Part shown: piece after piece, positions 1 through 39,499 of the stretch | How the letters are laid out: every line of letters starts with the position of its first letter | How positions within the stretch are numbered: the stretch's first letter is position 1 | DNA from: a virus | Length of the DNA: 39,499 nucleotides | Strand: one strand, 5' to 3' | IMG/VR virus record: IMGVR_UViG_3300047551_002958 | Coordinates: 1-39,499 of that record | Made by a program: the position numbers and the translations under genes | The notes under the pieces: generated by a model | What the model was told of the DNA's origin: nothing | Seen by the model: the letters and a program-made list of their open reading frames with translations, nothing else | Databases searched by the model: none

Positions 1-2
1 AC

Positions 3-110
3 AGCGGCTGCCCCTGGGTTTACCAGGACGGACAATGGACTCGCCGCTCCCAAACAAAGTCTTCCCTTGGAAAAGAAATCGAGGAAACTACCCAGCCCGT
101 CCCGATGTAA
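3..110 (+). CDS. 3' end of an unidentified rightward gene (partial)
   Basis: The frame starting at base 3 is open from the window edge to TAA at 108-110 and encodes about 35 residues, beginning SGCPWVYQDGQW and ending TTQPVPM. Its mixed polar composition looks coding, while the other plus frames here run into low-complexity proline and serine codons. The 5' part lies outside the window, so the function cannot be assigned. It converges with the tail-tip gene that ends at 202. Confidence 0.5.
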   Translation, partial: SGCPWVYQDGQWTRRSQTKSSLGKEIEETTQPVPM

Positions 111-122
111 TCCTCATAGCCC

Positions 123-136
123 CCCCCCTAGGGGGG
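123..136. repeat. Perfect C6-TA-G6 palindrome between convergent genes
   Basis: Six C, TA, six G form a perfect inverted repeat in the 90-bp gap between two convergent genes. It could fold as a GC hairpin at the end of either transcript, but there is no T-tract on either side. A factor-independent terminator is therefore only possible. Confidence 0.35.
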
Positions 137-201
137 CAGCACCTCCAAATCTGCAAACCCTTACCACCCCTAGAAAAGCCAAAAATTGTACGGGTCGCAT
201 A

Positions 202-2535
202 CTAGACAACCCTGCTAACCACCACGCTACCCTCCCACGGGTAGCCCTTAAACCCTGAGATAACGGCATCGTTCACCTGCCAGACTCTCAGGGTTAATTC
301 GTTTTTAGTGGCTCCCCAGTCCGACACCTGATCCGCTGCGGTGTAGGTAAACTGGTTCCCCGACACAAAACCAGACTGAACGATCGTTACCCCGTTCAGT
401 ATCTCAACATATCCCCGTTGCTCCTCTACCGGGATTGCAATGTCACCACCGTCCTGCCATCGTCCGTTCCTGCGGGTGTGCCGTTGCCAACTGATAACCA
501 AGTCAGCATTCCCTAACTTTGTCAGGGTTACCCCAGAAGGGGCATAGGGACGGTAGGGGTTACCTACCACTGGCACGGTGATCGCTGCTACCTGATCCAG
601 AGTTTGGCTAGAGTTGAGCGCTTTGAAATAGTAGGTTCTCCCAATATCTGAGGTTGTCCCCTCCTGCACCTGTAAATAGGCATCATCTCCGGTTAGCAGT
701 AGGAATAATTCACCAGTGTTGTGTCCCGTGGTTTTGCTGGCAGTGCCACGGATACCCCGCCTAAACCCCCGCAGCAACCACCGTCGATCGCCTAGGTAGT
801 AGGACTCTTTGAATTGCAGAATTTCGTCACCGACTAGGGCCTTATTCCTACCCAGATCAAGCTGGCTATTGGGAACCGACTGGAGTTGAGAATTACCAAT
901 AAGCTCCACAATTAACTCCGAAATATCATCGAAAACATAGGGTAGAGCGTCCCGCAGTGCCCCCTCCGTTGTGCCGATCGTCCCCATGGTGTCGATCGTG
1001 TTGATGAGATCGTAATTAGTGGTATCAGCGCTGGCAAACAGATACCCAAACCGCCAAGTGCCCTCTCCCGTGGCGGAATAGTAGAGCCCTTCTGGGTCTG
1101 AGTCTGCCACTAGGTTCATATCGAGAATATGGGCGATCGTCTCCCCCTCTACCAAAATTTCAGACTCCACGGGGTTAACGGGTAAGGTGCGGGTATAGGA
1201 CAGGAAGCTTTTGTCAGATGGGATCGCCTCGTATTCGCAAATTAAATTGGCCCCTAGCTTCACCCTACGGATCTCTAAATTCTGAACCTCACCTGCCACG
1301 GTGATCTGCACTAGATCCCCCGCCTCCGCCTCTAATAACGCCGGTGGGAATGCCAACTCGTATTTAATTCGTTGCTCGATCCACTCCAGGTACAGAAGCC
1401 GCTCCGCCATCTGCCGAGCCTGATCAATGCTCAAAGCTAACTGTACCGATATGTCTTTTTTGTTATCCGGTAACAATTGCTGTCTCCGGTAGCTGGCAGT
1501 GTTCTCAGCATAGTCCTCAGCGGGATCCAAAAAAGTGACATTTACCTCAGAGGATAATTGCTCGATCGTCAAAACTTCCTTTGTGTAGTCGTCAGGACGA
1601 TCGCTACCGTAGGGGTGACTAGCCAGCAGGGACGGATCCGGAAACACAACGGCCCGACTGCGATCTTTCAAAACAAACTTGAGAACCCCGGACGATCGGA
1701 TCACGTCGAATAGGTAGGCCTGCTGTAGTTGCTCCAGAGCTTGGTTTATCGACTGGATATTTTTGATAATGAAGCCCGTTACCGGCACACCTGCCAAGGC
1801 TGAAGCGTCGTATTCCCCCGGCTTCATGCCTGCCTCAGCACAAAGCTCCTCAATAATTTGCTGAAGGTTGATGTTTTCATGAGCAATAATTTCAGCACTT
1901 ACCGCAGGAATAGCATTGTTATAGTCTGCCAGCGGTAGGTTCTCGAAAACAATATAGGCCCGCCGTCGGTACCCCGGTTGCTCATTAGTGATGTTCACGC
2001 CATAGGTATTCTCGATCGCGGCTATCTCTGCGGCCCGGGTTCCAGGATCGTCGCTGAGCCCATAGTCGTTATGCACCACGGGTTTTGTATTTTCAAGCAT
2101 CGGATCCGGGTTTTGTCCGCTGGTACCCGTGTAAACCCTGGCATAGGAATTAAAAAAGTCGTTGCCATTCCCCCCATAGGCATAGGTTAATTTGCCATTC
2201 AACCAGACTCTATTCACCCTGGCGATCGGCCCTTGGCAGAGCATCACGGCAAAATTGGCAAAATAGGAATAGGTTGTTTCCTGAACTTTAGGCCCGAACC
2301 CCTTCCCCCTCCTGCGCCGCCTGCGGCTTACAACTTCCTTTAGGTTTACTGCCCAAATTAGGTTACCCCCAACCCTAGCCCGTCCCCAAATTATCGGTAT
2401 CCCTGAGCCATAGGAGCTTCTAGGCGCTGACAGATCGGATATTCTCGGACCTTCAATTTTCTGTGTCGGTTCAAACAGACTGAGCAGAAACGACGCACCC
2501 AAACCGATCGCCAAGTTGATCCCGATGGCAGCCAT
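202..2535 (-). CDS. Phage tail-tip protein (Phage-tail_3 / lambda J-like)
   Basis: A 777-residue baseplate or tail-tip protein that would sit at the distal end of the tail and contact the host. The N-terminus has a hydrophobic stretch (about residues 3-20), followed by the tail-tip signature around 30-60 (EGPRISDL, SSYGSGIPIIWGRARVGGNLIW). Next comes a segment of Phage-tail_3 character near 85-125 (YFANFAVMLCQGPIARVNRVWLNGKLTY). The C-terminal half is beta-rich, with fibronectin-like features near 690-770. The ATG at 2535 follows the stop of the small upstream gene by 9 bp. Family order in related phages is tape measure, hub, NlpC/P60, tail tip; here the tail tip is isolated about 24 kb from the NlpC/P60 gene. 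Family assignment is from sequence patterns only. Confidence 0.85.
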   Translation of the reverse strand: MAAIGINLAIGLGASFLLSLFEPTQKIEGPRISDLSAPRSSYGSGIPIIWGRARVGGNLIWAVNLKEVVSRRRRRRGKGFGPKVQETTYSYFANFAVMLCQGPIARVNRVWLNGKLTYAYGGNGNDFFNSYARVYTGTSGQNPDPMLENTKPVVHNDYGLSDDPGTRAAEIAAIENTYGVNITNEQPGYRRRAYIVFENLPLADYNNAIPAVSAEIIAHENINLQQIIEELCAEAGMKPGEYDASALAGVPVTGFIIKNIQSINQALEQLQQAYLFDVIRSSGVLKFVLKDRSRAVVFPDPSLLASHPYGSDRPDDYTKEVLTIEQLSSEVNVTFLDPAEDYAENTASYRRQQLLPDNKKDISVQLALSIDQARQMAERLLYLEWIEQRIKYELAFPPALLEAEAGDLVQITVAGEVQNLEIRRVKLGANLICEYEAIPSDKSFLSYTRTLPVNPVESEILVEGETIAHILDMNLVADSDPEGLYYSATGEGTWRFGYLFASADTTNYDLINTIDTMGTIGTTEGALRDALPYVFDDISELIVELIGNSQLQSVPNSQLDLGRNKALVGDEILQFKESYYLGDRRWLLRGFRRGIRGTASKTTGHNTGELFLLLTGDDAYLQVQEGTTSDIGRTYYFKALNSSQTLDQVAAITVPVVGNPYRPYAPSGVTLTKLGNADLVISWQRHTRRNGRWQDGGDIAIPVEEQRGYVEILNGVTIVQSGFVSGNQFTYTAADQVSDWGATKNELTLRVWQVNDAVISGFKGYPWEGSVVVSRVV

Positions 2536-2544
2536 ACCTATTAC

Positions 2545-2733
2545 CTATTCCTCAAACTCTTTCAAAACGATCGACTTATTCACTGCGATCCATTGTACTA
2601 GGGACTCCTCTACCGCCTCTGATAGCGTGAGGTTTTTCGCCGCCATAATGATTCGAGCTTGTCGGATCACCGTGGGGTCTATCTGGCATTGGAGGTTAAA
2701 GAATTTTTTCGATCGTTTCCTGTCCCCAGTCAT
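2545..2733 (-). CDS. Small ribbon-helix-helix-like protein
   Basis: A 62-residue basic protein (starts MTGDRKRSKKFFNLQCQI) with a likely beta-strand followed by two helices (LTLSEAVEESLVQWIAVN). This pattern resembles small ribbon-helix-helix DNA-binding proteins. It is the first leftward gene after the divergent intergenic region and ends 9 bp before the tail-tip ATG, so the two are probably cotranscribed. The Shine-Dalgarno upstream of 2733 is weak. A regulatory role is inference from fold-like pattern only. Confidence 0.6.
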   Translation of the reverse strand: MTGDRKRSKKFFNLQCQIDPTVIRQARIIMAAKNLTLSEAVEESLVQWIAVNKSIVLKEFEE

Positions 2734-2743
2734 TTTTATTTAC

Positions 2744-2760
2744 TGTCCATAGTGTCCATA
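2744..2760. promoter_or_regulatory. Direct repeat of TGTCCATA in divergent intergenic region
   Basis: TGTCCATA occurs at 2744-2751 and again at 2753-2760, a 9-bp period, between the leftward 62-residue gene and the rightward operon starting at 2852. A tandem site in a divergent gap could be an operator. No clear -35/-10 pair could be assigned. Confidence 0.25.
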
Positions 2761-2782
2761 ATGTTATTGGTTATGCTACATT

Positions 2783-2818
2783 AAAAAAGCCGCCGGATAC
2801 CACCGTGGATCCTGCGGC
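2783..2818 (-). terminator. Rho-independent terminator-like hairpin, minus strand
   Basis: GCCGCCGGAT (2789-2798) and ATCCTGCGGC (2809-2818) form a 10-bp stem with one mismatch and a 10-nt loop. Read on the minus strand the stem is followed by six T (2788-2783), the textbook form of an intrinsic terminator. It lies upstream of leftward genes and inside the leader of the rightward operon. It would stop leftward readthrough entering from the right, or act as a leader hairpin on the plus strand. Confidence 0.55.
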
Positions 2819-2851
2819 AAGAAAAACACAAGTCTATTTTAGAGGAAAACG

Positions 2852-3418
2852 ATGGCTGAAAACACTACCACCGAAGTGCAGGTTGATCTAAACACTGCTG
2901 AACTCGCGCAACAGTTTGGCGTTGAGCCCCAGACGTTCACAGGCTGGAAAAATATGGCCAGCGCAAAAACCGGAAAAACGTATGGCACGAAGCGCGGAAA
3001 AAAATGGTTTTTTACTCCCGCTGAAGTTGATGAAATTTTAAAGTTTGGATGTCCTGGGAAGGATCGACAAGCCCAAGCCCCTCAGCAAACCTACCAAGCC
3101 GAGGCTTTCCAAAACGAGGATGCTGAGGCTAGTCAAACGGCAAGCTTTTTGGCGTTGGCGCAAAATAACCAAGCGCTAATGGCCGACGTTCAAAGCCTAC
3201 TGGTGATGTCCGCACAGCAAGAACAGCTAGTAGTACAGGCAGTTACCACCTACTTGCATCCCGTCAACCGCACGGCACGGGTAATGGAACAAGTGGCTCA
3301 ACGTCTCAGTGGAGCGCACCGTCACCACGATACGCTTTCAAACACCCTAGCAGCGGCCTTTCAACAGGCTCCCGCCCTGCCTGCCCTGCCCGATCGTATT
3401 GATCCCGCATTCCTGTAG
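2852..3418 (+). CDS. HTH domain protein with Gln/Ala-rich C-terminus
   Basis: A 188-residue protein opening the rightward operon. Residues about 10-65 look like a helix-turn-helix (LNTAELAQQFGVEPQTFTGWKN) followed by a basic wing-like part (GTKRGKKWFFTPAEVDEIL), as in MerR-like or Nu1-like DNA-binding domains. The rest is Gln/Ala-rich and probably helical, suiting oligomerisation. The start ATG has a strong Shine-Dalgarno (AGAGGAAA) 5-10 bases upstream. A role as operon regulator or DNA-binding partner of the downstream ATPase and clamp is inferred from position. Confidence 0.7.
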   Translation: MAENTTTEVQVDLNTAELAQQFGVEPQTFTGWKNMASAKTGKTYGTKRGKKWFFTPAEVDEILKFGCPGKDRQAQAPQQTYQAEAFQNEDAEASQTASFLALAQNNQALMADVQSLLVMSAQQEQLVVQAVTTYLHPVNRTARVMEQVAQRLSGAHRHHDTLSNTLAAAFQQAPALPALPDRIDPAFL

Positions 3419-3426
3419 GGGGCAGA

Positions 3427-3780
3427 ATGATCCTCTCTTTTGGATGGACACGCCGATATTTGCCCCCGGATGGCCCCAAGGACACGACCCGACGGATCTG
3501 GAAGCCCCGGACTCTGGAAGCATGGCAACGATCGTTTGACACGGATCCGCTCCGTTGCCATGTTGCCGTGGACAAATGCCTAGCCTATGGCGGACAGCGG
3601 ATCGGGACTATTCGTTTAACCGATCGTCCCTACCTTGAGCGCCTAGGCGATATGCCAGAGTCCGATCTGTTCCGTGAAGGCGGCATGACAGAAACCGTTG
3701 CCGAATTTATCGAGCTTTATTTCCGTGGCAACCCTGATCAAATGGTTGCCGTTGTCCGGTTCCACTACACCCCGTTTTAG
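3427..3780 (+). CDS. ASCH domain protein
   Basis: A 117-residue protein with the ASCH-type layout: an N-terminal MILSFGWT strand, TRRIWKPR near residue 20-28, a central GGQRIGTIRLTDRPYLERLGDMP, then EFIELYF and a closing strand VAVVRFHY. ASCH domains are PUA-like folds linked to RNA or modified-nucleotide binding, and some are amidohydrolases. The substrate here is unknown. The gene starts 8 bp after the HTH gene and is followed by a small ORF 10 bp later, so it belongs to the operon. Similar proteins occur in cyanobacterial genomes as far as I recall; no search was run. Confidence 0.7.
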   Translation: MILSFGWTRRYLPPDGPKDTTRRIWKPRTLEAWQRSFDTDPLRCHVAVDKCLAYGGQRIGTIRLTDRPYLERLGDMPESDLFREGGMTETVAEFIELYFRGNPDQMVAVVRFHYTPF

Positions 3781-3790
3781 GAGACTTGAA

Positions 3791-3985
3791 ATGAATTTAG
3801 ACCAAGTTTTAATTCTTGATGCCAGCGTTCTTGACGCGATCAAAAAACTTCGTTTTAGCAATGAGTCACCCGATCGGGTTGACTGGCTCCTGAATGAGGT
3901 TTTGAAAATTTGGCTGGGTATCCCCTCGGATCTAGACCCTTCTGATATTGAACTAATTGCTAAAGGCAAACCTCTGGAAATTTAG
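3791..3985 (+). CDS. Small acidic hypothetical protein
   Basis: A 64-residue protein starting MNLDQVLILDASVLDAI. The frame is open further upstream to 3698, but that part overlaps the ASCH gene, and the ATG at 3791 is 10 bp past its stop, so 3791 is chosen. It is acidic and probably helical, with no recognised domain. Position between the ASCH gene and the ATPase makes it an operon member of unknown function. Confidence 0.55.
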   Translation: MNLDQVLILDASVLDAIKKLRFSNESPDRVDWLLNEVLKIWLGIPSDLDPSDIELIAKGKPLEI

Positions 3986-4010
3986 GCAAATTCACATTTA
4001 GAAAAAACAC

Positions 4011-5294
4011 ATGAACCCTACCCTGCTATCAATCGTGGTGGCAGGGGCGATCGGGGTTTCCTTGTTCGATGACTTTGAAACTAAAAGGAAACTCCGGGAG
4101 TCACTAAACTCCCACCAAACGATCGCTCCACCACCGCCCGAAACGATCGAATATGTCGAACCTGAGCCTGAACCCTTGCCGCAGGTTCAACCCACTCCCC
4201 AGCCTGAAGAACAAGTCCAACCCAAAACATTTGAACACCGGAAAGCCCGGTTAATTCAGGTGTTGGCAGAGTACAACCTAACCCCTGTCTGGGAACTGCG
4301 GAACGCTACCCCCCTCCGGTTCACCGGCTGGCAGCGATCGGGCAAAAGCACCAAAGCACAGGTGATCGCATTACTCCGACAAATTGACAACTTGCAGCAC
4401 CCTGTTACCGTCTGCACCCCTCACTTTTGCACCCCTGGGGATAAAACCTGGAGCAGCAGCTTCAAGGTTGTCGGCAGTGGCAACCAATGGGGACAAATTA
4501 AAGGCGAGATCGATCGCCTCATGGGACGGTTAGCCAAAGGCGATACAAACCCCTATACCACTATCCTTGACGAGTTTTCAGGCTATGCGGGAAAGGTGGG
4601 CCCCGATAGCTATATCCAAGAGTTAATGCTTAGCGCGGTTCGTGAAATGGCAAAACATAACGAGATGTTGATGCTCATTGCCCATGGTGACACCATGGCC
4701 ATGAACGGCAACGTCAAGGGTTTAAGTGATGCCATGTGGGGCAATTTTGTCACCGTGGGATGTAACCGCAAACTAATTGATGGACGGCCCCAACCTGACA
4801 GAAGGGTAACGATCGAGGGGGGTGGGTTCCCCTCCCGTATTCTGGACTGGCCCGACTGGCTAACCCCGGAATGGCTGTTGGCAAACTTCCCAGAACTGGA
4901 AACGATCGCTCCTGTTGCTGGTGAGGAGTCTGTACCGAGCTTGGGTGCTGTTGCTGAAATTCAGAAAAATTCAGAAATTCAGGAAGCTTTCAGCAACGGG
5001 GATCCCTGCCACAAAGCGATCGTGGAGTGGTTCCAACGGCGTGGCACCGCTGGCACACCCCGCCAAATTCAGTTAACGAAGCTCAAAGCCTTGGTAGATG
5101 CGGGTTCTAACCGCATTGAGGCTATTCAAATGGTTCTGGATACCCTGGTTTACGACGGCATTTTGGCTGTAGTGGGAGTGGATACCTACGCCCTTGTGGG
5201 AGTTGTGGAAGCCACAAACCAACGAGTGAATGAGCCCCACAGCACCCCACGCCAACCCACACCACAACCCACACCACACCCGGAGGTTAGTTAA
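4011..5294 (+). CDS. Membrane-anchored P-loop ATPase (Zot/FtsK-like pattern)
   Basis: A 427-residue protein. Residues 5-19 form one short N-terminal membrane segment. Residues 38-72 are a Pro/Glu/Gln linker. A P-loop ATPase core follows, with Walker A GWQRSGKST at 106-114 and Walker B TTILDEFSG at 183-191. Residues about 330-400 look like a winged helix (HKAIVEWFQRRGTAGTPRQIQ to DTYALVG), and the tail is Pro-rich. Tethered ATPases of this layout occur among Zot-like and FtsK/HerA-like DNA pumps, but I cannot assign a family firmly. It ends directly against the GTG of a multi-pass membrane protein (5295), implying a two-component membrane complex beside the sliding-clamp gene. Confidence 0.65.
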   Translation: MNPTLLSIVVAGAIGVSLFDDFETKRKLRESLNSHQTIAPPPPETIEYVEPEPEPLPQVQPTPQPEEQVQPKTFEHRKARLIQVLAEYNLTPVWELRNATPLRFTGWQRSGKSTKAQVIALLRQIDNLQHPVTVCTPHFCTPGDKTWSSSFKVVGSGNQWGQIKGEIDRLMGRLAKGDTNPYTTILDEFSGYAGKVGPDSYIQELMLSAVREMAKHNEMLMLIAHGDTMAMNGNVKGLSDAMWGNFVTVGCNRKLIDGRPQPDRRVTIEGGGFPSRILDWPDWLTPEWLLANFPELETIAPVAGEESVPSLGAVAEIQKNSEIQEAFSNGDPCHKAIVEWFQRRGTAGTPRQIQLTKLKALVDAGSNRIEAIQMVLDTLVYDGILAVVGVDTYALVGVVEATNQRVNEPHSTPRQPTPQPTPHPEVS

Positions 5295-5870
5295 GTGAAG
5301 CACCCATTAGTTAATAAAATTTTCGTCTATGGCTGTTATGGCTGCGCCATAGCGATCGGCTACAAAAATATCGAAATGTCGGCAGTTGGTTTGGCTCCCG
5401 TGGGAAAACCGACTGACACAGACTGGATGCTAAGTCTAGGCATGGCCGCTTTTGAGTTTGCCCTTAGCGGAGCGCTAACCACCCCCGCGTTTTGGCCTAT
5501 CCTCACGGGAACAATAGACTCAGCTATAAACCGAGTCCTGGAACAAACGGACAAGCGTAAATATCAGTGGACGGCGCTAGGCTTGCTCATTGGTTTCGTC
5601 TGTCTGTTAGTGGCAGCTACATTCCAGGTGTACTACTGGGATATTCGCACTACTGAACTGGCTATTTATGCTAATATTTCAGCCCCTACAGAAATTGAGC
5701 GGTTCAAGGTTTATGGGTTGGTATTCGGGCCTGAGGCGTTGTTAGCTGGTGCGGGACTGTTGACACTGGCTAGTGGTATCGGAGCCGTACAATACAACCA
5801 AATTAACGACAAGGTGCGCTCTCAGCGCTCTACTCCCCGTCCCAATTTACCAAACAGTCCCACTCTATGA
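5295..5870 (+). CDS. Multi-pass membrane protein, partner of the ATPase
   Basis: A 191-residue protein with about four hydrophobic segments, near residues 7-23, 43-66, 90-110 and 142-162, and a basic, Pro-rich C-terminal tail. It starts at GTG immediately after the ATPase stop, with GGAGG about 9 bases upstream. Its 3' end overlaps the DnaN start (ATGA at 5867-5870), so all three genes are translationally linked. No family recognised. A membrane scaffold or channel for the adjacent ATPase is inference. Confidence 0.65.
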   Translation: MKHPLVNKIFVYGCYGCAIAIGYKNIEMSAVGLAPVGKPTDTDWMLSLGMAAFEFALSGALTTPAFWPILTGTIDSAINRVLEQTDKRKYQWTALGLLIGFVCLLVAATFQVYYWDIRTTELAIYANISAPTEIERFKVYGLVFGPEALLAGAGLLTLASGIGAVQYNQINDKVRSQRSTPRPNLPNSPTL

Positions 5871-6952
5871 AATTTTCAGTCGATCGTTCTGAGTTCTCCA
5901 CTGCACTGGCTAACGCGGCCCGTGCGGTGGCTTCTTCCTCCAGTCACCCTATCCTGAACAATGTGCTTATTGAGGCAAAGGGTGACTCCCTATCTATTAC
6001 TGGCTTTAACCTGAGTATTGGTATTCGTTGCACCTGTCCTGCCACTGTTGAGGCAAATGGGGCTGTTGCGGTTCCCTGTTCCCTGCTAAACGACATTGTT
6101 TCCAGGCTCACCAGTGAAACGATCGTTTTGACACTGGAGGAAAACCAGCTAGGCATTGTCGCTGGGACTGGACGGTTTAAGCTCAACTGCATGGATCCCG
6201 AAGAATATCCGGCTCTCTACCCCCCTGGAAGCGATCGTTTTTCTATTAGTGGGGAGTCGTTGTTGGGTGGACTGGCGGTACTGTACGCCGCGTCTACTGA
6301 CGAAACTAAGCAAGTTCTGAATGGCTGTAATATTCAGTCATCAGAGGACACTATTTATTTTGCGGCTACGGATGGACACCGCCTGGCCATGATCCAAGTT
6401 GACTCTGAAGGGGCACTGCCTAGTGTGAATTTGCCTACCCATGCCGGAAAAGCACTCGGCCGCATGGTTAAACCTTCGGATGCGGTGACGATCGCCTATT
6501 CCACTGGAGAGTGCAGTTTTGAGTTTGGAGACTGCTACGTTTGCTGTCGGTTACTGGACGGCGCTTACCCTAGCTATCCGCGGTTAATTCCCACGGTTTT
6601 TGAGCACGAGGTGACGGTGGATCGGAAGCTGTTTCTGAGTGCGTTAGGGCGGGTAGCGGTGCTAATTGAGGAAAAGAAAAAGTTGGTGCAAATTACGTTT
6701 ACTCAGGACTCCCTAATTTTGGAAGTTGAAACCCAAGACGTTGGTTTTGGCAAGGAGTCAATTTCTATGGAGCGCGTCAAGGGTGAGGACACTACGATCG
6801 CGTTCAACAATAAATACCTCCGAGAAGCGATCGAGTCAGTGCGATCGGATAACGTCTCTATTCTGTGCAATTCTCCTACCAACCCTGTGCTGATCAACGC
6901 GATCGGTGGGGGACAGACTAATTTGCTGATGCCTGTTCAAATTCGTGAGTAG
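5867..6952 (+). CDS. dnaN: DNA polymerase III beta sliding clamp (phage-borne)
   Basis: A 361-residue protein with the bacterial beta-clamp plan along its full length: an N-terminal MKFSVDRSEFSTALANAARAV, the first-domain segment SHPILNNVLIEAKGDSLSITGFNL, a central ATDGHRLAMI motif near residue 168, and a C-terminal LLMPVQIRE. Beta clamps are about 360-380 residues, so it is complete. Clamps encircle DNA and tether polymerase and other partners. The gene overlaps the upstream membrane-protein gene by ATGA and is the last member of the operon. No other replication gene is visible in the window. It could substitute for or compete with the host clamp; which is not decidable from sequence. Confidence 0.92.
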   Translation: MKFSVDRSEFSTALANAARAVASSSSHPILNNVLIEAKGDSLSITGFNLSIGIRCTCPATVEANGAVAVPCSLLNDIVSRLTSETIVLTLEENQLGIVAGTGRFKLNCMDPEEYPALYPPGSDRFSISGESLLGGLAVLYAASTDETKQVLNGCNIQSSEDTIYFAATDGHRLAMIQVDSEGALPSVNLPTHAGKALGRMVKPSDAVTIAYSTGECSFEFGDCYVCCRLLDGAYPSYPRLIPTVFEHEVTVDRKLFLSALGRVAVLIEEKKKLVQITFTQDSLILEVETQDVGFGKESISMERVKGEDTTIAFNNKYLREAIESVRSDNVSILCNSPTNPVLINAIGGGQTNLLMPVQIRE

Positions 6953-6959
6953 CCATGTA

Positions 6960-6986
6960 TTGACATAGGGTATTCTTAGCTATAAT
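6960..6986 (+). promoter_or_regulatory. Promoter of small cassette 1
   Basis: TTGACA (6960-6965) and TATAAT (6981-6986), both perfect consensus with a 15-bp spacer, lie 31 bp before the ATG at 7017. A shifted TAATGT at 6983 would give 17 bp. The sequence CATGTATTGACA is shared with the promoter at 9883. Confidence 0.75.
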
Positions 6987-7016
6987 GTATTTCAAGTTCA
7001 AGTTTTTGGAGTCAGT

Positions 7017-7298
7017 ATGTTGCAGCAAGAAGTTACCGCTCTCGGAGAAAAGTTTTCTGTTGTGGGTGGCGTTCCCACGCGCAATGCCAGAGCGATCGAG
7101 TTCGCCCCATTGAACCCTGCGAACCCCTATGAGGAGCGCTCTACCAGCGTACAAAATGGAACGCATTTGGATACGCTTATTCAAGTTGTTTTTGTGGGCT
7201 CTCACGGCGAGTACAAAGGTATTTTTAGGTACAATGCGACGGATAGTATCGACGTGATCAAGTCCGTAAAGAAAAAAGCACGAGATATGTTTACCTAG
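7017..7298 (+). CDS. Small hypothetical protein, cassette 1
   Basis: A 93-residue protein (starts MLQQEVTALGEKFS) with a beta-rich middle (LIQVVFVGSHGEYKGIFRYN) and a basic C-terminal helix (VIKSVKKKARDMF). It has its own consensus promoter upstream and terminator downstream, so it is a stand-alone transcription unit. No recognised family. The layout is that of a moron-type accessory gene. Confidence 0.65.
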   Translation: MLQQEVTALGEKFSVVGGVPTRNARAIEFAPLNPANPYEERSTSVQNGTHLDTLIQVVFVGSHGEYKGIFRYNATDSIDVIKSVKKKARDMFT

Positions 7299-7323
7299 TG
7301 GCGATCGTCCTGCATAATTCACC

Positions 7324-7343
7324 GCCCCGAAAGGGGCTTTTTT
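7324..7343 (+). terminator. Intrinsic terminator of cassette 1
   Basis: GCCCC-GAAA-GGGGC (7324-7337) followed by six T (7338-7343): a 5-bp GC stem with a GAAA tetraloop. It shares its stem with the terminators at 7749 and 10319. Confidence 0.85.
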
Positions 7344-7372
7344 GTTGCTTGAAAATATTTTTGCACAAAGTA

Positions 7373-7401
7373 TTGACAAGCGTTAGGTAACGGTTTATTA
7401 T
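7373..7401 (+). promoter_or_regulatory. Promoter with palindromic operator, cassette 2
   Basis: TTGACA (7373-7378), 17-bp spacer, TATTAT (7396-7401). The spacer contains the perfect inverted repeat CGTTA-GG-TAACG (7381-7392), ideally placed for repression. The expected start of RNA is followed by GAAAAACAC (7411-7419). The promoter at 9883 has the same operator and leader. Confidence 0.75.
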
Positions 7402-7444
7402 TAGATCATTGAAAAACACAACACGGCAAGGAGCCGAAACCACC

Positions 7445-7690
7445 ATGACTGCTACTACTCAGACAAAAGGGACAACGACAATGAGCCTACTGGAAAAAAT
7501 TAGAAGCCAAGCTGTTGCTGAAAAAGCAGCCAAGCTGCTAAACGTCTCCCCCAAGAAAGTGAGAAAAGTAACGGAGTCTTATGATGGCGCAAGTGTAAGC
7601 CTCTCAAACGGTAACCGGGTATCCATTCCCTATGAGGTATGGGTTCTTGGCATGTCCGAGCAGGAATATACAAAATTGCGTTTTCAATAA
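7445..7690 (+). CDS. Small hypothetical protein, cassette 2
   Basis: An 81-residue protein if the ATG at 7445 is used; AAGGAG lies about 12 bases upstream. An in-frame ATG at 7481 (MSLLEKIRSQAVAEKAA) could give a 69-residue form. The sequence has a helical part (LEKIRSQAVAEKAAKLLNVSPKKVRKV) followed by strands (ASVSLSNGNRVSIPYEVWVLG). No family recognised. It sits alone between an operator-bearing promoter and tandem terminators. Confidence 0.6.
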   Translation: MTATTQTKGTTTMSLLEKIRSQAVAEKAAKLLNVSPKKVRKVTESYDGASVSLSNGNRVSIPYEVWVLGMSEQEYTKLRFQ

Positions 7691-7701
7691 TAAACAAGCA
7701 A

Positions 7702-7716
7702 GCCCCGCTCAGGGGC
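7702..7716 (+). terminator. Hairpin after cassette 2 (first of two)
   Basis: GCCCC-GCTCA-GGGGC stem-loop followed only by TTCT. It has the same stem as the neighbouring terminators but a poor T-tract, so it is probably a weak first stop backed up by the hairpin at 7749. Confidence 0.5.
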
Positions 7717-7748
7717 TTCTACACAGCCAAAAACAAGAGCATCAGTAA

Positions 7749-7768
7749 GCCCCGAAAGGGGCTTTTTT
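7749..7768 (+). terminator. Intrinsic terminator of cassette 2
   Basis: GCCCC-GAAA-GGGGC (7749-7762) followed by six T. The downstream sequence ATTGCCTA is also found after the terminator at 10319, so 19 bases from the stem onward are identical in the two. It lies just past the 3' end of the convergent large terminase gene. Confidence 0.85.
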
Positions 7769-7773
7769 ATTGC

Positions 7774-9579
7774 CTAACTGCCTTTAACCCAATTGCCATT
7801 ACGATCGTCTCCATCAGGGCGATCGTTTTTTTTGCCTCGTTCCCTTTGCCAGTTAAAGCGATCGGCCCCGCAAAGGATAGCGGCGGACAAAGCATAAATT
7901 GAAGTATCGAGCGGCTCATTGGCCACTCCTGGTAATTTCTCCCAACGGCGTTGAAACTGCCCCGCCACTACCTTGGTTACCAGCACCTCAGAACAGAACC
8001 CCACCGCCCAGGACTGATCTAAGTCTTTGGGTAAATTAATAGCCTTATCCCCTGCCAGTATCCTCATTCTGCCGTACAACATTTCCTTTGCCGTATCCAC
8101 ACCGATCGTATAAAGCCTTATCCCTCGCTTCAGGACAACCCCCGCCGTATTCACCTCTTGCCAACTGGGACGGCTAACGATCGGACGATCCCCAGACTTA
8201 CCTTTGATTGCAAACCAGTTTTTGCGCTGGCGTACCTGCCGGTAAACGTCCTGAGTATGGTAGCCAGTGTCCACACAAGCCAGCTTCACCGCGATCGTCC
8301 CTAGGGTAGTGTGAGGATATTTTTTAGTCAAAAAACTTTCTAGAATTTGCCACGGGGAGTCAGTTAGCGGATCCCCCAAAATTTCAGCGTACTCAACCAA
8401 CCAGGACTCCTCGCTCCATCCCCAGATCCCAACCGCCAAACGATCGCCTTGCACATCCACACCAGCAGTTAACAACAGCACTGGCTCCGGCACAGTCCCG
8501 GACTGATATTCGCTGGTTTTAGCCTTAGCCATCAAAACATCAGCACTGAACCCCGTACCCTCCGAATCGTCCCACGGTTGGCCCAACATGGTATTCCACC
8601 AAACTCTGAGCAGCATCCCATCGTGCCGCGCTGTTTCGTAGTCCCTGGCCATGTTTACCCACGACTGCCACGGCGAATACAACGCATTCAAATGAAACCC
8701 CGCGATCGTCCCTGGTTTGGCAGTTTTGCGCCACTCGTGCCGCTGAAGCATGGTGAATTTTTCCGACTCAGGAAACACCCCCCCACAGTGAACGCACCGA
8801 TAGGATACTCCTGAAAATTCAGGCTCTTCTGTCCCTTTCCCTGGGTATTCAACTTGCTCCCATGCCAACGCCTGATACCCACCGCACAACGGACACGGCA
8901 CAAAGCACAACCGCTGATCACTGCTAAACCATGCTAGTTCAATACGAGAACTCCCTTTAATTGTCGGAGTGGAAACCAGAATACTGAACCGGTTCCAAAA
9001 CGTTGCTGTCCTTTTCATGGCGATCGAAACCGGATCCCCCTCTGCCCCAGCGCTCACCGGATAACGATCGATCTCATCGCACAACAGCAACTTAATAGGA
9101 CGGCTGGCTAAACTAGCAGGACTGTTTGCGCCTGCCATCGTCAGGTGTCCCCCCGGAAAGTTTTTGTGGAGTAGGGTATTGTTGCTGTCCCTAGAGCGGG
9201 GATCCTGAACCAGTTTGGCCAATACTGGACTATCCCGGATCATGGGTGCAACCCGCTCCTTACTGAAGCTCTCAGCCATTTCCAAGGTAGGTTGGATAAA
9301 CAGAATAGGCGACGGATCGAGGTGGATCGTTTTGCCCAATGCGTTCAGCAACGCCTCCGTTTTGCCACTCTGAGCCGAAAACATCAGCACCATCTGGACA
9401 ATGCCGGGCTCATTAATGCAGTCCATTACCGATCGTAAATAGGGAACGCGATCGGTACGCCACCGCCCCGGTTCCGAACTAGCCTCCGGGCTCAGCATTC
9501 GATATTCGTCAGCCCATTCCGAAACCGTAACTATTTTTGGTGGTTCCCAGCAGTCAGCCAAAAAGCGATCGAGCGTCAT
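7774..9579 (-). CDS. Terminase large subunit (GpA-like)
   Basis: A 601-residue packaging motor and nuclease of lambda GpA type. Visible parts: N-terminal SPEASSEPGRWRTDRVPYLR, a Walker A-like SAQSGKT at 68-74, a Walker B-like IKLLLCDEIDRY around 160-175, and a four-cysteine cluster (CPLCG, CVHCG) between the ATPase and nuclease parts. Nuclease-type acidic motifs follow (TAGVDVQGDRL, ACVDTGYHT). It drives DNA into the prohead through the portal. The start ATG overlaps the stop of the upstream 79-residue gene (TAATG). It is separated by about 13 kb and opposite in strand from the Nu1-like small subunit, which is unusual since the two are normally adjacent. Confidence 0.93.
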   Translation of the reverse strand: MTLDRFLADCWEPPKIVTVSEWADEYRMLSPEASSEPGRWRTDRVPYLRSVMDCINEPGIVQMVLMFSAQSGKTEALLNALGKTIHLDPSPILFIQPTLEMAESFSKERVAPMIRDSPVLAKLVQDPRSRDSNNTLLHKNFPGGHLTMAGANSPASLASRPIKLLLCDEIDRYPVSAGAEGDPVSIAMKRTATFWNRFSILVSTPTIKGSSRIELAWFSSDQRLCFVPCPLCGGYQALAWEQVEYPGKGTEEPEFSGVSYRCVHCGGVFPESEKFTMLQRHEWRKTAKPGTIAGFHLNALYSPWQSWVNMARDYETARHDGMLLRVWWNTMLGQPWDDSEGTGFSADVLMAKAKTSEYQSGTVPEPVLLLTAGVDVQGDRLAVGIWGWSEESWLVEYAEILGDPLTDSPWQILESFLTKKYPHTTLGTIAVKLACVDTGYHTQDVYRQVRQRKNWFAIKGKSGDRPIVSRPSWQEVNTAGVVLKRGIRLYTIGVDTAKEMLYGRMRILAGDKAINLPKDLDQSWAVGFCSEVLVTKVVAGQFQRRWEKLPGVANEPLDTSIYALSAAILCGADRFNWQRERGKKNDRPDGDDRNGNWVKGS

Positions 9580-9818
9580 TACTTAACCCGATAAGAGCCC
9601 GGTACATAGAAGTTTTGCCCATCAGCCAGAATTTGAGAATTTAGGGCCACTGCACCAGGGCGGTAGTCTCCACTGAGCAACACTATAAAGTCTATCTGGA
9701 ACTGAGACACAATTTTGATAGCACGCTGCTGTGCATCGTGGAGGCTTCCCAACACCGCCTCAAAATGGGGTATCCCATCCACGATCGTCTCGATCCAATA
9801 GTCTGGTGAGGTTTTCAT
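9579..9818 (-). CDS. Small hypothetical protein upstream of large terminase
   Basis: A 79-residue protein (starts MKTSPDYWIETIVDGIPHF). It has GAGGAG about 9 bases before its ATG and a TAATG overlap with the terminase gene, so the two are translationally coupled. No family recognised. The leftward transcription start probably lies in 9840-9880, back to back with the rightward promoter at 9883; a clear leftward -35 could not be found. Confidence 0.65.
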   Translation of the reverse strand: MKTSPDYWIETIVDGIPHFEAVLGSLHDAQQRAIKIVSQFQIDFIVLLSGDYRPGAVALNSQILADGQNFYVPGSYRVK

Positions 9819-9882
9819 ATTCCTGACTCCTCAAGGGTTTGACAGGTTAAGTATAGTCTAAAAAAAATATCCCCCTCATGTA

Positions 9883-9911
9883 TTGACAAGGCGTTAAGTA
9901 ACGAGTAATTT
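9883..9911 (+). promoter_or_regulatory. Promoter with palindromic operator, cassette 3
   Basis: TTGACA (9883-9888), 17-bp spacer, TAATTT (9906-9911). The spacer carries the inverted repeat CGTTA-AG-TAACG (9892-9903), the same palindrome as at 7381 with one change in the central dinucleotide. GAAAAACAC follows at 9920-9928. The match to the cassette 2 promoter extends through operator, spacing and leader. Confidence 0.75.
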
Positions 9912-9944
9912 AGTCTTAAGAAAAACACTTAATGAGGAAAAAAA

Positions 9945-10304
9945 ATGAACGCAGTAAACTTGGTTGACTTCTGGTCTGTTCAGCAGTTTTCTGGGGTTAA
10001 TCCCCACGTCTTCCTGTCGGAGGAGGAAGCGTTTGAGCAATCTACCCGCTGGCGGAAAGCAGTTGAAGGGGAGTTTGCCGCGTGGGAGCGTGGCGAAAGC
10101 AGCAACTCTTCGATCGTCCATTCCACGATCGAAGGGAATGGATTTGGTGGGTGCGTCCAAACCTTTAGCATTGCTTCCCATGCCCTTCCTGGAGGGGTTT
10201 ACCACCACCCCGTAGGAACCCAACGAGTGGGACGGTGGGAGGACTGTCCCGGATATGAAAAATTGGCGTGGGGGAATCCTGCGACGGCCCGCCCTAATCG
10301 GTAA
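9945..10304 (+). CDS. Hypothetical protein, cassette 3
   Basis: A 119-residue protein (starts MNAVNLVDFWSVQQFSG) with GAGGAAA upstream of the ATG. It has no recognised domain. The N-terminal half is helical and acidic; the C-terminal half is rich in Gly, His and Pro. It is expressed from its own operator-bearing promoter and closed by its own terminator, antisense in direction to the surrounding leftward genes. Confidence 0.6.
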   Translation: MNAVNLVDFWSVQQFSGVNPHVFLSEEEAFEQSTRWRKAVEGEFAAWERGESSNSSIVHSTIEGNGFGGCVQTFSIASHALPGGVYHHPVGTQRVGRWEDCPGYEKLAWGNPATARPNR

Positions 10305-10318
10305 ATCTCCCCATCTTA

Positions 10319-10340
10319 GCCCCTACCCAGGGGCTTTTTT
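10319..10340 (+). terminator. Intrinsic terminator of cassette 3
   Basis: GCCCC-TACCCA-GGGGC (10319-10334) followed by six T. The run from GGGGC through ATTGCCTA is identical to the cassette 2 terminator. Confidence 0.85.
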
Positions 10341-10352
10341 ATTGCCTATATT

Positions 10353-11183
10353 TCACTTGCTTTGCTCCACGGGTTGAGCGTCCAGCAGGTGGAGCAGGAA
10401 ACCCGGATCAATTTGCCCTAGTATCGTTGTGGCCCCCAGCATCGTAATTATTATTGCTTTCCAGGGTAAGTCCTTCATACTCCTTACAACCCGGAAAAAC
10501 GCCAAAATATCGGCAGCGTGTTCCTCGTCGTTTTTTGCCTCTGGTTTTTCGATCGTCTTGTCCGTTGTTGCATAAACCGCAACCCACTCGTCTGAGACAG
10601 AGGTAAACAGAAAGCCATCCCATTCAAACTGTTGCCGTTTCTGTACCAACTCCTCAAACAACTCTTTTACTGCGGGCCGATCTTTTCCAAAGAAGTCCCA
10701 AATAAAACTACCGCTGGACAAAGTTACGTTGTCATCAAAACACTGGAAAAAGGCGTGGGTGAAACGGTTCACTATTCCAGTCGTGGAGACGATCGCTAGT
10801 GGGTAGCGAACGGCATTGAAAACCACAGTAAACAACCCCTTGTACTCCCGATCGCGTTGATGTTCAGTATAACTTTCCGTAATATCCCGCGTTAAAATGA
10901 CATAAAAAAGTCCATTTACAGGGAAACAGTAGAGGTAGTAATAGAGGATATTCGAGCCTTTATTGACAGAAATAGTCTCGTGTCCAACCGATCGAGAGAG
11001 GACTAATTGATCGATCTTGGGGTGAATTGCTCTGTACTCACCTTTAGGCAATATTAGGCTGTCTGTGCCTATCCAAAGCCGCCTGTGTTCTGGGTTTGCG
11101 TAGACACAAACCCCCTCTTGCAGGAGCATCACAGCATCTTGAAAACTTTCAAAAATTCGAGTATCAAACTCTAGCGCGACCAT
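10353..11183 (-). CDS. PAS-like sensor protein in the tail operon
   Basis: About 276 residues from the ATG at 11183, which has AGGTGG 6 bases upstream; a GTG at 11192 would overlap the preceding frame. Two PAS-like units are suggested: residues 10-105 (LLQEGVCVYANPEHRRLW to YVILTRDITES) and about 120-215 (VVFNAVRYPLAIVSTTGIVNRF). The C-terminus has a hydrophobic stretch (WKAIIITMLGATTILG), possibly a membrane segment. PAS domains sense small ligands, redox or light and usually feed an output domain, but none is visible here. The gene begins 1 bp after the tail-chaperone frameshift product ends, where the tape measure gene would usually be. PAS assignment is moderate. Confidence 0.6.
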   Translation of the reverse strand: MVALEFDTRIFESFQDAVMLLQEGVCVYANPEHRRLWIGTDSLILPKGEYRAIHPKIDQLVLSRSVGHETISVNKGSNILYYYLYCFPVNGLFYVILTRDITESYTEHQRDREYKGLFTVVFNAVRYPLAIVSTTGIVNRFTHAFFQCFDDNVTLSSGSFIWDFFGKDRPAVKELFEELVQKRQQFEWDGFLFTSVSDEWVAVYATTDKTIEKPEAKNDEEHAADILAFFRVVRSMKDLPWKAIIITMLGATTILGQIDPGFLLHLLDAQPVEQSK

Positions 11184-11184
11184 T

Positions 11185-11460
11185 TTAACCACCTAATTGT
11201 TTAACAGCTTTTTGAATTGCCTTGCTGTCACCCTGAGCCGCAATAGCAGTTTCTAAAATGGCGTTTCTGCGTTCCTCCCCTTCGATCTCTAAAGCTGCTG
11301 CTGTGAATAGCTTAATTTGCTGAAATGTGTAGTTCTGAATTGAGTCCCACGAATGTCCAAACCGAATTAAGCGGGAGACACGGATCCCCCACTCTTCTGT
11401 GTTTACGCGGGCGCTTGCTCGGGCTTGTCTTTTTCGTTCAGTCGTTCCCCGATCTGTTTG
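11185..11460 (-). CDS. Tail chaperone T-like extension made by -1 frameshift
   Basis: The -1 frame relative to the 130-residue chaperone is open from the slip site to TAA at 11187-11185 and has no ATG, GTG or TTG codon in its last 81 codons, so it cannot start on its own. It encodes EEWGIRVSRLIRFGHSWDSI and continues to KAVKQLGG, resembling lambda gpT-type tail chaperones. The canonical slippery heptamer T-TTT-TTC is in phase at 11466-11460 (codons GTT TTT TTC); a weaker A-AAA-G lies at 11434-11430. The expected fusion is about 203 residues (112 in frame 0 plus 91). Gene G/GT frameshifts are established for siphoviruses and myoviruses. Confidence 0.8.
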   Translation of the reverse strand, partial: QTDRGTTERKRQARASARVNTEEWGIRVSRLIRFGHSWDSIQNYTFQQIKLFTAAALEIEGEERRNAILETAIAAQGDSKAIQKAVKQLGG

Positions 11461-11795
11461 AAAAAAACGAGGTTCATGTCAACAACCTCAACGACAATTC
11501 CCAAAACCTCGTCATATCGGAGTTCATCAATTTCGATAGCCGCTGCTGAGGGAACAATAACCATTCCCAGAATGGTATTGATGTCATTCAAAACTTCGTA
11601 GCTTTCCGATACCTTAGCGAACAAACGGTTGGCAATTTCCTCAGCCGTCTGGCTCACCATGAAAACATTTACATACCGCTCAATAATTTCTAAAGCACGG
11701 TTGAAATGTTTGAATTTGAACGGAACCAACGACACTTTACCAGCACTGGTATTGAAGGTGCGATCGGGAATTAAAACTTGCAGTTCGGAGTTCAT
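11403..11795 (-). CDS. Tail assembly chaperone (gpG-like)
   Basis: A 130-residue protein encoded directly downstream of the tail tube region. The N-terminus (LQVLIPDRTFNTSAGKVSLV) and the helical body match small tail chaperones that coat the tape measure during assembly. Its ATG overlaps the stop of the upstream gene by ATGA (11792-11795). The in-phase slippery heptamer at codons 110-112 redirects some ribosomes into the T-like frame. The position after the tube gene and the frameshift together support the call; the primary sequence alone would not. Confidence 0.8.
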   Translation of the reverse strand: MNSELQVLIPDRTFNTSAGKVSLVPFKFKHFNRALEIIERYVNVFMVSQTAEEIANRLFAKVSESYEVLNDINTILGMVIVPSAAAIEIDELRYDEVLGIVVEVVDMNLVFFKQIGERLNEKDKPEQAPA

Positions 11796-12271
11796 AGGTC
11801 TTCCTGACTAAATTTACTTTGTGCTGTATCCCACAGGTTTAATTTTTGGGGAGTTCTTGAACTTTTCCGCAACAGGTAAACTGTCACTAATTTGCCACGA
11901 CTACGGTACAGCACCACACCGTTTCCATTCTTCCTGATAAATATATCATTGCCATACTTGCGCTTGAGTCCATCCCAGTACCCTGGACTCATCCGCTTAA
12001 AGCCTAGGCGCTTACCGTCATCCGTCCGTATCCACAAAAAAGGCTTACCGACTGCGATCGTCCCGCCAGGGGTTGCCAGTGCAGACTGAATTTTACCCAA
12101 TGAAACGATCGCTCCAGTGCGAGTCTCATAGAGTCGAACACCAGAACTAATGCTTTTCCCAGAGAGCTTCCGGGTTTGGTTCCGCAGATCAGCCTGCACC
12201 GCCCGCGCCACCGATCGGTTGTGCTGCACCGCGTTGTTCCAAAGTTCAGCTAGTTCCTTGTCCGGCTCCAT
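11792..12271 (-). CDS. Putative minor tail or tail-completion protein
   Basis: A 159-residue basic protein (starts MEPDKELAELWNNAVQHN) with an N-terminal helical part and a C-terminal beta part (GNGVVLYRSRGKLVTVYLL). It lies between the tail tube gene and the chaperone and has AGGTGA 5 bases before its ATG. It ends overlapping the chaperone start. Neighbours suggest a tail morphogenesis role; the family is not certain. Confidence 0.6.
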   Translation of the reverse strand: MEPDKELAELWNNAVQHNRSVARAVQADLRNQTRKLSGKSISSGVRLYETRTGAIVSLGKIQSALATPGGTIAVGKPFLWIRTDDGKRLGFKRMSPGYWDGLKRKYGNDIFIRKNGNGVVLYRSRGKLVTVYLLRKSSRTPQKLNLWDTAQSKFSQEDL

Positions 12272-12278
12272 AAGTCAC

Positions 12279-13298
12279 CTATTTTTGCAGTTGATCGATA
12301 ACGAAAAAGCGGCCCGTTTCAGCGGGTTGCAAATCGTCGTATAGGCATTCAAACGAAATTTGGAATTGGTTGAACTCCTGGTTGATCAGACTCCACTGTT
12401 GAACCGGATCTAAGCGGGCCTTAAATACCCGGATCCGTACAGGTGCATCGTCTTCAGCACGGTTTAACCCGGAGAACATCATCACCACGTCACGGTTACG
12501 CTGTGCGAAGGCGTAAGTACGCTCACTCACACCAGCAACATAATTAGCCCGGAGACTATCGCCACCAGTAAAGGTGGCCCCATTGTAAAACTCGATCGTC
12601 CCCGTTCCCAAGTTCACCTTGTAGTCATACTGAATGGTTACCAGGATCCCCGCGCCTGCACCAGTAGCGTTTACCGCAGCACCGCCCTGAGTTGCGCTCA
12701 GTTGGAAGGTATTGGCGGCAGTATTTACCACGTAGTAATTTGTGCTAGTGGATAAACCAGTAGGCAGCGTTCCCGCACTGATCCAAACCCGTGTGCCATT
12801 AGACAGCCCGTGAGCGTTGGCAGTGAAAGTATCGGTAGTGGCATCAAAACTGGAGACGTAAACATTTGGGTCGGTTCCAGGGTCGCGGGTATAAGTAGTC
12901 AACCCGTTGGCAGAAGTCAGGCTGGTGAAGCTGGTTAAGTTAATTTGCTCTAGGGCCGCTTGTTTACCGGGGTAACCCACCACTACTTCATTAGAGACAG
13001 TGGCACCGGCAACCGTTTCGGCACTCCCGTACAGATACCGGATCAGGTTTTCTTTGGCAACGCTCTCCAGCGTCATGCTCCCCTGAACCTGAGTCATGCG
13101 CTCGATATAAGCGTCTTTGAAGTTGCGCCCAGTGCGGCTTTCTTCGTGTTCAATTCGTTCAATGGAAGGACTTAGGGTTAGCTCAGGGCAGTTGCCCATA
13201 TCAAGAAACCCAGCAGGTTGCCCCGTGGCAGAACGATCGGCCAGGTACAGAATACCCTGACCGGAATACAAACGGGTTGGATCGGCTCCAATACTCAT
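12279..13298 (-). CDS. Major tail tube protein
   Basis: A 339-residue structural protein. The N-terminal GILYLADRSATGQPAGFLDMGNCPELTLS, followed by SIERIEHEESRTGRNFKD, is typical of one family of siphovirus tube subunits. Residues about 145-220 form an inserted beta-rich module (FDATTDTFTANAHGLSNGTRVWIS, LPTGLSTSTNYYVV) like those decorating virion surfaces. The C-terminal part returns to the tube pattern (VRIRVFKARLDPVQQWSLIN). GGAG lies about 10 bases before the ATG. It is followed by the chaperone pair as in other siphoviruses. Confidence 0.8.
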   Translation of the reverse strand: MSIGADPTRLYSGQGILYLADRSATGQPAGFLDMGNCPELTLSPSIERIEHEESRTGRNFKDAYIERMTQVQGSMTLESVAKENLIRYLYGSAETVAGATVSNEVVVGYPGKQAALEQINLTSFTSLTSANGLTTYTRDPGTDPNVYVSSFDATTDTFTANAHGLSNGTRVWISAGTLPTGLSTSTNYYVVNTAANTFQLSATQGGAAVNATGAGAGILVTIQYDYKVNLGTGTIEFYNGATFTGGDSLRANYVAGVSERTYAFAQRNRDVVMMFSGLNRAEDDAPVRIRVFKARLDPVQQWSLINQEFNQFQISFECLYDDLQPAETGRFFVIDQLQK

Positions 13299-13317
13299 GA
13301 TTTAAATCTCCAGAGTT

Positions 13318-13331
13318 CAACTGATCAGTTG
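13318..13331. repeat. 14-bp perfect palindrome upstream of tail tube gene
   Basis: CAACTGATCAGTTG is a perfect palindrome in the 54-bp gap between the tail terminator and the tail tube genes, 20 bp upstream of the tube ATG. It could be an operator or an RNA stem separating expression levels. The arms meet without a loop, so a DNA-binding dimer fits better than a hairpin. Confidence 0.4.
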
Positions 13332-13352
13332 TCATGGGTCTGACGGTTTGGT

Positions 13353-13781
13353 TCAGTTAGGTCTGAAGGCCTTTACTCGATAACTCACTTCGATCGTTAG
13401 GGTTATGGAGCAAACTTTTTTGCCGCCGGTTTCGCATTCCTTTGTGCAATTTTTTAGCTGCAACAAATTCACACAGCGGCTTAGGGTTGGGTTGGTTCCC
13501 AGTACTATAATAATATCGTTCAGAGCGATCGTCCCGTCTGTTTCAGGTTGTTCTCCAAAGATCCACCCCTGAATTTCGATCGTCATTTTCTGATCGTAGA
13601 GTTGGTTTTTATCAGTAAATTCAATGAAGGTATCCCGATAGGTAAGCCAATTCCGATCGTACTCGGTAGGTAAGTCCTGCCAGTAAACAATTTTGTCCCA
13701 CGGTATCGAGTAGCCATTGGTTAACTGGTTTAGCAGGTTCCCCAACTCAGAAATAATTTTTTGGTGCAACGAAACTTCCAT
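13353..13781 (-). CDS. Tail terminator-like protein
   Basis: A 142-residue protein (starts MEVSLHQKIISELGNLL) with the pattern of small tail terminators: a helical N-terminus, beta strands (MTIEIQGWIFGE), then a helix ALNDIIIVLGTNPTL and a closing strand TLTIEVSYRVKAF. Such proteins cap the tail tube at the head-proximal end. It is the gene just upstream of the tail tube, the expected place. Confidence 0.65.
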   Translation of the reverse strand: MEVSLHQKIISELGNLLNQLTNGYSIPWDKIVYWQDLPTEYDRNWLTYRDTFIEFTDKNQLYDQKMTIEIQGWIFGEQPETDGTIALNDIIIVLGTNPTLSRCVNLLQLKNCTKECETGGKKVCSITLTIEVSYRVKAFRPN

Positions 13782-13784
13782 TTT

Positions 13785-14264
13785 TTACAATACCAGGGTG
13801 ATATGGTGGGCGGCGGCTAAAATTACCCAATTGTCCTTTTCCTCAGCAGTCAGAGGGTTATTGTCCGCCTCCAGTAAAGTCTCCAGGAAAGTAGAGCATT
13901 CCTGTAGCCATTGCTCGTTCCTGATCAATGGGTTTGTAATACCGATCCGCATATTTGCCCAATGCTCTTGGGTGTAGGGGGAACTTGCCTGCACTTTTAA
14001 TGCCGTCGCATTGTAGACGGGGTTTCCAGGGGATAGGAACTCAGCGAGGAACCCGTCCCAGTCCGGTTGTGGGGGAGAGGGCACGGGGTCGGCAATAACC
14101 TCAAGTTCTCCACCAGACTCTAGGAAAGCGACCCAAGACTGCTGAAGCACAGACAGGGTTGGGTCAGTAAAACCGGTGAAGTCGGGGGCGTTGTTTACCC
14201 AGGGCAATAAAACCGTTGTTGGTCCAGGAGCTATCAAAAACAGGGTATTTGAATTGCGTTGCAT
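13785..14264 (-). CDS. Hypothetical protein coupled to the repeat tail fibre
   Basis: A 159-residue acidic protein (starts MQRNSNTLFLIAPGPTTVLL). Its ATG overlaps the stop of the fibre gene (TAATG at 14262-14266), so it is translated with it. A fibre assembly chaperone is a reasonable inference from the coupling; nothing in the sequence proves it. The stretch 13660-15410, which includes this gene, contains no CGATCG site, unlike its surroundings. Confidence 0.55.
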   Translation of the reverse strand: MQRNSNTLFLIAPGPTTVLLPWVNNAPDFTGFTDPTLSVLQQSWVAFLESGGELEVIADPVPSPPQPDWDGFLAEFLSPGNPVYNATALKVQASSPYTQEHWANMRIGITNPLIRNEQWLQECSTFLETLLEADNNPLTAEEKDNWVILAAAHHITLVL

Positions 14265-16015
14265 TATAAAACCTCTCGATAAGTTAAGGACATAGCACTA
14301 TAGAGAGACGTCGTTTCCGTTCCAACGCGGGCGGTGGTGACTCGCACCGAATGACCCACTGTGTCACCTAATGCCATTTGGTAAATATCTCCTCCATAAA
14401 CGCAAGCGTAAATATCGGTACCTAAAGTAATCATTCCAATCCACTGTCTAGAAGTTTGACCTAGTGGTAGAAAGTTATCCGTAGCATTTGTTTGCTTATA
14501 GATGTCCCCATTCTGTACACAAGCATAAACATCATTACCTAGAACAGTCATTCCATTCCAATTTCTAGAAGTCTGACCTAGTGGTAGAAAGTTGCCCGTA
14601 GCATTTGTTTGTTTATAGATGTCCCCATTCTGTACACAAGCATAAACATCATTACCTAGAACAGTCATTCCATACCACAGTCTAGAAGTCTGACCCAATG
14701 GAAGAAAGTCACCACCATTTGTTTGTTTATAGATGTCCCCCCCATAAACAGAAGCGTAAATATCGGTACCTAAGGTAACCATTCCAATCCACTGTCTAGA
14801 AGTCTGACCTAGTGGTAGAAAGTTGCCCGTAGCATTTGTTTGTTTATAGATGTCCCCCCCAAAAACACAAGCGTAAATATCAGTACCTAAAACAGTCATT
14901 CCACGCCACTGTCTAGAAGTCTGACCTAGTGGTAGAAAGTTGCCCGTAGCATTTGTTTGCTTATAGATGTCCCCCCCAAAAACAGAAGCGTAAATATCAA
15001 TACCTAAAACAGTCATTCCAATCCAATTTCTAGCAGTCTGACCTAGTGGCGAAAACACTACGCTTCCACCTGCCGGAATAGCAGCTAGTGCAGGAATTAC
15101 TAATCCCAGAGAAACTTGCTGATGCGGGTAGTTAATAGCATTTTGCGTGGAAATTGTGGTAGTAGATACGCCAGAAACTTGAACAGCTAGAGTCCAGTAG
15201 TTTGTAGCTGTGTTTGTGGAGTTTAGGACAGCCGTCTGATGCACCAGCCTGTCCACAAAAATTGATCCCGTAGTTGCCGCTGAACTGCCCTGTAGCACCT
15301 GATTTGTTGTCTGACCCACAATTGCAGGAATACTGAGCAAAAATTCCGTAAGGGAAAGCCAATAAGTCCCATTCCAAAACCACTCTGTCCTGTTACTGGT
15401 ATTGTACCAACGATCGCCTGCTACCAATGGCACCCCTGCCGCTCTCTGGGTAGGTTTTGTGTTTTGAGTAAACTGATAAAACCCGTTCTGAATTGTAGGG
15501 TTGGCAAGGCTCGTTAATGTCCCCTCCAAAGCGATCGTCCCTGATGCGTTGGGGAGCGTGTAAGCCCTATTCGCAGTATTGGCAGTGCCGTCAAATGTGC
15601 GAGTAAAACCATTCTGCCCCACCCAACTCAGTGCGTGAGAGGCATTGGCATAGAACCTGAACCCTGAAGACGGGGTAGAGGGGGTTCCAGACTGAGAAGG
15701 GTAGCCAATAAACCCAGATCCGTTAGTAGCGGAAATGCTGTCACCCGCCCTGTTTAGGGGGGTAAACCCTAGAGCCGACTGATACCCCGCGCTGGCATGA
15801 TTACCCCACCCAAAGGCAGCATCCCAGTTGGTTATTTTCTGGGAAGTGACACCAGCCGCAGGACTAGCAGTAAATACCGGATCCGTTTCGGTGAACGAGG
15901 TTATAAAAGCGATCGGATCAAGTAATGTTCCTGAATTGTTAACCCCTACGCACAAAATACCGTATATGTCTCCGGGATCCGTGGTTTTGACTGAGGAAAT
16001 ATTAAATTCTGCCAT
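14264..16015 (-). CDS. Tail fibre with six near-identical beta repeats
   Basis: A 583-residue protein. The N-terminal part has the common fibre motif WDAAFGWGNHASAGYQSALG, and the middle has a fibre-like region (YNTSNRTEWFWNGTYWLSL). From about residue 320 come six copies of a 38-39 residue unit with core FLPLGQTSRQWxGMTVLG, TDIYACVxGGDIYKQTNATGN. The aromatic, glycine-rich unit suggests beta-propeller blades, perhaps a six-bladed tectonin- or lectin-like propeller. Receptor binding is the natural role. The gene is preceded by a 16-codon ORF and followed by a coupled 159-residue gene. Confidence 0.7.
   Translation of the reverse strand: MAEFNISSVKTTDPGDIYGILCVGVNNSGTLLDPIAFITSFTETDPVFTASPAAGVTSQKITNWDAAFGWGNHASAGYQSALGFTPLNRAGDSISATNGSGFIGYPSQSGTPSTPSSGFRFYANASHALSWVGQNGFTRTFDGTANTANRAYTLPNASGTIALEGTLTSLANPTIQNGFYQFTQNTKPTQRAAGVPLVAGDRWYNTSNRTEWFWNGTYWLSLTEFLLSIPAIVGQTTNQVLQGSSAATTGSIFVDRLVHQTAVLNSTNTATNYWTLAVQVSGVSTTTISTQNAINYPHQQVSLGLVIPALAAIPAGGSVVFSPLGQTARNWIGMTVLGIDIYASVFGGDIYKQTNATGNFLPLGQTSRQWRGMTVLGTDIYACVFGGDIYKQTNATGNFLPLGQTSRQWIGMVTLGTDIYASVYGGDIYKQTNGGDFLPLGQTSRLWYGMTVLGNDVYACVQNGDIYKQTNATGNFLPLGQTSRNWNGMTVLGNDVYACVQNGDIYKQTNATDNFLPLGQTSRQWIGMITLGTDIYACVYGGDIYQMALGDTVGHSVRVTTARVGTETTSLYSAMSLTYREVL
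14365..15065 (-). repeat. Six tandem 117-bp units inside the tail fibre gene
   Basis: The marker TCTAGAAG or TCTAGCAG recurs at 14447, 14564, 14681, 14795, 14912 and 15029: spacing 117, 117, 114, 117 and 117 bp. Large parts of the units are identical at the DNA level, pointing to recent duplication or ongoing homogenisation. Variation is concentrated at the residue after W and in the loop before GGDIY or NGDIY. Confidence 0.9.
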
Positions 16016-16065
16016 TAAAATACACCCCCTAAAACGATAAGCTCACCATTGATAGTTACTAACAT
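16015..16065 (-). CDS. 16-codon micro-ORF chained to the tail fibre
   Basis: ATG at 16065 directly abuts the TAA of the head-completion gene (16068-16066). Its own TAA (16017-16015) overlaps the fibre ATG. The peptide MLVTINGELIVLGGVF matches residues 26-37 of the 89-residue protein at 22331 (SLVTINGQLIVL) and lies in a duplicated DNA segment. It may be a split-off remnant kept to couple translation to the fibre gene, or a made peptide. Confidence 0.5.
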   Translation of the reverse strand: MLVTINGELIVLGGVF

Positions 16066-16105
16066 TTAAGTAATAGTTAAATATTGAGAACCGGGAGAGT
16101 CTTCG
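16024..16105 (-). repeat. Duplicated segment, inverted copy of 22368-22444 region
   Basis: Read on the minus strand, this stretch contains GACTCTCCCGGTTCTCAATA and continues identically through TTTAACTATTA. After a divergent 20 bases comes AATGGT, then CTTATCGTTTTAGGGG. The plus-strand region from about 22367 to 22442 has the same order without gaps. It encodes the SPGSQYLTI unit in both places and links two fibre-associated loci on opposite strands. Confidence 0.85.
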
Positions 16106-16449
16106 ATCGCCTCCACGTCTGAATTTACAAGTATTAGTTTTTGAAAGTCGTCAATAAGTTGGGCGTTGACAAATATTTTTTTAGTAAGTGGTTCCAATTC
16201 TCTGAGAACCAGATCCACATACAAACCGTCGTCGATCGGCCTTGTGCCTACCACCTCAAACTGACGATCGCCTAGCTCTATTCTCAGTCCGTGGCGGACA
16301 TTTTGAGCGGTAGGACGATCGACAGTAAAGGTAATATTCCGTCCTTCTGCCTCAAGGATATTTTCAAACTCCTCATCAAAAATTCCCCGAACGGCATTAA
16401 TACCGAGGGTAGCTAAAGAGTCAAAAATACCATTGAGAAACGGATCCAT
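16066..16449 (-). CDS. Head completion protein (gpFII-like) with repeat tail
   Basis: A 127-residue protein. Residues 1-90 follow the pattern of small head-tail joining proteins (FDEEFENILEAEGRNITFTV to DDGLYVDLVLRELE). From about 92 the C-terminus carries units KIFVNAQLIDDF, QKLILVNSDVEAIED and SPGSQYLTIT. These resemble repeat units of the separate 89-residue protein at 22331. The protein ends abruptly where the paralogue continues, because the duplicated DNA has a TAA here. The role is inferred from position between capsid and tail genes. Confidence 0.6.
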   Translation of the reverse strand: MDPFLNGIFDSLATLGINAVRGIFDEEFENILEAEGRNITFTVDRPTAQNVRHGLRIELGDRQFEVVGTRPIDDGLYVDLVLRELEPLTKKIFVNAQLIDDFQKLILVNSDVEAIEDSPGSQYLTIT

Positions 16450-16454
16450 TTAGG

Positions 16455-16616
16455 TTAGGGAGTAGGGGTTTCTTCAGACGGCGGATACAGCAATTCAACA
16501 GAGTCCTTGTGCTGCAAAAACTCCTGTTCGTTGAGCCATAGGCGGGCTCCTTGCTGAAAGGTAATTCCAGAAACCCGGATCACCCTTCCGTTTTTAACCT
16601 GGTAAAACTTTTGCAT
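16455..16616 (-). CDS. 53-residue hypothetical protein in head operon
   Basis: ATG at 16616 overlaps the TAA of the upstream 145-residue gene region (TAAAATG) and the frame ends with TAA at 16457-16455, 5 bp before the head-completion ATG. The peptide starts MQKFYQVKNGRVIRVSGITF and includes LWLNEQEFLQHKDSVELLYPP. It fills an otherwise empty gap with proper coupling on both sides, which supports it as a real gene. Function unknown; probably a small virion protein. Confidence 0.7.
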   Translation of the reverse strand: MQKFYQVKNGRVIRVSGITFQQGARLWLNEQEFLQHKDSVELLYPPSEETPTP

Positions 16617-16617
16617 T

Positions 16618-17055
16618 TTAGTAAATAGTCAGAGCTTGCAGGTACACGATCCGAACAACGACGATGTTGTTAGCACCACCCCCGATCGTCCCGGCGGCTG
16701 CCCCGTTGGTATCGCAGGCAAAAACACCAATGGTTTCCTCAGCAGTTAGGGGAGAAGCCCATTGGTTTTCAACCTGAGCAATTTCCGCAGCAGTCAGAGC
16801 CGCGCTGAGAATATATTTGTCGGGATCGGCGGTTGCAGTAACCCGTCCTAGTCCAATTTTTACCGCAGTGGTAGCCGCGATCGTGCCTTGGATAGACATG
16901 GCCGCAGTCAATACTACGGAGTTAGCAGGAAGAGTTTGTTTCAGGGAGAAACTAGCAGCAGCGGCAGAACTCATGTCCACTACTTCAGTAATTTCCTTGG
17001 TAATAAGCCCAGGTGCTAAAAAACTAGAAATGCCAGCGGGAGGGTTCACAGTCAT
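16618..17055 (-). CDS. Putative head decoration or structural protein
   Basis: A 145-residue Ala/Thr/Val-rich protein (starts MTVNPPAGISSFLAPGLITK) with many predicted beta strands and few charged residues. Its ATG overlaps the stop of the 85-residue gene (ATGA at 17052-17055). Located two genes after the capsid gene, it may be a capsid decoration or head structural protein; this is inference from composition and place. Confidence 0.5.
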   Translation of the reverse strand: MTVNPPAGISSFLAPGLITKEITEVVDMSSAAAASFSLKQTLPANSVVLTAAMSIQGTIAATTAVKIGLGRVTATADPDKYILSAALTAAEIAQVENQWASPLTAEETIGVFACDTNGAAAGTIGGGANNIVVVRIVYLQALTIY

Positions 17056-17309
17056 TCTTCATCATCCTTTTTGCGAGAGCGGCGTTTTTTAGGTTCAGCC
17101 TCAGCAGGTTCGGCTTCGGCTTCGGTTTCAATAACCTCAGTGTCCAACTCCACTTCAGTTACGGGTTCAGGTTCAACTTCAGTGAACGGCTCCAGTTGGT
17201 GAGCGTATCGTTCAAATTCAGTGGCGGTTAACTCAACCACTGAGCCCCCAGAGACAGGGGGGCGATCGTTTAGGTGCAGGGTAAAACCCTTACGGACTCG
17301 GTATTGCAT
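17052..17309 (-). CDS. Small head-region protein with acidic-basic tail
   Basis: An 85-residue protein. Residues 1-40 form a compact beta-like part (MQYRVRKGFTLHLNDRPP); the rest is an acidic Glu/Thr-rich stretch ending in the basic KKRRSRKKDDEE. The ATG overlaps the capsid stop (TAATG at 17309). Small proteins of this design are often found beside capsid genes, but the function is unknown. Confidence 0.6.
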   Translation of the reverse strand: MQYRVRKGFTLHLNDRPPVSGGSVVELTATEFERYAHQLEPFTEVEPEPVTEVELDTEVIETEAEAEPAEAEPKKRRSRKKDDEE

Positions 17310-18631
17310 TAGGTTGTCACCACATCAGTACAAACAGCAAAATATTCAGGACGGCGAGGAACCACATCGATCGTGGCCATACTGCGGATCTGGATAGAGC
17401 CGGACGGATAACCAGCGCCGTATGGGTTAGGCAACACTTCCAGAACGCCCCACTCACCGATCAGTAATTGGGAGAAGTCCCCGAAAATGACAGAACTCAG
17501 GCTAGTCCCGGAGCCTTTGGTTCCATTGGAAGGAACCTGGTTAGATACCGCAGCGCTGTAGCCGTTCATGCTGCCCATACCCCGATCGATCGTGGAGTCT
17601 TGCCAGAGGAAAATATCTTGGCCAGTCACTTTAGGCGTGGTTTTCAATTTGCCCCGTACCCGTGCATTGGTAAGGTAGTGGCAGGTTCCGGTATCGGCAT
17701 TGTCTACCGCAATTTCTGTCTCCAGTTGAACGATATGGTTCCAGGCCAAAGCACCACCATTCGCACCGATCGAAACAGAATTAATTCCAGGGTAGTTCAG
17801 AAGTCCTAGGGGTTGGTTGTTCACACCACTGCCAGAGATAGCAGCACGATCGATACCCAGAGCCATTTCCTGAACCATATCGAACCGGATCAGGCTCTCA
17901 ATATCGAGACTGGACTGCATGAGCATCCGACGGGTAACGGAGGTTAGGCAGGTAATATCTTTCGGGCGCAGGCTGATCATGTCCAGAGTCAGGTTTGACT
18001 CAGGGATAGTGCCACCCTCAGAAACCCAAAACACCGTAGCCGTACCGCTTTGGCGGGGAATATCGACGTTTCCAGTTAACCCTGACAGCATTCTGGCCCC
18101 CAACCGGGAGATCATGGCACGGTTCCGCAGCGCTTCAATGAAGTCACTACTACGCAGTTCGGTGTCAACCAAATTACCGCCCAGATCCGCCTGAGCAGTT
18201 TGTAGGCTGTCCCGTTGAGCGGTATAAGCCCGGATAGCATGGCCCCAATTCAGATCACGGACGGGTACATAAATACCCTCAGTGGGACGGCCTAACTTTT
18301 CCTCGATCGCCTTGTGAACTTCGAGTTCAAGCCCTTGCTGAGGACTGCGGCCCTCCATGACTTGCAGGCGGTTGTGGATAGCTTTTGCAATACTGTACTG
18401 ATTCACCTCACGGTTGTCCAGTCCTAGCGCGTTGAGTGGTTTCACTGTTTGAGTCTCCCGTTTTTGAATGACATCCAGGACTTGACTCCGGGCACTCTGT
18501 AGATCCACTCCACCGTGGATCCACTTCTGCACTAAGTCCTTGCCTAGGTTGTGCTGATCTCCTAGCGCCATCAGGGACGCGGTACGCTCCCGTTCAGCCT
18601 CTAGTAGCTCGGTTTGCAGTTGTTCGCTCAT
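17309..18631 (-). other. Nested start giving free scaffold-capsid protein
   Basis: The in-frame ATG at 18631 (M224 of the fusion, MSEQLQTELLEAERER) has the Shine-Dalgarno GAGGAGGG at 18646-18639, 7 bases before it. This is one of the best ribosome sites in the window. Initiation here would give a 440-residue protein of delta/scaffold domain plus capsid without the protease. This mirrors nested protease/scaffold genes in lambda-like phages. Confidence 0.65.
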
Positions 18632-19300
18632 GCGGTTTCCCTCCTCTATTTGAGCAGTTTTAACTTCGATCTCAATTTCAATACCTTCCTCCTCGTCATC
18701 CTCCATTTCAGGGGGTTCTGCCTCGGTTGGCTCTTCAGCCTTGTCTTTGCAGTAGCCCTTTTCCATAGAGTCAGACTCAGGAGAAAGCGATCGTCCTACG
18801 CCTACAGACGGATCCGCCGGAATAGTGACAAAGGACACCTCTAGGAGTTCCCAGTCCACTACCCGTAGCACAGGCTGATCACTCTTTTCGATAACTTCCC
18901 AGTCTTTGACACGGTAGCCAATAGAAATATTCCGCAGGATACCGCCCTGGATAGACTGAAAAACCTGTTCAGCAGTGGGGTGAGTGTCGAACCGTACCAG
19001 GGCGTAACACCGCTCCTGATCCGGATCCAACCAGGCATCTTCCACAATTCCCACATACTCATTGGGGTTGTGGTTAAACAGTGCCTGGCAACCACCAGAC
19101 ACTCTGGACAAGTCGATCGCCTCTCTGGAGTGAACTAATACCTCACTAAAGAACCCACGATCGCAAGGAGTGGCACTGGAAATTGAGATCCTGACAGTGC
19201 GTTTATCAGTGTCAATTTTGAGTGCTTCCGGCTCAATGCTTAGAAACCGTTGCCACCCCGCCTTATCCAGGTATTTAGTCCCAATTTGGATCATCGTCAT
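17309..19300 (-). CDS. Prohead protease fused to HK97-type major capsid protein
   Basis: A 663-residue fusion. Residues about 1-170 are an S78-type prohead protease: catalytic His in LFNHNPNEYVG (H78), Ser in RNISIGYRV (S126), and a likely third residue in DWELLEV. Residues 185-215 are very acidic. Residues about 224-330 are helical and charged, as in a delta or scaffold domain. Residues 340-663 have the HK97 capsid pattern (IPRQSGTATVFWVSEGGTIPES, GIDRAAISGSGVNNQPLGLLN). Protease-capsid fusions are known in some phages. A strong internal ribosome site precedes M224, so a free capsid product is also likely. The gene overlaps the portal gene by 26 bp at its 5' end. Confidence 0.92.
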   Translation of the reverse strand: MTMIQIGTKYLDKAGWQRFLSIEPEALKIDTDKRTVRISISSATPCDRGFFSEVLVHSREAIDLSRVSGGCQALFNHNPNEYVGIVEDAWLDPDQERCYALVRFDTHPTAEQVFQSIQGGILRNISIGYRVKDWEVIEKSDQPVLRVVDWELLEVSFVTIPADPSVGVGRSLSPESDSMEKGYCKDKAEEPTEAEPPEMEDDEEEGIEIEIEVKTAQIEEGNRMSEQLQTELLEAERERTASLMALGDQHNLGKDLVQKWIHGGVDLQSARSQVLDVIQKRETQTVKPLNALGLDNREVNQYSIAKAIHNRLQVMEGRSPQQGLELEVHKAIEEKLGRPTEGIYVPVRDLNWGHAIRAYTAQRDSLQTAQADLGGNLVDTELRSSDFIEALRNRAMISRLGARMLSGLTGNVDIPRQSGTATVFWVSEGGTIPESNLTLDMISLRPKDITCLTSVTRRMLMQSSLDIESLIRFDMVQEMALGIDRAAISGSGVNNQPLGLLNYPGINSVSIGANGGALAWNHIVQLETEIAVDNADTGTCHYLTNARVRGKLKTTPKVTGQDIFLWQDSTIDRGMGSMNGYSAAVSNQVPSNGTKGSGTSLSSVIFGDFSQLLIGEWGVLEVLPNPYGAGYPSGSIQIRSMATIDVVPRRPEYFAVCTDVVTT

Positions 19301-20876
19301 CCTCCATACTTTGCATAATGTCTTTCAGGAATTGGTTGAACTCTTGAGGACTGGCAAATTCCCGCACCTCTTCACTGTCCTCAAGCTTTTCTTCAGCGGG
19401 CGGAATTAGCCCTAAATCCTCTGCCAGTTGCAATTCAGCAGCCCTCTCCAGCATCACCTCCTCGACATCTAGCCCTTGCTTGGCTAGTTCGCTGGTTAGT
19501 GTGGACAGTCCCGCTCCGATCGCTGCAATACTGGCCTGAGTCTCCTTGTACGGATCCACCCATGTCCAACCCCGTGGCCGCCAGCGGACATTCCGATAGC
19601 GATCGGGGTTGAGTTCATAGTCTGAAAATTTCAATTCGCCAGACAGAATTGCGGTATTTAGCCACTCATCGAACACAGGCTGAAGGAAGTATTCAATAAA
19701 CCATTTTTGGAGGTGTTGGTAGGTATCCCGCACCTGCAACAGTGCCAGTCGTGAGCTTGAGTAATTGCTTTGGGAATAGTCCCTGCTAATGCTCTCAAAA
19801 TCGATACCAAGGTTTGCAGCTAGTCCGCGCAACATCATGTGAACGAACGGCTCGAATGCGTCATTAGGACGACTGGGATCGAACCCTACAAATTCTTCAC
19901 CAGGAGCTAATTCCTTGATAGTCCCCGGTTCCAGGGAGTCGATCGGGTTGCCCGCCTCGTCCCGCTCCAGCAAGTCCACATCCTTGGTAACCCTAAAGCC
20001 CATTACCGAGGCACTGGCCCGGGCCGCAATAAGCTCCGCTTCTTCGTATCCGTTGAGGTTTCGGATCCGTTGAAGGCTTGAGGATACCCAGGGAATACCA
20101 CGGGTTTGTCCAGGACGATCGCTAATAAAAAGGTGGATCATTTGATCCGCAGGAACCCGCTCTAACCCGTAGGGGCCAATATTGGCAGTCGATCGCGGGT
20201 GAAACATCAGATCGCCAGGGTGGAACGGGCGCAGATAGTAAAAGAGTGCCTTGCCGTATTTATCCAACTCAATGCCCATCTTGACTAGGTTTCCGGTGGG
20301 ACTGCTTTGAGGGGAATAGCCGTAGTTATCTTCAATACGATCGCTTTCAATGATTTCCAAACAGAACGGGACACTAGGACGGCGCGGGTAGTGCTTACGA
20401 ATGAACACCTCCCCGGACTCCACAAGGCTCCTAAAAATGAGCCGCTGCATCTGACACCAGCTTAATTTCTCTGCAATATCGCAGTTTTTCGGCTTGCTCC
20501 ATTCAGCAAACTTATCCTCAATAATTTGGTTGCGACGATCGCTAAAACCCTTACCCTTGCCTACATTGGCTTGGAACCGGATCCCATTGCCAACCACGTT
20601 GTTAACCAGGGTTTGCACTGCACCGCGCACATAGTCATTGTTGCGAATTTGCTCACGGGAACGATCGCGTAACCGACGCAAAGCACCCTGAAGTTCAGCA
20701 TCAACACTTGTGGAACTCACAACCCAGTCCGACTCTAACCGACTGGCTCTAGCGCCAGAATACGATCGTTTAGCGGTTGGGACAGGGGTAGGTTTGTTCT
20801 GCTTCTTCTGTGGAGTAAAATATAGTACAAAGCTCTTTAGAGAGCGGTTTAGCTTGAAATTGTTCATTAAGTTCAT
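19275..20876 (-). CDS. Portal protein (lambda GpB-like)
   Basis: A portal of 533 residues starting at the ATG at 20876 (MNLMNNFKLNRSLK), which has GGAGGT 7 bases upstream; the frame is open further up but only with a TTG. Family traits: ASRLESDWVVSSTSVDAELQ, the helix DRSREQIRNNDYVRGAVQTLVNNVVGNG, DLMFHPR, the central GLAANLGIDFESISRDYSQSNYSSSRLALL, and an acidic C-terminus. It forms the dodecameric DNA gate at one capsid vertex. The ATG overlaps the gpW-like stop (TGATG), and the protease-capsid gene overlaps its 3' end. Confidence 0.92.
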   Translation of the reverse strand: MNLMNNFKLNRSLKSFVLYFTPQKKQNKPTPVPTAKRSYSGARASRLESDWVVSSTSVDAELQGALRRLRDRSREQIRNNDYVRGAVQTLVNNVVGNGIRFQANVGKGKGFSDRRNQIIEDKFAEWSKPKNCDIAEKLSWCQMQRLIFRSLVESGEVFIRKHYPRRPSVPFCLEIIESDRIEDNYGYSPQSSPTGNLVKMGIELDKYGKALFYYLRPFHPGDLMFHPRSTANIGPYGLERVPADQMIHLFISDRPGQTRGIPWVSSSLQRIRNLNGYEEAELIAARASASVMGFRVTKDVDLLERDEAGNPIDSLEPGTIKELAPGEEFVGFDPSRPNDAFEPFVHMMLRGLAANLGIDFESISRDYSQSNYSSSRLALLQVRDTYQHLQKWFIEYFLQPVFDEWLNTAILSGELKFSDYELNPDRYRNVRWRPRGWTWVDPYKETQASIAAIGAGLSTLTSELAKQGLDVEEVMLERAAELQLAEDLGLIPPAEEKLEDSEEVREFASPQEFNQFLKDIMQSMEDDDDPNWD

Positions 20877-21097
20877 CAAGGGCACCTCCAACTGATCCCA
20901 ATATTACGGGACGTTCCGTTTTCGGCGGCTTGCTCTCTCTGGAGTCTGATCCGCAGTTCACTCCTGAGTTCTCGCAGTTGGGACAAGTCCAGGTAAGTGG
21001 CCTGTCGGCCCTTAATTTGGTATTCAGCAACTTGGCCAGACAAAATTTTGAGTATGGCTGCGTTCACTGCCTCTAGTTCTAGTTCCGTCTGGCTCAT
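20876..21097 (-). CDS. gpW-like head-tail connector protein
   Basis: A 73-residue protein with the gpW-family pattern: a first helix (ELEAVNAAILKILSG), a beta hairpin (QVAEYQIKGRQATYLDL) and a second helix (LRELRSELRIRLQRE). gpW completes the head before tail attachment in lambda. It precedes and overlaps the portal gene, the family's normal place. It is the first gene of the long leftward operon; its start lies 34 bp from the divergent regulator at 21132. Confidence 0.85.
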   Translation of the reverse strand: MSQTELELEAVNAAILKILSGQVAEYQIKGRQATYLDLSQLRELRSELRIRLQREQAAENGTSRNIGISWRCP

Positions 21098-21131
21098 TGC
21101 CTTATCCCTGTACTACTACAGCAACTATGCC

Positions 21132-21380
21132 ATGAATAACCGAAAAATTAGAGACAAAAGTGCGGGATCTTTTTCACCCCAAAGCGATCGTTTTGGGGAG
21201 AGGCTAAAACAGGCCCGGACTGAGGCGGGATATTATAGTCAGGATCAGTTCTGTAGAGAATTGGGTATTTCAGAAAAAACCTACAGACGTTGGGAGTCTG
21301 GAGCCTGTAAGCCACGGGTAGAAGCGTTCCTCAGCATTTGTAGAGCCACAAACAAAAACCCGTATTGGTTCATCCCATGA
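21132..21380 (+). CDS. Cro/CI-type HTH regulator
   Basis: An 82-residue protein from the ATG at 21132 (MNNRKIRDKSAGSFSPQ). Residues 23-75 are an XRE-family helix-turn-helix (FGERLKQARTEAGYYSQDQF, then CRELGISEKTYRRWESGACK). A C-terminal helix ends NPYWFIP. With no other domain it resembles a small Cro-like or antirepressor-type regulator. It is divergent from the head operon with only 34 bp between start codons, so it could control that operon. It is also a candidate for binding the CGTTA-N2-TAACG operators at 7381 and 9892; nothing in the sequence proves this. Confidence 0.75.
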   Translation: MNNRKIRDKSAGSFSPQSDRFGERLKQARTEAGYYSQDQFCRELGISEKTYRRWESGACKPRVEAFLSICRATNKNPYWFIP

Positions 21381-21532
21381 CATATATTGTTGAAACAGAG
21401 AGTGATCAATGGGAGTTCCCTACCCTGTTAGAGGCTATGAACTTTGCCTATTCCCTAGCTCAAGAGGTAAAAATTTATGCTGCTGGTATTTTGGCTCTGC
21501 CTGCTACTAGGCTCACTGGTAGCCACTGTTAA
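21377..21532 (+). CDS. 51-residue hypothetical protein
   Basis: The ATG at 21377 overlaps the stop of the HTH gene (ATGA) and the frame runs to TAA at 21530-21532. It encodes MTYIVETESDQWEFPTLLEA and then a helical hydrophobic part ending TGSHC. Overlap coupling supports expression. The next micro-ORF (21477) lies within its 3' part in another frame. Confidence 0.5.
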   Translation: MTYIVETESDQWEFPTLLEAMNFAYSLAQEVKIYAAGILALPATRLTGSHC

Positions 21533-21575
21533 TATTGTTGAGATAATTGATACCCTACCCGATCGTGAGGAATAA
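21477..21575 (+). CDS. 32-residue single-pass membrane peptide
   Basis: ATG at 21477 with AGAGGT 8 bases upstream; the frame ends at TAA 21573-21575, immediately before the fibre-like gene ATG at 21576. The peptide starts MLLVFWLCLLLGSLVATVNI and ends with an acidic tail (DTLPDREE): one membrane segment with a charged cytoplasmic or periplasmic end. Possibly lysis-related or a membrane regulator; small size prevents assignment. Confidence 0.5.
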   Translation: MLLVFWLCLLLGSLVATVNIVEIIDTLPDREE

Positions 21576-22331
21576 ATGGCTACCCCAAACCTAGGTTTAT
21601 TAGTCCTCACAGAGTCACAGGAGGACAAGGAATTAACCGTCAACGAGAATTTCTATACCTTAGACGCAATTATTCAGGGCGTTTTAGGGCAGCAAAATAC
21701 TCCTCCCGGTAGTCCTGCGGCTGGTGACGCTTACATCGTGACAGCTACAGCGTCAGGTTTATGGGCCGGACAGGAAAACAAAATTGCCTACTATTTCAAT
21801 GGGGGTTGGAGCTTCATTACCCCCTCAACGGGCTTGGCAGTATTCAGTCTGTCCCAGGCTGTTCTGGTGTACTTCAATGGCACTACATGGGCTAGTGGTT
21901 CCGCGTCGATCGGGCTGACTATGCCAACAGGGTTTAGTGTTAGCGGCTCTCCCACCTCCACCGGAACGATCGCTGTCACGTTTACCAGTGGATATTCCCT
22001 ACCCACAACCACCTCACAGAATGAGTGGAATACGGCCTATGACTGGGGCTTTGGTTTTCCGTCTTTGCCTTCAAACTTTGGTTCAGTCGTGCATAACTCT
22101 GTCTACAGAGTTCGTAATTCAGGACGATCGTTAACCCTAACCAATATTGCGACAGACGGTTTCACCTTTACCACTATTCCTGATAGCAACAAATACACAT
22201 GGACTGCCACAGCCAGCGGCACCAACTTTTACGACAAAAACGGCGATCCTGTAACCTCTCCAGTGTCAGTAGCAGGGAGCGCTAATTTTGTTTATGACTT
22301 GACTGCTAACCAGTGGGTGATTATTTCCTAA
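21576..22331 (+). CDS. DUF2793-like fibre or virion protein
   Basis: A 251-residue protein. The N-terminus (TPNLGLLVLTESQEDKEL, then TVNENFYTLDAIIQ) matches the DUF2793 pattern of phage and gene-transfer-agent tail proteins. The PGSPAAGDAYIVTATASGLW segment and the following beta regions are typical of trimeric fibres. GAGG precedes the ATG. The stop overlaps the next ATG (TAATG at 22329-22333). It sits on the opposite strand to most structural genes. Confidence 0.7.
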   Translation: MATPNLGLLVLTESQEDKELTVNENFYTLDAIIQGVLGQQNTPPGSPAAGDAYIVTATASGLWAGQENKIAYYFNGGWSFITPSTGLAVFSLSQAVLVYFNGTTWASGSASIGLTMPTGFSVSGSPTSTGTIAVTFTSGYSLPTTTSQNEWNTAYDWGFGFPSLPSNFGSVVHNSVYRVRNSGRSLTLTNIATDGFTFTTIPDSNKYTWTATASGTNFYDKNGDPVTSPVSVAGSANFVYDLTANQWVIIS

Positions 22332-22600
22332 TGCTGAGAACTAACGCCATACGATCGTTATTGTTAGACTCTCCCGGTTCTCAATATTTAACTATTAACC
22401 AAAGCTTGGTAACTATTAATGGTCAACTTATCGTTTTAGGGGATAGCGGCGCACTGCGTAAAATTCGCTTTGTCAACGCAGATTTACCTGACGACGTGGA
22501 TATTCAGCACCTAACTCTAGTAAATGCTACTCAAGTTTCCGACGTGGATATACGATCGCTTACGTTTGTGAATGCCAATATTTCTTCCATTTCTGACTAA
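22331..22600 (+). CDS. 89-residue repeat protein paralogous to head-completion tail
   Basis: Starts at ATG 22331 overlapping the fibre stop. It has SPGSQYLTI at residues 14-22, SLVTINGQLIVL at 26-37, then three units of the form RFVNADLPDDVD, TLVNATQVSDVD and TFVNANISS. The first part shares DNA with the 16024-16105 region on the opposite strand, and the VNA units resemble the C-terminus of the 127-residue protein. This may be a beta-solenoid-like tip module. The stop overlaps the next gene (TAATG at 22598-22602). Confidence 0.6.
   Translation: MLRTNAIRSLLLDSPGSQYLTINQSLVTINGQLIVLGDSGALRKIRFVNADLPDDVDIQHLTLVNATQVSDVDIRSLTFVNANISSISD
22368..22444 (+). repeat. Plus-strand copy of the duplicated fibre-linked segment
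   Basis: This is the counterpart of the inverted copy at 16024-16105. In this copy the reading frame stays open (LTINQSLVT), while in the other the corresponding bases create TAA and a new ATG. Confidence 0.85.
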
Positions 22601-22797
22601 TGACAAAAACCGAATATTTGCAAAACCTAGCAGACTCACTAAAAAGCGATCGAGACTACGAATTTGTTATTGAATTTCGTCCTTTTATGGGCTGGTTTGC
22701 TGTTCCCGACGAACAAAGGTGGATAGGCGATCGTGGTGAATACCTTGGTTTAGACTGGAAGCAGGCAGAATACACAATACGATCGTTATTTTTATGA
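22600..22797 (+). CDS. 65-residue hypothetical protein
   Basis: A small acidic protein (starts MTKTEYLQNLADSLKSDRDY) with aromatic-rich beta-like middle (FRPFMGWFAVPDEQRWIGD). It is coupled to the preceding gene by TAATG. After its TGA (22795-22797) the same frame continues with 24 sense codons (LFEWWDDKAIVVALEWFRSR), so the protein may once have been longer or be extended by readthrough. Function unknown. Confidence 0.55.
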   Translation: MTKTEYLQNLADSLKSDRDYEFVIEFRPFMGWFAVPDEQRWIGDRGEYLGLDWKQAEYTIRSLFL

Positions 22798-22999
22798 CTT
22801 TTTGAATGGTGGGACGACAAAGCGATCGTTGTTGCTCTGGAATGGTTCAGAAGTAGAGGGTTTAGAGCCTGAATACCTGTTCCCACGCTCAAAACGATCG
22901 TGTAGGTACTTCCTGGGGGTTACACTGCGCTGCCCCGTAGCTCAGGCTAGAACTAGCGCTAGAATTTTTGAAAACTGCTTCGCTTTTTTAGAAAAAACT

Positions 23000-23464
23000 A
23001 TGGTTGAACGATCGTTTTTGATGGGGGGGACAAAGCTCGACTTAACTGAGTTGGCTGCGATATTTGATGTCACTGAAAGGACTATTCAAACGTGGGCGGT
23101 TAAGGCTTGCGGTGGGAAGAAGAAGGTTTACGATTTGAAGGTTTTGGCGAGTTGGCGCTGTAAACAATTAGAGGAGGAAATTCAACGGCTGCGGTTAGAG
23201 TCTGGGAATAGTGCCAAGGTTAGAAAATACGAGGCTGAGGCGCGGTTGGCTGAAATGAAGGTTCTGGAGTTGGAGGGGACGCTGGTACAGGCTGAGGTGG
23301 TTCAACGGCAATGGAGCGATGCTATCAATAGAGCTAAGAGCAAATTTATGGCTCTTCCTGATAGGTTGGCGCTCGAATTAAGTCAGCAAGGTGATCCTGC
23401 GATCGTTCGGGCTAGGTTACAGGAGGTTATAGTAGAGGCACTATCAGAGCTATCCAGTTCTTGA
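23000..23464 (+). CDS. Terminase small subunit (Nu1-like)
   Basis: From ATG 23000 (MVERSFLMGGTKLDLTELAA) this is 154 residues; ATG 23021 is an alternative start. An N-terminal winged HTH (LTELAAIFDVTERTIQTWAV) is followed by the Nu1-type helical region (KVRKYEAEARLAEMKVLELEG, then VVQRQWSDAINRAKSKFMALPD). It would bind the packaging site and recruit the large subunit. The frame is open upstream to about 22802, but that part looks unlike the family and has no ribosome site. The partner large terminase is about 13 kb away on the other strand. Confidence 0.8.
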   Translation: MVERSFLMGGTKLDLTELAAIFDVTERTIQTWAVKACGGKKKVYDLKVLASWRCKQLEEEIQRLRLESGNSAKVRKYEAEARLAEMKVLELEGTLVQAEVVQRQWSDAINRAKSKFMALPDRLALELSQQGDPAIVRARLQEVIVEALSELSSS

Positions 23465-23489
23465 GGAAAACTTAGGAAATTTTAAGGAT

Positions 23490-23813
23490 ATGGCAAAAGG
23501 AAGGGCCAATTTAGAAAAACAAAGGCTGTTTGCTGAGGGTAAAGCCAGGGGTAAAACTTCATCCCAGGTTGCTAGGGAAATAGGTATTAGTGAGGTCACC
23601 GCTTCGGCTTGGTTGAAGCTGCCAGAAGTTCAGGGCATGATCAGGGAGTTGCAGGTTCAGGCGTGGCAGGAGTCTCAGAATATTCTACTGGCAAGTCAAA
23701 GCGTCGCTATTCAAACACTGATTGTTCTGTTAAGGTCTGAGGATGAATCTGTTAAGTTAAAAGCAGCAAAAGAACTGCTAGATCAATGTAAATCCTTCCC
23801 AAACTATCTCTAA
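23490..23813 (+). CDS. Second HTH protein of small-terminase type
   Basis: A 107-residue protein: an N-terminal HTH (RLFAEGKARGKTSSQVAREI, GISEVTASAWLKLPEVQ), then helices (SQNILLASQSVAIQTLIVLL) ending in KLKAAKELLDQ. This pattern is common in phage HTH proteins annotated near terminases. Following directly after a Nu1-like gene, it may regulate or assist packaging, or be an unrelated regulator. TAAGGAT lies before the ATG. Confidence 0.6.
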   Translation: MAKGRANLEKQRLFAEGKARGKTSSQVAREIGISEVTASAWLKLPEVQGMIRELQVQAWQESQNILLASQSVAIQTLIVLLRSEDESVKLKAAKELLDQCKSFPNYL

Positions 23814-23814
23814 T

Positions 23815-24366
23815 ATGGAAACAAAAAAGCTTTCTAATTTTTCAGCGGATCCTAATAATGCCAATATGGGAACAGATAAGGGCCGCCGTATGCTCTCCCA
23901 GAGTCTTCAGGATCTAGGCGCAGGACGTTCTATTCTGGTCGATCGGAATGGTGTCATCATTGCCGGAAACAAGACCGCTGAGGCTGCTATTGCTGAGGGG
24001 TTAGAGGACGCGATCGTTGTCCAGACTCAGGGGGACAAGGTTGTGGTGGTACAGCGAACAGATTTAGACCTGACCACAGACCCAAAGGCAAAACAGTTAG
24101 CCATTGCAGACAACCGGATCGCAGAGATTGATTTGTCTTGGGATGCTGAAGCCCTTCAAAAGCTGGCAGAAGAAGTTGATTTGTCGTGGTTGGAAGTAGA
24201 CGATAATTTCTTTGAAGAATTAGAAGCGATGGAGAATGAAGAATTAGATGATCAAGACTATGGAGAACCAGAGGAAAGCTCAAGTAAAGAAATAGATACG
24301 GATGACTTTGAATTTGATTGTAAATGTCCCAAGTGTGGTTTTGAATTTACAAAGACAAACTTATGA
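23815..24366 (+). CDS. ParB-like protein with C-terminal zinc ribbon
   Basis: A 183-residue protein. Residues 1-110 have a ParB/Sulfiredoxin-like pattern (NMGTDKGRRMLSQSLQDLGA, RSILVDRNGVIIAGNKTAEA, KAKQLAIADNRIAEIDLSWD). An acidic linker follows, and residues 169-174 CKCPKC begin half of a zinc ribbon. ParB-like proteins often precede DNA methyltransferases in phages, possibly guiding or regulating them. The gene overlaps the C5 methyltransferase start by ATGA (24363-24366). Confidence 0.75.
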   Translation: METKKLSNFSADPNNANMGTDKGRRMLSQSLQDLGAGRSILVDRNGVIIAGNKTAEAAIAEGLEDAIVVQTQGDKVVVVQRTDLDLTTDPKAKQLAIADNRIAEIDLSWDAEALQKLAEEVDLSWLEVDDNFFEELEAMENEELDDQDYGEPEESSSKEIDTDDFEFDCKCPKCGFEFTKTNL

Positions 24367-25364
24367 ATCCTCACGCATGGTATCTTTCTGACCTTAAGAA
24401 TATCCCCCAAAACGGTGTCAAGGTGTTTTCTACCTTTGCCTGCGGTGGAGGCTCTACAATGGGCTATAAACGAGCAGGGTGTGAAGTCATTGGAGCTAAT
24501 GACATCGATCCAGAGATGGCTTACCACTACAAGCTCAACCACAAACCTAGGTATTATTTCCTTTGTCCTATCCGTGACTTACTCACAAAAGATTTGCCTG
24601 ATGAATTGTTTCATCTAGACATTCTAGATGGTTCGCCGCCTTGCTCAACATTCAGCATGGCAGGCAGTAGGGAGAAGGCATGGGGGAAAGAAAAGCATTT
24701 TAGGGAAGGTCAGGCTAAACAAGTCCTGTCTGATTTGTTCTTTGATTACCTTGATTTAGTAGACCACTTAAAGCCCCGTGTTGCCATTGCTGAAAATGTA
24801 AAGGGCATGATTCTAGGCAACGCCAAAGGCTACACCAAAATGGTGATGCAGCGATTTAGAGAAATTGGCTATCGTCCTCAGTTGTTCCTTGTTAATGCTG
24901 CTGATTGTGGTGTTCCTCAGAAGCGAGAGCGAGTATTCTTCTGTGCTTTGCGGGACGATATTAATAAACCTAAGTTAGTGCTAAATCCTAAACATAAGTG
25001 GGTTGGGGTAAAAGAGTGTACCGAGGATATAAGAGACCTTTCAGAGTTTCGACTTGTTACCGCAACTAATCACCGACATTTACAAAAAGACTGGGCAAAA
25101 AAACACCCTAATCATACTTGGGATTGGAATATCAATAGTCCTTCTCCCACATTAGTTGCAGGTGGTGATAAAGAATTAGTAAATAAATCAATGCAGTTTA
25201 CAAGCCTTGGATTTGCTGAATACAAACGATTAGGCTCATTCCCTGATGACTACCAAGCCAAGACTGACAAAATAGGCAAATACATGATCGGAATGTCAGT
25301 GCCGCCAAAGATGGCTGAGGCTGTAGCCAGGGCGGTGATTGATCAATGGCTAGTGGTAAAATAG
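24363..25364 (+). CDS. C5-cytosine DNA methyltransferase
   Basis: A 333-residue enzyme that would transfer methyl from SAM to cytosine C5. Motif I is VFSTFACGGGSTMGYKRAG (21-39). Motif IV is GSPPCSTFS with catalytic C94. Motif VI is ENVKG (144-148), motif VIII QKRERVFF (186-193), and the C-terminal motif X is IGMSVPPKMAEAVAR. The target cannot be read from sequence; CGATCG is an obvious hypothesis because the genome is rich in it and cyanobacteria methylate it. The stretch 24017-25571 itself has no CGATCG, suggesting later acquisition. Confidence 0.92.
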   Translation: MNPHAWYLSDLKNIPQNGVKVFSTFACGGGSTMGYKRAGCEVIGANDIDPEMAYHYKLNHKPRYYFLCPIRDLLTKDLPDELFHLDILDGSPPCSTFSMAGSREKAWGKEKHFREGQAKQVLSDLFFDYLDLVDHLKPRVAIAENVKGMILGNAKGYTKMVMQRFREIGYRPQLFLVNAADCGVPQKRERVFFCALRDDINKPKLVLNPKHKWVGVKECTEDIRDLSEFRLVTATNHRHLQKDWAKKHPNHTWDWNINSPSPTLVAGGDKELVNKSMQFTSLGFAEYKRLGSFPDDYQAKTDKIGKYMIGMSVPPKMAEAVARAVIDQWLVVK

Positions 25365-25395
25365 ACTAGTGGCGCAATCATCCCCCTGTGCAACC

Positions 25396-25415
25396 AAAAA
25401 GCCCCTTGGGGGGGC
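25396..25415 (-). terminator. Intrinsic terminator of the leftward block
   Basis: Read on the minus strand, GCCCC (25415-25411) and GGGGC (25405-25401) form a 5-bp GC stem followed by five T (25400-25396). It lies past the end of the leftward gene at 25634 and past the end of the rightward methyltransferase, so it closes the leftward transcript. The stem is the same as in the cassette terminators. Confidence 0.75.
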
Positions 25416-25470
25416 GGGACGTTATGGTTCACCTATGGGTAGTCTAGAATATCGAAAACATTAATTGACA

Positions 25471-25554
25471 TGGAAACCAAGCTAACAAGATTTTCTCAAG
25501 ATTCTGAAGCGATGGGAAGACTTTACCGGAAAAGCAGCGGTGAGAATTGACTAA
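25471..25554 (+). pseudogene. Remnant of a second ParB/DNA-methylase module
   Basis: In the 269-bp gap after the C5 methyltransferase, an ATG near 25470 starts METKLTRFSQ, resembling the N-terminus METKKLSNFSA of the ParB-like protein. Overlapping it in another frame, 25486-25554 reads QDFLKILKRWEDFTGKAAVR and ends ID-stop. RWEDFTGK-type endings are typical of phage DNA modification methylase C-termini. It looks like the two ends of a deleted module fused at a deletion scar. Short length keeps confidence low. Confidence 0.4.
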
Positions 25555-25633
25555 AGTGTAAACCCGCTCTCCGATCGCTCTTGGGGAGTTTTCAGAGGGC
25601 GGGGAACTGTCAGACCCATGAAGTTCAGGTGTA

Positions 25634-26083
25634 TTATCGCACTTCTAGGGAGTTGTCGGGGGTATCTCCGAGCCACATGAATGTTAGTTTTCCTACCTTC
25701 ATTCCGTGATCCAAGACGATCGGGGTGTGTTGGCTGTAGTTCTTGAGTGCAAAGGTTAAGTAGCCGCCACTGTGCAGCGCTTCTTCGGTGACAGTGCTTT
25801 CTCCTAGGAGTCCCTGTTTGACTAGGGTTTCCCGTATTTTGAACTGAGCGGTAATGAGTGTTGGCAGTTTGAAGGTTTCGATCGTCTGTGCAATTAAAAA
25901 TTCACCAGGGTTTAAGGTGTAGGTATCCACATGGCACAAGTCAATTTTTTCGCCGTGTTCCGTGGTGAGGTAGCGGCCTAGTCTGACTTCGTAGGCGCTA
26001 GGGTTCAGGAGTTCTGGCAGGTAGGGTTTGATGCCTTCCTTGTCGGCAACTTCAGTCAGAATTTCATGGTCTGAAAGGATCAT
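25634..26083 (-). CDS. dCTP deaminase/dUTPase-fold protein lacking catalytic Glu
   Basis: A 149-residue protein with the trimeric deaminase fold pattern: LNPSAYEVRLGRYL, GEFLIAQTIETFKLP, and GGYLTFALKNYSQHTP. In the true Dcd at 28715 the matching segment is GFLTIEISN, whose Glu is the catalytic residue of the family; here Ala stands in that place. It may therefore be a binding or regulatory paralogue rather than a deaminase. Its 5' end overlaps the NlpC/P60 gene by 20 bp. Confidence 0.7.
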   Translation of the reverse strand: MILSDHEILTEVADKEGIKPYLPELLNPSAYEVRLGRYLTTEHGEKIDLCHVDTYTLNPGEFLIAQTIETFKLPTLITAQFKIRETLVKQGLLGESTVTEEALHSGGYLTFALKNYSQHTPIVLDHGMKVGKLTFMWLGDTPDNSLEVR

Positions 26084-26537
26084 AGGTGTACTCTACGTTG
26101 GGTAGTTTATATACTCCAACTAAACGATCGCGCCAGAACTCTATTAGCTCATGTTCGCGGACTCCTCCACCGTTTTCGTAGGCGTGGATCATGCCTAGGC
26201 TATTCCCCCATTGGGAGCAGATAGCACAGTGTTGAGCGATCGTTTGGCGGGGTACTGCTTTGAATAGTAGCAGGCTACCTACGATCGGCTCTGGGGTGGG
26301 TTGGCAGTACAGTGAGACGATCGTTTCCAGGTTGCCGTATCCGTCCCGTCCGTAGTCTGTCCCGTGGGGACGATCGAAGTCTTGGGGGAGTAGTTTGGCG
26401 GTTTTGATGGCGAGAATAATTAGTCCAATGCAGTCGGTTCCGTTGCGGTTGCGGCCCTGGTGTAGGTAGGGCACTCCAATAAACGATCGGGCGACGCTGA
26501 CGAGGTAGGTAGGTGGAACTGCTTTAATTTGCTGCAT
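26064..26537 (-). CDS. NlpC/P60 tail assembly peptidase
   Basis: A 157-residue NlpC/P60 cysteine peptidase. The motif GRNRNGTDCIGLI supplies catalytic C36; H103 (AQHCAI) is the likely partner, with H118 (MIHAYENG) another candidate. Such proteins act at the tail tip of siphoviruses and gene transfer agents, cutting peptidoglycan cross-links or processing tail proteins. It is usually found next to the hub and tail-tip genes; here the hub is 2.7 kb upstream with unrelated DNA-metabolism genes between. Confidence 0.85.
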   Translation of the reverse strand: MQQIKAVPPTYLVSVARSFIGVPYLHQGRNRNGTDCIGLIILAIKTAKLLPQDFDRPHGTDYGRDGYGNLETIVSLYCQPTPEPIVGSLLLFKAVPRQTIAQHCAICSQWGNSLGMIHAYENGGGVREHELIEFWRDRLVGVYKLPNVEYTYDPFRP

Positions 26538-26562
26538 GGTTTTGTTTTTGCTATAGTTGTTT

Positions 26563-26636
26563 TGCGCGGTAGAGCAGTTTGGTAGCTCGTTAGGCTCATA
26601 ACCTAAAGGTCAGTGGTTCAAATCCACTCTGCGCGT
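26563..26636 (+). tRNA. tRNA-Met (CAT), initiator-like
   Basis: A 74-nt cloverleaf. Acceptor arms are TGCGCGG (26563-26569) and CTGCGCG (26629-26635), with a T-G first pair. The D stem is GAGC/GCTC with A11-T24, the anticodon stem TTAGG/CCTAA, the loop CTCATAA with anticodon CAT at 26597-26599, and the T arm AGTGG-TTCAAAT-CCACT. The weak first pair, A11-T24 and D-loop resemble bacterial initiator tRNA. The anticodon stem lacks the three consecutive GC pairs of classical initiators, so elongator Met or lysidine-modified Ile remain possible. CCA is not encoded. Confidence 0.88.
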
Positions 26637-26675
26637 CTATTCCGCCAGCGGTTGAAAGTCGGGTTCATTCCGGGT

Positions 26676-26694
26676 GTTCGGGGTTTCCCTGAAC
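26676..26694 (+). other. Hairpin between the two tRNA genes
   Basis: GTTCGGGG-TTT-CCCTGAAC forms an 8-bp stem (one G-T pair) with a 3-nt loop in the 74-bp spacer between the tRNA genes. It has no T-tract. It may be a processing or folding element of a tRNA cotranscript. Confidence 0.4.
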
Positions 26695-26710
26695 CTAGAT
26701 CGCTGAGGAG

Positions 26711-26782
26711 GCTGGTGTAGCTCAACGGTAGAGCATCTGTTTTGTACTCAGACGGTTGCAGGTTCAAGTCCTGTTACCAGCT
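26711..26782 (+). tRNA. tRNA-Thr (TGT)
   Basis: A 72-nt cloverleaf: acceptor GCTGGTG/TACCAGC, D arm GCTC-AACGGTA-GAGC, anticodon loop TTTGTAC with TGT at 26743-26745, T arm GCAGG-TTCAAGT-CCTGT, discriminator T, no CCA. It reads ACA codons. The anticodon stem has a T-T mismatch at its loop-proximal pair (TCTGT/TCAGA). The last 9 nt overlap the 3' end of the Dam gene on the opposite strand. Confidence 0.88.
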
Positions 26783-28276
26783 TAGGCTCAACTGTCCACA
26801 CATTGCAACCCTTACAGCGCTTGGGTTTCGCTGCTTTCTGACTAACAATAATTCCGTTCTCTTGGGACGGGTTCGGGTCTTACTCGATCGCGTTATGCCT
26901 GCTGAACTGGCCACTGTCTCTTTATAGTGCCGTTCCCAATGTTCCTCTGGGTAGAGTTCGTCTAGCAGGGCATCGGGATAGTAGGAGACGATCGCCCCGG
27001 CACACTCCACAGAGTTCAAACATTCCGCTAGTCGATGGTGCAGTTCCAGGTTGTAGTCCTTACCCTGCTTGGCGTTGTGTGAGTAATAGCCTTCTGCCCC
27101 AATGTAAGGGGGATCGCAATAAAAAAGAGTCTCAGGGGTAGCCCATCGCTCGATACATTTAATGGCATCGTCGCATTCTAGATACACTTTTTTGAGCGCG
27201 TCTAAGTCCCGTTGAAGGTGCGGCGCTGCTGTGAGGATACGGGAGGGGAGGGTGTTCCAGTTACCAAGGTTTTCCTTAAATTCATCGTGTTTTTCGTAGT
27301 ATCTATTCACCCCCCAACTATTACCAGGGTTGTACGTAAAACTCTGCCAACCATCAACCAAATACCGTCTCACCCACTCCACCCGGATATCCACGTCCGG
27401 CTCTACAAACGCTCTACCCACGGCGTTTAGACAGGCGTAGGGGTCTAGGGTTTCTGGGGTGCCTAGGTGCGGCGCGGCAGTGAGAATACGGGTGAAGAGG
27501 GTTTCAAATGTTTTAGGGTGATTTCTTGCGCCACCAATATGGATACCATTCTCTTTTCTATCCATAAGGTTATCTCTTGTAATAGCAAATTCGCCTCCGA
27601 TGTCTCCCCTGCCACTCTGCCAGCCATCAACCAGATACCGTCTAGCGTGTTCGAGTCGGGCTTCCAGTTCATGGTCGATCGGTTTTTCGCTGAGGGCTAA
27701 CTGAATCAGCGTTTCTGCCATCTCCAATAGTTCCTGGTGCGGTGTCCCTAAATGCTTTGATGCCGTGAGGATACGGGAGGGGAGGGTGTGCCAGTCCTTG
27801 TTTAGACTTTTTGCGCCACCCAAGTGTTTTCCGCCAACATAGCAGTCCGCTAAATTATTTCTTTCTGCACACCATCCGCTACCGTTTTGCTTTTGAAAGC
27901 TTTGCCAACCATCGACCAAATATTTTTTAGCCTCTTCAACCCTATCCCCCTCTCCCCGTTGCTGTGCCTCCTTGTGTTCTGCCCTGCTGTAGGGGGTGAA
28001 GTAGACAGAATAAGCTAACAGTTCGGGATAGTCCCTGACTGTTTTGTAGAGGTTCATTATCTCTTTGTCAGCATCGTTCAGCACAGCCCGAAAGTGCCGT
28101 CCACGGGCTTTGACTTGCTCAGGGATGCCGTCATTAAGTAGCGAAAAATAGACGGCGGCACTCCCACAAAAGGGCTCACAGTAGATAGAAAATTGGTGCT
28201 GTTTGATAAATTCCAGTATCCAAGGTGCGAGGCGGGCTTTGCCGCCAACCCTTCCAATAACGGGTTTAATTTTCAT
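26774..28276 (-). CDS. Dam-type (D12) N6-adenine methyltransferase with triplicated unit
   Basis: A 500-residue enzyme; D12-class Dam proteins are usually about 270-300. Motif X/I: VIGRVGGKARLAPWI (6-20) and YCEPFCGSAAVYF (32-44). Motif IV: FYCDPPYIGAEGYY with DPPY at 388-391. Between them one unit is present three times, at about 117-178, 210-274 and 301-355, with the shared marks RRYLVDGWQS and LPSRILTAAPHLGTP. In normal D12 enzymes this part is single and includes target recognition. It probably methylates adenine in a short site; GATC lies inside the abundant CGATCG. The 3' end overlaps tRNA-Thr antisense. Confidence 0.88.
   Translation of the reverse strand: MKIKPVIGRVGGKARLAPWILEFIKQHQFSIYCEPFCGSAAVYFSLLNDGIPEQVKARGRHFRAVLNDADKEIMNLYKTVRDYPELLAYSVYFTPYSRAEHKEAQQRGEGDRVEEAKKYLVDGWQSFQKQNGSGWCAERNNLADCYVGGKHLGGAKSLNKDWHTLPSRILTASKHLGTPHQELLEMAETLIQLALSEKPIDHELEARLEHARRYLVDGWQSGRGDIGGEFAITRDNLMDRKENGIHIGGARNHPKTFETLFTRILTAAPHLGTPETLDPYACLNAVGRAFVEPDVDIRVEWVRRYLVDGWQSFTYNPGNSWGVNRYYEKHDEFKENLGNWNTLPSRILTAAPHLQRDLDALKKVYLECDDAIKCIERWATPETLFYCDPPYIGAEGYYSHNAKQGKDYNLELHHRLAECLNSVECAGAIVSYYPDALLDELYPEEHWERHYKETVASSAGITRSSKTRTRPKRTELLLVRKQRNPSAVRVAMCGQLSLSW
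26792..26819. repeat. 28-bp direct repeat, downstream copy
   Basis: CTGTCC, three bases, then CATTGCAACCCTTACAGCG. The same 28 bp with two mismatches lies at 28302-28329, so the repeats bracket the Dam gene 1510 bp apart. This copy encodes the Dam C-terminal residues AVRVAMCGQ. Confidence 0.9.
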
Positions 28277-28434
28277 TTTAGATACCAGTTGATCTGTTCA
28301 TCTGTCCGCCCATTGCAACCCTTACAGCGTCAATTCTAAGCTATTCATCCGATTCCATCCGATTCCATCCGATTCCATCCGTTCAAGCGATTAACGGGTT
28401 TGATTTTCATTTTTAATACCAGTTGATCTGTTCA
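28259..28434 (-). repeat. Remnant of a tandem Dam copy with 42-bp and 10-bp repeats
   Basis: A 42-bp segment at 28259-28300 recurs at 28393-28434 with three mismatches. Each copy contains a Dam-type start (MKIKPV); only the first leads into the intact gene. Between them are the 28-bp repeat (28302-28329), which reads AVRVAMGGQ in the frame of the Dam C-terminus, and three tandem GATTCCATCC units (28351-28380). The simplest reading is a second Dam copy reduced to its two ends. Confidence 0.7.
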
Positions 28435-28712
28435 ATCGTCATGTTGCGTTGAAATTCTCGATCGCACTCCTTGCAGCGATATTTTTGGATCCGGGTTCCG
28501 TCTACCCGAATCTTAAAACCAGCCTTGATAGTAGTCACCCCGCAATAGTGGCAGGGTAAACCACTGGGCATGGACTTGCGCTTCTCCCCTGTCCAGGACG
28601 ATCGGCAGTCGGGGTTTGTGCATTTGTACCGTATAGCCTTGGATCCGTCGGTGTATTTACCACCACCATTTTTTACGGACAACGATCCACATTTGGGGCA
28701 AGGTGGGTTCAT
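28413..28712 (-). CDS. Double zinc-ribbon protein
   Basis: A 99-residue protein from ATG 28712 (MNPPCPKCGSLSVKNGGG), 2 bp after the Dcd stop; a GTG three codons up is possible. It has two CxxC...C..C units: CPKC with CTNPDC, and CHYC with CKEC. The first resembles InsA-type zinc fingers (RYKCTNPDCRSSW). Such ribbons bind DNA or RNA or support recombinases and methylases. It ends at the repeat-rich region before the Dam gene. No transposase accompanies it. Confidence 0.7.
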   Translation of the reverse strand: MNPPCPKCGSLSVKNGGGKYTDGSKAIRYKCTNPDCRSSWTGEKRKSMPSGLPCHYCGVTTIKAGFKIRVDGTRIQKYRCKECDREFQRNMTIEQINWY

Positions 28713-28714
28713 GA

Positions 28715-29296
28715 CTAACACTTTGCTAGGGTTACTTTTTCCTGTTGCTGTTGGTATTTGCCAGAGCGATCGTCATAGGTAATGTCGCACGGTTCCCCCT
28801 GAAGGAATAGTGCTTGAACTATCCCCTCATTGGCATAAATACGGCAGTCTGCACTGGAAGCATTCGATATTTCGATCGTCAAAAACCCCCTCCATCCCGC
28901 TTCACCAGGGGTTAGGTTGGCGATAATGCCGCAACGTGCATAAGTGCTTTTGCCAATGAACAGACAGGTAATATTTTTGGGAATATCCAGGTATTCCATG
29001 GCCACGCCCAACCCATAGGAATGAGCAGGCAGAATAAAGTAGTCCCCAAACTCGTCAGTGTGCAGTTCCGCTTCCTCCAGGCAGCGATCGTCAAAGCGTT
29101 TAGGGTTTACCACTAACCCTGGTACCTTCCTGAACAAGAGGAATTGCTTAGGGGATAGCCGCAGATCGTAACCGTAGGACGAGAGCCCAAAGGAAATAAC
29201 AGGGGTAGACTCTGCAACCCTGACTAGGGACGGTGTAAACGGAACGATCGCGCCTTCGAGTGCAATTCGTCTAATTTGGGAGTCATTTAGGAGCAT
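28715..29296 (-). CDS. dcd: dCTP deaminase
   Basis: A 193-residue dCTP deaminase converting dCTP to dUTP, or directly toward dUMP in bifunctional forms. Marks: LSSYGYDLRLS, FILPAHSYGLGVAMEYLDIP, the active-site IGKSTYARCGI, TPGEAGWRGFLTIEISN with catalytic Glu, and the closing YDDRSGKYQQQQEKVTL. Length and order match the family. It supplies thymidine precursors during phage replication. It is coupled to the zinc-ribbon gene downstream and separated from the hub gene by 2 bp. Confidence 0.92.
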   Translation of the reverse strand: MLLNDSQIRRIALEGAIVPFTPSLVRVAESTPVISFGLSSYGYDLRLSPKQFLLFRKVPGLVVNPKRFDDRCLEEAELHTDEFGDYFILPAHSYGLGVAMEYLDIPKNITCLFIGKSTYARCGIIANLTPGEAGWRGFLTIEISNASSADCRIYANEGIVQALFLQGEPCDITYDDRSGKYQQQQEKVTLAKC

Positions 29297-29298
29297 TT

Positions 29299-30558
29299 TT
29301 AGCCGGCATCGATAGGTGTTGAGGCGAATTTGTCAGGAGTTGGGATATACGGCTCCCCCTGGAAATTCACCACGTTATTGTACCTGAAGCAGTTTCGCAG
29401 GGTTTTGTCACACCCTGTGGCTATTTGCAGTGTGGTTCCGGGGGCAATGTTAAATGGGGTGGACTCAAACAGAACGATCGTGTTGTTGGAGTAGCTGGCA
29501 ACCTCCCGGATCACCCCGGCATTGTTGCCACTGGTAAAGGTGACAGTGCCATAGGTGAACCATCCGTCGGGGGCGTTGGTGTAGTTAGCCCCGGTTCCTG
29601 GCAGTTCAATAATTCCATAGAATGCCTCGGATCCGGTGACATCGTTCCACTTGCCAGGGGCAAACGTGGTATAGAGGTGAACTTTTGTCTCGTTATTGCC
29701 TAGGTTGTTTGGTTCTCCGGTATTCCAGTTTGTGTAGGTTACGGGTTCACCACTACTCCACTCAAACTGCCCCGTAATGCTGTTTTTGTAGAGTCCGATC
29801 CACAGTAATTCCTCTCCACTGTTGTCAAATAGCGACAGCAAACGATCGTTTTCAGCCTGGCTGCGTACTGTTACAAGGTGTCCCCCTAGTCCAACGGCTT
29901 CTGCTTCGGCATCGGCCCACGACTTAGCGGTACTGGTAAGGGTGATCGTTGTTTGTACTGGCGGGAGGACAATATTGGCATTGCTCAGGGTGAAGGTGCG
30001 ACGATCGGCTGCTGCGACAACGCTCAGGTTGTAGGTGTAGTTGGCAATATTCACACCACAGCGACTATCCCCAAACCTAGCGCGGCACAGCTTTGAGGTA
30101 ATGGATCCGACTTTGTTGTTTAGCAGGTATTCAAACCCCCTGGCCTCGAACGTGTAGCGAAGGTTGGAGCGTGTCACCTTACCCAGTATGGCCCGGTACA
30201 GGACGATATGCTTTGCAGGGTTTTCGGTGAGGGTGGTAGGGAGATCCAAAACATTTACCAGAAAGCATTCCAACCTTGCAAAGTCATACAGGCCACGATC
30301 GAGATCCGCTTCGGTAATGGCGGGGGAGTCTAGGATCGCTTCTAGGCTTTGGTTTTGGCTATTCCAACCTAGTTCAGTGTCTACGGCGCTGGGGCGGTAA
30401 CCGCCTAGGGCTTGGTAGGTTCCATCAATGTAGAGATCTCGATCGTAGCTGGTGAGCCGCAGGACAGTGTTATCGGCCCGGGTGAGTTTCCAACACCACG
30501 TTAGGCATTGGGTGGGGCTGGCTAGGGCTGCTTTTAGGTTGGCGTGGAGGTTCAGCAT
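29299..30558 (-). CDS. Tail hub protein (DUF2163-like) with inserted C-type lectin domain
   Basis: A 419-residue protein. Residues 1-180 match the gp84/DUF2163 N-terminal pattern (SPTQCLTWCWKLTRADNTVL, RFGDSRCGVN near 161-170). The C-terminal 325-410 is the BR0599-like part (WFTYGTVTFTSGNNAGVIRE, GCDKTLRNCFRYNNVVNFQG). Between them residues about 203-319 are a C-type lectin fold: SWADAEAEAVGLGGHLVTVR, LLWIGLYKN, EPNN (282-285), KWND (303-306) and FYGIIEL. EPN and WND are the calcium and sugar ligands of mannose-type lectins. This suggests a host glycan-binding hub. It is divergent from the tape measure gene. Confidence 0.85.
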   Translation of the reverse strand: MLNLHANLKAALASPTQCLTWCWKLTRADNTVLRLTSYDRDLYIDGTYQALGGYRPSAVDTELGWNSQNQSLEAILDSPAITEADLDRGLYDFARLECFLVNVLDLPTTLTENPAKHIVLYRAILGKVTRSNLRYTFEARGFEYLLNNKVGSITSKLCRARFGDSRCGVNIANYTYNLSVVAAADRRTFTLSNANIVLPPVQTTITLTSTAKSWADAEAEAVGLGGHLVTVRSQAENDRLLSLFDNSGEELLWIGLYKNSITGQFEWSSGEPVTYTNWNTGEPNNLGNNETKVHLYTTFAPGKWNDVTGSEAFYGIIELPGTGANYTNAPDGWFTYGTVTFTSGNNAGVIREVASYSNNTIVLFESTPFNIAPGTTLQIATGCDKTLRNCFRYNNVVNFQGEPYIPTPDKFASTPIDAG

Positions 30559-30604
30559 TTTGAAAGTAGGAATAGAATAAAGAAACTAATGCGATCGGTA
30601 GGTT

Positions 30605-33600
30605 GTGGATATGGCAGGGACTCAAAAAACGTATCAGGTGCGGTTTGAGGTTAGGGGGTTTAGTGCGGTTGCCAAGTCTTTTTCTGCACTGAATAAGGAC
30701 ATGGAGCAAACCCTAAAATCCTACCGAACGATCGGAAATGTGCAGGCTAGGGATAGTCGGGGACGCTTTGTTAAAAACCGCTTTGCTTTGAGTTCAAATA
30801 ATAGGTTTTCTCAGTCTGAAAATTCTACCCGTTTCTCCTCACAGGGCGGGCTACTTTGGGATAGGCAAAGGGGAGCATCCGTAGAACGCACGGCGATCGA
30901 ATATGCTGCAAATATCCAGGGCAGCATTATTGGGGAACATATCTCTAAGGCGCTTAGGGTTACCAGCGATCGTCGTCAAAACATTGCGGGAACCAGAACG
31001 GTATTAAGGGACGCTTTTGAATTTGCCCTAACGTCTACTATGTCTGGAGCCTTTCAGAGAATGGGGGAGGCTGCTATTGCTGATCCTATTCTGAATGCAA
31101 TGCGACAGGCATTCCAGGAAAACCGCAAACTAGAAAAAAGAGGTATTCATCCAGCAATTAAAGGCGGTTCTTCTGGTATTGGCTTTGCTGCCAAATCAGT
31201 CGCTTTTGGCGGACTCCAATTAATTGGATCTAAATTCTCTGAAGTTCTTACAGAAGACTTAATGAGAGGCTTCAAAAGAGGATTTGAGAAAACAGGAAAG
31301 AACCGGGCGGTTAATTTTGAAAAACTTGGGGAGTCTGCCGGTAGTTTTGTTTCGGATCCATTGGCAGTAGCTAAAGACAAAATCCGTGAACGCAAAATTT
31401 CTAAACTAGATGATTCACTTGCGGAAGCCGAAAAATTATCTAGGGATCAAAAAGTCACAGTAAAACCTGGAAAAGTTAAAGTTTTTACCGTGGGAGGACT
31501 GGGCGGATCAGGTATTGCTGACTATAACGAAAACTTAGCAAGAATTGGTATTAATCCAGATATTGCGGATATTGAAAACACCGAAAACCCCCACACTGGG
31601 ACAAATATCCCACTTTCTGATCCACTTCGATTTGCGTCTGATGCGATTCTCAATAAATACGTCACAAATGAAATTGTAAAAGGGCAAAACCAAGATGCAA
31701 TTAATCTAGCTGCTAAAGTCATTGCTGCAAGGCGGGAAAACCCAAATGCAAGGATTAATCTGTTAGGACATAGCGCTGGCGCTGACATTGTTCAACAGGC
31801 TATTGCAATTTTAGAAAAAGGTGGCTATGCAGACAATGTTCAGGGTATTGGTGTAGGTGGAATTAATATTGGCACAGGCTTTGATGTCAAAAATTTCAGG
31901 AATATTGCGGGAGACAATGACTATGTGGTTAAGGCTACATCAGCGATCGGCAGCCAGCCAACCGCGACGGACTATGGGCAAGTCTCGAAACTAGGAGATC
32001 ACAAGCTCAGAACCTATTTTGCCCATCCTGATTTTATTAAGTCCCTAGATAAAGATTTGCAGCCCACCGCTGTCGCTAAAATTCTGGACAATTTTTACGA
32101 GGACATGATCCAGGAGTATGGCAATGAAGCCTTGCCGGTTCTGGAAGAAGCATTAAGGGATGGTCTAAAATTTGCAGGAGAATTTGATCGGAATTTTGGT
32201 AACGAAGAAACCGATCGCATTAATCAGGTTTTGGCTAAATACCATCAACAACTGGGTATGCCTCACCAGGGCATTAATGCCAAAGCTAACCCTGCATCGA
32301 TCGTTAATCGTCAGTTTGAACGAATAGAGGAAGTTCGATCTCTATTTCGAGGAATCCATCAACAACCGGATCGGGGTTCTCCTCAGCAAAGTTACCAGGT
32401 AATGAGCCCGGATCCGCTGAGTCCGTTGAACTACCAGTTCATGCAACCGGATCCGCTTAACCCTGTACCGCTGACTACGAATGCGGTGAACAGGGTCGAT
32501 CAAGGCAATGTGGATCAACAGTTCGATCGTGTTGCGGAAATGATGGCGGGAGCCAAGGAACGGGCGCGGGCAATGTTGCCATCCCAGTTGGCAGCACGGC
32601 AGCAAGGCGCTCCAGTGCGATCGAATGATGTACCTCAGTTGGTTGTGGCCTATCAACAGAAAATTATTCGATCGTTCAAGGAAAACCTAAAGGCTCAAAT
32701 GGAGTCTATGTTTGCCTCAATGGAGGCGTTAGCACAGTCTCCAACGGATGATGGGGGAGATGAGTTTGCTAACCAGTTACGGCTGACTATTCGGCAACGG
32801 GCAAAGGGTATTTTTGCAGCTTATACCCAGGCAATTCGGGCACTAGAGGGGGTTTCGGTTTCGGCTGATCAGGTAGATAACACCACCTTGGATCAGGTGA
32901 AGACAGACTTTAACGCGATCGTTTCTGAGTTTCAGCAGGCAGTGACTGAGCGGGTAGTGGAGACGATCGGGACGTTGGATGCACTGGCTCAGTCCTATGC
33001 GTCCGAGGCTCCGGCGGCAGTGGCGGGCGCTGGTGGTAACCGTTTTGTTGAGGACTTCAACGCGCAGATCGACGATCAGGTAATGACGTTCCAGGCAAAC
33101 CTAGATCGGTTGTTTGGGCAAGTTTTGGAGACTAACGCCAAGAAATTGGACGATCTGGCTGCGTTGCGGGCGCAAATGGGGTTACCCCGGTTAGCCTCTC
33201 AGCGATCGTTGGGCGATCGATATGGGGAGCGGTTACAGGGGTTAATTCAGGGGGCAAAAACTTCGGCGGGGCAACGGATCCGAGGGCTAATTCCGGGCTT
33301 TGAAAGCATGGATCCCAAGCAGCGATCGGAGCAATTGAAAAAACTGCGTTCCGAAATGGCGGCGGGGCTTAACGAGTTCCGGCGGCAGATGGCGGCGGGA
33401 GATAGTGCCACGGCCCGCAAACTGGGAGAGTCGTTAGTGCAGCGTATTGAGGCGGTACGGGCGGCTTACGACGATCTGAGTAAGAACTTTACTGGAGACA
33501 AACGGGCGATCGGAGGCTCCAAGGCTCAACTCACGAAATTATCTAAGGAGTTGCAACAGGGGTTACAGAGTATTGCTGCTAACGCCACTGGTAGTCTGGC

Positions 33601-36600
33601 GGGGGAAATTGAGAGCGAACTGAATGCGATCCAGGCGGCGGGCGCGGGCATCGGTGATGCACTCATTGAAGGAACAGAGGACAGCTTAGAAATATCCTCT
33701 CCGTCTAAGGTGTTCCAACGCATTGGCGCAAACATTGCCAGAGGTTTAGGCATTGGGCTACGGGAAAACCTGGAAGAAGTCAAACAAGATCTCACCGATA
33801 ACCTGAGTGAATTAGGCGAAGAATCTGCATTTCAAGCCACGCGGGTAGTCAACAAATTCAACGACACGGGAGGATTCCCAGGCTTAGACGAAAAGGCGGC
33901 TGAAGGTATTGACTTAGTGCGCGATCGTTTAAGTGGGTTAGCTGAGGAATTTCCCGCCATTGGGCAACTGGTGCAGATCGCTACACAATTTGGGGGATCG
34001 ATCGCTCTACTGATGGGGGCATTCTCCGGGCTAGGGAAGATTCTACAACTGTCAGGGTTTAGCACCTTCATTAGTGCCATTGCCACATTGCCAGACACCG
34101 CAGCGGACGCGGGACGGGAACTGCAAAGCCTTGCTATTGCCTTTGAGTCTGTCACTGGCTCCAGTGCCCTGTCCGCTGACGCAATGGAGTATATCAGTCG
34201 GACTGCTGAGAAATTTGGGATCAGTATCCGTAGTGCAGAAGAGGCCTATTTGGGGCTAGTGGCTACCACTAGGGGGACTGAATTAGAGGGACTGCAAACC
34301 GATACCATTTTTGAGGCTTTTGCCCAAACCGCTGCATTACGCGGGCTAGATGAGCAGCAACAGCAGCAAATGTTTACTGCGGTGCAACAGGTTTTAGGAA
34401 AAGGAAAGTTGAGTGCTGAAGAGGTGCGGGGGCAATTAGGGGAAATTCCAGCACTGGCCTTTCAGCAAACCCTGGCAGAGTCCCTGGGGGTGAACCTACA
34501 GCAGTTGGACAAGCTTTTGAGCAGTGGCAGTCTCCAGAGTGACGCGATATTTAAAGTGGCTCAACAGTATGCCTCTGCTAACGCTCAGATGGCAGGCAGC
34601 GCTGAAACTGCACAGGCAGCGATCACCCGTTTAGATAATGCCGTCATCAAGCTTCAGCGATCGTTTGGTTCTCAATTCTTAGAAATTCAGCGGAAAGGTG
34701 CCTTATTTTTTGCCGGGGCACTGGAGAAATTAGCCGGAGCCGCAGAAACGATCGTCAAGGTTTTCGGCACAGGCTTAGTCGTGGTTTTGGCAGATGTGGT
34801 TCTCAAGTTTTTTGCGTCCCATTTGGCTACAAAATTATTGAGGATAGCGCTTGTGGCATTGGGGAATGCCATTGCAAAACTAGGGCCATTACTAAGACAA
34901 ATGGCTGGGGGCATTGTGGCGGTTAACGTGGCGATCGAGCTTTGGAATGTTTCGCTCAAGCAGCTAGAGTTAGACGATGCTGAGAAGGGCATTTTGAACC
35001 TGAGCGATGCTTACACAAAACTAGGCGGATCGATCGAAGGTGTAACTGCCTCAACAGAGAGCATGAAAGTCGGGCTTCGTGAAATTGTAGAAGCCGCCCA
35101 GTCAGGGAACATTGGAAAGGCGCTTAGGCTGTTTGTTACCGCTGGCGCTGATGAAACGCGGGAAGACCTGAGTGGACTTGGGGGTTTCCTGGAGCGGTTT
35201 AAGATTCCCGGTGGGGGTGCGCTCCGGCGTTTCTTTGGCACCAGCACTGCTGAGGCAGATCTAAACCGGCGGTTAGCGTTTGCCAGCGCGGGTGGGGCCA
35301 CCTCTGCACAGGTACAGGTGGATCAGCAGCAGGCCATGAAAAGTGCCGATCGCATGATCCAAATTGAGCAGCAAATGGTAGCTATCAAAACCAGACGCGC
35401 CAGCCTGACAGCAGCGGATGGGGAGGAGCTAGAGCGTACCAATGAACTGCTGAAGGAATTGCGAGAGGAGTATAACGGCTACCTCCAACAGGTTTCTAAT
35501 GCACGGCAAAATACCCAGGCTCAGTTGACAGCTAGTAAGGCGATGCTAGACAGGCTCCGGGCCGATCGTGCAAAGGATGGGTTGTCTGAGCAGGAGAAGC
35601 GGCGGTTGGATGCCGCTATTCAGGAAACGGAACAGAATATCAGGGTTCTGGAAAATGGGCAGGACGCACTAGATCAGGCGGTTTCCCGATTGGATACCAG
35701 CCTGTCAACGTTCACTACCATCTTAGCCCGGACAGCGGAACGGATCGCCAATATTCGGGAGCGGCTGACGAATGAATTTAATGAGTATCGTGCTGCACTG
35801 ATCAAAACTGGACTAAGCCTAGGCTCTGGCGATCAAACGATCCGACTGGAACTCGATCGGGCGGACTTCCGGGAGTTGGAGGCATGGATCCGCACTCTAC
35901 GGCAAGAGTCTCAGCGGTTAACTGAGCAATTACAGGGGCCGGACTTACAACCCCAGGTTGAAAACCTACGGAAAGCGGCATTGGAAGAAAATGTTGAGTT
36001 CGGATCGGCATTTTTCCAACGGATAGCCAACGATACCAGCGCTGAGAACCGGGAAGCGGCTCAGGCACTCCTCCAACTTCAGGATCTGGAGAACCAAATT
36101 GCTGAAGGTGAGGTGCAATTAGCCCAAAACACCCTTCAGGCACGGCAAACGATCCGGGATCTGAACCGACAGATCGCAGACTTCATTCAACAGTTGACCG
36201 CTGAACTGGATGGGTTGTTAGTAGATCTGAGGGAGCAGGTTCTGAACCTAGCCCAAAGTTTGCGGCGCACCCAACTCCAAAAGGCGATCGTTGGGGGCTC
36301 CAAGGGGCTGTTTGGTAGTGTGGTGGGGAGTGTTCAGGGGTTCCTGGATGCGGCGGGACAGTTGGCGCAACAATATCTAGGGCAGGAGCGCAGAAAGCTA
36401 GAGTTTGAGCAGAAAAAATACGATCTAGGAACCCGTATGCGGGAGTTCATCGACTCGATCGGTGGGGCTACGGACGCGGTTCAGAAGTTTATCCAGGCGT
36501 TGGGTGGAGGGAGCGCTGGTGCTGCTGTACCATCCACAGCTAGAGGGGGTGAAACATTCCTAGGCATTACGGGGAACTCAGGAAGAAGTACGGGGCCACA

Positions 36601-39163
36601 CCTGGATATTCGGAAGCGTGGGGGCGATCGGCGTTTAACTGCTGCTGAGATCGATCGTTTCCGGGTAGATGGCAAACCATTGAGCAGCTATCCGATCACC
36701 AGTGAGTTCGGGCCGCGGTGGGGAACTCACCACGGAGGAGTGGACTTTGGAACGTCTGTAGGGCAAAAAATTACAACCACGGTTCCTGTAGAGCGGGTGA
36801 GCATGAGGGAACCCAGCCAGACCGGGGGCGGTGGTTATGTTGTGGATGTGCTGTTTGCTGACGGGTTGGAGGTGAGCCTACTGCACCTGAGCCCCGATAT
36901 TAAAACCGCAGGGGTAGGGCGATCGGCGGGGGGCTCGTCCCAAGGCGTTGCTAGGGTTTCTGGCAACAAGCAACTTACACCAGGACAGCTAGTTCAAGTT
37001 GCGCGGGCTGCGGGCTTTAGTGGTGACGACGCGGCTATCATGGCTGCTATTGCGATGGCAGAGTCTTCTGGAAACCCACGGGCACACAACCCTAATTACC
37101 CCGATAACAGTTATGGGTTGTGGCAGATCAACATGCTCGGAGGTATGGGGCCGGAGCGTCGAGCAGCATTTGGAATTAATAGCAATGAGGCATTGTTTGA
37201 TCCTGCTACAAATGCGGCAGCCGCTAAAAAAGTCTTTGACTGGCAGGGTTTTGGAGCGTGGAGCGTTTACAGCAGCGGTGCTTATCGGCAATTCCTAGAT
37301 GAAACTCGATCGGCTGCTAATGCTCCAGTTGCACCAGGGGCTACGGTTCCTCGTGCTGAAACTGCACAGGCTCAGGAACTGGCAAACAATATCCTAGGCA
37401 CTCAACGCAGCATGATCGCTACTGGGGAGGGTGAGCTATCGGTAGGCGTAATGAGCTTGCAACAGCAAGCACAGCAAACTATTCAAGAGATTCAGCAGTT
37501 TTTTGCTGACACAATGATAGATCTCTCACAGTCGTCTACCCAACTCACCAACCAAGTTCGGAACCTAGCACAACCGGATACACTCGAAACCCAACTGCGA
37601 TCGTCCCGTGAAACCTTTACCGGAATTAACCTGCAATTCAGGGATCAGATCTTAAAGGTTGGCAACTCCATTACTGAGCTAGAGGGGCAGATAACCCAGT
37701 ACGACAAGGTTCTGCAACAGCTAAAGGAATCTAACGATCCTTTAGATCAGGCACAGGTACCCGTACTGGAGGAATCGATCCGGTTGGCCAAGGTTTCCTT
37801 ACCTCAGCTTCAGGCTATGAAGTCGGAATTGGAGCGGGTACAGACTCAGGTACAAACCACGGCAGACAAAGAATATCAGTATCTTGCAGAAAAGATAAGG
37901 CTTGAAACTGAAAACGCACAGATTCAAATTGAACTAGAACAGGCTCAAACCGCTCGAAATTCAAAGCTAGAGACTGAACTGTCTATTCAACAGGAGCGTA
38001 ATAATTACGCGCTGCAAATCCTGGATAATGAGCGGGAACTGTCAGGACGGCCGGATGAATTGGCTCAACGGCTAGAGGCACTGCGAAAACAGGAGCAGAC
38101 TCGGATCAAAATCCTGCAACTGCAAGGGCAGGCACGGGAATTAGAGTCTAAACAGTTTGTTGCTGAACTAGACTCTCGTATTGCTGAAGCGGAAGCAACT
38201 CAGGCAGAGTCCTTTGGTGGCGATAACGGTATTTTTGGGTTTAGAGCTACAGAACTCCGAGAGCAAAACGCACTTCTTCAGGAGCAGTTGCGCTATGAGC
38301 AGGAGATCCTGGATCTGCGTATTCGCTATGTGGAGCAGCCAGACGTTCTAGGCGATATGCTGTCCAAGGCTGAACGCCTCAATACTCTAAACCTGCAAAA
38401 TATTGACAGTCAATTTAAGTCCCTAGGAGAAACGATCGCGGGGGTTGCTGAGGAAAACCTGGGGCAATTTTTTGAGGATATTTTTAGTGGAACTAAGTCT
38501 GCTGGTGAGGCGTTCCGCAATTTGGCTCAGAGTATTTTACGGTACTTTGCACAGATAGCGGCCCGCAATTTGACGCGGGGTATTTTCAGCAGGTTGGGCA
38601 GTATTTTTGGCGGTGCTTTTGGGGGTGGTGGCGTTGGCGCGTTTACGTCTCCCGGTGGTTGGAGCGGTTTCAAGTACGGTGGTACTGTTCCCAACTATGC
38701 TCAGGGTGGGCGGGTTCTGCCGGAGTTCGTTTCTGAGTTGTTAAAGGAGGCGGTTCCGGGGGTGAAAACCGCGTTTATCCGGGAGGGTAGTAAAGCGGCT
38801 CTTGGGGTGTTTACGCCTGGGGAGGAGGTTCTGAGTCTACGGACTGGGGAAGCTCAACGCTATCAACTCCTGAAGAAGTCTCTGGGAGATAACCCACTGC
38901 AAAGTATTATAGCGGGTTCTTTTGCCTTTGGCGGGACGGTGGGCATTAACCCGGAAATCCTGAGTGGTAATTTTGCTCTCAATTCACCGCGCCTGCCTAT
39001 AAGCAGTGTGGTACAAATGGGAGGGGGAAGATCGTCTTTTGGGGGGAATGTCACTATCAACTACGAAGTGAAAACTCCAGACGCTAACTCGTTCAGACGA
39101 TCGCAGTTTCAAATTGACAGAGACGCAACGATCGCGGCTCAGAAAGTATTGAACCGTAAATAG
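30605..39163 (+). CDS. Tape measure protein with lipase-like, M23-like and transglycosylase domains
   Basis: A 2852-residue protein (GTG at 30605; ATG two codons later at 30611 is equally likely). Order: helical N-terminus; alpha/beta-hydrolase domain about 285-480 with nucleophile elbow GHSAG (S390), D439 in GDNDYVV and H466 in GDHKL; long helical Gln-rich parts; SPSKVFQRIG motif near 1032; tape-measure domain about 1180-1370 (VLGKGKLSAEEVRGQLGEIP); hydrophobic segments about 1115-1150 and 1383-1445; M23-like domain about 1985-2100 (H1999, H2043xxxD2047, H2094); lytic transglycosylase domain about 2120-2220 (E2153 in AESSGNP, NSYGLWQIN); coiled coils; Gly-rich C-terminus. It sets tail length and is ejected into the envelope. 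At about 0.15 nm per residue it implies a tail near 400 nm. Confidence 0.93.
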   Translation: MDMAGTQKTYQVRFEVRGFSAVAKSFSALNKDMEQTLKSYRTIGNVQARDSRGRFVKNRFALSSNNRFSQSENSTRFSSQGGLLWDRQRGASVERTAIEYAANIQGSIIGEHISKALRVTSDRRQNIAGTRTVLRDAFEFALTSTMSGAFQRMGEAAIADPILNAMRQAFQENRKLEKRGIHPAIKGGSSGIGFAAKSVAFGGLQLIGSKFSEVLTEDLMRGFKRGFEKTGKNRAVNFEKLGESAGSFVSDPLAVAKDKIRERKISKLDDSLAEAEKLSRDQKVTVKPGKVKVFTVGGLGGSGIADYNENLARIGINPDIADIENTENPHTGTNIPLSDPLRFASDAILNKYVTNEIVKGQNQDAINLAAKVIAARRENPNARINLLGHSAGADIVQQAIAILEKGGYADNVQGIGVGGINIGTGFDVKNFRNIAGDNDYVVKATSAIGSQPTATDYGQVSKLGDHKLRTYFAHPDFIKSLDKDLQPTAVAKILDNFYEDMIQEYGNEALPVLEEALRDGLKFAGEFDRNFGNEETDRINQVLAKYHQQLGMPHQGINAKANPASIVNRQFERIEEVRSLFRGIHQQPDRGSPQQSYQVMSPDPLSPLNYQFMQPDPLNPVPLTTNAVNRVDQGNVDQQFDRVAEMMAGAKERARAMLPSQLAARQQGAPVRSNDVPQLVVAYQQKIIRSFKENLKAQMESMFASMEALAQSPTDDGGDEFANQLRLTIRQRAKGIFAAYTQAIRALEGVSVSADQVDNTTLDQVKTDFNAIVSEFQQAVTERVVETIGTLDALAQSYASEAPAAVAGAGGNRFVEDFNAQIDDQVMTFQANLDRLFGQVLETNAKKLDDLAALRAQMGLPRLASQRSLGDRYGERLQGLIQGAKTSAGQRIRGLIPGFESMDPKQRSEQLKKLRSEMAAGLNEFRRQMAAGDSATARKLGESLVQRIEAVRAAYDDLSKNFTGDKRAIGGSKAQLTKLSKELQQGLQSIAANATGSLAGEIESELNAIQAAGAGIGDALIEGTEDSLEISSPSKVFQRIGANIARGLGIGLRENLEEVKQDLTDNLSELGEESAFQATRVVNKFNDTGGFPGLDEKAAEGIDLVRDRLSGLAEEFPAIGQLVQIATQFGGSIALLMGAFSGLGKILQLSGFSTFISAIATLPDTAADAGRELQSLAIAFESVTGSSALSADAMEYISRTAEKFGISIRSAEEAYLGLVATTRGTELEGLQTDTIFEAFAQTAALRGLDEQQQQQMFTAVQQVLGKGKLSAEEVRGQLGEIPALAFQQTLAESLGVNLQQLDKLLSSGSLQSDAIFKVAQQYASANAQMAGSAETAQAAITRLDNAVIKLQRSFGSQFLEIQRKGALFFAGALEKLAGAAETIVKVFGTGLVVVLADVVLKFFASHLATKLLRIALVALGNAIAKLGPLLRQMAGGIVAVNVAIELWNVSLKQLELDDAEKGILNLSDAYTKLGGSIEGVTASTESMKVGLREIVEAAQSGNIGKALRLFVTAGADETREDLSGLGGFLERFKIPGGGALRRFFGTSTAEADLNRRLAFASAGGATSAQVQVDQQQAMKSADRMIQIEQQMVAIKTRRASLTAADGEELERTNELLKELREEYNGYLQQVSNARQNTQAQLTASKAMLDRLRADRAKDGLSEQEKRRLDAAIQETEQNIRVLENGQDALDQAVSRLDTSLSTFTTILARTAERIANIRERLTNEFNEYRAALIKTGLSLGSGDQTIRLELDRADFRELEAWIRTLRQESQRLTEQLQGPDLQPQVENLRKAALEENVEFGSAFFQRIANDTSAENREAAQALLQLQDLENQIAEGEVQLAQNTLQARQTIRDLNRQIADFIQQLTAELDGLLVDLREQVLNLAQSLRRTQLQKAIVGGSKGLFGSVVGSVQGFLDAAGQLAQQYLGQERRKLEFEQKKYDLGTRMREFIDSIGGATDAVQKFIQALGGGSAGAAVPSTARGGETFLGITGNSGRSTGPHLDIRKRGGDRRLTAAEIDRFRVDGKPLSSYPITSEFGPRWGTHHGGVDFGTSVGQKITTTVPVERVSMREPSQTGGGGYVVDVLFADGLEVSLLHLSPDIKTAGVGRSAGGSSQGVARVSGNKQLTPGQLVQVARAAGFSGDDAAIMAAIAMAESSGNPRAHNPNYPDNSYGLWQINMLGGMGPERRAAFGINSNEALFDPATNAAAAKKVFDWQGFGAWSVYSSGAYRQFLDETRSAANAPVAPGATVPRAETAQAQELANNILGTQRSMIATGEGELSVGVMSLQQQAQQTIQEIQQFFADTMIDLSQSSTQLTNQVRNLAQPDTLETQLRSSRETFTGINLQFRDQILKVGNSITELEGQITQYDKVLQQLKESNDPLDQAQVPVLEESIRLAKVSLPQLQAMKSELERVQTQVQTTADKEYQYLAEKIRLETENAQIQIELEQAQTARNSKLETELSIQQERNNYALQILDNERELSGRPDELAQRLEALRKQEQTRIKILQLQGQARELESKQFVAELDSRIAEAEATQAESFGGDNGIFGFRATELREQNALLQEQLRYEQEILDLRIRYVEQPDVLGDMLSKAERLNTLNLQNIDSQFKSLGETIAGVAEENLGQFFEDIFSGTKSAGEAFRNLAQSILRYFAQIAARNLTRGIFSRLGSIFGGAFGGGGVGAFTSPGGWSGFKYGGTVPNYAQGGRVLPEFVSELLKEAVPGVKTAFIREGSKAALGVFTPGEEVLSLRTGEAQRYQLLKKSLGDNPLQSIIAGSFAFGGTVGINPEILSGNFALNSPRLPISSVVQMGGGRSSFGGNVTINYEVKTPDANSFRRSQFQIDRDATIAAQKVLNRK

Positions 39164-39187
39164 AACTGTTAAACAGGAGAATTAACT

Positions 39188-39499
39188 ATGGCTTTCACGT
39201 TAAATGCAGGTGAATTTGACCTAGGGGACGGCTGTATTGGGCGGGGAACAATATTAGCAGGAGAATCTTATTCTGTGGGGACTGCTACCACCGGAATACA
39301 GGGCTTGCTCAATACCAGCGGGCTAGAAGGAATTTCTTATGAACAAACGTTTTTTACAACTGTAGGATACTTAAGTCAAAACACGTATCATAGATCTGTT
39401 TGCTTCAGAGAGAGTAACGATCTCTTGACTTCCGCTTTTGCTGTTGAAAATGCTAGAGCTTATGTTAGGGACGGTAATCCACCGGGATCAGTAGAACCT
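39188..39499 (+). CDS. Unidentified protein after the tape measure (partial, 5' end)
   Basis: ATG at 39188 with AGGAG 9 bases upstream, 24 bp after the tape measure stop; the frame is open for 104 codons to the window end. It starts MAFTLNAGEFDLGDGCIGRG and includes NTSGLEGISYEQTFFTTVGY. The position suggests a distal tail protein, but I recognise no family in the visible part. Confidence 0.6.
   Translation, partial: MAFTLNAGEFDLGDGCIGRGTILAGESYSVGTATTGIQGLLNTSGLEGISYEQTFFTTVGYLSQNTYHRSVCFRESNDLLTSAFAVENARAYVRDGNPPGSVEP

Follow-up and report, generated by a model that had tools for sequence, protein, structure and literature searches.

Enzymes that cut the bacterial cell wall are well established as parts of large phage tail proteins. 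In CwlP (YomI), a very large and probably tape-measure-like tail protein of the Bacillus subtilis prophage SPbeta, a muramidase (lysozyme-type) domain is joined to an M23 DD-endopeptidase (PMC5380687; PMC9662197); its host is Gram-positive, its peptidase is listed as an ordinary M23 and no alpha/beta-hydrolase has been reported in it. A lipase/esterase-type enzyme accompanies an endopeptidase in another virion protein, Gp44 (Tal) of the staphylococcal phage phi11 (PMC5380687), but this is a baseplate or tail-tip protein and not a tape measure, it contains two enzymes only, and its hydrolase is of the SGNH type and not an alpha/beta-hydrolase with a GHSAG motif.

The disposition of tape measure proteins (TMPs) has been described in several tails. 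In 80alpha the protein runs from the neck, which contains its N-termini, to the baseplate, where its C-termini lie (PMC11661146). For JBD30 it has been proposed that the C-terminal portion exits first and that the N-terminal bulk forms a channel through the membrane (PMC11445458). As for the M23 peptidases, they are defined by two zinc motifs, H(x)nD and HxH (PMC9662197), and non-catalytic LytM factors are known within the family (PMC8416486).

The tape measure analysed here combines three domains of envelope-enzyme type: an N-terminal serine hydrolase, a circularly permuted M23-like domain and a lytic transglycosylase-type domain. A first-pass annotation had proposed such a combination, and a single unbroken ORF, TMP_3 and SLT matches above their cut-offs and independent profiles bear it out. 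The domain borders that it gave (270-490, 1970-2110 and 2110-2230) were good to within about 20 residues, and CwlP provides the precedent for its statement that peptidoglycan hydrolases occur in tape measures.

Genomic context and host

The window, that is, the whole stretch of DNA analysed, corresponds to a virus contig from IMG/VR, 39499 bases long; since genes for terminase, portal, capsid/protease, hub and tail are present, its context is that of a tailed phage. Among the tail genes, and adjoining a baseplate hub gene on the opposite strand, a very long protein is encoded:

30605..39163, + strand: tape measure protein gene (2852 aa; start at GTG 30605 or ATG 30611; TMP_3 and PHROG tape-measure families)
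34100..34666, + strand: TMP_3 tape-measure core (residues 1166-1354, Pfam)
34730..34894, + strand: hydrophobic, membrane-segment-like stretch (residues 1376-1430, Kyte-Doolittle scan)

The ORF comprises 2852 codons with no internal stop and opens with GTG, the ATG two codons further on being an equally possible start. In Pfam its product matches TMP_3 (PF20155) with 80.8 bits against a curated cut-off of 41 (E 1.4e-22), and several PHROG tape-measure families match as well. The hydrophobic stretch lies between the hydrolase and the wall-enzyme domains along the chain.

The tape measure and hub genes diverge across 30558-30605, the head genes and several tail genes being on the opposite strand. 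The hub gene (29299-30558, -) encodes a phiJL001 Gp84 N-terminal domain and BR0599; between these two halves a C-type lectin domain (E 2e-14) is inserted, possibly for receptor binding. The window also contains two dCTP-deaminase-like genes (25634-26083 and 28715-29296, both -) and two DNA methyltransferase genes (24363-25364, +; 26774-28276, -).

The cyanobacterial HIP1 repeat has CGATCG as its core. This hexamer occurs 168 times in the window (positions 1-39499), evenly spread, against 5.6 expected, a 30-fold excess. The full HIP1 octamer, GCGATCGC, is absent from the window against about 12 copies expected from the flank frequencies, and is present in the related contigs L002, L008, L009, L171-L179 and L187. 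Other palindromes (ATGCAT, CACGTG, CAGCTG, CATATG, ACATGT and ACGCGT) are likewise missing from the window. The phage seems to follow the CGATCG habit of its host while avoiding one octamer, which is perhaps a restriction site; the two methyltransferases are perhaps related to this CGATCG/GCGATCGC pattern. Because of the CGATCG excess, and because the hydrolase has its nearest relatives in the Aphanizomenon phage vB_AphaS-CL131 and in contigs where full HIP1 is abundant, the host is, to judge from the DNA, most likely a cyanobacterium.

The N-terminal hydrolase

The first of the three domains lies close to the N-terminus, with a predicted catalytic triad:

31400..32104, + strand: alpha/beta-hydrolase (serine-esterase-like) domain (residues 266-500; profiles, alignments and an AlphaFold core with alpha/beta-hydrolase fold matches)
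31772..31774, + strand: Ser390, predicted nucleophile of GHSAG (388-392), invariant in alignments A3, A6 and A11
31919..31921, + strand: Asp439, predicted triad acid, invariant in A3, A6 and A11
32000..32002, + strand: His466, predicted triad base, invariant in A3 and A6 (in A11 the L173 row ends before this column, which cannot be aligned there)

The GHSAG hydrolase of the first-pass annotation proved to be real. A profile built from the domains of the contigs L008 and L009, the window being excluded, scores 84 bits at residues 266-485 of the window protein, whereas the best of 200 shuffles of this protein reached 5.5 bits; the same profile scores 86-87 bits in the tape measures of L171 and L173. 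Asp439 and then His466 follow Ser390, which is the triad order of alpha/beta-hydrolases, and these residues are conserved. In the window protein itself the domain stays below the Pfam cut-offs (Cutinase, 16-20 bits, 20.1 for the domain, against 25.9), while its homologue in phage CL131, gp048, passes them for DUF676 (34 bits, cut-off 20.3) and also for Lipase_3. Moreover, the family profile matches the fungal cutinase structure 4psc (E 5e-5).

In the AlphaFold model of the hydrolase (mean pLDDT 64, core 80-94) the GHSAG elbow is formed as strand, serine and helix. The fold search that had been suggested as a check gave as best PDB folds mostly cutinases, dienelactone hydrolases, a feruloyl esterase and a lipase, with probabilities up to 0.99 and E values of 0.03 or worse. 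From profiles and alignments, membership of residues 266-500 in the alpha/beta-hydrolase superfamily can be regarded as established, and the corresponding fold as likely. The types that the domain resembles (cutinase, DUF676, Lipase_3 and thioesterase) span lipases, esterases and thioesterases.

Among 50,697 phage records the hydrolase matched CL131 only. When GTDB genomes were scanned twice with alignments of the hydrolase, no relative was confirmed by tblastn, so the distribution of the hydrolase in cultured genomes is undersampled. Pattern searches of IMG/VR, at limited depth, gave zero matches with the single hydrolase or the whole tape measure, and alignment-based patterns were needed. 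In the literature searched, no description of a conserved serine hydrolase in a tape measure was found, wall-cutting tape measures being already known.

The wall-enzyme domains

Two adjacent domains of wall-enzyme type are found in the C-terminal part of the chain:

36557..36928, + strand: circularly permuted M23-like domain (residues 1985-2108; profiles, AlphaFold core, BFVD matches)
36599..36607, + strand: HLD motif, with His1999 (catalytic-type) and Asp2001 (at the third zinc His of M23), invariant in alignment A7
36731..36745, + strand: HxxxD zinc motif, His2043 and Asp2047, invariant in A7
36884..36886, + strand: His2094 in LLH, corresponding to the second catalytic His of M23, invariant in A7
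36995..37264, + strand: lysozyme-like / lytic transglycosylase domain, SLT_3 (residues 2131-2220, Pfam and comparisons)
37061..37063, + strand: Glu2153, predicted catalytic acid of SLT, aligned to the conserved lysozyme Glu and kept in homologues

The lytic transglycosylase of the first-pass annotation is readily recovered in Pfam, with 62.3 bits for SLT_3 (cut-off 27, E 6e-17) and 32.8 bits for SLT (cut-off 21.3, E 5.5e-8), and with Glu2153 conserved residues 2131-2220 are predicted to form a domain of this type. Relatives at 60-75% identity occur in many phage proteins; at the loci retrieved, these proteins showed no hydrolase and mostly no M23-like match.

The neighbouring domain departs from the M23 metallopeptidase that had been expected. 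An M23-like domain is present, since a homologue profile, used as for the hydrolase, scores 124 bits at residues 1985-2122 and the family profile matches solved M23 peptidases (best E 1.6e-9), but its motifs are swapped and HxH reads HLD, so that activity cannot be assumed. In alignment A7, whose 11 rows comprise cyanophage, Moraxella and Acinetobacter tape measures, HLD stands in the place of HxH in 11 of 11 rows, and His1999, Asp2001, His2043, Asp2047 and His2094 are invariant throughout. The segment GITGNSGRSTGPHLD (1987-2001), which is terminal in ordinary M23, here precedes both SEFGPRWGTHHGGVD (2033-2047) and LLHLSP (2092-2097). His2094, whose equivalent lies upstream of HxH in ordinary M23, follows the HxD motif because of the permutation. 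Furthermore, in searches against solved structures the same M23 chains are matched by two pieces of the window domain whose order is swapped.

The permutation is also apparent when the domain is doubled. A single copy covers positions 2-54 of Peptidase_M23 (21.8 bits). When two copies are joined head to tail, the match becomes one continuous stretch that crosses the junction and spans positions 2-88, with 42.2 bits in total; until doubled, the domain stays below the Pfam cut-off. The Moraxella and Acinetobacter copies act like the window domain, and in the unpermuted control, the canonical M23 of Synechococcus phage RN05-S, the match stays within one copy. Since Asp2001 stands at the third zinc-binding His and the order is swapped, the domain is best classed, on these alignments, as M23-like and not as an ordinary member of the family. 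In the literature searched, no account of such a permutation of M23 was found.

The structure was modelled for the M23 part alone, without SLT, and the core reached a pLDDT of about 90. For this model no M23 was among the PDB matches listed by Foldseek, a result to be expected for a permutation and also for a fold other than M23. The search against viral folds (BFVD) returned cyanophage virion proteins, including Synechococcus P60 gp33, at whose C-terminus the HLD motif is present and the histidine of HxxxD is missing. The last part of this podovirus protein (L180, 22777-25779) is a degenerate version of the permuted HLD domain.

It was considered whether the conservation of HLD could be mere search bias, given that one search pattern contained it. 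This reading was rejected: L012-L017 (SGAHLD) do not fit that pattern and came from a second one, and they share HLD with P60 gp33, which was found by fold.

Recurrence of the design

The combination of a hydrolase with wall enzymes recurs in the tape measures of other IMG/VR contigs:

L171 (IMGVR_UViG_3300002835_000436): hydrolase, TMP_3, M23 and an amidase-like segment, the latter read by eye
L173 (3300044626_001580): ORF of 3226 aa with hydrolase, TMP_3, an unpermuted M23 that reads HLH, and SLT as a weak match
L179 (3300034093_005754): tape measure of 3765 aa, the upstream part matching the L171 type, with M23 and a weak SLT match
L187 (IMGVR_UViG_2909829363_000002): hydrolase, TMP_3, NlpC/P60 (weak) and glucosaminidase

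L171, L173 and L179 share with the window an N-terminal hydrolase, TMP_3 and then M23 with SLT or amidase-like wall enzymes, but their M23 has HxH and the usual order of motifs; the remainder of the tape measure is about 20% identical to that of the window, as found outside the domains for L171 and L173. The hydrolase of L187, also N-terminal, is 36% identical to that of the window and is again followed by TMP_3 and C-terminal wall enzymes, here NlpC/P60-like and glucosaminidase in place of M23 and SLT. The entry number of L187 suggests an isolate genome. The layout is thus found in two further tape-measure lineages with cyanobacterial-looking DNA.

Across these divergent proteins the hydrolase keeps its N-terminal place (about residues 266-503 in every case), and the wall enzymes differ: M23 with SLT, M23 with an amidase-like segment, or NlpC/P60 with glucosaminidase. 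Ser390 and Asp439 stay invariant once the other tape measures join the alignment (A11), and the serine is kept in the variants AHSQG and GTSGG. As judged from the predicted domains, a hydrolase that stays in place beside wall enzymes that are exchanged is a real, recurring design.

In CL131 and in L008/L009 the same hydrolase family is found in separate proteins encoded just upstream of the tape measure gene; those of CL131, gp047 and gp048, adjoin the tape measure as genes but differ from the window in being separate proteins with Cys-rich repeats and up to three hydrolase copies, one lacking the serine. The permuted HLD domain is present in the tape measures of Moraxella phage Mcat23 (52% identity) and Acinetobacter phage R3177 (about 37-38%), which show no hydrolase or SLT match.

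Tandem hydrolase copies split by CKxGxxCGxxCIPKxxxC repeats were also observed in cyanophage proteins (L002, 11848-17283; L008, 7131-14119; L009, 2001-6191). In the largest of such proteins the last copy is without the catalytic serine (AHGYGG, AHGMGG).

Proposed role and alternative explanations

Taken together, these data are read here, with somewhat more confidence than doubt, as a cyanophage tape measure with a built-in entry kit in which the wall enzymes act first and the serine hydrolase later. In the tail, the protein would set tail length, probably in an extended form. At infection its C-terminal part would exit first and bring the SLT and permuted M23-like domains into the periplasm, where the former would cut glycan strands and the latter peptide cross-links, and the opened peptidoglycan would give passage to the tape measure and the DNA. 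The N-terminal hydrolase would exit later, arriving at a membrane or inside, and would most likely cleave ester (or thioester) bonds in lipids of the membrane, or in other envelope components that carry acyl groups, at the point where the channel or the DNA passes through a membrane. We infer the orientation, ejection and wall cutting from other phages, the orientation being borrowed from 80alpha, T5 and JBD30, and can only infer the activity and substrate of the hydrolase. Three folded copies of the 25-kDa hydrolase domain would be expected to be too large for the tail lumen, and unfolding or an unusual location would therefore be needed. Also against the entry-kit reading are the mean pLDDT of the hydrolase model and the E values of its fold matches, the replacement of a zinc-binding His by HLD and the want of M23 among the listed PDB matches.

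Read as a sequence of events, the proposal of the first-pass annotation would make the hydrolase an outer-membrane lipase acting ahead of the wall enzymes, a picture suggested by the presence of a serine hydrolase and two wall enzymes on one ejected protein. The wall part of its proposal that one protein would attack both lipid and wall has precedents, but no lipid specificity can be read from the sequence and the hydrolase types concerned include esterases and thioesterases. Nor is the order of lipid and then wall supported. Solved tails put the C-terminus at the baseplate, so that the hydrolase would follow the wall enzymes out of the tail; as the last to exit, it is unlikely to be what first breaches the outer membrane, and we regard this version as improbable, although such an exit would be compatible with a membrane role. 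It is somewhat less doubtful, but still unlikely, that the hydrolase is no envelope enzyme at all and serves in tail assembly or processing, or as a non-catalytic binding module near the tail neck. Its position at about 280-500 is nearly fixed in divergent tape measures, the N-terminus of the 80alpha tape measure is at the neck, and the loss of the GxSxG serine in one tandem copy of CL131 and its relatives (AHGYGG) indicates that non-catalytic use exists in the family; against this, every tape-measure copy seen retains Ser and Asp, and also His wherever it could be aligned, including those with AHSQG and GTSGG.

A more substantial doubt, which we would still place on the minority side, concerns the permuted M23-like domain: with the third zinc ligand lost it might be inactive or merely bind the wall, leaving SLT alone to cut it. 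HLD and not HLH is found in all copies, P60 gp33 has also lost the HxxxD histidine, and non-catalytic LytM factors are known in the M23 family (PMC8416486). However, the invariance of five residues across cyanophage, Moraxella and Acinetobacter tape measures fits an Asp-using metal site and not decay. Finally, the whole arrangement could be a fusion created by assembly error with a GHSAG motif arising by chance, given that GxSxG motifs are common and that the window protein alone passes no Pfam hydrolase cut-off. The score of the independent profile against that of the shuffles, and the same layout in two further tape-measure lineages, speak against such an artefact, whose probability we consider negligible; the recurrence of the layout refutes it.

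Implications

Beyond the entry-kit reading of the window protein, a wider proposal may be advanced tentatively, and with less confidence: that there is a class of cyanophage tape measures with a dedicated serine lipase/esterase at a fixed N-terminal place and exchangeable wall enzymes, in which one ejected protein would process both the wall and a membrane (or another acylated target, for example cyanobacterial galactolipid), the peptidase of the window being a circularly permuted M23 with a His-Asp-Asp metal site.

The permuted H-x-D variant of M23 is undercalled by ordinary searches: in the window it passes the Pfam cut-off only after doubling, and copies in many phage tails may therefore have gone unnoticed. 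With regard to phage entry, these tape measures bear on the question of how the DNA and the tape measure of siphophages pass across Gram-negative membranes, and the fixed place of the hydrolase across divergent cyanophages makes this question testable with one active-site mutant.
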